Assembly: GCF_036417845.1 (NCBI RefSeq)
Contig: NC_089979.1
Coordinates: 118,081,415 to 118,145,414, forward strand
DNA from: Apteryx mantelli
Lineage: Eukaryota > Chordata > Aves > Apterygiformes > Apterygidae
DNA: 64,000 bases
Direction: 5' to 3'
Part shown: positions 1-64,000 of the stretch, piece by piece
Layout: each line of letters starts with the position of its first letter
How positions within the stretch are numbered: position 1 is the first letter of the stretch
Notes under the pieces: generated by a model
Databases searched by the model: none
Seen by the model: the letters and a program-made list of their open reading frames with translations, nothing else
What the model was told of the DNA's origin: nothing
Position numbers and translations under genes: made by a program

Positions 1-1925
1 CATTCATCTTGCAGATTTTAAATGAAAAAGTTTTGTGTACCAAAGTATCTGCAAACTTTAAGAAACAGGCAGTGTTTGTAAACTTGCTGACCTGAATAAT
101 TCAATTTCTTAGCAATTTGAAAAGTTTTAAATATAGTTGTAAGACCTCTAGTGTAATCTTCATAATATCAGAATTTCTGCTTTTGTTTGCCTGAATTCAG
201 TGTGTTTTTCCCATGTTTTAGGCCTACAAAACCCAAAGGTGATCATATTGGAATACAGAAAGTGCTGTTTGGTTTGGTTTTGCTTAGACCATATAATTGT
301 GCCTGCTGCTTGTGCATCCACAAACTGGTATATTGTTTCAGTTTAGCCAAATACGGAAGCTATTTGCATCCTGAGCATGAAAGTTTCTTCCCACTACTGG
401 GAGGTCAATGCTTCTACCTCAGACTACAATAAAAATCTAGGAAGATAGCTGTGGAGATAGAAGTAGATTTTTTTTTAAAGTTATTATCATTGATGTAGTT
501 TTCCCCAAAAGGGAAGTCATTTAAAGTAGCCCATCTTGATGGGCTTTATACTGAGTAGGATTTGTTTTCTTCTGTTTCTGAAACAGCTTTTCAGTGTTTG
601 AAGTTCCTGTGAAAAGGTTCTCTCTGGTCTTGATGAATCTGAATTTACTTTTTGATTCTGATGTTAATTTATGAAGCACTACTTTTCAAGCTAACTGTGT
701 GGATTTTTTTCACTTTGTGATGTGAATTTCTTACCTTGGCTTGACTATCAACATGAAAAGTTACAGAGGTCTGATATCCTCAGCCATGAAGGCATGCAGC
801 AGTATGCTTCCCTGCTAGATCAGTGTTGTGGAATAAAGCCCACTTTTGTGGTCTGGTCTCTGTGGCCATGTGAGGTATGATCACGGTTTGGGATTGTCCA
901 CTCCAGCAGACAACAGCAGAACTTGGCCTTACGACAAGCCAGGGCAACTGCAGGAGGATGTGGGGTTCCAGCCCTTCCCTGGCAGCAGCTATTTCCAGCT
1001 TCGTACCTATGTCATAAAGACTCAGGAGGCAATATGCCCCCAACCCTCTTTAAATCATAACAGCAGGTCTACTTCTGTGCCCAGCTATTTGCTGGAGGAA
1101 ATTGGACATTAAGGCAGCAATTGGACATTAAGCCCAAACGCTCCTGTGGTTGCCCGAGAAACAGGAATGCCATAGGCCATGCTGATGCAGAGCATATACT
1201 GTGATTTCACCGAAGTCTTTAAAATTGTAAAATTAGTGAGAGACACTAAAAAAACTATTTACTTACTGGTCAAGGTTACCCATTTGTTATGCCCTTCTTT
1301 ACCCTTCCTTCCAAAAAGCCCTTCTTCCTAGTCTTAAAGCTGAGGTTACTATAAATACATTGGTCTTTTTTTGTGTTTGTATACCTGCAAGAGCAGGAGA
1401 ATCTTGTTCTGTTTCACAGTTGTTTTATGGAAAGGAATTGGCCATGCTTCCATGATCTTGCAGTATTTAGTAATGCAGATATTTACAATGAATATTCTGC
1501 TAAAGCATTGTAGTAACTTTTTCAGTTTTAAAGAAAAAGTGTTTTTGTAGTCTTTGTGGGATATGTAAAGTTGACTTAGTGATATAGCTTGAAAGGGTAA
1601 GAAATTAAATTTTACTGAAAAAAATTGAGGTTGCGCCAGCCATCACAGTAAGCATTTCTTTTCTTGACGATACTGCATGGAATACCTAATTGTCAAACTT
1701 CTACAGAAATCAGCTAACATTTCCAGTATACTCTTATATCAGAGTCTAATGAAAAAGCAAGACAGATTTCTTTTTCTTTTTTTTTTCCCCTGCTTGGCTG
1801 CAAAACACTGCCTTTCTCTGCCTCTGATTCCCTTGCTGCTTTCTTTGTTTGTAACAAAGCACACATCAGTGTCATTTCCTCTTTTGCCCCATCCTACCCT
1901 CTTTCCATCTTCTTCTGCCTTTTAG
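1..1925 (+). other. CLASP2: CLASP2 intron (3' part)
   Basis: This AT-rich intron precedes the first CLASP2 exon in the window. It ends in a long pyrimidine tract and TTTTAG at 1920-1925. A more GC-rich stretch at about 780-1140 has no recognisable family and may be an old repeat. At its end a 13-base unit (AATTGGACATTAA) recurs at 1100-1112 and 1119-1131 with a period of 19 bases. No exon resembling upstream CLASP2 was found. Confidence 0.75.
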
Positions 1926-2089
1926 GTATTCAGCATGTTTTTGGAGACGCTAGTGGACTTCATCCAGGTCCATAAGGAGGATCTGCAGGACTGGCTGTTT
2001 GTATTGCTGACACAGCTATTGAAAAAAATGGGTGCTGATTTGCTTGGGTCTGTACAGGCAAAAGTTCAGAAGGCACTTGATGTCACAAG
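1926..2089 (+). CDS. CLASP2: CLASP2 exon a (TOG helices)
   Basis: The exon is 164 bases long, preceded by TTTTAG and followed by GTAATG. It starts in phase 0 and ends with two bases (AG) that make Arg55 with the next exon. It encodes VFSMFLETLVDFIQVHKED then LQDWLFVLLTQLLKKMGADL, which are amphipathic HEAT-like helices of the TOG domain. The match to CLASP family sequence is near-identical from memory. Confidence 0.95.
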
Positions 2090-5000
2090 GTAATGAGTTT
2101 AAAAAAAAGAGAAAAGTAATATTTCCAAGGTGTTGGTTTTTTTTTTAGTGTGTTGCAGGATTCTTGTAACAATAAAGAGCTTACAGCAAGTAGTGAAGCT
2201 TGAGCAAATCTTGCTCCTTAAGTGTTTTGGTTTCCTAAATGACTTTCACTTCAAAGAGTTTGAACCTTTAATACTGAAAAATTAATATACTACTTTTCTG
2301 GTTTGAAAATGTGCATCTGAGCCATGTATGCTTAGTGTCTTGCCTTGTGTTTACTGATGCAGTGCTTGTGTTTGAATTTTTTGTGATTTTGATATCAAAG
2401 TATTGTTGCAGTATTCATCTCTTAAAATCTGACTGACCTTTTCTTTAAGGAGTAAGGTGGCAATAAGGGATTTGTTTTCTCTCTTCTCTCCACCTTCCCC
2501 ACTTCACTAATCTCCGGATTCCCTAAATGATCTGCAATCACAGAGCTGGGCCTCATCCCTGGCCAACTTTATTCCCAAATGAAAGCCAGTTGTTTAAGTA
2601 GAATTAGAGGGGCTCTCGGACCTACTTTTCATCCTCCGTTCCTGATGTATGGGACAACTTACTCGTGCTAGACCTCTGCTGGGCCTATTCATGTGGCAGC
2701 TCTGCTGTGAAATATGGGGAAGGGTACGGTTGGCTTTGAGGGGAGAGAGGGAATATGGTCATCTGCACCTCCTTTTTCTGTCTGCTACAGCAGAGGCCTT
2801 GACAGTAATATTTTGAGTGTGAAATGAGGGAGAGTAAAGGCAGATAAACAGTGTAACAAGGTAACCCAGAGAAGCATAGTGTTGTATATACTTTAGCAGT
2901 ACTAGTGCATAATAGTTTTTGGATTGTTGGAATTGTTTACATTTAGAATCAGAATACTACCATATCGTTGATACATCATCTGTTATTTCTTGAGTAATAT
3001 ATTCTAGCTATATTTGGTTAACACCAAATTAAATTTTGTCCTTTACATACCAGCTCAATGTTTCTGAAAATAATATATAAACTCAACAAAATTGTTAGAC
3101 GTATTTTTTTTTCTTCTAGAAGTGATAAAGCTTTTGTGTACTTGGAAGAAAAAATGCGGGCTTATTTGGTGTCTCCAAACAGGTATCAAAAGTAAATCTC
3201 TTGTAACTAACATGATTTGCTTGATTTCTTTATTTCACAGGGAATCTTTTCCAAATGATCTTCAGTTCAGTATTTTAATGAGATTTACTGTTGATCAGAC
3301 CCAAACACCTAGCTTGAAGGTAAGAATTTTCAGGATCACATTGCAAACAAAATCTTCATTGATAGATGTTTTCTAATCTTAATATTTGAATTTGGATTGT
3401 TTTTGTATTTTTTTTAAAAAAAGGTTTTCAATTAGTGGATTTTGTTTTTGTAAACTTTCAGACAGTCAAGCCAGCACTACAGGACCAGCTTCGCTCTTTT
3501 TGGAGCTCAAAGGTTTTTGTCTGAATTATTGTCTTTATTCTTAACCCTATGTCAAACTTTTACAGTGTTTTCAATAATTGTTATTTGAATGCATTTGTAT
3601 GCTGTTACTAACCTCTGCAAGAAACTTGAAGCATGCAAACGTTCAGTTTTATATGTTATACTATTATGAAACGGTTTGCTGCAAGAGCAATCTAATAAAA
3701 CCACAGCACAGTAAAAATGAGCAACAAAAATATGGCCGCCTAACATCAAGCTGGTTATGCAAACTCACTCTATCAAGTCTTTTCTAATTTTATGTTTGTG
3801 ATTTCCCAGTCCTGTTTTCCTGGTTTGTGGATAATTTTTCCTGTGTTCAGTCTGATAGCTTTGGAATTCATTTAAATTAAACTAATATTAATATGAACCT
3901 CAGTTGTTAATTCAAGATAAGCTCCCCTTATGGTACATTTACTTTTCTGAAAACTGTGTGTGGCTGTATACATGCACACATTTTTATGTGTTAAAAATCG
4001 CTAGGCCATAGACCTGCCACCACAACACAAAAATAGAACTGAATTCTGTAGTACCTTTACAGTTCCAAAAAGAGTTGATTATAGTATAAATGCAGCAAAT
4101 CCTAAGAAGATTTGCAAGTGAGATAAATGGGGAAATAACAAGCATATGATGACTGGCATTTTCTGCTCTATCCTGCACGAAATATTTTTACATAGTTTGA
4201 TACTGCACATGAATATGACTTTTCCCAGATGATGTTGAACCTGAAGTCACATGAATGTGCCTTTTTTTTGTCTACAATACAGTAAAACTTATATTTTTAA
4301 GCTTTTGAGGACAGTTGATACGTTGACCACTGTTGCTTCGTAGAGCTGTGTTAAAAAGGGACTGCTGTCATTTATTGAAGACAGCAAATGAGGTAGTAAA
4401 AATCAGTTTGTTGTTTAAATAAATGCTTGGAACAAATTTGGCTTAGTTTTGATTTGTTTGGTGTTCCTCCTTAGAAAGGTGAATTTAATGGTTGAGACAT
4501 TCTTTTTTTCCCCGCCACATAATGCTATAGTTGCTAAACACAAATTGGTCTCGTTTTAAAGCTGAGACTGTCAATTTGAAAGGAGACGTGGACTCCTAGT
4601 AAATTGCAAAAGTATCTATTTAGTATCCATATCCTTGAATGTCTTGTCCTAAATCCCATCCTCAGTGCACTCAGATACCTAACAGATTAAATAGATAATC
4701 ATAACAGAGGCACTGCTCCATTTCATGAAGCCTTCAGATTTTGTTCCTGCTCTGAATAAAAGATTCTTCTGGTGCAGGGTGTGCTTTTGGGCTAGATGTA
4801 CTGGGAAACAGTGTTCCCTCTGTGACAGAAAAAAGACAGGATTTTTAGTATCCTTAGAGATGGTCAGATGTAAGAAATTATAGTTGATCCAGAAATGTAC
4901 TCCATGGAAGAATTCCCTTCTTCTACAAATGACTTTCCCCACTGGTTTTCATGTGATAGTGATGCATAATCATGACCCTTTACAGTAAATTGTAGTTTTA

Positions 5001-8000
5001 GCTGTTAATTTACACACATAACTATAAGCCTTGAAGAATAAAAGTCAAGCTTGTAGAGTAGCCACAGAGGTGGATTTGCACAGCTAGCTGGTAAGAGGAC
5101 TGAACATAGAGAAGGTATGCTTCTACTGACCTAACCCATGGAGGGTGCACCCCAGTGCATTTTGCACTCCCTTACTTTTTTGTGTTATTTTTACATGTAT
5201 GTGTGGTGAACTGCTGAAATGTAGTTTAGAGGTGTCAGATGGATGTATCTATTTCAATCAGATTTGTGTATGGAAATAAGAGTGAAATTTTCTAGACTGC
5301 CTATAACCTATTAAGCTGATCTTTGCAGATAGAATATATGCTTTCCAGTGGATGGGTATAGTCCTGAGAAATACTTCAAAGCATGACTTTCATTTTTCTC
5401 AGGTTGAATACCACGTGGCTCAAATTCAGTGAGGAACTAATTAAGCATTGTGACCAAAGCTCATTAGAAATTTCTGAACCCTTCTTTCCTTTGCAAATGC
5501 TGATTTACTGAAATCAAAATATTTTGCTGGAGAACATTTTTGATGAGAAGATTTTCTTAAGTCCATATTAAAATTTCTGGGTTTAAGAAATAAAAAAGGA
5601 ACTAAAAACCCCCAACAGATTGCCAAAATGGATGATGGTTCTCAGAGATGGGAGACCCTTTTGAAACTACTCTTTAGTGGCTATTTTAATCACTTGGTTA
5701 AATAGCAGCAGAGATGTCACTTCCAAATAGCCAGTAACCCAGAGCTTAGGACAGGCATCTGGGATGTGACAGTCTGAAAGTCACTTTGTATGATTGTTGG
5801 CATTCAGCCTGAGTAAGGCAGAGTAGAGACATGGAAAGAGTCTCTCTCATCCCAGAAAAGCACTGTAAGAGAAGGGCTTTTGACTGTTTTAAGTAAAGCA
5901 GGTTCTCTGCATTCCTCTCCCCTTGCCCTCTTTTTCCTGTTACTTGAAATATTTCTTTCCAGTGCAGCAAATGAAACTCTGTAAATCTCAGTTTTTCACA
6001 GAACAGGAAAACAATTTGCCTCTGGCACTGACTGTAGCATCTTTATAGTATTTCCTGGATCTCTGGAGATGGAATTGCACAGGATATTCTTGTACCAGGG
6101 CCATTGGCATCTCATTATCTGTGAAAGATGTTTGTGAAATCCTTTAGTTTCATTTATGTCTATTTCTTTTTCTTTTTGTGAGTAATAGTGCTAATTGTAG
6201 CTTGCTCTGTTTCAGTTCACTTAGTACAGCAGTACTAATATTAAGCAAGAAGCCTGCTTGTATTATACGCTGTACAGGAAAGATATTTACTGTCTCAGTG
6301 TTTATGGTCCAACAAAAGCACAATAAATTCAGCCTAAAGAGTACAAAGAAACATCAAGACAGTATTGCACAGCTTCATAGACAGTGTTTTCAGGTTAACA
6401 GCAAACAGTCATGTAAAAGTTCTTGGAGCTGCTTTCATGGCAGTCAAAAGAATCTTGTTTATCTCATCTCTCAGTGAGATAAAATAGGCTATTTGAGAAA
6501 GTACTACGTTAAACCTTTTATTTCTACATCTCAGCTACTTGTTTGAAATAGTGTCAGAAAAACATCATAGTAGGTTTGCTGCTATCATGGAGTTTACTTC
6601 AGGATTTTTTTAAATCAATAATAATACCGTCTCATTATATTTGATCATAGAAAGCTACTCCTTCCAGAATTCCTTCTCACCAAAGTAGTTCAAAAATAGT
6701 CTTTCAAAATAACTGCCAAACTTGACTTTTCAGATGAGGCAGATACCCAAAACTTAATTGAGAGAAGCCTCTCTATTTATCTTCCATTCGGTGTTCTTCT
6801 GTCTCCTGAGAGCCACCATATTTCCAGAAGCCTATGTGAATTTACTTGGTGGGAATACTTTAAACATTGAATAATACTGCTTTCTCAGATACCATACCCT
6901 ATAATTTTTGATTGTGAGATACTTCTCTGGATGTTCTAAGTGTTACAGTTGCTAGTAGTGGTATTTTTTAAGGTGTGTCAATAAGTACATTTAAAGTGTT
7001 AACAGTAATAGGTAGCAGTGCAGTCATAATGTAACGGCTAGTTTCACATGGGGAAGGAGGGAACAGTGGAGTGAAGAATCTAGCAAACAGACTTTTAGCT
7101 GCGTTTTTGTACTGCATACGTCAGTATTGGTCTGTATAAGACAAAAATCTCTAGCTATTGGTTGTCGTATAACTTCGGAAAAGTCGAGCTTTAACAGCCG
7201 CTGTGAAAATGAAGTATTAACCTACATGTGTCAGCTACCACTAATGTGTGTGTCATTCAGTGTATCTTGCCGAATTTTTAATAGCTTGAAGGTTTTGATG
7301 ACCAAGGGAAATATCTAAATGTCTTTGTTCAGAACAGTTATAGTGCAAGCCATGAACAATTAAATATATCCAGAACTTTATTTTTTTATAGTTGTACTGG
7401 ATGTAGGTCTCTCCCTGATGGGTATTTCTTATTCAGTATAATTATTAGTGGAAGCGAAAACAGCTCAAAATTAAGCGAGTTACCTAAATAATCATTTACC
7501 GGTTTTTTTGATGGGTTGCATGACAATTATCTCTGGGGTATGAGGAATTGAGGAGGGAATGTTTAAGGGAGATATGGGCATAACAACCCTTCTCTGCTGT
7601 AGCAGTGATGCAATTTTGGAGAAGCTAGAGAGAGGCTGTAGTGTGGAATATATAAAATGATAGTTGTCTGTAAGGAGTAGCGCGAGCTTGTAGGATATGA
7701 GAAGGATGCTCAGATGGTGAGGAAGTAAAGCATCTTTTCTATCCTCCTGATAGATCCATGACTCTGTCTCCTAAGTATCTTCAAAGGAAGAGTATGCATA
7801 TGACCCCTCTTAAGAAATCTTTTGTAGAAGTTCTATTCCAAATGTTTTTAATATATTCATTTGGCTTATCCCCAAAGATACTTATTTAATGCTAAACTCT
7901 GTTTTCTGCCATTAAAGGGTGCTAAGTGTTAACTGCATAGTATTCTAATAAGAGTTGTTTATTCATCAGCTGATGTTCATTTTTCATTTTACTACTTGAA

Positions 8001-11000
8001 AAAAAATTCTCAATTCTGAACAGTTCTTAAAAATTCTGAATATTCTTAAATATTATGAGTACTTTTGTTTTCTGCTTTATTTGTTAAATATGAACTTCTG
8101 CATATGCAGTGATTTGTGTATCTTTAGTTACTACCAGTGAAATCTAAGGTGTCCATTAATGAGTTTGTGGGAAAACCTCCTTCTTTCTTGAAGTGTTATA
8201 CTCATCTGTAAAGTGATTTACTGTTTAGAGTTTTATACCAGTGCTGATAAGAACTTTCTTTCAGATAGTCAGCTTTTATATTTCCTAAAAGACTTACTAG
8301 AAGCATTGTAAATTGTTGGTTTAATTAAAAAAAAAAAATTATTCTAGGGAAAGAGCATCCTATTTTGTGAGTATGCTTCTTCTTGCAGCGTGCCATTTTT
8401 ATTGTCCATCTGACTCTATTTCTCTTTGCAGGTCAAAGTTGCAATCCTTAAATACATAGAGACTCTTGCACAACAGATGGATCCAGGAGATTTTGTAAAT
8501 TCAAGTGAAACTAGGTTAGCAGTGTCTCGGATCATCACCTGGACCACAGAACCTAAAAGCTCAGATGTTAGGAAGGTATGTTTGTTAATGTGTGTGTACA
8601 ATTGAAGCACATTCCAAGCATCTTTTCAAATTAAACAAGCTATTGATATTTCTTGGTTAAAAATGATAAAAATCCTCTTTTTCTTTAAAAACTTATTCTT
8701 TCATAAGCAAAACATACTTTGTTATCCTTCTCTGCAAACATAGATAATATGTCTGTATGAAGTATCAAAATTGAAAAAGTTAAACTTTGCCAAAACTAGT
8801 GTTTGAAAACATTTAAGTAAAACATTATAATTAACACATCTTGAAAATCTCCATCAAGGTTGTATTTTCATAATACATTTATGTATTATTGGTGTATCTG
8901 GTATTAAAACGTTTTCAGTAGGCATTTTCTATACAAATTTAGTATTACTTACTGAACAGCCTCTGTAATATTAATAGCACATTCATAACAGGAATGGTGA
9001 GTATGGTAGCAAACTTACAGTTCAGTCTCAGTTGGATTTTTTTTTTTTTTTTTTTAGTCCTTTGTGTTTAACAAAAGCATTGGATAACTGTTGACCTTTT
9101 GACAAAAAGAAAGTTGATATTTTAATAAGGTAGTACCAAAGAATTGTTTTTGTAATGCTACAGTTCCACTGCAAAACTCCTTTTGTACAGGTTTCTTGAA
9201 GTGAAAATTAATGTTTGTGAGGTATTCAGATATGCTAGGGATACAGAAGAACCATGAGAATTGCACTAATTCAGTCTTCAGAAAGGGATTATAAATAGTC
9301 CCTCCAAATACAGATAGCAAAAGTCTTTGAATTTTGTTTTCAGTTTGATGAAACAGAGTGATTTTTGTTGTTCTCATCCGGTCTGAGCTGCCATTATTGG
9401 CATGTTCACACTTTTTGAACATCAAAAGTATTTCATTTATGGCTCACAAAATAGAAGCATCTATGACAGAGAACCAATGTTTTCATACCTTTTTCAGCTT
9501 TATTTCTGCAACTGAAGAGTCAGAACCACTTATTTGTTTTGATTTCCTTTGCAAGATTCAGTTCAGCTTAAATTTTAGCAACTTCATCATTTCTGAAAAC
9601 AGTCTCAAAAATTCCTTCCTTTAGGAAGGATGTTTTGTTGGAGAGAATTGATACAAATTGTAGTTTGAGTTGTCTCACAAATGTGTAATATGAAGAAACA
9701 ACAAAAATCATTTTCACCACTTCTTCATATCTTGAATGTTTCTAATAATTTGCTATAGGAAAGTTTATATTAGAGGTTTTTCTTAATTTTCATTTCTAAT
9801 AAAACTTATGAGTATAGGAAAGCAGTAATATGATTATGGACTTGTTTTGCTTAGTTACCATGTTTTAGTGACATACATAAAACCATAAAAACAGGAAGGG
9901 AATTGAAGCAGCACTATCTTATAAATCAGAAAAGTTTTAGTAGCAAGACACGTGGCAAGCTGTCTTATCTGATGGTTCATATCTCTAATAAGCATTTTTA
10001 TGTCAATAAGTAACTGAATCATGGAAAGAATTGCCAGTGAGTTTTATCATCTGGAACACCTTAAGTGTATGAACTTTTCTTGTTTTATTTTTTCTTTCCA
10101 TAACAGAGCAGTTGGAAGTAGCTAACTACAAAAAGCCTTTAATAACTCTTGAAAATAAAATTTCACCAATGAATAGTCAGTAAAGTTATTCTGATGATAT
10201 AAAATGATTCATTCTCTAAGATGTTGGAAGATGCTATCACAAATGTTTTCATCAAGCTTTTATATTTTAATAAGCTCATAACATTTTAGTGTGTCTTTAA
10301 ATTTAGAATTTATGCCAGCTGTATTTGTGTGCAAACAGTGTGTTTTTCATTAAGGACATTTCCAGCACTAAATATTGGGAAAGTCATCATCTTTTTTTTT
10401 TTTTTTTTTTTTTTTAAATCAGCCTTTAATAGGGCATTCTTAGTTTAGTTCAGTGACATGGGACTTCTTTCTGGAGGGTAAAATTCCATGTTTCAGGACT
10501 TCAGATTTCTTCTGAGAACAAAAAGTACCAAAGTACTGCGGTTAGCTGCAGAAAAGCTGATACTTATGAACTGGATTTAAATTTCCAGAGCAAGAGCTTA
10601 ATTTGAAGCTAAATAATGCCAAATATTTTAAAATGTAATTTTTTAAAAGTATGTTAGAAAGAAAATAGGCAGTTGCGTAGGCCTTTGTGGGTCAACTTCA
10701 ATTTTAATACCATAGGTGGAGCCTCATTATGGGCAGACCTGATGGAATCATTTTCTTTCCTGATATGACCCTCGACTGTCTGTTATTTTATAAGCAGTTT
10801 AAACAGACGAAGTGTTATGGAATGGAGACACAGACAACAAGAAAGAAAAAGGAAAGTGATGATTTCCAAGCCTTTGTTCAGTTGTGGGTTTTGCTTTTTA
10901 TCGATTTCTGATAAAAGATTGACTGTAAGCAAAAATGAGGAAAAGGGAAACGTTGAAGGCAGGGACATAGAGGACATTCAGGGTATTCACTTGAAGAGAA

Positions 11001-14000
11001 ACGACTATCAGAGAGAGGAGGACATAAGCATTTGAGAAAGCAGCCAATCGCCAGTGTGCAAAGATGTTTTGTAGCAATCTAACGTGTTAGTATTTTCTTC
11101 ATTAAACTTAATACTAAGATGTGTGCTAGTATGTGTGCTCATACCCTGGCTTTCAACTGTTAATTAAAAAATGCTACAGTTCATTGCTCTGGAAGCAAAA
11201 GGAGGGAAATAAATGTCTAAAAGAATTTTCTAAACTACTTGCTTGAAGTATTTTGGTCCTTAAACAAGCTGCCTATCGTTCTCTCTAGCATTAGGCACTG
11301 GTTCTCTCCAGTGCATGGCAGACCTTGATGGTGAGCTGCTTTTATGGAAACTACACATAGTTGGTTACTCTTAGAGTCAGAGTTTCATACTAAAAAGAAA
11401 TTATTGACATTTCTGGACAACTTAATCTCTAGCCTTTTGTTACATGTGATAGGTTTTTTGCTGTGTTGACAGGTTTGTTAGCCTGTCCAGTGGACATTCA
11501 TTAAATTATATGAACATTAGGAAGTCAGGCAGTCAAAATCCCTTTACCAGAGGGAGCCCAGCAGGAAGCCCACCACTGCATAACTTGCTGTGTTCATTTT
11601 GGCAGTAAAGATCTGTCATTTTTCAATCAGTCCAAGAAAAAATATTGTAAAACATCCTTAGGATGAGGATAACCTTAAAGATAAAGAACTAAAATTTGGG
11701 GGTGGGGGGGAGGGTGTAATCCAGTTGACTATAAACTCTAATACTTAACAGTTTTCATCTTTAGAGTATGTTGCAGTCAGCTACTTTCTTCCTCATGTTT
11801 GCCTATCTTTTAAAGATAAAGGAAGCTGTGGAAAAAAAGTTTAACTAGTTTGGCTGTAGGATAAGTTATAAAGTATATTAAGTCCTGTGATCACAGCTCA
11901 AAGTCAAGATCGTCTCATTCCAAATTAGGGTATCTGGTTTTCTTTTTTTGTTGTTTTTTTTAATTTCTAAAATGATAACTGTTTCTTTTCAAACTGGTCT
12001 GCTGGTTATCTACCACCTGTCTTACCACTTGCTAAAATCAGGAGAAGAAATTGCAGACTTGTTCCTGCTTTGTGTGTTCTTCTAGCCATGGAATTCTTCT
12101 CTTTTTAAATTACTTTGTCCAACTTCCCAAACCCTCTAAAAGTCATTTTGCCTCTTTCTTCAGTACTTCAGTTAGTAAGCAGGGCTTCTGTGGGGGGAAA
12201 AAAGTTTGAGGAGCACATTTGTGGAAGGCTACTTTTTAGGAAGATTGTGCAAAGTAAGAGCTCATTGGTGTGTGCCTGGAGTTATTAATATTGGAACTTC
12301 CAGCTTATGAGCAAATAAAAATTGCTTTTGTTCACATCTGCTAACATCTTTATTCTTCAAGTTTGAAAAATACTTTTGTCACTTCTTGTGATTATGCCTC
12401 ACTACAGAATCTTTTGCTGATTAAAAATTACTTCAGAAAATCAAATTAATAACTTCAGTCTGTATTCTCTTCCTGTAGGCTGCACAGTCAGTGCTGATTT
12501 CCCTTTTTGAACTCAATACGCCAGAGTTTACAATGCTGTTAGGTGCTTTACCAAAAACATTTCAGGATGGAGCCACAAAGCTTCTCCACAATCATCTGCG
12601 AAACACAGGCAACAGTGGTCAGGTATTTACACCTCTTAAATTATTCTTTCTGAAGTTACTGGGTTTTTGGGGGGTGTGTGGGGGGGAGGTTCCAACATAA
12701 CTGTATTTCAGTAGTTGTTTGTGAGAGGGACAAAATGAGGGGGAGTGGAGGGGCTCAATCCTAGGTGGCACACTGTCTTAATAATAGCAGGTATTGCTCT
12801 TTGTAGAATGCCCTCATCTCTTTTTTCCTCCAAAGGTTGATAATTTTTTCAGTGTGCATTGCTTCCAAGTAAAGTGACTTATTAAGTTTGAATGTACTAT
12901 TTAAGAGTAGTTTATCTTGTACTTCAGTCAGTACAAAGTTATACCTGATTGAAGTTATTGGTAACTGGTTAGCCAGTCCTAGAAATTAAATAGAACTTGT
13001 TTAAATGTTTCTGGGCACTAGAGAATAAATACAGTAATAGGTTCAAAGGGAAGCTGAAGTCCTACTAGAGTATGTTTTCTTCTCCTCCAGGGATCCATGG
13101 GAAGTCCTTTAACAAGACCTACTCCACGCTCACCAGCCAGTTGGTCAAGTCCCCTCACGTCCCCAACCAACACATCACAGAATACTCTGTCACCAAGGTA
13201 ACGTAAGTCTGTGGTATAATTTTCTGCATCTAGGGCTTCATTAACTGTTGCCCAAAATTGTAACCCCAACTGCGAAAGCATGGAGAGAAATTCACAGAAA
13301 AGTGCCAGATACTGAAAAATTACCCTGTACCTCCACAGAATGATGGCACACTGGGATGGCTTAGCCTCCCTGAAGGGTCTGATGAATGCCAGAGCTGGCC
13401 TGAGGTGGGAAAGGACTGCGCACTTAGGGGTGCGAATGGGATAGTGAGAGAAGGGAGGGAAGTGTTCAGGGAGATTCTCTTTCTGTCTGTAGCAAATGTT
13501 AGAGTAGCTCAGTTAGGTCGTCAAACCATACTTTGATTTTAGAGAGACTAAAAAGGAAGAAGTTCATAAATGTTCTGGTCCTTAACTTTGTGGTATCAAT
13601 TTTGCCAGTTAAGTGGATTTTATAAGTTTTGGTTTTGGCAATAAACTTAATGTGGAAACTGATTAATTGATTTTATTACTTTGATACTCTTGTTTTAGAA
13701 AGAGGGAACAGTATAAAATTTCTAGTTGTTTCATATTTGTTAGAGTAAAACAACTTTGGGCAGATGCTGCTATGTAATGCAGCTCTTCATTATCTAGCCA
13801 GTCCTAGCGCTTTCTGTGTCACTGGCAGTACACTTAAGCGATAACAAATACGCTGCACTTAATACGGTACACTTTAGTATGTGGAGAGCCAGCTCTCCTC
13901 CTCACCATGTTTCAAGAAAAATAATAATTTCATTAATATTTCCGGAGTCTCTGTCATTCCAAGTTAATGTTAATTAAAAACATGAGGTCAAAAAATAAAC

Positions 14001-17000
14001 CCTTCTTAATTCCAATGTCTTGTCCATGGCCCACAGTGCATTTGACTATGACACAGAAAATATGAATTCTGAAGATATTTACAGTTCTCTTCGTGGAGTC
14101 ACTGAAGCCATTCAGAATTTCAGTTTTCGTAGTCAAGAAGATATGAATGAGCCTGTGAAACGAGATTCCAAAAAAGATGATGGCGATTCGGTGAGTATCG
14201 AAACTCAGTGCATCTTGGTATCAGCAAACCAAGCCAAAACCTGCTTTATTACGTATAAAGCATCATTTTAACTAGGTTTATGTATTATGACTTCTGTAAT
14301 GGAACATCTCTCCTAAATCACTTCAGAACTTTAGAAGAATACATTTGTAGTCTTAAAACACACTTTGGAAATGTAGATACTAATTACAAGTAGTATTAGC
14401 TGTTGGTTTATTTAAAATGTTAGCAATTTTAAAATGGATTATCTTGCCAATCAGTTGGGCCTCTATTTTCATTTGAGAGGCATATATCTTGCTATATGTT
14501 TTTCTAAAGTCTTTTGGTTCATTCCATACAAAACCTAGAGTTTTTTCAGTGTTGCATGCACTATGTTAAACTTCTGTGTCTATGGAACTTTGGCTTTCAG
14601 ATATGTTGAGCTTGCCAAATACTTATATGCTTAAACATGGTTTTAATTAATTAGCATCAAACTTCTGAGATCAAATATAGACAGCTGTTCCTAGTTTGTG
14701 ATCTTTTGGGTTTTTTTGGATTATGTACTTTTTTTTTTTTTTTGGAAAGCTAAGTATTTTAACTGCTAGGGAACTGTTGCTAAGATTTCTTGTCTGAAGA
14801 GTGAACTTGAAAAAGTTAATTGGGGAATATTAGGAAACGTTTTGGAACTTGTAAGTTGTTGCTGTGTAGACAAAATAGAGATGCAGTGAATTGAAAAGCG
14901 CAGTATGTTCTTATATGCTTGTATGGTATTTCTTCTCCTGCAGATTTGCAGTGCATCTGGAATAGTGGACCTGCGAGCAGGAAGTGGTGTCAGTGATACA
15001 GGCCGAACGGCTCTCGATAACAAAACGTCTTTACTAAACACAATGCCTCCCCACTCCTCGCCACGTTCACGAGATTATAACCCATACAACTATTCAGATA
15101 GTATAAGTTCATTTAATAAATCTGCTTTGAAAGAAGCCATGTTTGATGATGATGCAGAGCAATTTCCTGATGGTAAGCTTCAGACTGCATCCTTTGCTAG
15201 AAAGAAAATGGTGAGATTTTTCCATGTTTTAGCTCAGTCTCTGAATTCATCATTAGCTGTGTATGTAAAAGCCTTTGAAAGAGGCAGCACAAGTGTTGCA
15301 AATAATGTATTATAAATTAGTTTATTTGTTAGTAATCCTGCTGAGTGATGATGTGAGATTGCTTGATCTTTGTAGATGTGAGGGGAAAAATGAGTTAATT
15401 ACTTAACTATATAGTATACTTCTGATAGCAGATTCTACAGCAGGATTGTCAATGTAAATTTACTTACCAGATTGTTTTATGATCAGGAGGGGAGAAAAAA
15501 AAAAAAAAAAAAGATTTACACCAAGGAAATAAAACTGGATCAAACCAGTTTTGGAATTAGGTGAAAGATTAAATATTTTGTTAATAATGTATTGGTATTT
15601 GAAACAGGACGTTGGTATTTTCTATTGAGTAAACATTCTTTAACAACAACAACAACAAAAAAACAGCCTTAACCAGGAAGGTGGTTCATTTAGCCTCTTG
15701 GCTAAAGAAAACTTAGGTTGTTGTTTTGTAGGCTTCTAAAGCTTCTCTTTAATATTTCCTAGTATATTTCTGGGTAATTTTTTATAGCTAAATATTGGAC
15801 AGAGGGGTTAAGTAATGATGCTTTGGAGAAGTAGCAGGTGTTTCTGATGATTTGGTGTACCATCCATGATTGATATTTCATATTCAGTTATAGATTAAAC
15901 TCAGTTTTTAATTAAACTAAGTTCTTATTAGCGATTGGCAAGTGGATTTCCCTCTTTCTGTTTTCCTCTGCTATTAAGCAATGATGTGTTATAGAAGCTT
16001 TTGAAAAACAAAGCTATTTTCTGTCATTGCGTTGTGTTCAGTTACCAATATTTAGTAATTCCTTTCAAAGTGAGATTAATGTTATCTTAATGTGAAAAAT
16101 TTGTATGTTTTTAGCTTTATTTTTGCAGAACACCCATTTCGTATCAGAAAAGTTGCTATCAATTGGTTTTAAGTTTACATTAGATTAAAACCAGATCCAA
16201 ATAAAAGTGCATTTCTCTTTGTAGTTCATTTCCTCTTCTGCTTAGTAAAGAAGTACATGACAAATTATGATCTTTTTAAAAGGACTTGGGGGGGGGGGAA
16301 CTTTATAAATAATGTCATGTAAATATCAATAATTAAATACCCTTGTCATATGTATACAGAGCCAGTATGTTGTCAAATTCTGGATTACAATGATGCTATT
16401 GTTACATGGGATAATTCTCTCTATACCTTCTGACAACATGCCATTTGTGGATACTGTATTAAACCAACTGATAAAACCTATTTAACAAATCAGACTTTCT
16501 GGGAAATGACTTTCATGCACATAGTCAAATGCACTTTTTTTTTCCCCAGCAAAATGTGTGTTGTCAGATAATTATCACTTACTCAACATTCAGTTCGTTG
16601 ATTTTATTTATTTGCCATCTGGAGCTGTTTCTGAGAGCCATTAATATAACAGCAGTTATGCATAGGGGAGATTAATTTTTCTTTTCTTATGTGTGAACAT
16701 TTTCATGAAGAAACACCAAAATATAATTTGATTAAAAAAAGTCTATAAGCTTTTGTTAAGATTTGGTTATGAATCACATTCTGATATTCTCATGTCTCAC
16801 TAGTGTGTAAAATCTGTAATTTCTCAATTTTTAGTCAGTTTATATTTACACTGCGTGTACATTATTGACTGCTAACTGCTATTGTCTGAAAATCTTGAAT
16901 TTTCTTTCTTCGTGCCAAAGTTAGCTTGGATTTTTAAATATTCAGAAAAGCTTCTGTGAACAACTCTTAACTGTGTATATCCTGTGGCCTTTGCTCTCTT

Positions 17001-20000
17001 AAAAGTTCCATTTCCAGTTTAGATTAAGATACAGTAATTACTGGCAGAGACAGAGAAGCTATTTTCTAGTTCCGTCTCAAGCTTATCAAACATCCTTACA
17101 TAAGAATATGTGTTAGTTTAACAGAAGAGTGGGTTTAATTGGTTTTATTTGTTTGTTTGTTAAATCCCACAGAATACTAAAGAATCTATGCTCTGCCAGG
17201 GTGTTCTGGTTTAGTAAAAGCTCAGAACTGGCTGGAGTGAAGTTTCCCAGTCCAGTAGTGGTCTGTGCTGACTGGAGTAGCAGTATAATGTATTATTTAG
17301 GTCTCCCCTTTAATGGGTTTTAACAAAATACTTTCATTCTTATGTTCACTCTTAGTTATACTGTGTATGTTCTGTAATTGTTGTATTAGTTTTAGAACTT
17401 TAGCTGGGATAATTTTGAAAAGCTTGGCATGAAAAAAGATATCCTTGGCAAAACACTTAGTGTATACACTTTCACATACACTAAGGAATTGCATACTTTT
17501 CCCATAAACCTGCTGGACCAGAGGCTCCTGAACGCTGTATAGTCTGTCATAGCTGAGCTTAGGGGCTGGTAGGAGTAATATATGCATTAAGGCTGAGAAG
17601 AGTGCTGCCTGGCTGCTTTGGAGTCACCAGCCTTCCTAGAGTGAGTGGCACCACTGGAAAAGGTAAAGCAAAGGTGGATTGCAGGGGAGCATTTTGTCAT
17701 TACTTTCACGTCTGCACTTTAAGAGTTTGGCCAGAAGTCCTGTTTGTACTGGACTCCCAGCTGTCTTCTCGTCTCTTACTGGCAGAAAGACATGGAAATA
17801 CAGCACTAGATGGGAACACAGTAGCTGGTTATTTAGTCCAGCCAGCAGCACTGAGGCATGAAAATGTGTTCTGCAGACATTTGTCTAATGGTTAAAAATC
17901 TCCAGTGGAGGAGATACCACAGTGTACCTGAAATGGCTATTTGAGTGTTTTGCCTCACTTAACAATGAAAAGGTTTTCATAGTAGCAGCCTAAATCTTCC
18001 AAGCACCACCACTTTTTTCCAGTGGAGATGCCCTTTATCTGAAGCATAAGGGAACTTGCCTTTTTAAGTCACTTTTCAGACTCCTTGAAAGCAGTCCACA
18101 GCCTCTGACTGAAAATGGATATTCCTCTCTCAGCAAACTCATTTCTTTCAGCTTTTTTCCATAGATTGTGTTTTCCAAATGTCTTCCTCTTTAACTGACA
18201 CTTTGTATCTGGGCTTAAGATTTCTGCTTGTGTGTCTTGCCTTACACTTGTCATTATTGACTTTCATCTTTTTTATTTCAGACCGTTCCTCTGACTTATC
18301 AAGATCCTTTTGAATTCTTGTCCTGTTCTCCAGAACTTTTGCAACTGCTCTTAAATTGATTTCATTTACAGATTCTATATATGCTCTCCATATTCTATCA
18401 TTAACAAAAGCATCAAACAGAACCAGGCCCAGGACAGTCCTGAGCAGGGACAGCACATGTATCCTCCTAGATTAATAGAAAACTATTTATAGTACGGTCA
18501 CTGTTTGGAAGTGATTCATCAGGCTTTGCACCCAATTTGTTGGCTTTTTTTCGGGCATGTTTCCTTAGTTTCTGTATTAAGAAGCCACATGTGACAGTGG
18601 CAAAACCTTTATTATAAAGTCAAGATATATCTTCATTTCTCCTTCTAACTCCTATATCATATATCTCGTCAAAGGATAATATTAGCACTGGAACAGGTTG
18701 CCCAGAGAGGTGGTGGAATCTCCATCCTTGGAGATATTCCAGAGCTGGCTGGATGCGGTCCTGGCCAACTTGCTCTAGGTGACCCCACTTGAGCAGGGGG
18801 GTTGGACTAGATGATCTCCAGAGGTGCCTTCCAACCTCAACCATTCTGTGATTCTGTGCCTGGTTTGAGAAGAGATGTTCCTTGTCAAATACTTGCTATA
18901 TATTTATCTTGTTCAAAGACAGGGGTTGCATCTGCTTCTTCTTGTTTATATTTTATTTTCTTTCTGAAAGAGAAACTTTGAGTACTTTGAATACAGTTTC
19001 TTTTACACCTCTCCTTTCTCATCTGGAGAGTGTTTAGAAATGAAACACTGGGTGCTACATGGGAATAGAAAACACAGGCCATGAAGGCACGCTAACTTGA
19101 TTGTCTCCATGTTTTTCAGGAATTGCAGCTATTTCCTCAGCTAACAGATCTTCTTTCCTCTGCTTATCCCTGGATAGACATGGCTGCTGCCTTCTCCTCT
19201 CCTTTCCCCCAATATATTCAAATTGCCACTTCCTTCATTCTGATATTTCTACAGTGAGAATAACTTTATTTAGGCAGATATGGCTTGCTTTGCTAATTGT
19301 CAATAATGCTCAATATGCTTTCTTCAAAATAGGGTTCACTATAGTTGTAGTCCTCACAGGTTGGTCGAACTAGTATAATAGTTGTGGTAATAAAAGTAAT
19401 GATCTTGCTTCTTTAAAATGGGTTGTCCATTCTGCTCATCTGCACTAATTAATAACTCACATAATGCAGCTGCAGAATGCAATTTCAGTCTGTCCTTTAG
19501 GCAAACATTAATGATCCATTTAGAGAATTTGGAAAGCATGCATTAATATAGAGGCAATAGATGTGCTTGCAGGAAAAAAAAATGTTTCTACTTTCAGGTG
19601 TTTGTGTTCTTGATTATTCATCCAAAACAGAATGCAAATAGAAACATTGGGTACAAAAACAGTGATTGTTTTTAAAGATAGTTGCTGTGTGGTAGGTATT
19701 TTCCAGAGGTAGTATTGAATTCTGAATTCAGAATTTTATTCTTCTGAATTCAGCTTTTATTAGTTTCTGCTTTGTCGTAGCATTTATAATTTACACTATT
19801 GAATATAGTAATAATGTTAAAGAGCTGTGGTTCCTCAGTATATGATCTCATAAATTTGTTATGGAAAATACTTTTCTTGTATATTAGTAAAAGAAAATAA
19901 TTTTAGGAAAAGATGCAGATATGGGAACATTTGAATTTTGCTATTACTGTTTGCCCTCTGAAAGAAAATTTTTGTCCAAACTTTCAAACTTCTTCTTTTG

Positions 20001-23000
20001 CATTTCTGTTAATTTATCCAAAAGTCTCAGTGCAAAGGTGGAAGCTATATGTTTTTCTTTCTTAAAGGCTGAAATGGTCTAGGCAATGGAATAAAGGCAA
20101 CAACTTGATATTTCATTCCCTGTAAGACCAGTTTTAAGTGTGAGAGCTTACAGATCGTCCTGTTTGCAGGCCAATGTTTACAAATATGATCTTGTTACTG
20201 CTGTCTTTTTCGTCATCATAGAATCCTCTCTGTAGCTGAAACTTAAAAAAACCCTCCAGAGCTGTCCTGTAATGACTGTTACTAGGATAACAGTTATTCT
20301 GTGGAAGGGCTTAACTGGCTTTTGTTTGCTTCTACTTCAGCTATTTTATACCAAATACTGCTCTTGTGACACTTATTCTTTTTTTGTTAAAAGTCTAGAT
20401 ACTGCTGTGGAAACATGGCTTACAAAATTCTAAGCAAGTTTTTCTCATTAAAGGAGAAAACACAAATCTCTCTTCCTGGATGGTAGGGTTATATACTTTA
20501 GGTATAGATCAGATTTAAAGGGATTCAGAGAATTTACCACCTTTGAGTACTGGAAGAGTAAAATTTAAATCAGTTTATCTAAGTTTGGTTTGTGGGTTTT
20601 TTTGCTGTGTCTCTGTAGGATTTTTTTGTGTGTGTGTGATTGTAAGCTTATTCAGGAATGTTGACTGCACTGAAAATATATTAGTCAAGTAGTAATTTTC
20701 TCAGACAAATTTGGGGAAAAATAAAAGCAGGTGGATTTTAAGGCTGGCCATCCTAGAAAGTATCTTTGAGTTATACAGGAGATGCTCATATTTATTTTCA
20801 CAAATTGAGAAATTTTTTTGTATATTCCTTTTTAACAGAGCCTCCCATGGACCATTCTGATCTGGTTGCAGAGTTACTGAAAGAATTATCAAACCATAAT
20901 GAGAGAGTTGAAGAAAGAAAAGCTGCCCTGTATGAGCTCATGAAATTAACTCAAGAAGAGTCTTTTGGTGTTTGGGATGAGCATTTCAAAACAATACTAC
21001 TTCTGCTGCTTGAAACACTTGGAGACAAAGAGGTAAATTCAGATTAATCCAGTTTAGAACATTAACAAAGCACAATTTTTATTTTCAGCGTCTTTGGAGT
21101 TTGTATGGGTAGGAGGGGCAGGATAGAGTTTGTAGGAGGGGCACAAGTCTCAGCTAGTCTTGAAAAACAAAAACTTTCTTATGGCAATTGACAAATGAAA
21201 ATAATGAAAATATGAAGCCTGAATGCCCCAGTGGTGAAAAGGGTATCAGCGATACTTACCTTCTCAAGTCTTACTCGTTGATTCCCATGTGATAGATTGC
21301 AAGAAATATTTTTCACTGGGCTTTCACAGAGCTTACCTGTTCATAGCCCTAGTAGACTTGAAATATCAAAACATCATGTATGGGGAAAGCATTTAAAAAA
21401 TGAGCGGTTTCTAAAATGCAGTAATGATCACTGGAAAGACCCTTCAAGTTCAATATAAATATATTCTATAAGGGCCATCATTTTTAAATTACTGAGGTTC
21501 AAAATGATACTAATACCTCTTTTTTGCTCTGAAAAATTTCTCAACATCTTTTGAAAAATAGTGATTTGTGATGTTGATGCTAAAGGTTTTATCAGCCCTT
21601 ACTTGGGTAAAATTGTATGCAATTCTGCAACTTTTGGGTAGCACAGATAACTCAATTAGTTTGGTGACATGTTTATGATATACTACCTGAATTATTTGCA
21701 GAAAGAAAGAGCAGGGTGAGCCACTGAGGTTTTTTTTTTTTTTCCCTAGCTGTATTTGTTACACTTGGTTCGTACAATATACAGATAGAGCATAGTCTAA
21801 TTAATATTTTTCTGTTATCAGACTTCTCCAATGGCCAAACAAATGATAAAATATGTCTATTTAGAGATACGTAACTTACTTATTTTAAATATTTAATCTT
21901 TAGCATGCAATCAGAGCTTTGGCATTGAAAGTTCTAAGGGAGATTCTAAGAAATCAGCCAGCAAGATTTAAAAATTATGCAGAGCTCACAATCATGAAGA
22001 CATTAGAAGCCCATAAGGATCCTCATAAGGAGGTTAGTAATTATTTATTCTGTTTAAAGTTATGACAAAATATTTCAGAATGAAACAGCTGTGTTATGTC
22101 CAGAAAATGTTTGAGAAATCGGTCAGATCTTACTAAGAAAGTAATTTGTTTAATAATCAAGTATTCGAGCATTATTAGTTAATAAAGGTTAATTAGAGTT
22201 AATAAAGTTAATAAGAGGAAAAAAAATGCAGTTTTATAAGCCCTGAGATGCTTTACATCACCCTAATAAAAATTGTCTTGGTTGCTGTCTGAAGAGCATA
22301 TAGAGCAGTACCCAGTTATGTCATTATAGCACATCAAGGAGCAACTGGAGGGAGTTTTTTTCCCTGTATGACATCTTAAGCCAGTTGTTTGTATCCTGGA
22401 GCTCTAAAACAAGTTTTGGGATTTCATTAAGGTGCATGGTTGAGAGAAGGGATGGAACATAGCAAAGAAATATCAGCCCTTTCCATTTTTAGCCAGCTCT
22501 GCACTGTTAGAGAGCATGGCTTTGAACGTTGTTAGGAGAGAGAATGCAGGAAGATATAAAAGAGAAGAGAGCTGGCTGTGGGCCAAGAATAGGGAGGGAA
22601 TTCAGAAGCAGAAGACATGAAGTAGTTGAATTATAACTGTAATCTTACTCAGAAATACTTATTTTGAGTGCGGTGCACACATGCATGACAAAGCATAATG
22701 CATTGGTACATATTAGAAACATGAATACAGTAACCACCCAGATATTAAGTGGTTCACATAAGTATCACTGATGTTATGTGAAAAAGCTAGGTTTAATATT
22801 AGACAAATACATCCTCTCCTCCCCCTGCACCCAGTTCAAGGATGTGTACTCTGTGTGGAGCTTACTGTGGAGTTGCAGGTTTTGAAGTTTGACTGCAGTT
22901 CTTCCTATACCAATAGCTTCTCTCACTCTTCTGATATTCATTCCCCCCCCATCCTCTAATTTTTTTCATACACTGTATTTATGACTGTTTTCTCCCCATC

Positions 23001-26000
23001 TCTGTTTCCCTGCTCCTTCTCTCATTTTCCTATGTATGAGTGAAAGAAAAGGGGACAGGGATGGAGAGAAACAGTTTAGGAAGCTCTTTCTCTTCAGCAC
23101 CCCCTGAGCACAATGGTAAGAGAATGAATGTCTTGGCTTACCCATTTCTTGCCCAGAAAGGATGGGGGTGAATACTGATTCTGAGCGAATCCAAAGCAGA
23201 ACTTCCTGATACATCATTGATCCAGGTGTTTGTCAGCTGGCAAATGCCACAGCTGCACAAACATGAAGATCAGAGATGAATTTTGACTATTGTACCCATG
23301 CTATATCCCGAGTTTCTGTACCTTTTGACTTCCTACCTAATTACTCTTGTTTTACTATATTCTGCAGGCTTTAAGAACTCTGTCTTGGTAGTTCCTTTCC
23401 AACATAAAGGCGGAGGAACAGCTAGACTTAACTTCTTGAAGCAGTGATTTAGGCATGTCATTGAACAGTTTTTGAAATGAACATGAAAACATGCCTTGTC
23501 GGTGATCAAAGACCTAATGAGCAATAATGAATGGTAACACAAGAAATTGTAGATTTAGAAAGGTGGTGAAATTTCAAGAAGTAGTTGAAGGTTGTTGCGG
23601 AATAGAGAGATTTCAGATCTGATGCAACAGTCATTGTCAGGCAGGTTTGGAGAGTGCTGCTATCTGTTTTGCTCAGGATGTATTATTAGTCATAGAATAT
23701 TGAAAAGAGCTTCGTTTCTAGAAAAGTGTTATGTCCAACAGTTGTACCTTGCATGCAGATTTTCAAAAAGTCTCTTGAATTCATGTATTTTTAAGTATTG
23801 TAGATCTGTTGAGATGATATGGAACCATAATTTTTTTTTCCCCCCAGAAACCATTACTGACAGAACACTGACTACAGCAATTATGTCTTGTAATTCATTT
23901 TTCCATGTCTTTACTTATTCTTTCAACAGGTGGTGAGATCTGCCGAAGAAGCTGCTTCCATGCTGGCCACTTCCATTAGCCCTGATCAGTGCATCAAAGT
24001 TCTTTGTCCAATTATCCAAACTGCAGATTACCCCATTAATCTGGCTGCAATCAAAATGCAGACAAAAGTCATAGAGAGAGTATCTAAAGAAACCCTTACT
24101 CAGCTTTTGCCCGAGATTGTGCCAGGTTTAATACAGGTAAAAAATGGAACACAACATATGTCAGAATTACGGAGATTATTTTCAAATAATATCACTTGGC
24201 TCTCATAAAGGATTTCTTCGTCTGATTAGGTGATTGCTGCTTTGGTCCAAAATAATTCAGATATTGGGAACAGTATCTTTGTCAAGTAGCTAAATAGTAA
24301 CTGTGGTAAGAAATCAAAGGAGATCTAGGTAAAAATATAAAGTACTGGCTGTAGTTAAGCTTGGTAAATACTTCTAGTTATAAGATAGTTTTCTGTTGTT
24401 TGTAACTTTTCCAAGTTCTAATCGTTTAGTCTGAAATTGTCAATGCTGTATGTGTGTCTAATTCAAGGGTTTTTTTGTTTGGTGTTTTGGGGAGGCAAGA
24501 GGAAAGGCCGGGGGGATTTTAATTAAAAAAATCAGAAGTTTCTTTCCCTATATCCAGCTTATCAAGAGCTGAGATATGTCAATCTGCATGTGATTGACAG
24601 GGACTTTTCAGGGTTTGACAGCTGAATTCTGCAGATGTTCTGTCTTTAATGGTTGCAGTCTCATCGCACATCTGTAAGAAGGCCAAGGTGGAGCAGGGGC
24701 CTTGGGGGGCAGGCTTTTGAGGAGGGGGTGTAAGGGAGAGGGCCGAGGTGAACTACTAGGAATGTAGCAATAGAAACAAAAGTCTTAAGGTGGGAGTTAG
24801 GAAAAGAATTTTTGCCTCTTAAGCGAATACTTCCTTCAGAATATGGAAGCTCTAAATTTGTGGTCTTCTGCTTTAAATAAATATCGTTATAATCTAGAAC
24901 TGTTTCTCTTATGTTCTCCCCTACTGTGTGTCAACATAGAGCATGATAGCAGCTCTGCTTTCACAGTGTAACTTATGAACAGGAACATATTGGCTTTATT
25001 TTCAGTCTGGAAAGTGACTGTCAACGGTGATTCAGAAGCAGAATTCATTTTAAGTGCATGCCCTGTATTTGCTTGGTTTTTTGCTGTTGGAATGCTTCAT
25101 TGGGCTACCTTAGCATTCATTTACTGTAGATTTTAATGTATTTATCATAAGGATAAGTAAATAGCTTTGAGGCTTTTAATGATTAACTAATAAGCTATTA
25201 ATTTTATTGCTTTCTAGGGTTATGATAATTCAGAGAGCAGTGTTCGTAAGGCATGTGTTTTCTGCCTTGTAGCCATTCATGCAGTAATTGGTGATGAACT
25301 AAAACCACATCTCAGTCAACTCACTGGCAGTAAAGTAAGTAAAAGATACCATATAAAAAAAATCTTGGTCCATAATTGCATGTATGCATTTGCATTTTGA
25401 TTGCAAATCTCATAAATTTTATATTTGAATAAAAATATCAAGGCTGCTGAAACCCTCAGACAGAGGATCAATGTAATGTTAGCGTAAATGATTCAAAACT
25501 GAAAATCCATACATCTTTAGATACTTATACAAGTGCATGAACTTTAGCATTAAAAGAAATACTAAATTATATCATATTTCTTGCTGCCTTATAGTAGATG
25601 TAGTTGCATACTATCAGAGGCCAAAAACTTTAAATATATATATATATTTTGATATTTTAAACATGCTTGAGTTCACTGTCATACTTTTAATATGAAATAG
25701 TGATCTCTCATTGTGTTTTTCATGCAATTGTAGGTTGGAAAGCAATAAATATAATATGCAGATGTTATATGCAACAGCTTCATCTGTTCTCCCTGCCTGT
25801 TCTTTTGCTTTTATCAGTCCTTTCGTTACCTCTTTTTCAAAAAAAAAACTAATTCAGGAGATTTATAGTTTTTTCGACATCTCTTGCATACTGTCTTCCC
25901 CCCCGCCACCCCCCCCAATGCAAACAGCTGTATTTTAATTGCGAATCCGTTTGTCCTTGGGAATAGAACAGGACAATTAATTTTGTATATCTTATTCTAA

Positions 26001-26562
26001 GACAGTTGTTTCTTAAAAAATGCTATCTGGCAGTGATTATGTTGAATGTGATTCTAGACAGTATTGGAAGCTTTAGTAAGTAAAAATATATATATATATA
26101 TCAACAACTCAAATATTTAGAGACTTAAAACCTCAACAGTATCTTAAAAGAAAAAAAAGCTAGCTTATTCAGAATGGCATTGTAATTTTGGAGAATAATC
26201 CATCTATCCTAATCCAGATACCATAGGTTTTTTTGGTTTTTAACATCTTTAGTGAAGCTTGATCAGTTTCTCCTTGTGACAAATTTTGCCGTGTTTGAGG
26301 TTTTCATTGGCAAGTATTACCTTTGAATCAACTACATAAAACATAATTTTTCTTTTGGGAAAAAGAAAATGTTTTAATGATCCCTTCAGTGTAGCATTGC
26401 TGTAGGCTACAGTAAAGAGTTCAACTGTACAGTTTGTGAATACTAACCAAGTGAATTTCTGGCTTAAATTTTCAGATGAAATTATTGAACCTCTACATTA
26501 AACGTGCACAAACAGGCTCTGGACCAGGGGATGCAACAGCAGATGTATCTGGACAAAGCTAA
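1926..26562 (+). CDS. CLASP2: CLASP2, C-terminal 584 residues in 12 exons (5' end outside window)
   Basis: CLASP2 is a CLIP-associating protein that binds microtubule plus ends, promotes rescue, and acts at the cell cortex, Golgi and kinetochores. Twelve GT-AG exons join in phase to 1755 bases (584 codons plus stop). Residues 1-177 of this part are helical repeats of a TOG domain (VFSMFLETLVDF, KVAILKYIETL, AAQSVLISLFELN). Residues 178-340 form a Ser/Pro-rich linker (SPLTRPTPRSP, SPLTSPTNTSQ, DYNPYNYSDS). Residues 345-575 are the C-terminal TOG-like domain that binds CLIPs and other partners (HSDLVAELLKEL, IRALALKVLREI, SSVRKACVFCLVAIH). The protein ends SGQS. CLASP2 is preferred over CLASP1 because the linker and C-terminus match the human CLASP2 sequence I remember, and because UBP1 lies next to it. 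The N-terminal TOG domains and the SxIP EB-binding motifs must lie upstream. Confidence 0.95.
2090..3240 (+). other. CLASP2: CLASP2 intron
   Basis: The intron runs from a GTAATG donor to a TTTCACAG acceptor. It is AT-rich with T-runs. No repeat family or RNA gene was seen. Confidence 0.8.
3241..3319 (+). CDS. CLASP2: CLASP2 exon b (TOG)
   Basis: The exon is 79 bases long, between TTTCACAG and GTAAGA. The first base completes Arg55, followed by 26 codons beginning ESFPNDLQFSILMRF and ending TPSLK in phase 0. It belongs to the TOG domain. Confidence 0.95.
3320..8431 (+). other. CLASP2: CLASP2 intron, 5.1 kb
   Basis: This is a long AT-rich intron with a GTAAGA donor and a TTTGCAG acceptor. Short open frames on both strands resemble nothing known. 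No CR1 3' end, RNA gene or conserved exon was recognised. Confidence 0.75.
8432..8575 (+). CDS. CLASP2: CLASP2 exon c (TOG)
   Basis: The exon has 144 bases, exactly 48 codons, phase 0 at both ends, between TTTGCAG and GTATGT. It encodes VKVAILKYIETLAQQMDPGD through SETRLAVSRIITWTTEPK to SSDVRK. It holds TOG-domain helices and the loops between them. Confidence 0.95.
8576..12478 (+). other. CLASP2: CLASP2 intron, 3.9 kb
   Basis: The intron runs from a GTATGT donor to a TCCTGTAG acceptor. It contains long T-runs at 9037-9055 (19 T) and 10392-10415 (24 T) and a G-rich patch near 11697-11713. The longest reverse open frame (9054-9425) has no recognisable domain. Confidence 0.75.
12479..12622 (+). 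CDS. CLASP2: CLASP2 exon d (end of TOG)
   Basis: The exon has 144 bases, 48 codons, phase 0 at both ends. It encodes AAQSVLISLFELNTPEFTML followed by LGALPKTFQDGATKLLHNHL and RNTGNSGQ. It closes the TOG domain. The reading frame stays open for about 26 codons into the intron, so intron retention would add a short unrelated tail. Confidence 0.95.
12623..13090 (+). other. CLASP2: CLASP2 intron
   Basis: A short 468-base intron with a GTATTT donor and a CTCCTCCAG acceptor. It contains G-rich patches at 12665-12688 and around 12740. Nothing else was seen. Confidence 0.8.
13091..13197 (+). CDS. CLASP2: CLASP2 exon e (Ser/Pro linker)
   Basis: The exon has 107 bases, phase 0 in and two bases out (AG, completing a Ser with the next exon). 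It encodes GSMGSPLTRPTPRSP, then SWSSPLTSPTNTSQNTLSP. This is a flexible linker with several SP and TP sites of the kind phosphorylated by proline-directed kinases; specific use of these sites is inference. Confidence 0.94.
13198..14036 (+). other. CLASP2: CLASP2 intron
   Basis: The intron runs from a GTAACG donor to a CCCACAG acceptor. It is mixed composition with no recognised element. Confidence 0.8.
14037..14190 (+). CDS. CLASP2: CLASP2 exon f (linker)
   Basis: The exon has 154 bases between CCCACAG and GTGAGT. The first base completes Ser213, then 51 codons encode AFDYDTENMNSEDIYSSLRG, VTEAIQNFSFRSQEDMNEPV and KRDSKKDDGDS. The sequence is acidic and strongly conserved with remembered mammalian CLASP2. 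Confidence 0.95.
14191..14943 (+). other. CLASP2: CLASP2 intron
   Basis: An AT-rich 753-base intron with a GTGAGT donor and a CTCCTGCAG acceptor. It has a 15-base T-run at 14729-14743. No other element was seen. Confidence 0.8.
14944..15172 (+). CDS. CLASP2: CLASP2 exon g (variable linker)
   Basis: The exon has 229 bases between CTGCAG and GTAAGC, phase 0 in and one base out. The first half (ICSASGIVDLRAGSGVSDTG) differs clearly from remembered human CLASP2. The second half (HSSPRSRDYNPYNYSDSI then FNKSALKEAMFDDDAEQFPD) is nearly identical. The site read as ISPF in human is ISSF here, removing one Ser-Pro pair. The frame runs on into the intron for 47 codons. Confidence 0.93.
18190..18456 (-). 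mobile_element. Decayed CR1 LINE reverse-transcriptase fragment
   Basis: The minus strand reads VLGLVLFDAFVND, then an AVAKVLENRTRIQKDLDK stretch, then KVNNDKCKARH. This is a degraded version of the CR1 pol segment containing the VLGPVLFNIFIND, IQRDLDRLEKWA and KFNKGKCKVLH blocks. The FADD catalytic block that should lie between them is not preserved. The copy is truncated at both ends and clearly inactive. The opposite-strand DNA resembles the old CR1/L3-type repeat common in sauropsids. Boundaries are approximate. Confidence 0.7.
18685..18858 (+). mobile_element. CR1 LINE 3' end (5'-truncated copy)
   Basis: The sequence begins GCACTGGAACAGGTTGCCCA, passes through GGTTGGACTAGATGATCTCC and CCTTCCAACC, and ends in two copies of the ATTCTGTG octamer at 18843-18858. 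This is the diagnostic 3' UTR and terminus of avian-type CR1 elements, in the + orientation. About 175 bases survive, as is usual for 5'-truncated CR1 copies. It is the best evidence in the window for a bird or close reptile. Confidence 0.93.
20839..21032 (+). CDS. CLASP2: CLASP2 exon h (start of C-terminal domain)
   Basis: The exon has 194 bases between TTTAACAG and GTAAAT. Its first two bases complete Glu341, then PPMDHSDLVAELLKELSNHN, ERVEERKAALYELMKLTQEE and SFGVWDEHFKTILLLLLETL follow, ending GDKE in phase 0. It opens the C-terminal helical domain that in mammals binds CLIP-170 and other partners. Confidence 0.95.
21033..21903 (+). other. CLASP2: CLASP2 intron
   Basis: An AT-rich 871-base intron with a GTAAAT donor and an AATCTTTAG acceptor. 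There is a T-run near 21730. No repeat family was seen. Confidence 0.8.
21904..22032 (+). CDS. CLASP2: CLASP2 exon i (C-terminal domain)
   Basis: The exon has 129 bases, 43 codons, phase 0 at both ends, between CTTTAG and GTTAGT. It encodes HAIRALALKVLREILRNQPA, RFKNYAELTIMKTLEAHKDP and HKE. These are TOG-like helices. Confidence 0.95.
22033..23929 (+). other. CLASP2: CLASP2 intron with 10-base tandem repeat
   Basis: The intron has a GTTAGT donor and a TTTCAACAG acceptor. A 10-base unit GTTAATAAAG is repeated about four times with small changes at 22178-22216. C-rich tracts lie near 22813-22830 and 22944-22951. No other element was identified. Confidence 0.8.
22178..22216 (+). repeat. 10-base tandem repeat (GTTAATAAAG)
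   Basis: Units start at 22178 (GTTAATAAAG), 22188 (GTTAATTAGA) and 22198 (GTTAATAAAG), with a further imperfect unit from 22207. It is a small local duplication inside a CLASP2 intron. Confidence 0.85.
23930..24136 (+). CDS. CLASP2: CLASP2 exon j (C-terminal domain)
   Basis: The exon has 207 bases, 69 codons, phase 0 at both ends, between TTCAACAG and GTAAAA. It encodes VVRSAEEAASMLATSISPDQ, CIKVLCPIIQTADYPINLAA, IKMQTKVIERVSKETLTQLL and PEIVPGLIQ. It forms the central helices of the C-terminal TOG-like domain. Confidence 0.95.
24137..25217 (+). other. CLASP2: CLASP2 intron
   Basis: A 1081-base intron with a GTAAAA donor and a TTTCTAG acceptor. It has a G-rich patch at about 24485-24515 and another at 24690-24750. 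No named element was recognised. Confidence 0.8.
25218..25334 (+). CDS. CLASP2: CLASP2 exon k (C-terminal domain)
   Basis: The exon has 117 bases, 39 codons, phase 0 at both ends, between TTTCTAG and GTAAGT. It encodes GYDNSESSVRKACVFCLVAI then HAVIGDELKPHLSQLTGSK. The SSVRKACVFCL helix is a strong CLASP signature. Confidence 0.96.
25335..26475 (+). other. CLASP2: CLASP2 last intron
   Basis: The intron runs from a GTAAGT donor to an ATTTTCAG acceptor. It contains short AT dinucleotide tracts (near 25636-25650 and 26086-26101) and a C-rich tract at 25898-25917. No gene was seen. Confidence 0.8.
26476..26562 (+). CDS. CLASP2: CLASP2 terminal coding exon and stop
   Basis: After ATTTTCAG the exon encodes MKLLNLYIKRAQTGSGPGDA then TADVSGQS and stops at TAA 26560-26562. 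The C-terminal tail matches remembered CLASP2 (TGSG...DVSGQS), with small changes in the middle. It continues into the 3' UTR without a break. Confidence 0.96.
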   Translation: MKLLNLYIKRAQTGSGPGDATADVSGQS

Positions 26563-26780
26563 TGAAGCTGACAAGAGTGAACCAGGTCTCTTAAAGAAAG
26601 GGCAAGACCCTCTTCAGTGAAAGGAGAATTCTTACACACAGTTTTGGAACTCTTTTTTTTCTGTTTTTTTTTTTGTTTTTTTCTTTAACCAATGGCTGTC
26701 CTCAGCCTGCATGTGACTGTTGCAATAGAGTTATTCCAAAACCAAGAAAAAACAGTATTAACATCAGTTGATCAAAACGA

Positions 26781-26786
26781 AATAAA
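26781..26786 (+). terminator. CLASP2: Proximal poly(A) signal of CLASP2
   Basis: A canonical AATAAA lies 218 bases after the stop and is followed by T- and GT-rich sequence (GTTTTCCTGTTC, CTCTGTGTC). It would give a short 3' UTR. Confidence 0.55.
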
Positions 26787-28620
26787 ATTTAAAAATAATC
26801 TAATCCATTAGTTTTCCTGTTCGCAATCCTCTGTGTCTTCCCATTAACTTTTGCCAGTGTTACTGTATTAAAATTTTTTTTAATGCTAATTAAACAGGTA
26901 TGCTTTAAGCTTCAGAAGTTAAAATATAAATTCTGTTGCTTTCATTCAGCTGCAGATAACATTGTTTTTATTGCTATTTTGTTTGAGTATCATGTCCTTT
27001 GCTAGAAACAAGAAGTGATGTGAAACAAGGCAGGTCTAGTCTGAACTGCAGTGAGACTCAGTCACTGTGTTGGTGGTTCATCTTATTTACAGCTTGTTTG
27101 GGATATTCTGGAGATTGAGAAATATGCCTATAAAAAAAGCTGGATTGATCCAGTTCTGTAAAAGTGATATTGTTCATTGGTTGTATGTTTGTTGCATAAA
27201 TAAGAATTTAGTGTGAACAGTAGAGGACTAGTACAACTAGTACCTCCTAATGTGGAAGACAGCCCTTTCAGGGTAGCATTGCCGAACTGGTGATAGTGTG
27301 GCAGTCTGCTTTTTAGCAGCAGAGTTAATGGTCACTTGATGGATGTGAACCATCCTTGTCACCTTTCGTTCTTCAAGCAGGATGCTTCAGACTGGAGTGC
27401 TCTGCCCAAGCATGCTCAGTATGTATTTATCTTTATCACTAGAATGTTTCCTCTCAACCTAATTGCTGGAACCAGTAGTCTTGTATTGTAACTCACATGG
27501 GATTTTATGACAACAGTGCAGAAAACAACTTACTCGTTACCTTCCTAAAAGCACCAAGGTTTTCTGCATTGAAGTTAAATGGGAGGGAGGGGGAATAGTC
27601 ACAAATGCTATGGATCTTGCCACCTTTTAATTTAAAAAGTATATATTTTGGATGAGTTGGGAAAGCTGCACCAAACTACTTGCATGGTTTTCTTGAATAG
27701 CATCCTCAAGACCCATCTGGATTAAGGTGTGGAAATGTTTCCAGGGTTTGTTTTTCCATTTTTTGAAAGAGAGTTAGTTTATTGTGAATAATGGTTCTTT
27801 GTATTTATGAACTTGATAAGGGAAAGAGAGAACAAAAATCAAGTAAATGTGTCCCTAAATGTTGTCTTTTTCTTCTTTTTCTTTCTTTTTTTATTTTTTG
27901 GTCTTGGATATAAGCAACAAGCTAATTAACTGAGAACTGGGATGAAATAGACCCTTCCTAGGAATGGTGGAACTTTTTTTTTTTTCTTTGACTGTGATGT
28001 TGTCTAGTTATAGAAAGTGTATCCTGATAAGAGAGAAAATAGCGGTGCCAAGGATGATGATCTATGCTAGGCTAAAATTCTCTCTACCTCTTCAGGGTGA
28101 CTAATTTTTGAATGAGCTGCTGCCTATAGCACCCAGTGGAAGAACTATCTACAGAAATTCTTCTTTATTTCTTTTTTTTTCAAATTACCACTTAATGTGT
28201 ATTCAAAACTCTATTCTTCAACATGCAGCCAAATATCCTAAGAAACTACTTACACACTTTACTTACTAGATACCCTGAAAAACAAAACTGAATAAAAATG
28301 AAGTCAGATGCTTGTAGTTACATGAAAGGTTGTTTTCACTTCAGTTTGAAGTGAATCTGATAGAAAAAGTTGAGATATGGTTGTTAAAAAAACAATGTCG
28401 TTGCAGAGATTTATTCTATTGGAGGAAAAGTTGTAGAAACATAGGTAAAGACTTAAAACAAGACTGTCATAACTTGTCACTAGCCCTTTTTAGCAGCTAC
28501 ATCAGGAAAATAGTATCTCCTCTTTCTTTCCTTTGTTATATGTAACATTCTTGTTGTTTTCTACTGTTTAATTACATTGTGTATTTATAGTTCTATGCTT
28601 ACCATTGTGCATATACTGGC

Positions 28621-28626
28621 AATAAA
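28621..28626 (+). terminator. CLASP2: Distal poly(A) signal of CLASP2
   Basis: An AATAAA is flanked by TGTA elements (TGTACATAAC, TGTATACATT) and followed by a T/GT-rich segment (GGTTTTCTGTTTTATTTG). This is a well-formed cleavage site and likely gives the long UTR of about 2.1 kb. Confidence 0.6.
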
Positions 28627-31600
28627 ATGTACATAACATTACTTTAAAAAATTGGCAATGTATACATTCTGGTTTTCTGTTTTATTTGATCACATGCTAT
28701 TAAAAAATTATAAATGTCATTGATACAACATTGGTTTAAAAAAAAATCTAAAGAATCTTCCAGTTTTGTGTGTCCAAATAATGTTTTTTTAGATACTCTG
28801 TTACTAGAGCTGTCTTGGCATTAGAAAACATGCTGTTAATACCAGTCTGCCAGGCAAAAAGAATGTTTTTTAGAAATTGAGTAAAATCTTTATGATCACC
28901 AGATTTCATTCATTTAGGCAAGCTTCTTGTTTACTTAATTTATGTGTACATTATTTATACATTGTGGGTGTGGTTTTTAGTATTTTTAAAACATTTTTTC
29001 AATTGAAGATCTTGCAATGTACATTTCAGTGATATAAAAAAAATCGGTTAAAAACACAGATTCTAAGTTTAATAGGCTTGTGTGTTAATCCTGCTTTTTC
29101 TACAGGTAATACTTATTTTCAAGGGATCATTTCAAGATGACTTTGCTGTTTGCCTTTGTTTGAAGATGTTATTTCATACTGCAAAAATAAGTGTATTGAA
29201 ACATACAGTATATCTTCTGACCAAATATATTATTTTTTTCTTATGTGTAAACAAAAAGGAAAAAAAATGCTATAAAAGTTGGTCAGAGATGTTTTCATCC
29301 CACATAAGATTGAAAGTTTTTGTTCCAGGTACGGGGAGGGAAGATGTTTATAAGAAATTGGTTGGTCAGTTATTCTTCCAAATAATCTTTAAATATTGGA
29401 AGCGTAGATATCCCATGTACTTAAAAGCCTGAATGTAATATATTTAGATGAATCTTTCAATTATGATATGACTGTTTTTGTTTCTAACAAAAGTGAGGCT
29501 GCTATGCATGGATAAAATCTGCTTTATAGTAAATCAAGCCATCAGAATGTAAGAATTTGCAACAAAATGCTTTCCACTGCAACCAGGTATCAGATTCACT
29601 GCAATACTTCTGCTTTCATTTCCTATGTTATAAGTAGACATTAGCTTAATTAAATTGGAATTATCGTTAGTCATGCCTTATGTTCATGCTGGAGGTGCTT
29701 TCTCTAATGGATTAGTATAAAGATCTAGAAGAAAATTAAGTTACGGTTCTTTTTCAGAAGGAATTTCTTTGTGTTCTTTCTAATATTCTCTAAAGATTAA
29801 GTCACTGTTGCAATGATTTGAATGCTGAAATGTGGTTCTGAAAAGGCTGGGGTTTGGGCTTAAAAGGGAGAGAGGAAGAAGGAAAGAAAGCTACATGCAG
29901 AATCAGGGCAGGAAACACATAGGGGACTTGGATGTCATTTGTTTTAAAGGATTTTGAGTAACATGTTATGTTGAGCTGAAGTCTTAGCAAGGCAGTTGGA
30001 ATAGTAAGCCTAAATTGAAAGGAGAGCTGATCATGTAAATCTTCCTGAGTTTGGTTGCTTGTTTGTTTTCAAAGATAAAGATTGGAACCAGCTGAGCTGT
30101 GTTTATTATTTGTGGTCTGAGTCCCAGGGTGAAGAAGGTTTGTATCCTGGAACAGGCTTTCATGTTCTCAGGAGCTTCTATGGATGTTTAAGTGTTTGAG
30201 TATATCCATGCAGTAAGCCTGTAGGCCCAAACTGTTTACGGTTTAATTTTCAGTAAAGAATTTGAATTCTGAATATAACATTGTTCCTTTGAAAATGAGC
30301 CTGAAAGAACATAATCTTGAGGAATAATCTCCTGAGTTATGCTACAGTTAATCCCTGTGATGCTGGAGGCTAGTGAGAATGGTTCAGTTTGTTGTGGTAA
30401 TGTTCACTGTGCCGGGTTGGAGCTTAGCAAACAAAGACATAGACTATAATAAACATAAATAAGGTGGGGATAAAATGGGCAGTTTGGGACTGGGAAGATT
30501 ATCGGGAGAATGAAAACTGATGCTTTCCCCCCATTAAAACAGTAAACTGATCAGTTTTGCAATTGCAGGTTTAATTCCATTTAAAATGAAAGTGAAATGA
30601 AGCATGTTTTGAGGAAGGATGATTGGAAATAATGCTTGATAGAGAAACATGGAAAATATATTGCAGTGGAAAAAAACAATGTAGCTGCCATCTTGATACA
30701 GAAAAATGATATTACTCATAACTGTTTGATATCCAGACTTCCTATCATTGGTAGCAAATAAAAAAGTAACTGAACTTTATCACAGGTACAGAAGTTTCAC
30801 AGGTTGTTTTGGTGTGCTTCCTTTCCTAGATCTTGCTGTTGTCCACAAATGCAAATCTTTGCACCTCTATGAACTCGTACTGAAATCAGTAATGCTTCTG
30901 TTAACTGTATGTCAAGCTGGAGTCAAAGGTAGGGCCTGTCTGTCTAAGGAAGATTTATACCAGGAAAATCAAAGGTATAGATTTAAGTTAGGCAATGGGC
31001 AGACATTCCCAGAAGCCGGCTAGACTGGTTAGATATTGCCTCACTGGTTCCTCTCTGTCCATGGCAGGGCCGACGGAGCACCTTGCGTGAGCAGTCTTCA
31101 TCCATTCGAGGCCCAACCCAGCTGGTCCTTAGGCAGCATCCTGGGATCAGAAACTTCTGCCAGGGCTGTTTGCAAAAGTGAACATCTGTCCAGGGCCTTG
31201 AGAGTCTGCCTATATGGAAGAACTAATTTCTTACCACATGTTGCTTAGCCTGAGCATAGATAGTTCACATTAAAACATCAGGGAAGATGAGGAAACTGTG
31301 ATTTTAGCTTAGTTTAAGCAGCTGAAATGCAAGTCTATAAGGGATCTGGATGGGTCTGTTTCAATTAGAATTGCAGACTAGCATGTTTTTAATGCTTAAT
31401 AATCTGCTAATCCAAATAAATATACTACTTTTGAAATGCAGCTGTAACTGTATACCAGTGCAAAAATCTTCTAATCTGGTAAAGGATGTCATTTGTGGCC
31501 TTTGTTATTTTTTTATCTTTTGAAAATAATCTAAAGTGATATGGACAAAACCTTTTTATACCATACTAAATGTCATCATAGATGGTTACGTTTTCTCTAT

Positions 31601-34600
31601 GTGGAGAATTGAGTTGTTTGATCCATTTTTGATCCCTCAAATGACAATTGAGGCCATGCTAGAGGACTAATCAACTGAGCTGTTTTAGCCAGATGAAGTT
31701 ACCTGTTCTCTCTAAGGAGTTCTCATGCATCACTACTTATGTAGCCTGAATTTGTCAAAGAGGAGAAATTTTAATTGAATGTTAACTGGTTGTTTAGAAT
31801 TTGACAGATGAAACTTTTTTTAAAAAAATCTTTTATTCAGAACTTGTATCCTTTTGACTCGTATTTCTGGTTTTTCTATTTGGAGGGAATTGAGGCTGTA
31901 AGATTTGGAAGAGTCAAAGTTAAGCATATTCATGTGTACTCTTCAGTCACTTGTAAATCCCCTTGATAAAGTGACTAAAAAGGGACTTGCTGCAAAATAG
32001 GGGACTAAATTGTGGCCTTTAAATTGGTACTATGCAAAAAAGATGTCGCTGCTTCACAAATGTGATGTTCATAATTCATTTCCTCATACCCTTTCTTTCC
32101 ATATATAATGAATTTACATTTTTACTTTTGTATATGTAGGTTGCCAGTACTTATTTATTTCTGCATATTCATTTTCTTTGGAAATAAAATGTTGGTTGAA
32201 ACCATTAGACAATAATATCCAATGCTACCTGAAAAGTGGCTTTTGGACTTGATGGTTTGCACTGAAATTGCTATTTTTTTCCATAAAGTATTTCCTGAAT
32301 GGAAAAAAGTGAAAGGTGTGGGGGGAGGGGGGCTTAAATAATTGACATGGGGTTTTCTTATTTAAGTTGAATTTTTCTAGATACTAAGTATATCACTTGT
32401 GCAGCTCCATGACACCTCCTTTCACAGATTGTCTCCACATAGTTATTAATTCTGTTCTTAAAAATGCAAGTTGGATGCCTTCTTAAATTTAATGGCAGTA
32501 AATAAAGACACTGTCTTCAAGTGATACTCTAACATAGAGGTAGATATGTTACTGGTATACTCATTTGGTAATTTCCTTAGCATCCTAGCCAAACTGGAGA
32601 ATAGCCCAGGTATTGCTCTCTCTTTGCACCCCCAACAAGAAGGCAAAAGAGCGAAGGGAAAAGTAAATATATGAAGTGCTTCAAAGAACTGCAGTTACTG
32701 CAAAGCTATGAATACTCTATATTTTTTCAAATGACTTGTGTTCTTGGTGACTGACACAATAGACTGTAAAACTGCTATTCAGAAGAAGCATACCTCAACC
32801 AAAGACTTACTTGAGGGTTCAGTACAAAATTTTGCCAAAAGTAAGACCTCCTTAGGTGTCAGGCTACTAAAAATGCCATAGAAGCTGCTTGTGTTTTGGT
32901 AAAGTGAGTTATGAATGGAGTTTGGGGGTCTGTAAACTACTTGCTCATGCCAAACCTTGCTTCAACTTTGAATCCATTTGGATAGTTGATAATTTCTGAT
33001 CAGTCTGTCAGCGCATGCCCTTCATACTAGAAGGGCATTAAGGGCATTAAGCCCCTCTGTAGCTTAACTTTCCTTGATTAGAAATCTGCTTACAGCAGAA
33101 TACCAATAAAAAAAATTTTGGTTTAAATTACAAATCCATGGTTATTTCATGTAAGAATTGGAAAAATCCTGTGACTGATAATTTATCCTTATGAAAAACA
33201 TTATGAGGAAGTTTTAACAGAAGAACCTGTATTTTCCCCCATTTTCCTTATCAATATAATCTGTTTTATAAACAAAAAGCAAATATCCTAGAATAGAAAC
33301 TGACTGCCTGGCTTTCAATTGAGGGAGCCTGAACTCTGAGGCAAGTTTTTTCCATTGCTTTAAACTTTGCAAAGTTAGAGTAGTCACAGTGGCATCTTAT
33401 CTGTGGAATATGCTGAAGGTCAGAAAAATTGGAAAGCATACACCAGCCTTGGGCAGGTGTGCCATTAAGAAAATGAACTGACTGTGGTCTTGCTACCTTT
33501 GTAGCCCAGAAGAAAAACACCTATTGTTTATCTTTCATATTCAAGTCAAATAATAGATGGCCACATTCCCAGAATACGATGCAACTGTATGGTTGCATGA
33601 AAATCTGGACTGATAATAAAAATTACAGTTAAGCATTCTGCAGCCCTGGGAGGTGAATCCTTTTAAAGAAGGGATACTTGGTGGTAGAAGCTGACATGCT
33701 TGCTTGTACAGGAGGATATCTGTACCATCCAGACCTGTTTGTATTTGATCTGTGACTTCTGGGGCATTGATCATCTCTTGAATAGTTAACCAACCTGACC
33801 TCACTGAAGTGCCTTGCTAGGCATTTCCCTCAAGAGAGGAAAGGTTTCCTGAACAGCTGCAGGGCTTTTGGGAGGACAGAAGCTTGCAGCCAAAAGTTCC
33901 TTCTCAGTCACCACTTCATGTTCCTATGGTTAGAGACAGTATCAACAGTTTCCCCAGGCTGCTGAAAGACAGTGGTATTTCACTGCCCTTCTGCGGCAAG
34001 ATTCATCTGACAAAAGAAATGGTCATTGACCAAAGATAGTGTTTAGCAAGGAGTGCGTAGCACTCTTGCATGATTCTCTACCTCTTAGCATCATTTTGGG
34101 GAGAGGGAACTGCTATTCAAATGAGTCAGCATTGCAAGCCTCTATCATAAGAGAGAGCACTGAGAAGAAACTCCTGGTATCATTGGAGGCTGCCCTTTCT
34201 CAGAAGTCTGTGAGCTGCTGCTTCTTCAACCATATAAGAAAAGGGATTTTTACCCTATGAGGATGTGGAAAACAGCAAGATCATTGCACAATGGATATGA
34301 AAAGAGGGACATGGTGTATATACTTAAATTTAAAACACTGTAATGTATAGGTCTTGTTCTTAAAAACTTTAAAAACTCATCTATTTTGTAATGTTTTCAA
34401 GAAGGAGATTTTCTTGGAATAAGGAATGTCTTGCCTTCTGCATGGAGAATTAAGAGGATGAACACTGAATTTGGAGGCTTTGATCAACAAAGCCAAGACA
34501 GCACCATGCTAGAAAATGTTAGACCTGGAAAGGTACCCAAAGCTGCCACAGAACCATTGGTATAAGGAATTCTGTCCATTAGGAATGAGGAGCAGAGCTG

Positions 34601-36564
34601 ACTTTCCTGTGCCTTGTGTGCGAGAACGTACAGGAAGCCTGCATTGCCACAGCAGAAACTGTGAATCCAAATACTGATATTTAGGCTACTAACTAGGTGC
34701 ACAGCAAGCATGGCATAGCAGGATAACAAACACTTGGAAGTGTCCACCTCTATAGACATCTGACTCTTCTACAAAAGAGCTACTCCATTCTTTGCTACAG
34801 CCATAAAGACCTGGTAACTTAAGTTTTGAACTCGGGTATGATGTGATTAATTAAATCTAAAGAAAATTTCTCTGAACAGTGTTACTGTCTAAACCTCTTT
34901 AATGACTACAAATGATCTCCATCTGACAGTTTTCTGTATAGGCCAGAAAGCATTTTTAAAAAGAGGCAGAGGAAAGCAAAGATAATGGCCACCATACCTG
35001 CATCTCATAGCAGAGATGTGAAATTGGTCAATACCTCAACACCCTAATCAGATCCTCTTTGATTTAGTAGGTTATATGAGGAATAGGACTATGGAAGAAG
35101 AGATTAGAGCAGTAACACCCTGCAAAGGAGGCTTTCAGCTGTGGAGGTCACCATTCCCCAATAAGGTGGCAGAACCTATGAGGAAAGAAGCGTTTCCTGC
35201 ATTGGTCAGACAAAACCAAACCTAAGTTTTTTGTAAACTGACCCTTGAGCATTGGAAGCAATCCATATTTCTCATTGTGTATAAAGTTACTTCACTTCTT
35301 TGCCTCATATCAAGCAAACTCTGAAGCAAGTCCAAACACCAGGTGTGCTAAATGTCTAATGCATCTCACCGAAGTGGTCTGAAGAAACTGTTGAATTATT
35401 CAGCGTGCTCAACATTGTCGCATGTCAAGTGGAATGCCATTCTGCTGAGATGCCTTATGATGCATTGTCATATCTCTGCTGTTGATGTCCTAAGACTTCC
35501 ACTGGAATTTGGTGGTCTACCACCAAAGTAAGGTGTTCCTTATGGTTCTTCCTGCTTTGCTCCCCCCTACCCCCACCCCAGTCCTGCTTCTCAAGAGTCT
35601 TGAGTGTCACAGAGGAAGGACTGGTAAGTGTAGCTGTCCTTACAGTGCTTAAATGTAAACAGACCCAGATTAGGATGTCTAAAACCACCCTGTGATCCAG
35701 AATAAAGATGGCAGGTGCACCTGAGGAAGATGAACACATTACTGCTTATCTTTCACTGGATAAAACTGACAAGGTGTGTTACCGTTTTCAGACTGTCCTC
35801 TAGCGACTTGTGCCACCTTCGGATGACCTGACATAGGAATAAGGATTATGTTGTGTCCTGTCTAACATGTCAGGAGTTGTGTGATCAGAACTGCAGGCTA
35901 CCCTGGAACCACGGTGAGGGATCATGTGTAGGAGTTTCTTGCTCGTGATTGTAACCTGTCAGTGCTTAAGTTCATAGTAACAGCAGCAAAGAGTCCAGTC
36001 CCACTAACAGAATGCATATATGGGAGAGACTGCGGTCATGCATTCAGAAGTACACACGCAGAAGAGCTAGAAATAAGATTCAGCACTTCCCACCTCAATG
36101 TATGATGGATTCACAGCCAGTGAAAGCAGGGAGTATCATCTAAACATGAATACCAGACTGATACTTAGCGATTCAGGTAAACTGGGTCACTGATGTCCAC
36201 TTTGACAGGTGTTTCCAAAGTTACCCCGCATTTGGCAGCAATTGTTGACACAACCAAAAAGAGTCCAAAGAACAAACAAGACAGATCGAAGCAACACTGC
36301 TTTCTCTTCTCTATGCTCTGTTTTGGGTTTGAAGCATATAGGCATTGTTCCTGCTTATATATAAACCTGTCTTCTGCTTTTAAATTGAACTAGCATTTTA
36401 AGTACAGCTAAAAACCATCACTTGACAGCAAAACTTATTTTGAACAAATTCTTCAGAATATATCATAGTTTGTGACCAAGTTTATAATGTCTTGTATGGT
36501 TTGTGATTGAGTTTTTCCATGTGTTTTCTGCAGAATGATTTTTACTTGCCAAAAAACAAAGCCG

Positions 36565-36588
36565 CCCCCCCCCCCCCCCCAAAAAAAA
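36565..36588. repeat. C-run followed by A-run
   Basis: Sixteen C residues at 36565-36580 are followed directly by eight A residues. This is simple sequence, likely polymorphic in length and error-prone in assembly. Confidence 0.9.
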
Positions 36589-38499
36589 GTGCTGTGTATA
36601 TAACCAGTTTTAATATCACTATTTAATGTCATTTGCTGTAGTTCTCAGGACAATCACTTAATGAAGTGAAGAGTCTGATCACCCTATTTAAAAAAAAAAA
36701 ATTAAGTGCAGCAAATTGAATGATGCATTAATAGACCTCATCATTTTCAATGCTCTTGGTGGAAAAATACAACAATTAAAATTTTCAGGTGCTATTCACT
36801 GAAGTGCTGAACTTCAATGTCTATCCACCCATTAGCCTCCCCACCTTAAATTTCAGGCTTGACTTTGCATGTGATACACAAGCCTTAGAGCAAGAGATGT
36901 TTTAGATAAATAGTGTTGTGTTGCTTGTGTATACAATGCTCCTTTACAGAGACTTGTTTAGTGCTTATTGGGCAGATTATAAACCAAGAAACAAAAACAA
37001 TTCCTTAACAATAAACAGTATGAGGCTTAAAAACTCGCCTTATTTGTCCCCAAACTTGCAAGACTGTAAGCACATACCTTTATGTCTAGAGGTTAGTCAA
37101 GGGCAGTGGGTGTGGGGAATATACAGTGCTTTATGAGGCAAAATAACAGAATTAAACTATAACCTGAGAAGTTTATCCTGATTTAAAAAAAAAAAAAAAT
37201 CTATGCTATAGTTGAAGTTTTACCCATATATTGTTTTGCTGTTTTGCAATGATCAGTCAAAAAGACTAAAGAGAAGAAAGTAATGAAGTAATAACTGCTG
37301 AGTATCTCTGACTTTTCCTATATGTTAGTGCTTAATTTCAGTTTGAATAATAACATCTCTTCTACATGTTTTATTTAGTACTTCAGGTATTCTGAACCCC
37401 AGCCCTTGTGCAGTAAGCACAGCATCACACTGTTGGTTTAGCAGGTACTTGCAAATTTTGAGTTATTTTTCAAGTTAGACTCATGACTGATTTTGATGAA
37501 GATGGAGTCACAAAGATATTTAAAAACGTGGTGGTACGTAAGCAAAACATGCAATGGCAAATGCCTACCTGCACCTGAGGCATCTGGGCTGGAAACAAGT
37601 GCACTCTAAGTTGTATTTGTGGAGGACAAAGGACAGGGCAAAGGAAGGTTTTTATGCTTCGGCAGCTGGAGGTTGTAATGGTTCCTTCAAAGTAGGACAA
37701 ACTTGCAACTTTCACCTTTCAAACTGTGGCATTTGTCCAATTGTACAAGTGTGCTATAAAATGTTTATTGCCTTAAAATGTAAGAATAAGCAATTCCAAT
37801 TATATGGATTGAAATAGCTTTCATCTTACCAGTTAGCAATGTGCTTTTTGCATGGACGTCCACGAGAGTCTGTCTTGCTTTGCTTTTCTGCGCTGTCAGG
37901 AGCAGCAGTTGCAGTGGAGTTATGACTTGTAATGGCAGCTTTCATGGTCATGCTAGGGTTTGAAATGGTTTGTATAGCATGAGGAGTACACCTAACACAG
38001 GCCTTCTGCCTTTTTAAAGAAGCAGGGACTTAAAAACTAAGCTGGATACAATACGTGAGATAAGACTAGTTTTAATTACTTCACCCTCCTCTGCTAGTAA
38101 ATATTTCATCTCCTGGAGGCAGTAGCTTCTCTGGATACAAGCCACCTCTCTACTTGGGTAGTCTCTATAGTTAAAGCTTTGTTAACAGCTAGACAGGCCA
38201 ACGACAGGGGAGAGGATTGAAACCAGTCTACCTAGGTCCAACAGCTTTCACTCCCTATCCACCTGCAAGCACATTGGCTAAACCCAGGCCAGTAGCCTAA
38301 TCTGCAACTGCTTGCCTGGATTCTCCTTGTGCGGTTATTTACAACCACAACAAACTGCCTTATTTGACAGGAGGACAAACCTATGGCTTGATGTTTTGTT
38401 TGTTGCATTATTTAAAAATATCAAGATGGATTCAGGTCCCTATTCTGAAAAGGATTAGTAAGAAAGTCCGCTGTGCTCAAAGCGAAAACTTGGTGCACA

Positions 38500-38596
38500 G
38501 TGTGTGTGTGTATTTATCTATATACATATGTATGTGTGTATATACATATATACACACACACACATATATATATATATAGTGTGTGTTTGTGTGTGA
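38500..38596. repeat. Compound TG/TA microsatellite with inverted symmetry
   Basis: Alternating purine-pyrimidine sequence of mixed GT, AT and CA dinucleotides. Around 38534-38560 TGTGTGTATA and TATACACACA lie as inverted arms, so the tract could form a cruciform or Z-DNA. Confidence 0.85.
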
Positions 38597-39514
38597 GATG
38601 CAGGCAAATAGCTAGGCATTTGGAAGGCTGTGAAAGTGGTTTGTGTGATTTTTAGTCCTTTTCTTGAGAATAATCAATGCAAAAGGAAATGGGGCTCTTC
38701 CAGGCCCAATGCCCTGTATACACACAACACCTTTGCCGCAATCTAGAGCTGGAGACTGATTTTATTTTACAGCTTGCCAGTAGATGGAGCAAAATGGATA
38801 GCAGCATATATATGCTTTTCTAAAGTCACTGAAATCAAATGAATTTAATTATTCAAAAAAAAAAAGCAGCAGTGATCACTGGGAACAAGGAATATGGATT
38901 CATTCAGCCCTTTACATTTGCTAGAAGGTGCTTATTAATAGCATGGTGTTACATATGGATATTTAAGTGGAAAACTAACCTTGACAAGATTTTTTCAGCG
39001 CTCATCCTTGTTGGATCAAGGATGAATTTGGGTACACAAGCGTGTTTGTGTTACGACAGCCTTCCTTGAGGTGCCTTGTTGCCTCTTGGGAGAGAATAAT
39101 CCCCGAGAAGCGCTAAGCCAGCAGTCCCGGTTCTTGTCCGCTTCTCCAGAGCGTGTCATGTTTGGGTGTCTTTCCTCTTCCCTTTTCTACAGTTCCTCTT
39201 TTATTATTATTCTGGCCTCCGCTTTTCTTTCTAGTTGTTTGATGTTGAGTAAGAACAGTCAGAGGAGGACCTCCTCATATTGTGAAAAAAAAAAAAAAAA
39301 AGGAAAAAAAATCCGAAGAGGAACAATGTTGTTTACTTGTTTGAAGTTTTTTGATTGCTGGATATTACTATCACTCTAATGCAAAATAATTCCTATGTGT
39401 TTTCCAGAATCTTGATCTTTGATATGCTGATTATCACAGCCTAAGTCTTGTCACAATATTAGATCACCTTTTTAAAAGTATACTTTATAGAAGGAAGAGC
39501 AGGGATTAAGTAAC

Positions 39515-39537
39515 TTTTTTTTTTTTGGGGGGGGGGG
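39515..39537. repeat. T-run joined to G-run
   Basis: Twelve T residues at 39515-39526 are followed by eleven G residues at 39527-39537. Confidence 0.9.
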
Positions 39538-39904
39538 TTAAAAATCCCAACAAACTACTACTAATTTTTCAGTATTCATTTCTATTTCAAGCAGAATGGC
39601 TGCCCTCTGCAGGTAACTATTTTCAGACGAGATTTTTGGGTGTGTGCCCTTTTTCACTTCTGGGTGTCAAGGTATTAGTGGGATCAGTCAATGCTATTTT
39701 GCTTGTTTGTTGTAAAATAGAAATTACAATGCAGGTTGCAAACCTGGGCAAGCAAACAGCACTGAGGCATGGGAGCACCAAGCAGCTGGTTTGCATCTGA
39801 ATGTGAGTCCCCCCTAAAGGGGGGGTGAGGGGGGGAACTAAGCTGAGCTGCAAGTTGCCCATCTCTCTGCTGTTAATAGGCGGGAGGGTGAAGCTGTAAC
39901 TGGA

Positions 39905-39912
39905 TATAAAAA
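39905..39912 (+). promoter_or_regulatory. UBP1: Candidate TATA box for the upstream UBP1 transcript
   Basis: TATAAAAA at 39905-39912 has a GC-box-like GGCGGGAGGGTG about 20 bases upstream (39879-39890). It lies about 0.9 kb before the TFCP2L1-like UBP1 first exon. A start site would be expected near 39935-39940. The intervening sequence would have to be spliced or retained as 5' UTR. No transcript evidence is available, so this is a positional guess. Confidence 0.3.
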
Positions 39913-40359
39913 CAAGCGGTTTGCTGGAGGTTCAGTTTCATCTAAATGGTAGCCACCAATGGATGCAGCAACTGGGAGATAATTGGTAACTTGAGAGAGA
40001 AACTTTCAAAATCAAATGCAAAGAAAATTACATTAAGAAAGGCTTTCTGGCCTAAAGAGTAAATAGTTTCCCTGTGGTTGGACAGCGTTTTCATTTTTTT
40101 CTAATCTTTGTTAATGGCAAGAAAGCAACTAGAAAGAATAATATTACACTATGTAGTAACCTGCCCCTTGATCAGGTGTAGATAACGAACAGAAAAAAGG
40201 GATGCAGTGCAAACGCTACTGAGAAGGCATTTTGCTTGCCTCAGAGGTCACTGTATATTTTTCCCCCCTCTCCTTTTCTTTACTCTTGATTCATATCTAT
40301 GCAGGTTATATCCAAGTGTCCAAGTACTTCAGTGGACTGCCTGAAGAAAGGACCAAATG

Positions 40360-40680
40360 CCTCTCCGAGGTGGAAGTGCTTATGAAACTGTTCTTCCTCC
40401 TGCCTCTGCAACACGCAGCCCCTTATTTGGGGCCACTGGGGCAGCAGCAGCTCTGCGCAGTGGCCCTGGCAGTGGGGAAGGGCGGGCAGGCGATACATGG
40501 GGCGATGGATGCTGCTGGGGTCTGGGCCGTGCCTGGTGTCAGGGCAGCCAGTGATAATGCCTCGCAGCGGGGCAGCAGCTGGGGCAGAGGGAGGCAGGGG
40601 AGCAGGTGGGAACCTGCCAAGGCTTGAGCCATCTGCCTCTCTTGGAGACTTGGCGGCAGCAGCTAAATCTAAAGGTGTGA
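40360..40680 (+). other. GC-rich segment upstream of the alternative UBP1 exon
   Basis: This local GC-rich island sits in AT-rich surroundings and is rich in CAG, CTG and GGCAG. It may be part of a promoter or 5' UTR of the upstream UBP1 transcript. A 131-codon open frame crossing it (40232-40627) resembles no known protein and is not called. A CRE, CCAAT or TATA element was not seen in it. Confidence 0.35.
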
Positions 40681-40750
40681 GAGGAAAACAACTGCAGCCT
40701 TAATCTGAATGTGTGTTTGTTTTTTCTTTCCTCTTTCCCCATCACTGCAG

Positions 40751-40867
40751 TGACCATCTCACAGTTGAGCACAACGCCTCATCTCATCCCAAAATGCTTT
40801 TCTGGCACAGCCAGCCTGAACATTATCACCATCACCAGTATCCCACCACTAGCAGCAGCTACCTGCG
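40751..40867 (+). CDS. UBP1: UBP1 alternative first coding exon with TFCP2L1-type N-terminus
   Basis: The exon is bounded by a good acceptor (TTTCCCCATCACTGCAG, ending 40750) or an unspliced upstream start, and by a GTAAGA donor at 40868. The only ATG is at 40794 with A at -3. It encodes 24 residues, MLFWHSQPEHY, a His-rich stretch, then SSSYL, plus two bases (CG). Joined to UBP1 exon 2 at 56614 these make Arg and read [16 protein letters not shown]. From memory the TFCP2L1 N-terminus is MLFWHTQPEHY...[16 protein letters not shown], so both sequence and splice phase agree. The coding part is 40794-40867. The product would lack the 37-residue MAWVLK...GAYSM segment of canonical UBP1. An in-frame stop at 40701 limits any upstream extension if unspliced. 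Whether it is expressed cannot be seen from DNA. Confidence 0.85.
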
Positions 40868-43800
40868 GTAAGAAATGAATGATTGCAGGTGATTTTAAAT
40901 AATAATTGTAATTTATATATATATATATATGCATGCACATACACACAAGAATGTAGAATACACAGATTTTGCTACTTCACAAGCTCAAGCCTTCAAACAG
41001 AGCTGCTGATCTTAGATCCTTTAAGAAAAGGTTGAGCACTAGAGTCACCGTAGTGGAGATTTATTTTGCCATAGCTTCATGATTTTCACAAACTATGTCA
41101 CCATACATGCGTGTGAGTAACAGCAATGGAAATGTTTTACTGCTTAATATGATATTCGCAGAGATGTTAACTTATGTTTTTTTTCTTTCAAATTCCATGT
41201 GCAGCCTTTAGGTAAAACTGTTTATATCAAGTAATACAGAGTCACAACATCTCAGTGCTTCGTTAGTACTATGAAAAGTGCATTTTATTTACTGAAGCTC
41301 AGTTGATGTGCAGTATCAGAAATATGAGCTGCTTTGTACTGTCAGTCCAGACACACCAGTTAACCACATTTTGCATTGAAATTCTGATGCAATATGTAGT
41401 TTATTGCATCATCATATCCCTATGAGCTATGAACTTACTTTCTCTTCATGGCTAAAATATTATTTGGCTGGTATTCAAATTTTTCTTATAATTAAAAATG
41501 ATTATGTTTTGACAAGAGCTAAGATGAGTTCAGAGCTTCCAGCTAATCTTGACATTAAAATCTCAATTTATAATGTGATTCAATCTCTGTATTAAACTTT
41601 AACTGAATACTTTTTGGCTAAAAACAATGTGTGTAAACATGATACAGTGTTTAATAATCTACCTTGATATGGGTTGTTTGTTGGTAAAGTCTCATACTAA
41701 GTACTGTATTACAGTATTACTTCTGCTCTTGTAGAACTGTTGAGTAGGATGCTGTTATTAGAAATATGTTAATGGCTTTAGGTTTTAAAAAGCAGTAAGG
41801 CTGTATTTGGGTTCTGATGAACTAAAACGTGAAATTAATGAAATTTTGCAGTGGAGTTTATATGACCAAGCCATTTCAATACAAAGGTCAGGGTGATCTG
41901 AAACTTAGATTGGCTAACACGACTATGTAGCAAACATACTGGTGTATTTAGTGACCCAGACAGTGAACCAGAAAGGACGGATGGGTGCTGCAGCTCCCTG
42001 GTGCAATCCCATTCGGTTGCAAGTAACGCGCACAATTCTGAGCACAGAAGGGATCAAACTGCGAGGGAACACGAGCGCATCCGCTCACTTCTCCGCTCCA
42101 TGCTGCTTCAGCCGCTGTTCAGCCCAGAGGAGTGTCCCCCCCCCCGCAGCTTTCCGTAGGGCCATGCTCTCTCAGCGCTTGTTTTCACTGTCTTGTCTTT
42201 CTCCACTGCTCCCTGTATTTGCTTCTGTGTTTCCCCATCCCACTCTCATCTCAAGTGCTGCCATTCAAACAAGTCCCTCTGAAGTCACTCTTCCTCCAAA
42301 GTTTCGAGCACGTGCCTTTAGGTTTGGGTGGCAGCATGCACCTGTGTTTTGATATGAAATACGGTGCTGGGGAGATACTTCCATAAATTAAGGGTTGCGT
42401 ATAGGAGCTGAAAAATTGGTGCTTGAGGCTGACTACCAAAAGCAGAAAGGAAAAAAAAATAGTTAGGCAAGAGGCTTCAATCTGGTCATAATCATCGAGC
42501 TGCTTGACTCTGTCAGATCCTTAGGGAAGTGCTACGCCTCCATTCCACATCTGGATGTCAATAAGGTTTATATAGAAACGGCAGTCAACTTCAGGGGGTG
42601 ATGCCAGCCAGTGTTAGTGTAGAGCAGATGGAGCCAGGAGCGTATCAGGATCCCTTCTTCTCTCCTTCTCCCACATCCCAGTAAAACTATACTTAAAATA
42701 TGTCTGTGCAGATACCTTTTCAAAATTGGTCTCCTGCTACATACACATGCTTTCTCAGTCATAAATTATATTTTGGGGATTTGGGCCCAGGGTAGAGACT
42801 CTGATCAAGCCCTTCTTGGGAATGTAGGTGGAAGGCAGAGTTGCCTGAGGATTCCCACTGGTGTTAAGTGAGAGACTGGCTCTGAAGTCCTGAGCCCTGC
42901 TCAGATGGTAACAGGGCATGTGCAGAACTGGACTGGCAGGCCACAGTGAATATTATCTATTACAAGTTAGGCCTGTGAATTTGACATGCTCAGAGGGTTA
43001 GAGAAGCAATCTGAGGTCTCAAAATGCTTATTTACTTAAGTCTTGTCTTAGACAGTCACACTAGGTAGGTGGAAAGCTTTTAACACATTTTATATAGGCA
43101 AAAATTTGGAGGGAGCCAGGAGGAAGTATCATTCCATACAGCACACAGTCTGCTCTGTCCCATTACCTCTGCTCTCAGCTTTTACTGATCAGCAAATATT
43201 TAGAATTTAGGCACAAATTCTGCAATCTGATCCTTCCAAAAAATTCATGTGACTACTTGTGGGACTCTACATGGGGCTTATATTGCAAAAGTTGTAGAAT
43301 AGGAATTTTACTAGGAAAAAGGCATATAAAATGTACCACATGTGCATGGTATGTGGATTTTCAATGGTTCCTAATTGGTTAAACCCACTCCAGTTTTCTA
43401 TGAAATACAGGCAGCATCAAAAGTGCAACAATTTAAGTTTTCCAGTCAGGACTACCCATTGCTCATAAAAAGTAAGAATTTTATCTTTATAATAGGAACC
43501 TGTATAAGGCCAATATGGAAGTTGAACAAAAAATCATTCTGAAAGGTAAATTATGGTAAAACTAACAGAGATTAGGATTTTTTAAAAAGTAAGCTACAGG
43601 AGCAGCTGCCATTCTTGCTATCATCCAGAATGTCAACTGTAGGCATTAAAAAACCTGAGGCTAGTTTAAAAACTGAAAAATAGAAAAAAATTTTGTTTTC
43701 AAGATTTCTGCTTGTAAGCTTTTTCCATCTTAAGATATGTTGAACCTATTCTGCCAATAGTTGAGAACATGGCATCATAATTACAAGAACTAGAGATTTA

Positions 43801-43985
43801 AGTTGAATACTTGAGCTGATCTGCACTGAAGCTACAACTCCATGTTTTGGAGTTGGTTAGACCTGGCCCCAAGAATGGAAACAGGTGTTTGTGTGCACTG
43901 CTGATTTCCTCCCCCCTTCCCTGAGAACTGGACTGATCAAGGAACCTGCCCCAAAGCAAGCAAACATATGAAAGGTCTGTACTTT

Positions 43986-44012
43986 AAAACAAAACAAAAC
44001 AAAACAAAAAAA
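43986..44012. repeat. (AAAAC)n microsatellite
   Basis: About five units of AAAAC ending in an A-run. Simple sequence. Confidence 0.9.
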
Positions 44013-44302
44013 CCTGAAAACTTGTAAATAAGCCTGGGATATAAATAATGCCTAAAGAAAAAATATATATATGCACTCTGATATGCATAGATTTAACAGA
44101 AAAAGGATGCTTTACATCCTAAAATATAACATCTTCAGAAATACTAACAGCTGGTCTGCTTAGTATGGACAAGCTTTACCCAACTTTTAGAGACTGAGCT
44201 GCAAGAGGGTGGATCTTATTGTATCCATTCAAGATTTCCTCAGCACAGATTGGAATTTATGTCAGGAAAATAATCCCCAGTCAAAATCCGCCACTTGTGA
44301 TC

Positions 44303-44329
44303 TTATTAATTAATAATATTAATTAATAA
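44303..44329. repeat. AT-only palindrome
   Basis: TTATTAATTAAT and ATTAATTAATAA are arranged as inverted arms around a 3-base centre, giving a 27-base near-perfect palindrome. Confidence 0.8.
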
Positions 44330-46576
44330 TGCCATCATTTGGGTAGTTATCCTCCTTCAGAACTGCTAACAAATATTTCAGCCATAATCATAAATTAATG
44401 AATTTGGGGCCTTGTTGCCTTTTTGCCAGGCTTAAAAGAGGTAATTTGCATGGAGTATTTTCAATTATTCTCACAAAAGCAGTAACTTTGCAGCTAGTGC
44501 CTATGTTAGTGACTTGCTCATGAGGCCATGCCCTCTTCATGAATCTCCCTTTCTTCAGGTTCTCTGTACAGGCAGATGAATTCTTCATCTGTCTGCAGCC
44601 AGGCCTGGGAACTCTTAAATCAATTACAGCAGCAGAAGTACCAGTACCATTAAAACCACACAAAAAAGTACCAGTACCACTTAAAGTGTATTGCTATATG
44701 ATCAAAGTATATTTTACTGTCTTGGTTCTCTCCAGTTTGCTCACTAGGCAAATCATTTTAATGGAACTCCTCATAAAATTATTCAGCAATCCTCTGAATG
44801 ATTAACACTGAGCTTTTTGAGAATCTTTCTATACATAAAGTCATGGGTTACTTATCTTATTAGCATCTTCCTCCTGCCCCCAGATTAAATATTTTATTTT
44901 TTATGCTGTCTCCACCGAGCCTAAAATCTAGGCCAGCAATTCGAGTTCTTCCTTGCATCCCTCCTAATCTTCTCCACCTGCTAGGCCATTATAATCAATG
45001 ACAATTATTTGTTGAAAGCTTAGCTGCTTCTTGAATCCTCTCCTTGGAGAATATGAAATCATTGATTAGAATAACAGAATAAAATCCAGCAACTTAATTT
45101 TTACAGAACGTAAATTCACATTCCAGAAAGACAAATTCAACACTACTTGAATGCACCCAAATTTAACTTGTTTTTGGCCTATTAAAGGACAGGAAGGAAG
45201 TCTTAATGTATCCTAAAATTTACAAAATGGACTTAAGGCACTATAAAATGGGCCAAGAAATAAGTCAGAGAGAAAGAGAGAATCATAGGAAATGAATACT
45301 AAGCAAAGAAATTCTTTAGAATTAGTGCACTTCTTGCCTATCGCAGGTGGATGTAGTTTAACATGAGAAGATTAGATATATATGCTTGCTGTATTTGCAT
45401 TATGGCAGCTTCCTTTTAGTGATTAGGTGATAAAAGAAGGGCTGTGACCTGCGAGTGTGTTCCTCTGAGCTCCCACCACTTCTGAGGTTCCTATCTGCAG
45501 ATGCCCTGTGACCCTTCAGATTTGTGAACAGTCATTTCAACAGGCAGGATACTCTGAATCCAGGATGCAGATGTTAAAGATTTTTTTTAAATCAAATTGC
45601 ATAGTGTATTTATATAGGGTATGTTAAGTGAGATATAACTATTTTTCTGTCTTGCATGCCTGCAAGTATTGCTTTGTCTTTTGGCTTTATATGACTTTGC
45701 ACAGTATTGAAGACTGTAAATCAGTCCTTTAAATGCAGATGGGTTTGGTTTCTTTAGGGCAGGTTCTTGTTCTCTGGAAACTTTTATAGGTCAAGACAAG
45801 CAAGAGATGAAAAGCCGTCTTCCTTTTTCTTACGTTTCTTCTATTCTCAGAGATTGATTTAGTGTAAAGTTCTGACTTTCCTGAGGGGGGAAGGCTACAG
45901 GGCAGAAAGAAAGGAAGCAAACCCGGGTTTTACCCTTTTCTGAATGCATTATGTTGGCTTCTCAACTGCCCTGAAGACCTTAGAGAACTGATTTTTGTTT
46001 AAACACACCCATCTACAGATGTTTGCCAGCAGCGTGGCAGAAGAAAGCGCACAGCCCCCTCTCTGCATTTGAGTGCGTGTCAAGGAATTCTTGTAACTGC
46101 CTTCGATAAACGTTTCAGGTTCCATTATTGCCCTCGAAACGCAGGCTACTATTGCTGTAAGCCAGGGGCCTGGCTCGGCCTCCTGTCCCTGAAATAACAG
46201 GTCTTGCTTTAATACTGGAGCCCCAGCCTGGGCCCTGCTGGCGGACGGGGGAGGAGGCGCAGGCGCTACTGCGGCGGGGTAACGGCCGGCGCACCGCCGC
46301 GCGCTGCCTCGCGGAGAGGTGACGCCACTTCCTGCCCCCCTTCGCCTTTGCACTTTTCAGGGCGCAAGCGCTTCTTTTCCGGCTCCACAGCAGGAGCCCC
46401 GCCCTCTTAACGTGCCTATTGGCCGCCTCGCGCAGCCGCCCGAAATTCTATCCATTCAGGCGCGACGCTTCTCCGTGTTCCCCAGGATTCGCTGCACGGG
46501 CCTGTCGTCAAGGCACGCCTTGGAGTCACCGCTTCCGGGGAGGGCGGGTCACGCTATTGGCCCAGGCAGTCGTCCT

Positions 46577-46593
46577 CCCAGCATGCATTGCGC
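46577..46593 (+). promoter_or_regulatory. ZNF143/THAP11-like site (forward)
   Basis: CCCAGCATGCATTGCGC at about 46577-46593 matches the core of the Staf/ZNF143 site, whose consensus contains CCCAGCATGC followed by a TTGCG-like end. Confidence 0.65.
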
Positions 46594-46645
46594 GCGGCGG
46601 GGCTCCCGCTCGGCGGGGCTAGGACGGAGGAAGGAAGAGGGTTGG

Positions 46646-46672
46646 AGCAATGCATCATGGGCCCTATAGTCC
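46646..46672 (-). promoter_or_regulatory. ZNF143/THAP11-like site (reverse)
   Basis: On the minus strand the sequence reads ACTATAG, then GGCCCATGATGCATTGC, resembling the longer ACTACAATTCCCA-type Staf/ZNF143 site. It faces the forward site 53 bases away. Confidence 0.6.
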
Positions 46673-46705
46673 GGGGGGGGGGGGGCCTCCTGGGCTGTCA
46701 CCTGG

Positions 46706-46713
46706 TGACGTCG
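46706..46713 (+). promoter_or_regulatory. CRE-like site
   Basis: TGACGTCG differs from the palindromic CREB/ATF element TGACGTCA only in the last base. It lies about 25 bases before an inverted CCAAT box. Confidence 0.5.
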
Positions 46714-46737
46714 CCTCGTGTGAGGAAGTGCTGTCTC

Positions 46738-46782
46738 ATTGGCTATGCTCCCTCTCAGCCCTCCTCGCCCTTTTCTGATTGG
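46738..46782 (+). promoter_or_regulatory. Paired inverted CCAAT boxes (NF-Y)
   Basis: CTCATTGGCTA at 46738 and CTGATTGGGCA at 46778 are two inverted CCAAT boxes 40 bases apart, a distance of about four helical turns. They are in the usual position 60-120 bases before the inferred start site. Confidence 0.65.
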
Positions 46783-46862
46783 GCACGCTGATGGAGGCCA
46801 GTCAATGAGCGGCCCCGAGGACGGTAAGGCCCGGCTCCGGCAGCCACTTGGGGGTGGAAGTA

Positions 46863-46875
46863 GCCGCCATGTTGG
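46863..46875 (+). promoter_or_regulatory. YY1-like site containing a 3-codon uORF
   Basis: GCCGCCATGTTGG matches the YY1 consensus GCCGCCATNTTG that sits just downstream of many start sites. Its ATG (46869) opens a three-codon uORF (Met-Leu-Ala, stop at 46878-46880) in a strong GCCGCC initiation context. Confidence 0.6.
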
Positions 46876-47491
46876 CGTGAGCGCGGGTGCTGCGCTGAGC
46901 GGGGGACGCCGGAGCGGTGCGCGGCGCCCGCGGGGGGAGGGGAGACCCTCACCGGCGGCCGTTACAGCGCCGCGAGGCAGGCGCCAGGCAGCCCGGCGCC
47001 GCGGGCGGCGGCAGCGCTTCCCCCGGCGGGGCTGTAGCGGGCGGCGGGTCCCCGCGCTGGCGGCGGGTCCCGGGCTGCTGCCGCTGCAGCCTCCCCGCGG
47101 TGAATGATGCGGCGGGAGGCGCCGCTGGGCTGGGTCGGAGCTCGGGCGGCGGCGGCCCTGAGCTGTGTCTGGTCGGAGGCGGCGGGGAAGGGCGCGGCGG
47201 AGGCGGCCGCCGGGTCCGCAGCCCCCCGCGGCGGCCGGGCGGGCGCAGGATGCTGAGAGCGCCCCCGCGCCCTGGTGGTGCCGCGGGGAAAGGGCCCCCC
47301 CGGGGCTGAACGCGGACCCCCCCCCCCCCCGCCGGCCCTGCGCGCTCCCCTCCCCTCTCTCCCGCTTCCCCGCCGCCCCCCTCCCCCGCGGAGACACCGC
47401 CTCGCGGCGGCGGCGGCTCCGGGGCTGAGCGGCTCCTCCCCGTCCGGCCCCTCCTGCGGCGGCGCCGCGGGAGCGCGGCGGGCGGCGGAAG

Positions 47492-47604
47492 ATGGCGTGG
47501 GTGCTGAAGATGGATGAAGTGATCGAGTCCGGGCTGGTGCACGACTTCGACGCCAGCCTCTCGGGCATCGGGCAGGAGCTGGGAGCCGGTGCCTACAGCA
47601 TGAG
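47492..47604 (+). CDS. UBP1: UBP1 canonical first coding exon
   Basis: UBP1 (LBP-1a/b) is a CP2/Grainyhead-like transcription factor that binds DNA as oligomers with TFCP2 relatives, acting in the nucleus. This exon encodes [20 protein letters not shown] then [17 protein letters not shown], matching remembered human UBP1 essentially residue for residue. The ATG has A at -3 and G at +4. The exon ends with two bases (AG) that make Ser38 with exon 2, followed by a GTACCC donor. It lies in the CpG island; the ATG itself sits in AAGATGGCG, a YY1-like sequence. TFCP2 differs here by an extra LPLA before DEVIESG, so UBP1 is favoured. The open frame continues into the intron to 47962 but is not coding there. 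Confidence 0.96.
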
Positions 47605-50600
47605 GTACCCCCGCGGGGGACGGGGAGGGTGCTCCGGCCCCACTTGCCCCTCGCCCTGCCCGGGAAGCGGGCACATGGCGGAGGGGGGCCCGGAGTCCCC
47701 TGGCAGCCGCCGCCTCTGGCCGTCCCGAGCGGGGAGGGAGGGCGGCCGCTGCCCTGCGGTTTTCCCCGTGGCCGTGATGGTCCCTGCCCGGGCGGGGGCT
47801 CTCACCACGTTCCTCGCCTTTTGCCTTTTGAAAGATGAATTTCTCTCTCTTTCACTGATGCCCCGTTGGCCCTGTATATATTTTCTGCCCTGGAAATGGC
47901 CTTTGCTCTGTCTCTCGGTTGTGGATCTGGACCCTATGTTTCAGAAACCTGTCCTGCCTTAGTCAGCAAGTGTAATTCTAGTTCATCGTAAACAATCAAT
48001 AGGTGCTTTCTGTTTATGTAATGTTTTAAAACGTTCGTTCTTCAGCAAGTTAGCACTGTGATTGTTGACAGGTTAACATTATAGTTGTACTTTACTCGGA
48101 CTCTTTATTGTTCTTTATTTCTGTGTAGTGTGTGTCTTTAGTGACCTTTTTTTTTCTTTTTCTTTCTTTTTTTTTTCCTTTTCCTGCCATGTAGCTTTTT
48201 CTTTTCTTAATCAACTTGCCAGGTTTTTTTACCTCTTGGTTGTTTTACAGTTGAAGTGTTTAAATAGTGTTTGGGCGTGCTTTTTTTCATAATTAAGATA
48301 AAGCTGTACCTGTTTGAAATAAGTACATTTTATCTCAGTTCTGGGCAGAGTGTTTAGATTTCTAAGTGACTTAGTGTGAAAAAGGGAAGCTAGTTTTAAG
48401 ACAATGGGAATGGTTCTAGCTTGAGGTTTTGATAGGTTTAGTCAGTATTTTGACTCTAGTCCAGAGAAATACAACACTGGCATCTGATAGTTTTGATGGC
48501 CTGACCTGTGTGGAAGGTGAGTGTCTTCTGTCAGCGTTACCTGAACCTTGAAGGTCACCACAAGTTTCAACTATTATGTATATTTTAAGGCAGTGCTTCC
48601 TAGGTGAAGCATTGTAATTACTGTGTCTCCATTCAGAGTTGCATATAGGGGTTTCAGCTATACAGAAAGGAAGTCCCTTTTGCTAGTATTAGGGACTGTG
48701 AGCTCAGCAGGCTTGTGGTGGCAGATGTATTTGATTTTTTTAATTAAAAATAACGTATTTATTACTTAAAGTTCTACTTGGGGGAAAGCATGTCTTTCAT
48801 CGGTTCATGGTGATGTTAGCGGGAAAACTGAGTGGTACAACATGAAGAGCGTAGATATTCTACTGGCACACAGAACAATGACAGCATAAGTTAATTATTT
48901 GTCTCTTCCTTACAGAGATTGCAAAAGAAAAAAAATCTCTTCTGAAGAAGAATGCTGGGAAAGCTACCTAGGCTCCATGCCTCTATCTTTTTTAAGGAAG
49001 AATGGCACGTGACCCCTTTACATGTTAAGGGTGGTGTGTATATAACATAGCTGAAGCTTCCTTTAGTTGATGATCAGTTAATAGTAGGAGTAGAATATGT
49101 GACGTAACCCTTATGTTTATTCTTATTAAGAAAACTGCTCATGTCTATTGATCAGTAATTGGAGTTTTCTTAAAAGGAAGCCAACAGTGTGAAAGAAGAC
49201 AAAATTTCTCTGCAGATTCCTGTGTCTCTAAATAGTGTTCAAAATTTTAAAAAATTTTTGAAGCCCAGTTTTTCTGTTCTAACATCTTTTCAGGCAATGA
49301 AAAACTGATTATAAACAGGAAATAGTGATTCAGTTGATCACAGTTTTTGAGTTACTGTCATTTGTATCAAAAACACTTGCCCTCCTGTATAAAAGCTTGG
49401 TGCTCTCTTTAGTGGTCGAGTTTTGGGTATTACTATTAACTTCAACTGATAATGATCATGTTGTATAGAATTAAGGCACTCATAGTGGTTCTTCCAAATA
49501 CATTGTAATATCCATGATCAGCAACAGTATCTTTCTAACCCAGCAAGAACTGTGTAATTTGGGGGACCACTAGTCTTTGTTATACAATATTAAAAATGGA
49601 GGTTATTTCAGTGGAAAGAAAAGTTTGAGGAACTACTTGCCATTTCTCTAGCAGAATTACAGATTTTATTTCATATAATGAAAGCCTTGATTTAAATTAA
49701 GGTAAATAATTAGGCATTACTATAAGAACTAATATCAAACTATCCTGAACTACCTGTTATTTATTAAGATTGAATTTTTATGTGTAATTTGGAAGCTTAG
49801 TATGAATTTCTTTAAATGCTTGCAATTTCAATGGTTTTATAGTGCTGAAATTGAGGCCTATTTGGGGGGAACTTGCTGATTATTTCACAAATAGCTTATT
49901 TAGTATATATTTCTGGATTTAAAACAAGTTTATTAAACTAAATTGAAAAAAGATAACTCTTAGCTCTGAAATAGGAAAGTCTGTACGGAAGGTTGTACCA
50001 AAATACATTTTAAAAATCTAAACAGTCCTCCATTATCAGAGAATCAAGACAGTTTGATCCTGCTGCATCTTCCAAAAGCTTGGATGGTATTTGAAGAATT
50101 TAGCAGGCTGCTGCTTGTACTGGAAAGAATGGAAACCTACTGCAGTCTTGTTTCCTTGTGCCATGGAGAGCTGGTTGCAGCCTTTGGTGGTGAAGGAGCT
50201 TTGGGCATTAACAGTTGTCCGAAATTTAGGGTGAAGCAGACATTAAGGTTGCCTGTTAGGATTTAGGGAACTATTATCTTAAAACTCATAGTGTTTTGTT
50301 TTCAAGTAAAGAAGACAGGGTGTTGGCTTTTTCTCACGATTTTTAGATCTCTGACATCCTTTTGTTTAGACTCTGTTTAACATGATTCTGTCATAGCAGT
50401 TACTGTCTTAACTTTTTAGTCACGTTCCTCTAATATCCTGATACTTTTTTAATACTCTGCTATTGTTTGTTTGTTTGTTTATTTTTAAGAGGGATGATTA
50501 CTAGGGTATCCTGAAAAGTTTTTTTTAAGATGTGCATGGTATTTTCTGCAGAATAAACTAAAAAGCTTCTGTTTTAATAATCTGCTCTATTTTGTTTAGA

Positions 50601-53600
50601 GTTTTTCCACATATAAATGGAAAGCATAATTTTTACTAACACTTGGACTCCAAGCTAAAATAAAATACTGTGTACTGGTTACAATTGGAGCTTGATTCTG
50701 TGTACAAATATACAGATATGCAAATACCTGTCAAGAAATAGTCATTTAAGGAAAAATGAAACCCCTGAGCCTAAACCTCATAGCTTTGTTACCATACATA
50801 AAACAGTACTGGTTACACACAGTAAGTGGCTATGTTGAATGATAAACCTCTTGTTTTAGATCACTGACTTTTTTTCTCCCCCCCAGTTGAATGGCTGAAT
50901 GCACTTTAAAAGGTCAAGGAGACCAGTTTAAGTCTTAAGGAAGAGACTGTTCAGCTTGCGTAATTAACTTCTGCATTTCCTTCTCGCCTCACATGGGGAA
51001 TGGAAGTATGACACTGTGAGCAGGGCAGCCCGTTTACTGTCACTTATGCTTTATGCGTTATTCCAACTTATCAGCAATCCTTATACCATACAGTAGCTGG
51101 TGCAAATTAGAGCAGCTGCCTGTGTTTGAGGAGTGGGTAGAGAATCCAGGGATTTTTATTTGTGAGCAGATACTATTTTTAGAGCTTTTCTTCGGTTCCT
51201 TCAAAGGCTTAGGAAGACACTTTTTTTTTTTTCTCTCTCTCTTTCTCTCCAGCAAGACTTTCATAAATTGAGGCCTTCAACCAGTTGAGTTCCCATTATG
51301 ACAGTTTGTAGGATTTCCAGGAACAGCCATTACATTTGCACTTTCTTTCTTATTTATGCCACATTACTTGAGCAACTGCTTCAGGGAAGGCTGTTTCCCA
51401 ACAACTACTTCTGGTGCTCTCGTCTCACATCAAAATTGCTTTTTTGGGCGCAGGAAAAGTGTTAGGAAGTATTGCTTCTCCCATTTCTTTTCATTTCCCT
51501 ATCGTTGGTTCAGACCCCTTAACAATGCCGAGCTTGGCTTTGAGATCATGCGTCTTTCTCAACATGTTTGCCCTTGTAAATCACAGTTTAAAGTTTCAAG
51601 AGGCCTGTGTGTTCTTGGATGTTTTAGTACTCGCACCCAAAAGCATACAATCTAGAAGACAGATAAGGCAAATGATTGGTGGGAAGTTGTTTTGAATTTT
51701 GATAACATACTAGTTCCTATTTTTGTAAGAACAGGAGGTTCTTCACTTATTTTTTTGACCATTTTATTGGTAGGCAGGGTTTTTTTTGTTTTTTTTTTTT
51801 TAAATGAGTCAGGAAAAGTGATAGGGAGGGAGGAGGTTGTATTTGGAAGGAGGGTGATTTTTCTGCCTGACAACCCCATTTCACAAGCATGGGAAAAGGA
51901 TAACTTGCATTTTTTGAGGTCTTTTTGTACTTTGCTCATGTAGGATACACAAAATAGGCTAGCTTATCACACATCATTTGTCCTGCTGGATGTTACAGTT
52001 CAGGTGTTAGGTGCACCCTTGTTTCCTCTTGAAAACTTTCCTGCTTTTGTATGCTGAAGTTTTGTTTACGTACTTCTTCATTTATTATAACTAGCATAGA
52101 TAGCTAAGGTTGGGATTTGGAGACCTGGTTACAACCTGCTTTGGGTGTATAATGGAGATTGTTTCTGTTTCTCTGGGAATAACTTATCCTTCCTCTAGGA
52201 GGACGGAGAATGCTTTCAGTTGAATGCTTTAGATAACAAATTCTGAGTGACTGAGATGAGAGTTTTCTTACTGGAGCTAATAGCTTCAAAAATTTGATCT
52301 TAGAGTTCCTTCCATCAGGAGGGTAAACCTTGGAAGATCCTAATAATGTTTGTCTGTTCTTTCAAATTATATCAGCTAGTCTAATAAAAGATGCTACCGC
52401 TCCTTCAAAACATTGCTGTTCTTTTATACCTCATAGAGAATAGCTTGCTTGTAATCATTCAAAATTCATTTAGGTAGGAAAAGTGAAGTAAATTTGGTTT
52501 TGTGAAGTCAAAGACTAAAGTTATCAGGGTAGAGGAAAGAACAGAACCTGTTTCTTATAGTCCTTTTCTCCTCTAGCCTGAGATTGTTTCATCACTAGCT
52601 GTTTTGGAAACCTTGTTTCACCTCCATCTGGACAGCTCTGCCAGTGGAAGCTTCAGTCTAGGTCAGAGGTCCTTGACTACCTTAGATAAGCTGAGCAAAG
52701 ATGGCAATAAAAATGCCTGTCACTAATCTGCGGTGGGCCAGCATAAATAAAAATTCCACTAGCTGAGTAGGAAAATGTCTGGATGCTACAGTGTATGTAA
52801 ACATGGATACTGCCTGCGATTTACTGGGGAGAGATCACTTGCACAGCTGGGCCATTGGCTCGGTATAAATGCAGAAATTGTATCTGGGGTATGAGAAGAA
52901 AGATGGAACTGAGAAGGCTGACCTGCTCTCCGGTTTATTTTGTTGGGTTCTGTAATAGAATTAGTATAAAACTAGATGTAAAAAAAAAGGCTGACATTTA
53001 GGATTTCCATACTTTTTATGAGTGTGGTCTACATAATCACATTATATATAGTTTGTCATTTGCAAGATACTCTTCTTTAGTGTGAGTAAAGAGAACTGTT
53101 AAAGATACTTAATTTGTTTCCCTTTGGTTCTGTTAGTTTCCTACTCTGATTGTGAGTATACCTGTTGTCTTTTCTTCAACTGTGCTGTGTTAACAATGAA
53201 TACTTTTTGTAGAAAATGCTTGTCGCTATGAACTCTAGATGGTCCGTGTTTGAACCAAAATAAGAATAAACAAAACTTTCCTGGCCTCAAAGAAATGGGA
53301 GGAACGCCATTTGTGTTCTTGTGTTTCTCAAGACTGCGTGTTTTCAATGATTTTCTAGGTAAACGCAGACACTACAATTTCTTCTGAGATTCCATTTTTC
53401 CTGTTACTACCATTCAGGAGGATGGAAATGGGCTTCACTCATTACGTCTGCCCTCAAGTTAGTTTTGGCAATATGGGGTTTCTGTACAGTAAGATTTTTA
53501 TCACTGGTTTGCTACTACTCTCGGTTGTGTACACGCAGCTGCGTGTTGGGCTGTGCTGTAAACTGACAGAGATCCTAGCATAGCTCCGCAAAGTATTTTG

Positions 53601-56600
53601 GAGAGGGGAAGGTAGGGAGGGCAGCAGGCTGTGAGGCAGGAATTTCTTACGCCAGCGTGGCCCAGAAAACTTCTTGCATTGTTGAACCGTAGACTCATGG
53701 GTATCAAATAAACCCAGTCTTCCTCTGATGCTGTACAGCTGTAATCGAAGGGTAGACCAGATGCTCCATTAAAGCTTCATTGTAGAAAGTCAGAAAAGAT
53801 GTCTCACTTCTTTTGAGAGGGGTTAATAGTTTTAAATCAGTTAACATTTGTTCATTACTGACACTTTAAAAACTTAATCTGAAATACTGTATTGACTTTG
53901 TTTAATTGCCTGCAGCTTTTATCTATTTTTAGGTGGGAGCACATGTATGTTTAAATGTGAAAACATTGATGTTTCATTCTGTATGAGTGAACAAAACAAA
54001 ATGTTATTTAAGTAGTATTTATTTAAAAATGGCATAGAAAGGAGTTTTAAATTGTTTTGGCTTCTCTTTCTCCTTTGGAATGTACTGCTATCCAGAACAC
54101 TGTTTCTTTAGTAAGAAAACTCGTGCTTTTAGCTGAGAAAATGTATGAAGATTCTTATATTTGCCTTTTGCTGTTTGCTGGAGCATTTTTTGGAATGATG
54201 ACATTTAAGAATATGCAATATGCTCTCTTTATGACTTAACTGTAGGATGAGGAGCTGGATGTTTTTCCCCCTGCACTGGCAGTTAGTCATTACTGCTTTG
54301 TAAGTCTTAGAAAAAGCAGGTTTAAAACTGGCTAAATTGTTCTTCCTTTTGTATTTGTTGGCCTCCAGTGCCATGCCTGTTAATTTAACTAGTTCATCAA
54401 TCACTGTGCATGTTCTTAAGCTGGAACAGATGCATTTTTATTTGTAAATCATGGATGGAAAATGAAGGCTTAAAAGATTTTTTTTGTATTTAGGTAAAAG
54501 ACTTTGTATTTTGTGTGTTACCTTTAAAAGAACTAAGAGGTTTAGGGAAAGCAAGTGCTGCAGAACTTCACCAAGAATTATGGGTTGTTCATCTGGTGAG
54601 ATGTTTTGCATACCTTCCTTATTGCACTTCTACTCCTATGTGTGTATTTTAAACATTGTAATTGTTTCCATGTTCCTTCAGTTTTAAAGTTCCTCTTCAT
54701 AAAAACACTAACTAGTGTTTTATGTGCCAAAGCGTGTTATAAGCACGGGTGTGTAGTGTTCAAATCATGTCTTGGGACAGTGCTTCCCCCTGCCAAAGAA
54801 GGGCTTGCCGCAGTGCTCTTCCTCGTGTCAGGTGTGACGTGCCAGGCTGCCCTCTGCTCCGGCTGCCTTCACACTGACATCAGGGCCTGCAGCATCTGCT
54901 TGTGCCTTCTGAGTCATCCTTGAGGAGTAGTGCTCGGATGTCCTGTGAAGTCTTCTGGTCCTACCTCTGCATCTGGTGTTCCTTTTGTCTCTATGTATAA
55001 ACTCTTGTTTCAGGAGTGTTTGCTTCTCACATCTGGAAATGGCACATTATCTTCCTTTGTAGGTAGTTAAGGTATACAACCTCCTCTGGGCTCCAGTTTG
55101 GGGCCTTGGCATCACGAATTGCTAAGGTTTGGTTCAGCAGGCTTGTACTGTATATTTGGACTGCTTCCTGCCTTTGCCTGCTTTCATACTTGTTAGTAAC
55201 ATCTCCTGGGGTTTCCTCCTAGTGGAAAGGGGCCTGTTTGGGTGGCGGGTTTGTTTCGTTTTGTTTTTTTTTATTCTAGTTCTAGTTTTTACTTTTTGGG
55301 AGAGCCTGTAAGGTATAGACTGACTTCTTAAATTTTTCACAATTCAGAAGCATTTCCTCTTTCATGTCAGTATAGCTTCTTCCAGGTAACTGAGGGGTAG
55401 TATACGATGTGGCTGGCCTTTATCTCATCAGCACTGTATGTGGCTTATGCTCTGAAAGAAAAGTTGGGATGAACCAGGCCCATTAGCAGCTGCACTTCCC
55501 ATATCTAATAAGTAAGACCAAGTCTGTACTATATATAAGCTTTTATGACACAGAAATATTGGTTGGAATTTCACTTTTTAAATTGATTATTTTATTGATG
55601 CTTTTTGATTCTCCAGATATGAGCTGAAAATCAAGAGCAATTACAGAATTCTGTTTAAAAACAGGCTCTCACAGAAATGAGTAATTTTACTTCAAAAATC
55701 TTAGGGTGCAAAGAATAAATAGCAGTGCAATAGATGTAAGATATAATTTTAATATATTTTGTAGAATAATTCTGTGGTTGCGATTAATGCAAGGGAGATA
55801 AACATGAAAGAGATGCATGTCTAGATTAAAAAACTGAACCAACAGGTGTGAGGCAGTGTGCCTAGTCAGAAGGAAATCTTGCTTCAGTTTAGAAACTAGT
55901 TTTCAAAGAAGGCAAAAAATAAATGTTTGCTGTTTGTAGTGAAGCTGCTTTTCTTACCTCTGCCTGTGGAAAGCCTGGATTGCTCTTTACTATTCTGAAA
56001 CTTTACACTTCCAAAATTTTCCAGTCATCTTATTTCCTTCCATAACTGAACAAATCTTGGCATATATACTTTCTATAACTTATGTTTTGTGAGGTTCCTG
56101 CTCAATCATTTTTATCCTATTCAGTACACTAAAGCCTAATAACGGGATTGAAAAATCTTCAGTGTCAAGAGAATTCATAGGTTAGATGTAATTATTCTGA
56201 ATGGGGAGAAAGATTTTTACAGCATAACTAATTTACTTTGGGGAGTATATCATTTCAAGGAATAAAGTACACACATTACTATCAGCTGCATTATGTTAGG
56301 CAAGTAGATAGGTGAAATGTTAAGCATAAACTGCATTTTTCAGTGGAGACCAGAAATAAAGGTGAAGTTTTCAGAGGATCAGCACAACTTTATTGCCTGC
56401 TTAGCTACATCAGCATTGTTTATGTGTCCTAGTCTTGGTCCTAAAGTCTTGGTGGATACTGCTCAGATTGGTTTTACTAATGAACTCAGAGCAACAAAGT
56501 TCTGCACTTATTCCACTGTGGGTTTTTTAAGTTAACATGTAACTTTTTTTTTTTTAATCTTGAAGCAAAACAGGGCCAACAGTCTCACAGAGTTTCTTTG

Positions 56601-56613
56601 TTTTTCTTTTCAG
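47605..56613 (+). other. UBP1: UBP1 intron 1, 9.0 kb
   Basis: The first part is CpG-island DNA; the rest is AT-rich. It has a GTACCC donor and a TTTTCTTTTCAG acceptor. T-rich tracts are frequent, with a (TTTG)n stretch near 50466-50480. A more GC-rich patch at about 54770-54920 resembles no named element. No CR1 3' end, RNA gene or further exon was recognised. Confidence 0.75.
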
Positions 56614-56765
56614 TGATGTTTTGGCACTGCCTATTTTCAAACAGGAAGATTCCAGCCTTCCACCAGAAAATGAGCCCAAACATCCGCCCTTTCAGTATGT
56701 TATGTGTGCTGCAACATCTCCAGCAGTAAAATTACATGATGAAACTCTTACATACTTGAACCAAG
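56614..56765 (+). CDS. UBP1: UBP1 exon 2 (start of CP2 domain)
   Basis: The exon has 152 bases between TTTTCAG and GTTGGT. The first base completes residue 38 (Ser from the canonical exon, Arg from the alternative one). It then encodes [40 protein letters not shown] and [10 protein letters not shown], ending with one base of Gly89. [17 protein letters not shown] begins the CP2 DNA-binding domain. The FKQE motif (Lys47) matches the sumoylation motif I recall at Lys30 of TFCP2L1. Sequence agrees closely with human UBP1 apart from a few residues in the [10 protein letters not shown] stretch. Confidence 0.96.
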
Positions 56766-59700
56766 GTTGGTATGCATGTATTGCAAGCATAATAACGGAG
56801 AAGTGGTGATCTCTTCAAAAAATAAGAAATTTTCTGAAAAATTGAAGAAAGAAAATGCTAGTTGGAGAGCGGTTTGGGTATTGAGTTGTTTGTCAGTATT
56901 TCTCAGGCTTTGGATGTTCAAAAATATATTTTCTTCTTGTTTTGGAGGAATAAAAGATAGTTATATGTATCCAGATGTATTCCAGGTCTAGAAGACCATT
57001 ATGCTGCAAGTTTAAAAGTGGAGTTATTTCATATTTTGATACTTGTAGGTACATCCAAAATAAATACATGTCAAAAATGAGACTGGATATCTTGCTAGTA
57101 GTTTTGCTTTGTTCTTCTGTCAGACTTGCAGTTATAGTCTGTTATTGCCTCCCATTCTCCCATTTATAGTCTGTTTTATTTTTTTCTGCCTGTCCCCCCT
57201 CCCCCATGCCAAACAAGCAGACAGAGCATATTTTTAAGAATATAAAACTGTCTCAAGTCTAAGAAGGACAATGCAGCAGCTTCAGATAGTAATAACTGCT
57301 TAAAATGTAAGACTAATTTTGTGTTTCTGTTTAAACTTGATCAATAATAGGAAGTTATTTGGATGCTATTTGCATAAGGTGTTTTTTGGGGGTGTTTTGT
57401 GTGGAAACTACAGAAATGTGCTAAAAGTTAACATGTTGATTTCTAGTCAAAAAGTCCTCACCAGGCTGAGCACTGTAAGGCAGCTCTCTGAAGCCAGCTA
57501 CAGGCAGATCTCATGTTTGAAACATGAACATGAGTGCAGCTACCTTTGCAGTCTCTGTTGTATTTCACTTTTGTCTCTCTGTTGTTGGAAGTCAACTAGA
57601 TAGCTATCTCATGTGAGTCTCACTGTTTTTTCTCATAGCCTGTGGTTGACTGGCATGAAAATACCATTTCCTTTCCCCCCGCCCCCCATGCTCACGTAAG
57701 GCTGTGACTGCTGAGTAAAATAATCTGAATGTTGTCACTGCTGTGTTGCACAACCCCCCTCATCCCTGGAAATGGCACTGGTATCTTAAATTTAGTCAGC
57801 TAATATTCTGAGCTCAAATCAAAAACACTGCTGCATCTTACCTTTTCTGTTCCATGCTGATTTCCTTTTTATACGTTTCTTTTTCCAGGCTTTAGCGCTC
57901 TAAGATCACTGTTCCTAGATTTTTTTCCCTTTTTTTTTTTTTCTTTCTTTGTGGACATGGACCCAAAATCTCTCAACAGAGAGATAGCTCCCTCTGATGA
58001 AATTAAAAGAAACAGTCTTGACAGAACAGTCCAATTTAAAAAAAATTACATACACCATTTCTTTTCCCTATCTACTGTGTTTTAGTACAATTAATGTTTT
58101 TAAATCATATGTTCTTCTGAACAGTCTACTACTTCAGTGTGCAGTTAAGAGGATACAGGTTAAAATATGTTTTAGCAATTTTTTTCTTGCTCTGTGAGCT
58201 ATTTAACTTGTAATTAATTGATTGCTTTATAGAGTTGATGCATATATATTTCATGTGTGTTGTGTTGATAACCTGTTCTTTCTGCTCAAATTGGAAATGC
58301 TTTTGGTAGTATTAGTTTCTGGTGATGAATTTCTAGCACTTGAGAGTGTTTAACCATGTGCTGAGTCCCAAAATCTATGTGAGCAAATTGCATCTAATTT
58401 AACATTGGTATGATGACAAAGCATCATTTTCAGCTTTCCATGCAGATAAGGTCACTGAGGGCTTCATCTTGTTGCATCCAGTCTTTGTAACTACGCCTTA
58501 AACATTATTAGACTCTTCTGTTGATGGGAATAACGGAAGTTCTTTAGGTGATTATTAGTGTCTTGCAAACATATGATTGCATAATTCAGCCATCTGCTTG
58601 GGTCAGGTTTACTTTATTTTTTTCGCTTTTTATACCCTGTGTGCTCTAGGCAGGAGAAGTACAATTGCAGAGGAATGCTAGCCCAGCAAGATGCTTTGCA
58701 CTGTCTTCACAACTTTAAACTCTGCAAAAATATACTTTGTTTTCTTAAGTGTCAGGATCCAGCCTCCCTAATCAAGCACAAAGCTTGAAGTTTTGCTCAG
58801 GGTTCTGGGGAACCAGCACAAATTTGCAAACTCAAGGAAAAATGTGCTTGTTATCTGGATTCTGAGAAGAGCTTGCTATTTGAGTAGCACTGTATGAAAT
58901 GATTGTAATTGTTTCATCTGGCCTTGAAAATCTCTTTTGTATTAGTTTATATTATCAGATTTATTTTGCAAAATTATTTTGCTCTTTTTCAGTGTATTAG
59001 GTAACTTTTTCTGATGCTGAAAAACGATGTATTGGTATACCCTTTTTCCAAATGAATGTGAAAACAGTCAGCCAACTTCCCTTTTGTTTTAATGCTGGAG
59101 ACAGAAAGATAGTACATTTGCTGCCTAGATTAAGGCATTTTCCTAATAGTTTCTCCATTAGTTGTTAGTACAAACCCTATATACATTTGTGTAATTTTGT
59201 GATATAACATCTTTAGTACTAAAGCTGGTTTAAAATAGGGATAGAAATAGTTCCTGTTCTGGTCACTTGTGTTGCAGTTTATAACTCTGAGTTGTGCTGA
59301 TGCAGATATTTGCATAATGAGTTGGATTAAGTCCTCTAAAAAAGGACTAATTTTAATCCTGGTTACTTCAGTTATCTGGGTTATAGTGCAGCCCTAGTAT
59401 CAGGCTGTGTCTTGTCTTAAATCATTTCAAGAGGATTGCGAGTAGGGAGCACCACAGAGAGCTGATACTCTGTTTATTTTTGTCAGCAATTGTCTTAGTA
59501 TACTGGATTAGGAATACCAGAATTCTGCAAAGGGCATGTTTGTCCTAAGTTTGTTGAGCTATGACATCTTCTAAGGGAATGCTTAGGTAAGCCCTGACTT
59601 CACCCCCCTCTGTCAATAAGCATTTTAATTGGCACAGCTAATTTCTAATATTTTAAGTGATTAGGTTTTCAGCTGAGGCTCATTTGAGTAGGTCAAATCT

Positions 59701-61587
59701 TGAAGTGATGATGGCTGGTTGTTCAGGATTTGCAGGGTTCTTAGCATGTTAAAGATCTGTTAAATGAGTCCATTAAGATGATTTATCAGCTGTAGGACAG
59801 TGTTTTAAGCTGGCTGCTGTTCATCTGGATGCATGTGCTCAGATAACAGAAGTTGTATGGAAGAGAATTGCTTTTATGGGGAAGCATTTTTAGGTTTGTA
59901 AGTCCGGCTAGGCCAGCGGTTCTGTGAGGGCAAAGAGGATACTACGAGTCTTAAACAGTGGGAAATCCAAGAAAGAGTAGAGAAAGTAGCACATACACTG
60001 CACTCAGTATAGAGATGATTAAAACCAGTGCTGTAGTGCTTTTCATGCTTTCTGAGCAGGTACATGTTCAAAATTGGAGAACAGAAGGTAGCTCTCCAGG
60101 CTGTTTTTGTATTTTTACTGAGTCTGGTAGTCTTGATTTTTATCTTCATCAAATCCTCATTCTTAATACCATTTGGTACCTGTAAAAGGTTAGTAACACT
60201 TGTTGAACAAATAATCAGAAAGTTTTTGGTTTTTTTTCCCCTTTCAAAAAAACAGTAAAAGGGAACAGAGAGAAATATTTGAAAAAGCTTTACTATTAGG
60301 GCTAGATTTAAAAAAAATCTTCATGATATGGATAAATCTAGATGGACTTATATATATTGTCTCTATGTGTGTAGAATAATGCTGGTAACTGAACAAATCT
60401 CACTAACAGGAAAAAATGCTCTGTCCTGTTAAATATAAGGAAAAATGATCAGCTGCTTCAGAACTGTGTGTGTTCTACTCAGCTGCTCTGGGTACATTTG
60501 ATTTTTATATATTAATATTCAAATCCTGCTGGAGTAAAGAAGGCCTGTATATGCCTAGCATATATGTATACATACATATACATAAATGTGCTAATTTCAT
60601 TATAGCATTTTATGCTACATGATTAAAAAAAAAAATCTCCATAGTTGGACAGGAGGTAACGCCAGTCTCCGGAGCAATGAAAGGAGGAGTTGATGAGGAA
60701 ATCATTTTTGTCTTGCTTGTTCAGTGTGCCTTACAGGGATAAGTCAATTGGACCTTTACCTTGTAAGGCAAGCCAGTAAGTGTCTTTTCAGTGTAGCAAA
60801 TACTAGAGAGTAAAGAAAGTTTGGAAGGTAATATAGAAAGTAACGAATTCACTGCAATCAGTCTTGGTGAACTTCTTGAAATATATTTTGTCTTGTATCT
60901 TAATGAAGGAAAGATTGTTTTGACAATGAATATGTGCTGCTCAACCTAGGAGAAAAAAATTCTGTAGTTCAAATAAATTATTTCTAGCTTTCTCTCTATC
61001 AAAACAAAACAGTTAATCAAATTCACTAGAAAAACAAATTTACTATTGCCCATTTAAAAAAACCCTGGTAACTAGCTTTCTTAAAGTCTTATTTCTGAAA
61101 TCATAGCCTAAAAATCAAAGCCAGCAGATACTTGAGCAAAATTAAACATGGGAGAGTAGCATGAGTTGCTTGTATGAGCGGTATAAAAACTCATTTCTTG
61201 CAGTCAACATTGTTTCACAGGACCAGTCTCTGGTTCATTATATGTTGCCTTTCATCAGTTTCAAAAATAAAGGAACTCAACTTTTAAGATGATATTTTTT
61301 CAGAAATAAATAGCTATAGAAACAAGTAGTTACACTGCATGTAAAATGGAATACTTAAATTTTGGAAGTATCTATAGTTTTAAAGGGGCCAAAAAGTTTT
61401 GCTTCGTTGTTGCACTGATTCCTGTGCTGCGAAGTGAATGTTGTTATAAAAACCTCTTAAACAGAAGTTTCAGGTATTGATATTCTTGTGTACTGGATAA
61501 AAACCAAAAGCTAATTTGGGTGTGTTGAACACAAGATGGCTTTGTGCTTTGACTGTTCTATTGATACAATCCTTTTTGTCTTCAAAG
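56766..61587 (+). other. UBP1: UBP1 intron 2, 4.8 kb
   Basis: An AT-rich intron with a GTTGGT donor and a TCTTCAAAG acceptor. It holds C-rich tracts near 57196-57203 and 57676-57687 and several T-runs. No exon, RNA gene or named repeat was recognised. Confidence 0.8.
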
Positions 61588-61664
61588 GTCAGTCCTATGA
61601 AATACGGATGCTAGATAACCGGAAAGCTGGAGACATACCAGAAATCAATGGAAAATTGGTGAAG
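61588..61664 (+). CDS. UBP1: UBP1 exon 3 (CP2 domain)
   Basis: The exon has 77 bases between TTCAAAG and GTGAAC. The first two bases complete Gly89, then 25 codons encode [20 protein letters not shown] and GKLVK, ending in phase 0 at residue 114. It is part of the CP2/Grainyhead DNA-binding domain. The expected next block (SIIRVVFHDRR) is not found downstream in the window, so the gene continues past 64000. Confidence 0.96.
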
Positions 61665-62667
61665 GTGAACTGAAGCTCTCTAGATAGGGTTACTAACAAA
61701 CCTCTGCCGGCTGCATATGAAAACAGTAGTTTTTAACGTTTCATTGTACTCTGATTCATGGAGGTGGGTGGGAAAAAGTGACTAGCTGATCTGACCAGTA
61801 AAGAAAAGGGGCACAGTGGAACCTAATGCTTAGTTTTGTTGTTTTATTTCAGGTTTACTACCAATTAAAAGAATATACATGTATGCATGTCCCCATTTAT
61901 GAATGGGTTCATTTCATGTAACTTTAGATAACTAAAGGTGAGATAATCACTTCATGTACCATTTATGAGGTCTACAGTCTGATCTATTTTAAGATGAGGT
62001 GAATATCCCCTAAATGTGCCCAATTCTTTCTGCTCAGTAAGGTTGTGGTAACAGCCTTGACCTCAAGTTTAGATATCTAAAGTTAGGTGAGATAAATCCA
62101 ATCCAGAGACTGTGCATTTTATTAAAGTTTCCTCTGCTGTCATTAGATACTTGTTCAGAATGACTGTTGACCAGTGATATATTAAAATATGGATGCATCC
62201 AAATATGAATACCCAAGAGAGTACTCTCTTGTATGTGTGTATGAAAGAATTATTTCATGCACAGCTTAATATATCTCATTTTCTAAAGACTTGTGTTCAG
62301 ACTGTTCTGAGCCATTTTGTTTTCCCTTTTCCAAGGGATTAGGAGATGTGGAAGGAAGCTAGAGATTAATTTAGGAAGAAGTGGAGGTATTGTGAGCACA
62401 TTTTTAACAGGTGCCATGGAAGACACATGGAGACAACCTGTAGTTTTTGCAGCAGTGGAATATTGGCACGTAGAAGAAACGTCCGTAGGAAAACAGACCT
62501 CTCTAATTCTGCTGCTCATTGAACAGTTTGTTCCATAGCTGAACTCCTCTTCCTAACTGCAGATTCATCTCCTTATGTTTTAATGTTAGCAGGGGGTTCT
62601 GTGGATGTGAGGTAGTGCACTCAGTGTAAGAATGAGGCATACTGAAAAACATCCACTTCAGCGGACA

Positions 62668-62711
62668 AATTATTAAAAGACTTTCTGAGAATTATTAAAA
62701 GACCTTCTGGA
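62668..62711 (+). repeat. 22-base tandem duplication
   Basis: Two adjacent 22-base units (62668-62689 and 62690-62711) beginning AATTATTAAAAGA differ at about two positions. It looks like a fairly recent local duplication. Confidence 0.85.
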
Positions 62712-63489
62712 GAAAAAAATGGATTTTTCTGTTAAATATCTGAGAATTTTATCAAATCTTCAGAAAAATCATACTCATATTTTGTATTAACGAAGAAGGA
62801 AAAAAATTTTTCAATTAAAGTTACTTTTACAGTCATACTAAAAAATACATCAGAACATTGTGCCTATGGGAGACTGAGTCTTTACGTGACAACTTTTGGC
62901 TATATCAGTTATGAAATGTGGCTGGCTGGTATAGTCCTATGTTTTACTTTTATTTATCTCTTGGATGCATGTTCAGAGATAATTTCAGGAAATGTTAAAC
63001 ACGTGTAGAACTGGGATTTGTGAGCTCTGCAATTAAAACTTTATTACCTGGCCTGCTGACTTGCTGTTGTGGTAAACATGGTGTTATTTTGCCCCTTTAT
63101 GTACTATTCCCTTACAGCTCTGAGGAATCTAATCTCTTTGCTGTATTTTTATTGGTTCATATATCAGTGATGAGCCAGCTGGTGGGCACATTAGGACAAA
63201 ACAATGTAAAAGCTGAAAAAAGTAAATCTTAGTGTAGCAAGGTAATGTAGTGTAGCATCAAGAAACTTTCCGTTTCAGACAGTTAAATACTGTAATCCCA
63301 CTAATTTAAGAAACAAGTTATTTCATGTTGTTGGAAGTGGCTGCAGTATTTCAAGTTCCAAACATGCTAAACAGTTTGCAGTGAAAAAGGCAAAGGGTGG
63401 GTGTATGAGCACGTGCACTTTAAAAGCTCTTAGAAATAAAACCGGGGAAATGTAATCCATCTTGAAGAGGCATTTCATTTAAAAGTTGT

Positions 63490-63504
63490 GGGGGGGGGGG
63501 GGGG
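63490..63504. repeat. G-run
   Basis: Fifteen consecutive G residues in an intron. Likely length-variable. Confidence 0.9.
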
Positions 63505-64000
63505 TTTGAACATTTTTACCATTGTTATTACAAGTAATACTGTAGACTAATGAGAAGAAATAAGACCTTTAAATTTTTTGTCTACATTTTGTTCATTCAG
63601 TAGCAATTCATGTATATTTTTTTCCTCTGTGTAATAAATTGCTTTGCTTTGTATGTGCATTCATGTAGCAGGATAAAAACATTTCTTTCTTACAACTCTA
63701 AGAGCACAATTGTAGCAGAGCTGGTCACAAACATGGGTATTGTTGGATAATCGCTGCTAGCTGAAAAGTTAATGGTGTCCTTGTATTTTAGATGAATATT
63801 TCAGCTAGAATAGTTGGGATATTTTGCAAGATATTTTTATTACTTCTTACTATTAGTTGAAGTCATAGATTTATTGTAAATATGTTTACTAGGAAGGAAT
63901 TTTCTATGGATTTTATTCCTTTAAACAGTTTATAATAATTCACAAAATTTCTGATTAAAAAAAAGTCTGACTATATTCACTACCTTTCTGAATAAATGAA

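Follow-up and report, generated by a model that had tools for sequence, protein, structure and literature searches.

Alternative coding exons and a TFCP2L1-like N-terminus at the UBP1 locus of Apteryx mantelli

Coding exons at the CLASP2-UBP1 locus

The window, the whole stretch of 64,000 nucleotides of Apteryx mantelli DNA analysed here, contains the 3' end of CLASP2 followed by the 5' part of UBP1. The following features were located.

26473..26562, + strand: last coding exon of CLASP2 (...ADVSGQS), the upstream neighbour; ends at 26559, stop TAA at 26560 (tblastn with the CLASP2 C-terminus)
27129..27135, + strand: TATA-like TATAAAA, a possible core promoter for the alternative transcript (pattern scan)
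27339..27418, + strand: alternative coding exon A, MDVNHPCHLSFFKQDASDWSALPKHA plus CA, donor GTATGT (tblastn, shuffle control, frame join)
40751..40867, + strand: alternative coding exon B, (T)DHLTVEHNASSHPK-MLFWHSQPEHYHHHQYPTTSSSYL plus CG (sequence, tblastn, frame join, shuffle control)
40794..40796, + strand: ATG, start of the short TFCP2L1-like form and an internal methionine in the form with exons A and B (models starting here include P0002, P0003, P0015 and P0016)
47492..47604, + strand: canonical UBP1 first coding exon, MAWVLK...GAYSM plus AG (tblastn, sequence)
56614..56765, + strand: UBP1 exon 2 (...TYLNQ), common to the canonical and alternative forms, preceded by TTTTCAG
61588..61664, + strand: UBP1 exon 3, its start set by the acceptor AG at 61586-61587 and its end by the end of the tblastn match

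A CpG island spanning roughly 46.0-48.0 kb contains the canonical first coding exon. That exon ends AG|GT, and its phase is identical to that of exon B. Exon 2 of the window encodes KLHDETL, which is also found in coelacanth and in the human protein; all six aligned bird rows have KLYDETL, a hint that the window comes from outside the bird groups in the alignment.

In exon B, the ATG at 40794 opens 24 codons, MLFWHSQPEHYHHHQYPTTSSSYL, followed by CG|GTAAGA with the donor GT at 40868. The terminal CG and the first T of exon 2 create an arginine codon at the junction. The joined protein would carry MLFWHxQPEHY...SYLR directly before the exon 2 residues, as is typical of TFCP2L1. This frame, its donor and its phase into exon 2 had been described in the original prediction, and all three were confirmed in the sequence. 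The proposal that the protein would lose the MAWVLK...GAYSM segment is likewise supported.

The original prediction considered a chance match to the TFCP2L1 N-terminus unlikely. For both alternative exons, chance was gauged on 157 shuffled copies of the 64 kb window that preserved its dinucleotides. Residues 1-21 of human TFCP2L1 scored 37.4 bits at 40794-40868. The shuffles gave a best score of 25.0 and a mean of 18.2 bits, and none of the 157 reached the score of the window. Together with the conservation described below, this control rules out a chance open frame.

Splice signals were evaluated with a simple position-weight score whose weights were not fitted. The acceptor AG of exon B (40749-40750) ranks in roughly the top 1.0% of AGs across the window, and its donor (40868) in roughly the top 1.0% of GTs. 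An acceptor of this strength points to 40751-40867 being an internal exon of one or more transcript forms. The frame between this acceptor and the ATG at 40794 is open. Its residues are kept in birds (DHLLAEHN.S.HPK), and related residues are found in frog and shark. The composition around 40.7 kb does not indicate a CpG island; the interval 40501-41000 is GC-richer (0.48, CpG o/e 0.24). A GC-richer stretch immediately 5' of exon B, at 40223-40700, contains open frames of up to 139 codons on both strands, and the four tested had no match in Pfam. No Rfam match at the gathering score was found within the window.

Exon A lies 0.8 kb beyond the CLASP2 stop codon and joins position 40751 in frame. 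Several database isoforms begin with MDVNHPCHLSFFKQDASEWSALPKHAHDHLLAEHNASSHPKMLFWH or close to it. The first 26 residues of Rissa UBP1 isoform X4 match 27339-27416 at 96% identity (tblastn), and the residues that come next in isoforms of this type match the open frame that leads from the acceptor at 40750 to the ATG at 40794. The CA that ends exon A at 27418 and the first T of exon B at 40751 form the codon CAT, giving the same histidine as in the database proteins. A frog exon A peptide scored 42.7 bits at 27339-27416, compared to 22.3 bits for the best of the 157 shuffles. The GTATGT donor of exon A is weak, with 22% of the GTs in the window scoring equally high. Shortly before the exon A ATG, two AGs (27318 and 27321) rank in the top 5% of AGs, so that exon A might itself be internal, with the promoter elsewhere. 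The exon A region is CpG-poor. The TATA-like motif at 27129, 210 bases 5' of the exon A ATG, is only suggestive as a promoter sign.

Distribution and gene identity of the alternative N-terminus

The search query combined the N-terminus encoded by the window exons (residues 1-42) with human UBP1, and the search was by residues 1-42. Of 497 candidates, 127 proteins reached E<=1, and 120 of these 127 were listed. Carriers of the MLFWH type, mostly named UBP1 isoforms, are present in birds, coelacanth, frogs, bichir, sharks and chimaera, and an altered version is present in teleosts. The conservation in other birds anticipated for exon B is thus found in UBP1 models of birds, and of other vertebrates as well.

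The 120 listed bodies, without the N-terminus, were compared by BLAST to three human references. TFCP2L1 was nearest for 65, UBP1 for 50 and TFCP2 for 5. The five assigned to TFCP2 are P0003 and P0008, which read as UBP1 carrying internal deletions, and three lamprey proteins, whose margins are 11-15 bits. The 50 UBP1-nearest bodies together with P0003 and P0008 make up 52 UBP1 clusters. Among the matches listed, the start motif M[LFS][FL]W[HQ] is found in 51 of these 52 (the exception is P0078, from Acipenser), and an arginine precedes DVLALP in 48. The H version of the motif occurs in 20 clusters, from birds, coelacanth, frogs, bichir, bamboo shark and chimaera; the Q version occurs in 31, from teleosts.

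A body tree was built from 30 matches chosen across groups and the three human references (33 rows), leaving out the N-terminus. Columns filled in <30% of the rows were dropped, which should remove N-terminal residues left in three cartilaginous-fish rows. A split with support of 98/95 separates 16 UBP1 rows (15 from the database and human UBP1) from the other 17, namely 13 TFCP2L1 rows, three lamprey rows and human TFCP2. Twelve of the 13 TFCP2L1 rows group at 100/98; the lungfish TFCP2L1 row (P0086), on a long branch, is apart. The full-length isoforms homologous to the predicted protein therefore side with UBP1, not TFCP2L1. In the window, CLASP2 adjoins the gene, exon B is located upstream of exon 2 at 56614 and the phases agree. 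Locus, phase and tree all support the original assignment of exon B to UBP1. Two UBP1 models, P0020 from bamboo shark and P0003 from antbird, go under the name TFCP2-like 1, for which this N-terminus may be the reason.

The residues preceding MLFWH vary. UBP1 models from Coturnix, Willisornis, Latimeria and Pelodytes have MLFWH as their first residues. Among the matches listed, 7 of the 52 UBP1 clusters have the FFKQ motif of exon A (three bird, one frog, one bichir and two bamboo shark). Another leader is found in eight of the nine parrot clusters, the ninth (P0014) having exon A, and the Callorhinchus UBP1 model has yet another. Among the matches listed, 17 of the 31 teleost clusters begin at the motif and the remaining 14 carry different leaders. 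In searches with the exon A region, a bird query retrieved 5 of 5 candidates and no shark, and a shark query 4 of 4 and no bird. Detection of exon A is thus strongly query-dependent. A stretch similar to the parrot leader exon is found at 34893-34979 (E 0.005). It is followed by ATAATG in place of the needed GT donor, so it is unusable as a parrot leader exon in the window. The parrot leader exon may be lineage-specific.

No mammalian UBP1 with an MLFWH-type N-terminus is among the 120 listed matches, despite the many mammalian TFCP2L1 proteins there. The bodies of full-length bird UBP1 proteins share 87-89% identity with human UBP1, so a mammalian isoform would be expected as a separate 90% cluster, an expectation that applies to gene models and not to mammalian DNA. 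Likewise, none of the 120 listed matches is a gnathostome TFCP2 carrying this N-terminus. UBP1 from turtle, crocodile and snake was not seen among the cluster representatives and may be inside bird clusters.

Contrary to the original claim, the isoform is not hidden. It is already present in public gene models, with an MLFWH or MFFWH N-terminus in Coturnix X5, Rissa X4, Empidonax X1, Guaruba isoform 2, Latimeria X2 and Callorhinchus X3. These models are computed, and their leaders differ between groups (exon A, parrot, chimaera or none). In the open-access literature, which set the scope of the survey, we noticed no paper on an alternative UBP1 N-terminus. LBP-1a and LBP-1b are given as splice forms, and no N-terminal variant is named in the accessible portion of PMC9223585. 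In the portions available, a study of LSF/Grainyhead evolution (PMC2873413) does not mention an isoform or the N-terminus, a review (PMC6213935) does not mention isoforms, splicing or the N-terminus, and a chicken paper (PMC8369645) has nothing on N-terminal UBP1 isoforms. Mouse Ubp1 is among validated splicing switches, the exon being unspecified in the available text (PMC8892232). Two text hits were discarded on the passages available: MLFWH in PMC8769072 is a residue-group string different from the UBP1 peptide, and the 'alternative promoter' in PMC10761971 refers to ALK. The N-terminal peptide of CRTR-1 is stated to be absent from other CP2 family members (PMC2908540). As far as the matches listed go, this appears valid in mammals.

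Compared to canonical MAWVLK UBP1 (LBP-1a/LBP-1b; mouse NF2d9/altNF2d9), the alternative form is alike in the gene, in exon 2 onwards and in the DNA-binding, SAM and C-terminal domains, but its N-terminal exon or exons are exchanged. TFCP2L1 (CRTR-1, LBP-9) has the MLFWHxQPEHY N-terminus at the corresponding protein junction; however, it is separate in the body tree, and exon A is absent from the TFCP2L1 N-termini listed. Ten of the mammalian TFCP2L1 models listed, platypus and opossum among them, contain an insert exactly at the R-D junction, a placement compatible with an intron at that point in TFCP2L1. Lamprey CP2 proteins (Lethenteron, Lampetra) also have MLFWH N-termini. In the tree, the lamprey rows group with TFCP2 and 12 TFCP2L1 rows at 93/87, and fall outside both.

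Proposed transcripts and protein function

We consider it probable that exons A and B belong to an old second UBP1 transcription unit, in which the MAWVLK N-terminus is swapped for a TFCP2L1-like one. The positions of the exons suggest that UBP1 has two promoters. Transcription of the alternative form would start in CpG-poor sequence shortly after the 3' end of CLASP2, with the promoter probably around 27.1 kb, and might be restricted to certain tissues. Exon A (27339-27418) would be spliced to exon B (40751-40867), and exon B directly to exon 2 (56614), so that the MAWVLK exon in the CpG island is left out. The product would be UBP1 with MDVNHPC..FFKQDASDWSALPKHAH-DHLTVEHNASSHPK-MLFWHSQPEHY...SYLR instead of MAWVLK...GAYSM. 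Starts closer to exon B would produce a protein beginning at MLFWH, and other models do begin at the ATG at 40794.

The original prediction treated exon B as a first exon. The short models starting at MLFWH agree with this; the acceptor at 40749-40750 and the presence of exon A upstream in seven UBP1 clusters do not. Given the position of exon A, the likely promoter shifts upstream by about 13 kb relative to the original proposal. A possible but clearly less favoured arrangement is that exon B itself is the alternative first exon, with a promoter close to 40.7 kb, translation from the ATG at 40794 and exon A in a minor or separate transcript. It would account for the UBP1 models that begin exactly at MLFWH and is consistent with the same start in most TFCP2L1 models listed and with the GC-richer interval at 40501-41000. 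However, a first exon would not be expected to have an acceptor of such strength and in the right phase for exon A, nor an open frame before the ATG that is conserved in birds and related in frog and shark, and the composition at 40.7 kb is not that of a CpG island.

It is improbable that the alternative exons are a relic, kept by descent and spliced too rarely to matter. Mammals would seem to dispense with the exon, since the 120 listed matches include mammalian TFCP2L1 and no mammalian UBP1 carrier, and the donor of exon A is weak. A relic is expected to decay, but the exon B residues and the junction arginine persist in UBP1 models of shark, bichir, coelacanth, frog and birds, and are altered (MLFWQ) in teleosts. 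The names of the bamboo shark and antbird models would fit TFCP2L1 transcripts or mis-joined assemblies, but this reading is ruled out for practical purposes by exons A, B, MAWVLK and 2 following CLASP2 in one stretch, by the UBP1 position of the tested proteins in the body tree and by the UBP1 MRLEP exon in many of them.

The second transcription unit would leave the DNA-binding, SAM and C-terminal domains the same. The alternative N-terminus is located outside the DNA-binding domain: the Pfam CP2 domain covers residues 82-283 of P0011, and the match to the solved CP2 chain 8y7v begins at residue 91. In CP2c, disorder is expected for residues 1-65 (PMC9223585). The function of the alternative N-terminus can be read by homology from the CRTR-1 data in PMC2908540. 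Repression by CRTR-1 residues 1-52 could not be reproduced there, and repression was mapped to residues 48-200. This makes the alternative N-terminus more likely to be non-activating than itself repressive. The same paper concedes that an N-terminal activation domain may have been masked by the GAL4 fusion (PMC2908540). Promoter choice would thus most likely take away an activating tail and leave UBP1 as a modulator, with no repressor domain added.

The junction is also adjacent to a modification site. K30, the SUMO site of CRTR-1, corresponds to the FKQE lysine adjoining the junction (PMC2908540), and CP2c is SUMOylated at K50 (PMC9882985). We take K50 of CP2c to lie in the same motif. FFKQD in exon A resembles the SUMO motif of exon 2, suggesting a possible second SUMO site. 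It is not kept throughout, and both bamboo shark clusters have FFKQG.

Evolutionary origin and implications

UBP1 contains both N-terminal types in the window, and TFCP2L1 and the lamprey proteins contain the MLFWH type. The N-terminus of human TFCP2 is of the MAW type. The N-terminus search selects the MLFWH type and is silent on the MAW type in TFCP2L1. The simplest reading of these sequences would be one ancestral gene with both exons, followed by losses. The original prediction had placed both exons in the common ancestor of the three genes. The two types in UBP1 and the MLFWH type in TFCP2L1 and lampreys are in line with this; a gnathostome TFCP2 carrier is lacking among the 120 listed matches.

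There is perhaps an even chance that the CP2 gene of the vertebrate ancestor was transcribed from two promoters, giving an activating MAW N-terminus from one and a non-activating MLFWH N-terminus from the other. Once the gene had duplicated, TFCP2 would have kept the first and TFCP2L1 the second, and UBP1 would have kept both in fishes, frogs and sauropsids. Mammalian UBP1 would have lost the second, making TFCP2L1 the sole carrier left. If this is true, UBP1 outside mammals would be an activator/modulator switch in one gene, and some roles of TFCP2L1 in mammals would be common to UBP1 elsewhere.

According to the gene models and the window, non-mammalian UBP1 also encodes the front end printed as a hallmark of TFCP2L1, which is the peptide used to raise a CRTR-1 antibody (PMC2908540). 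This bears on the specificity of antibodies and on naming, as in the bamboo shark and antbird UBP1 models called TFCP2-like 1. It also bears on how roles were divided among the three paralogous factors after duplication, and on carrying TFCP2L1 biology over between mammals and birds or fish. UBP1 offers a clean test case of a gene that may exchange an activating tail for a neutral one via promoter choice.
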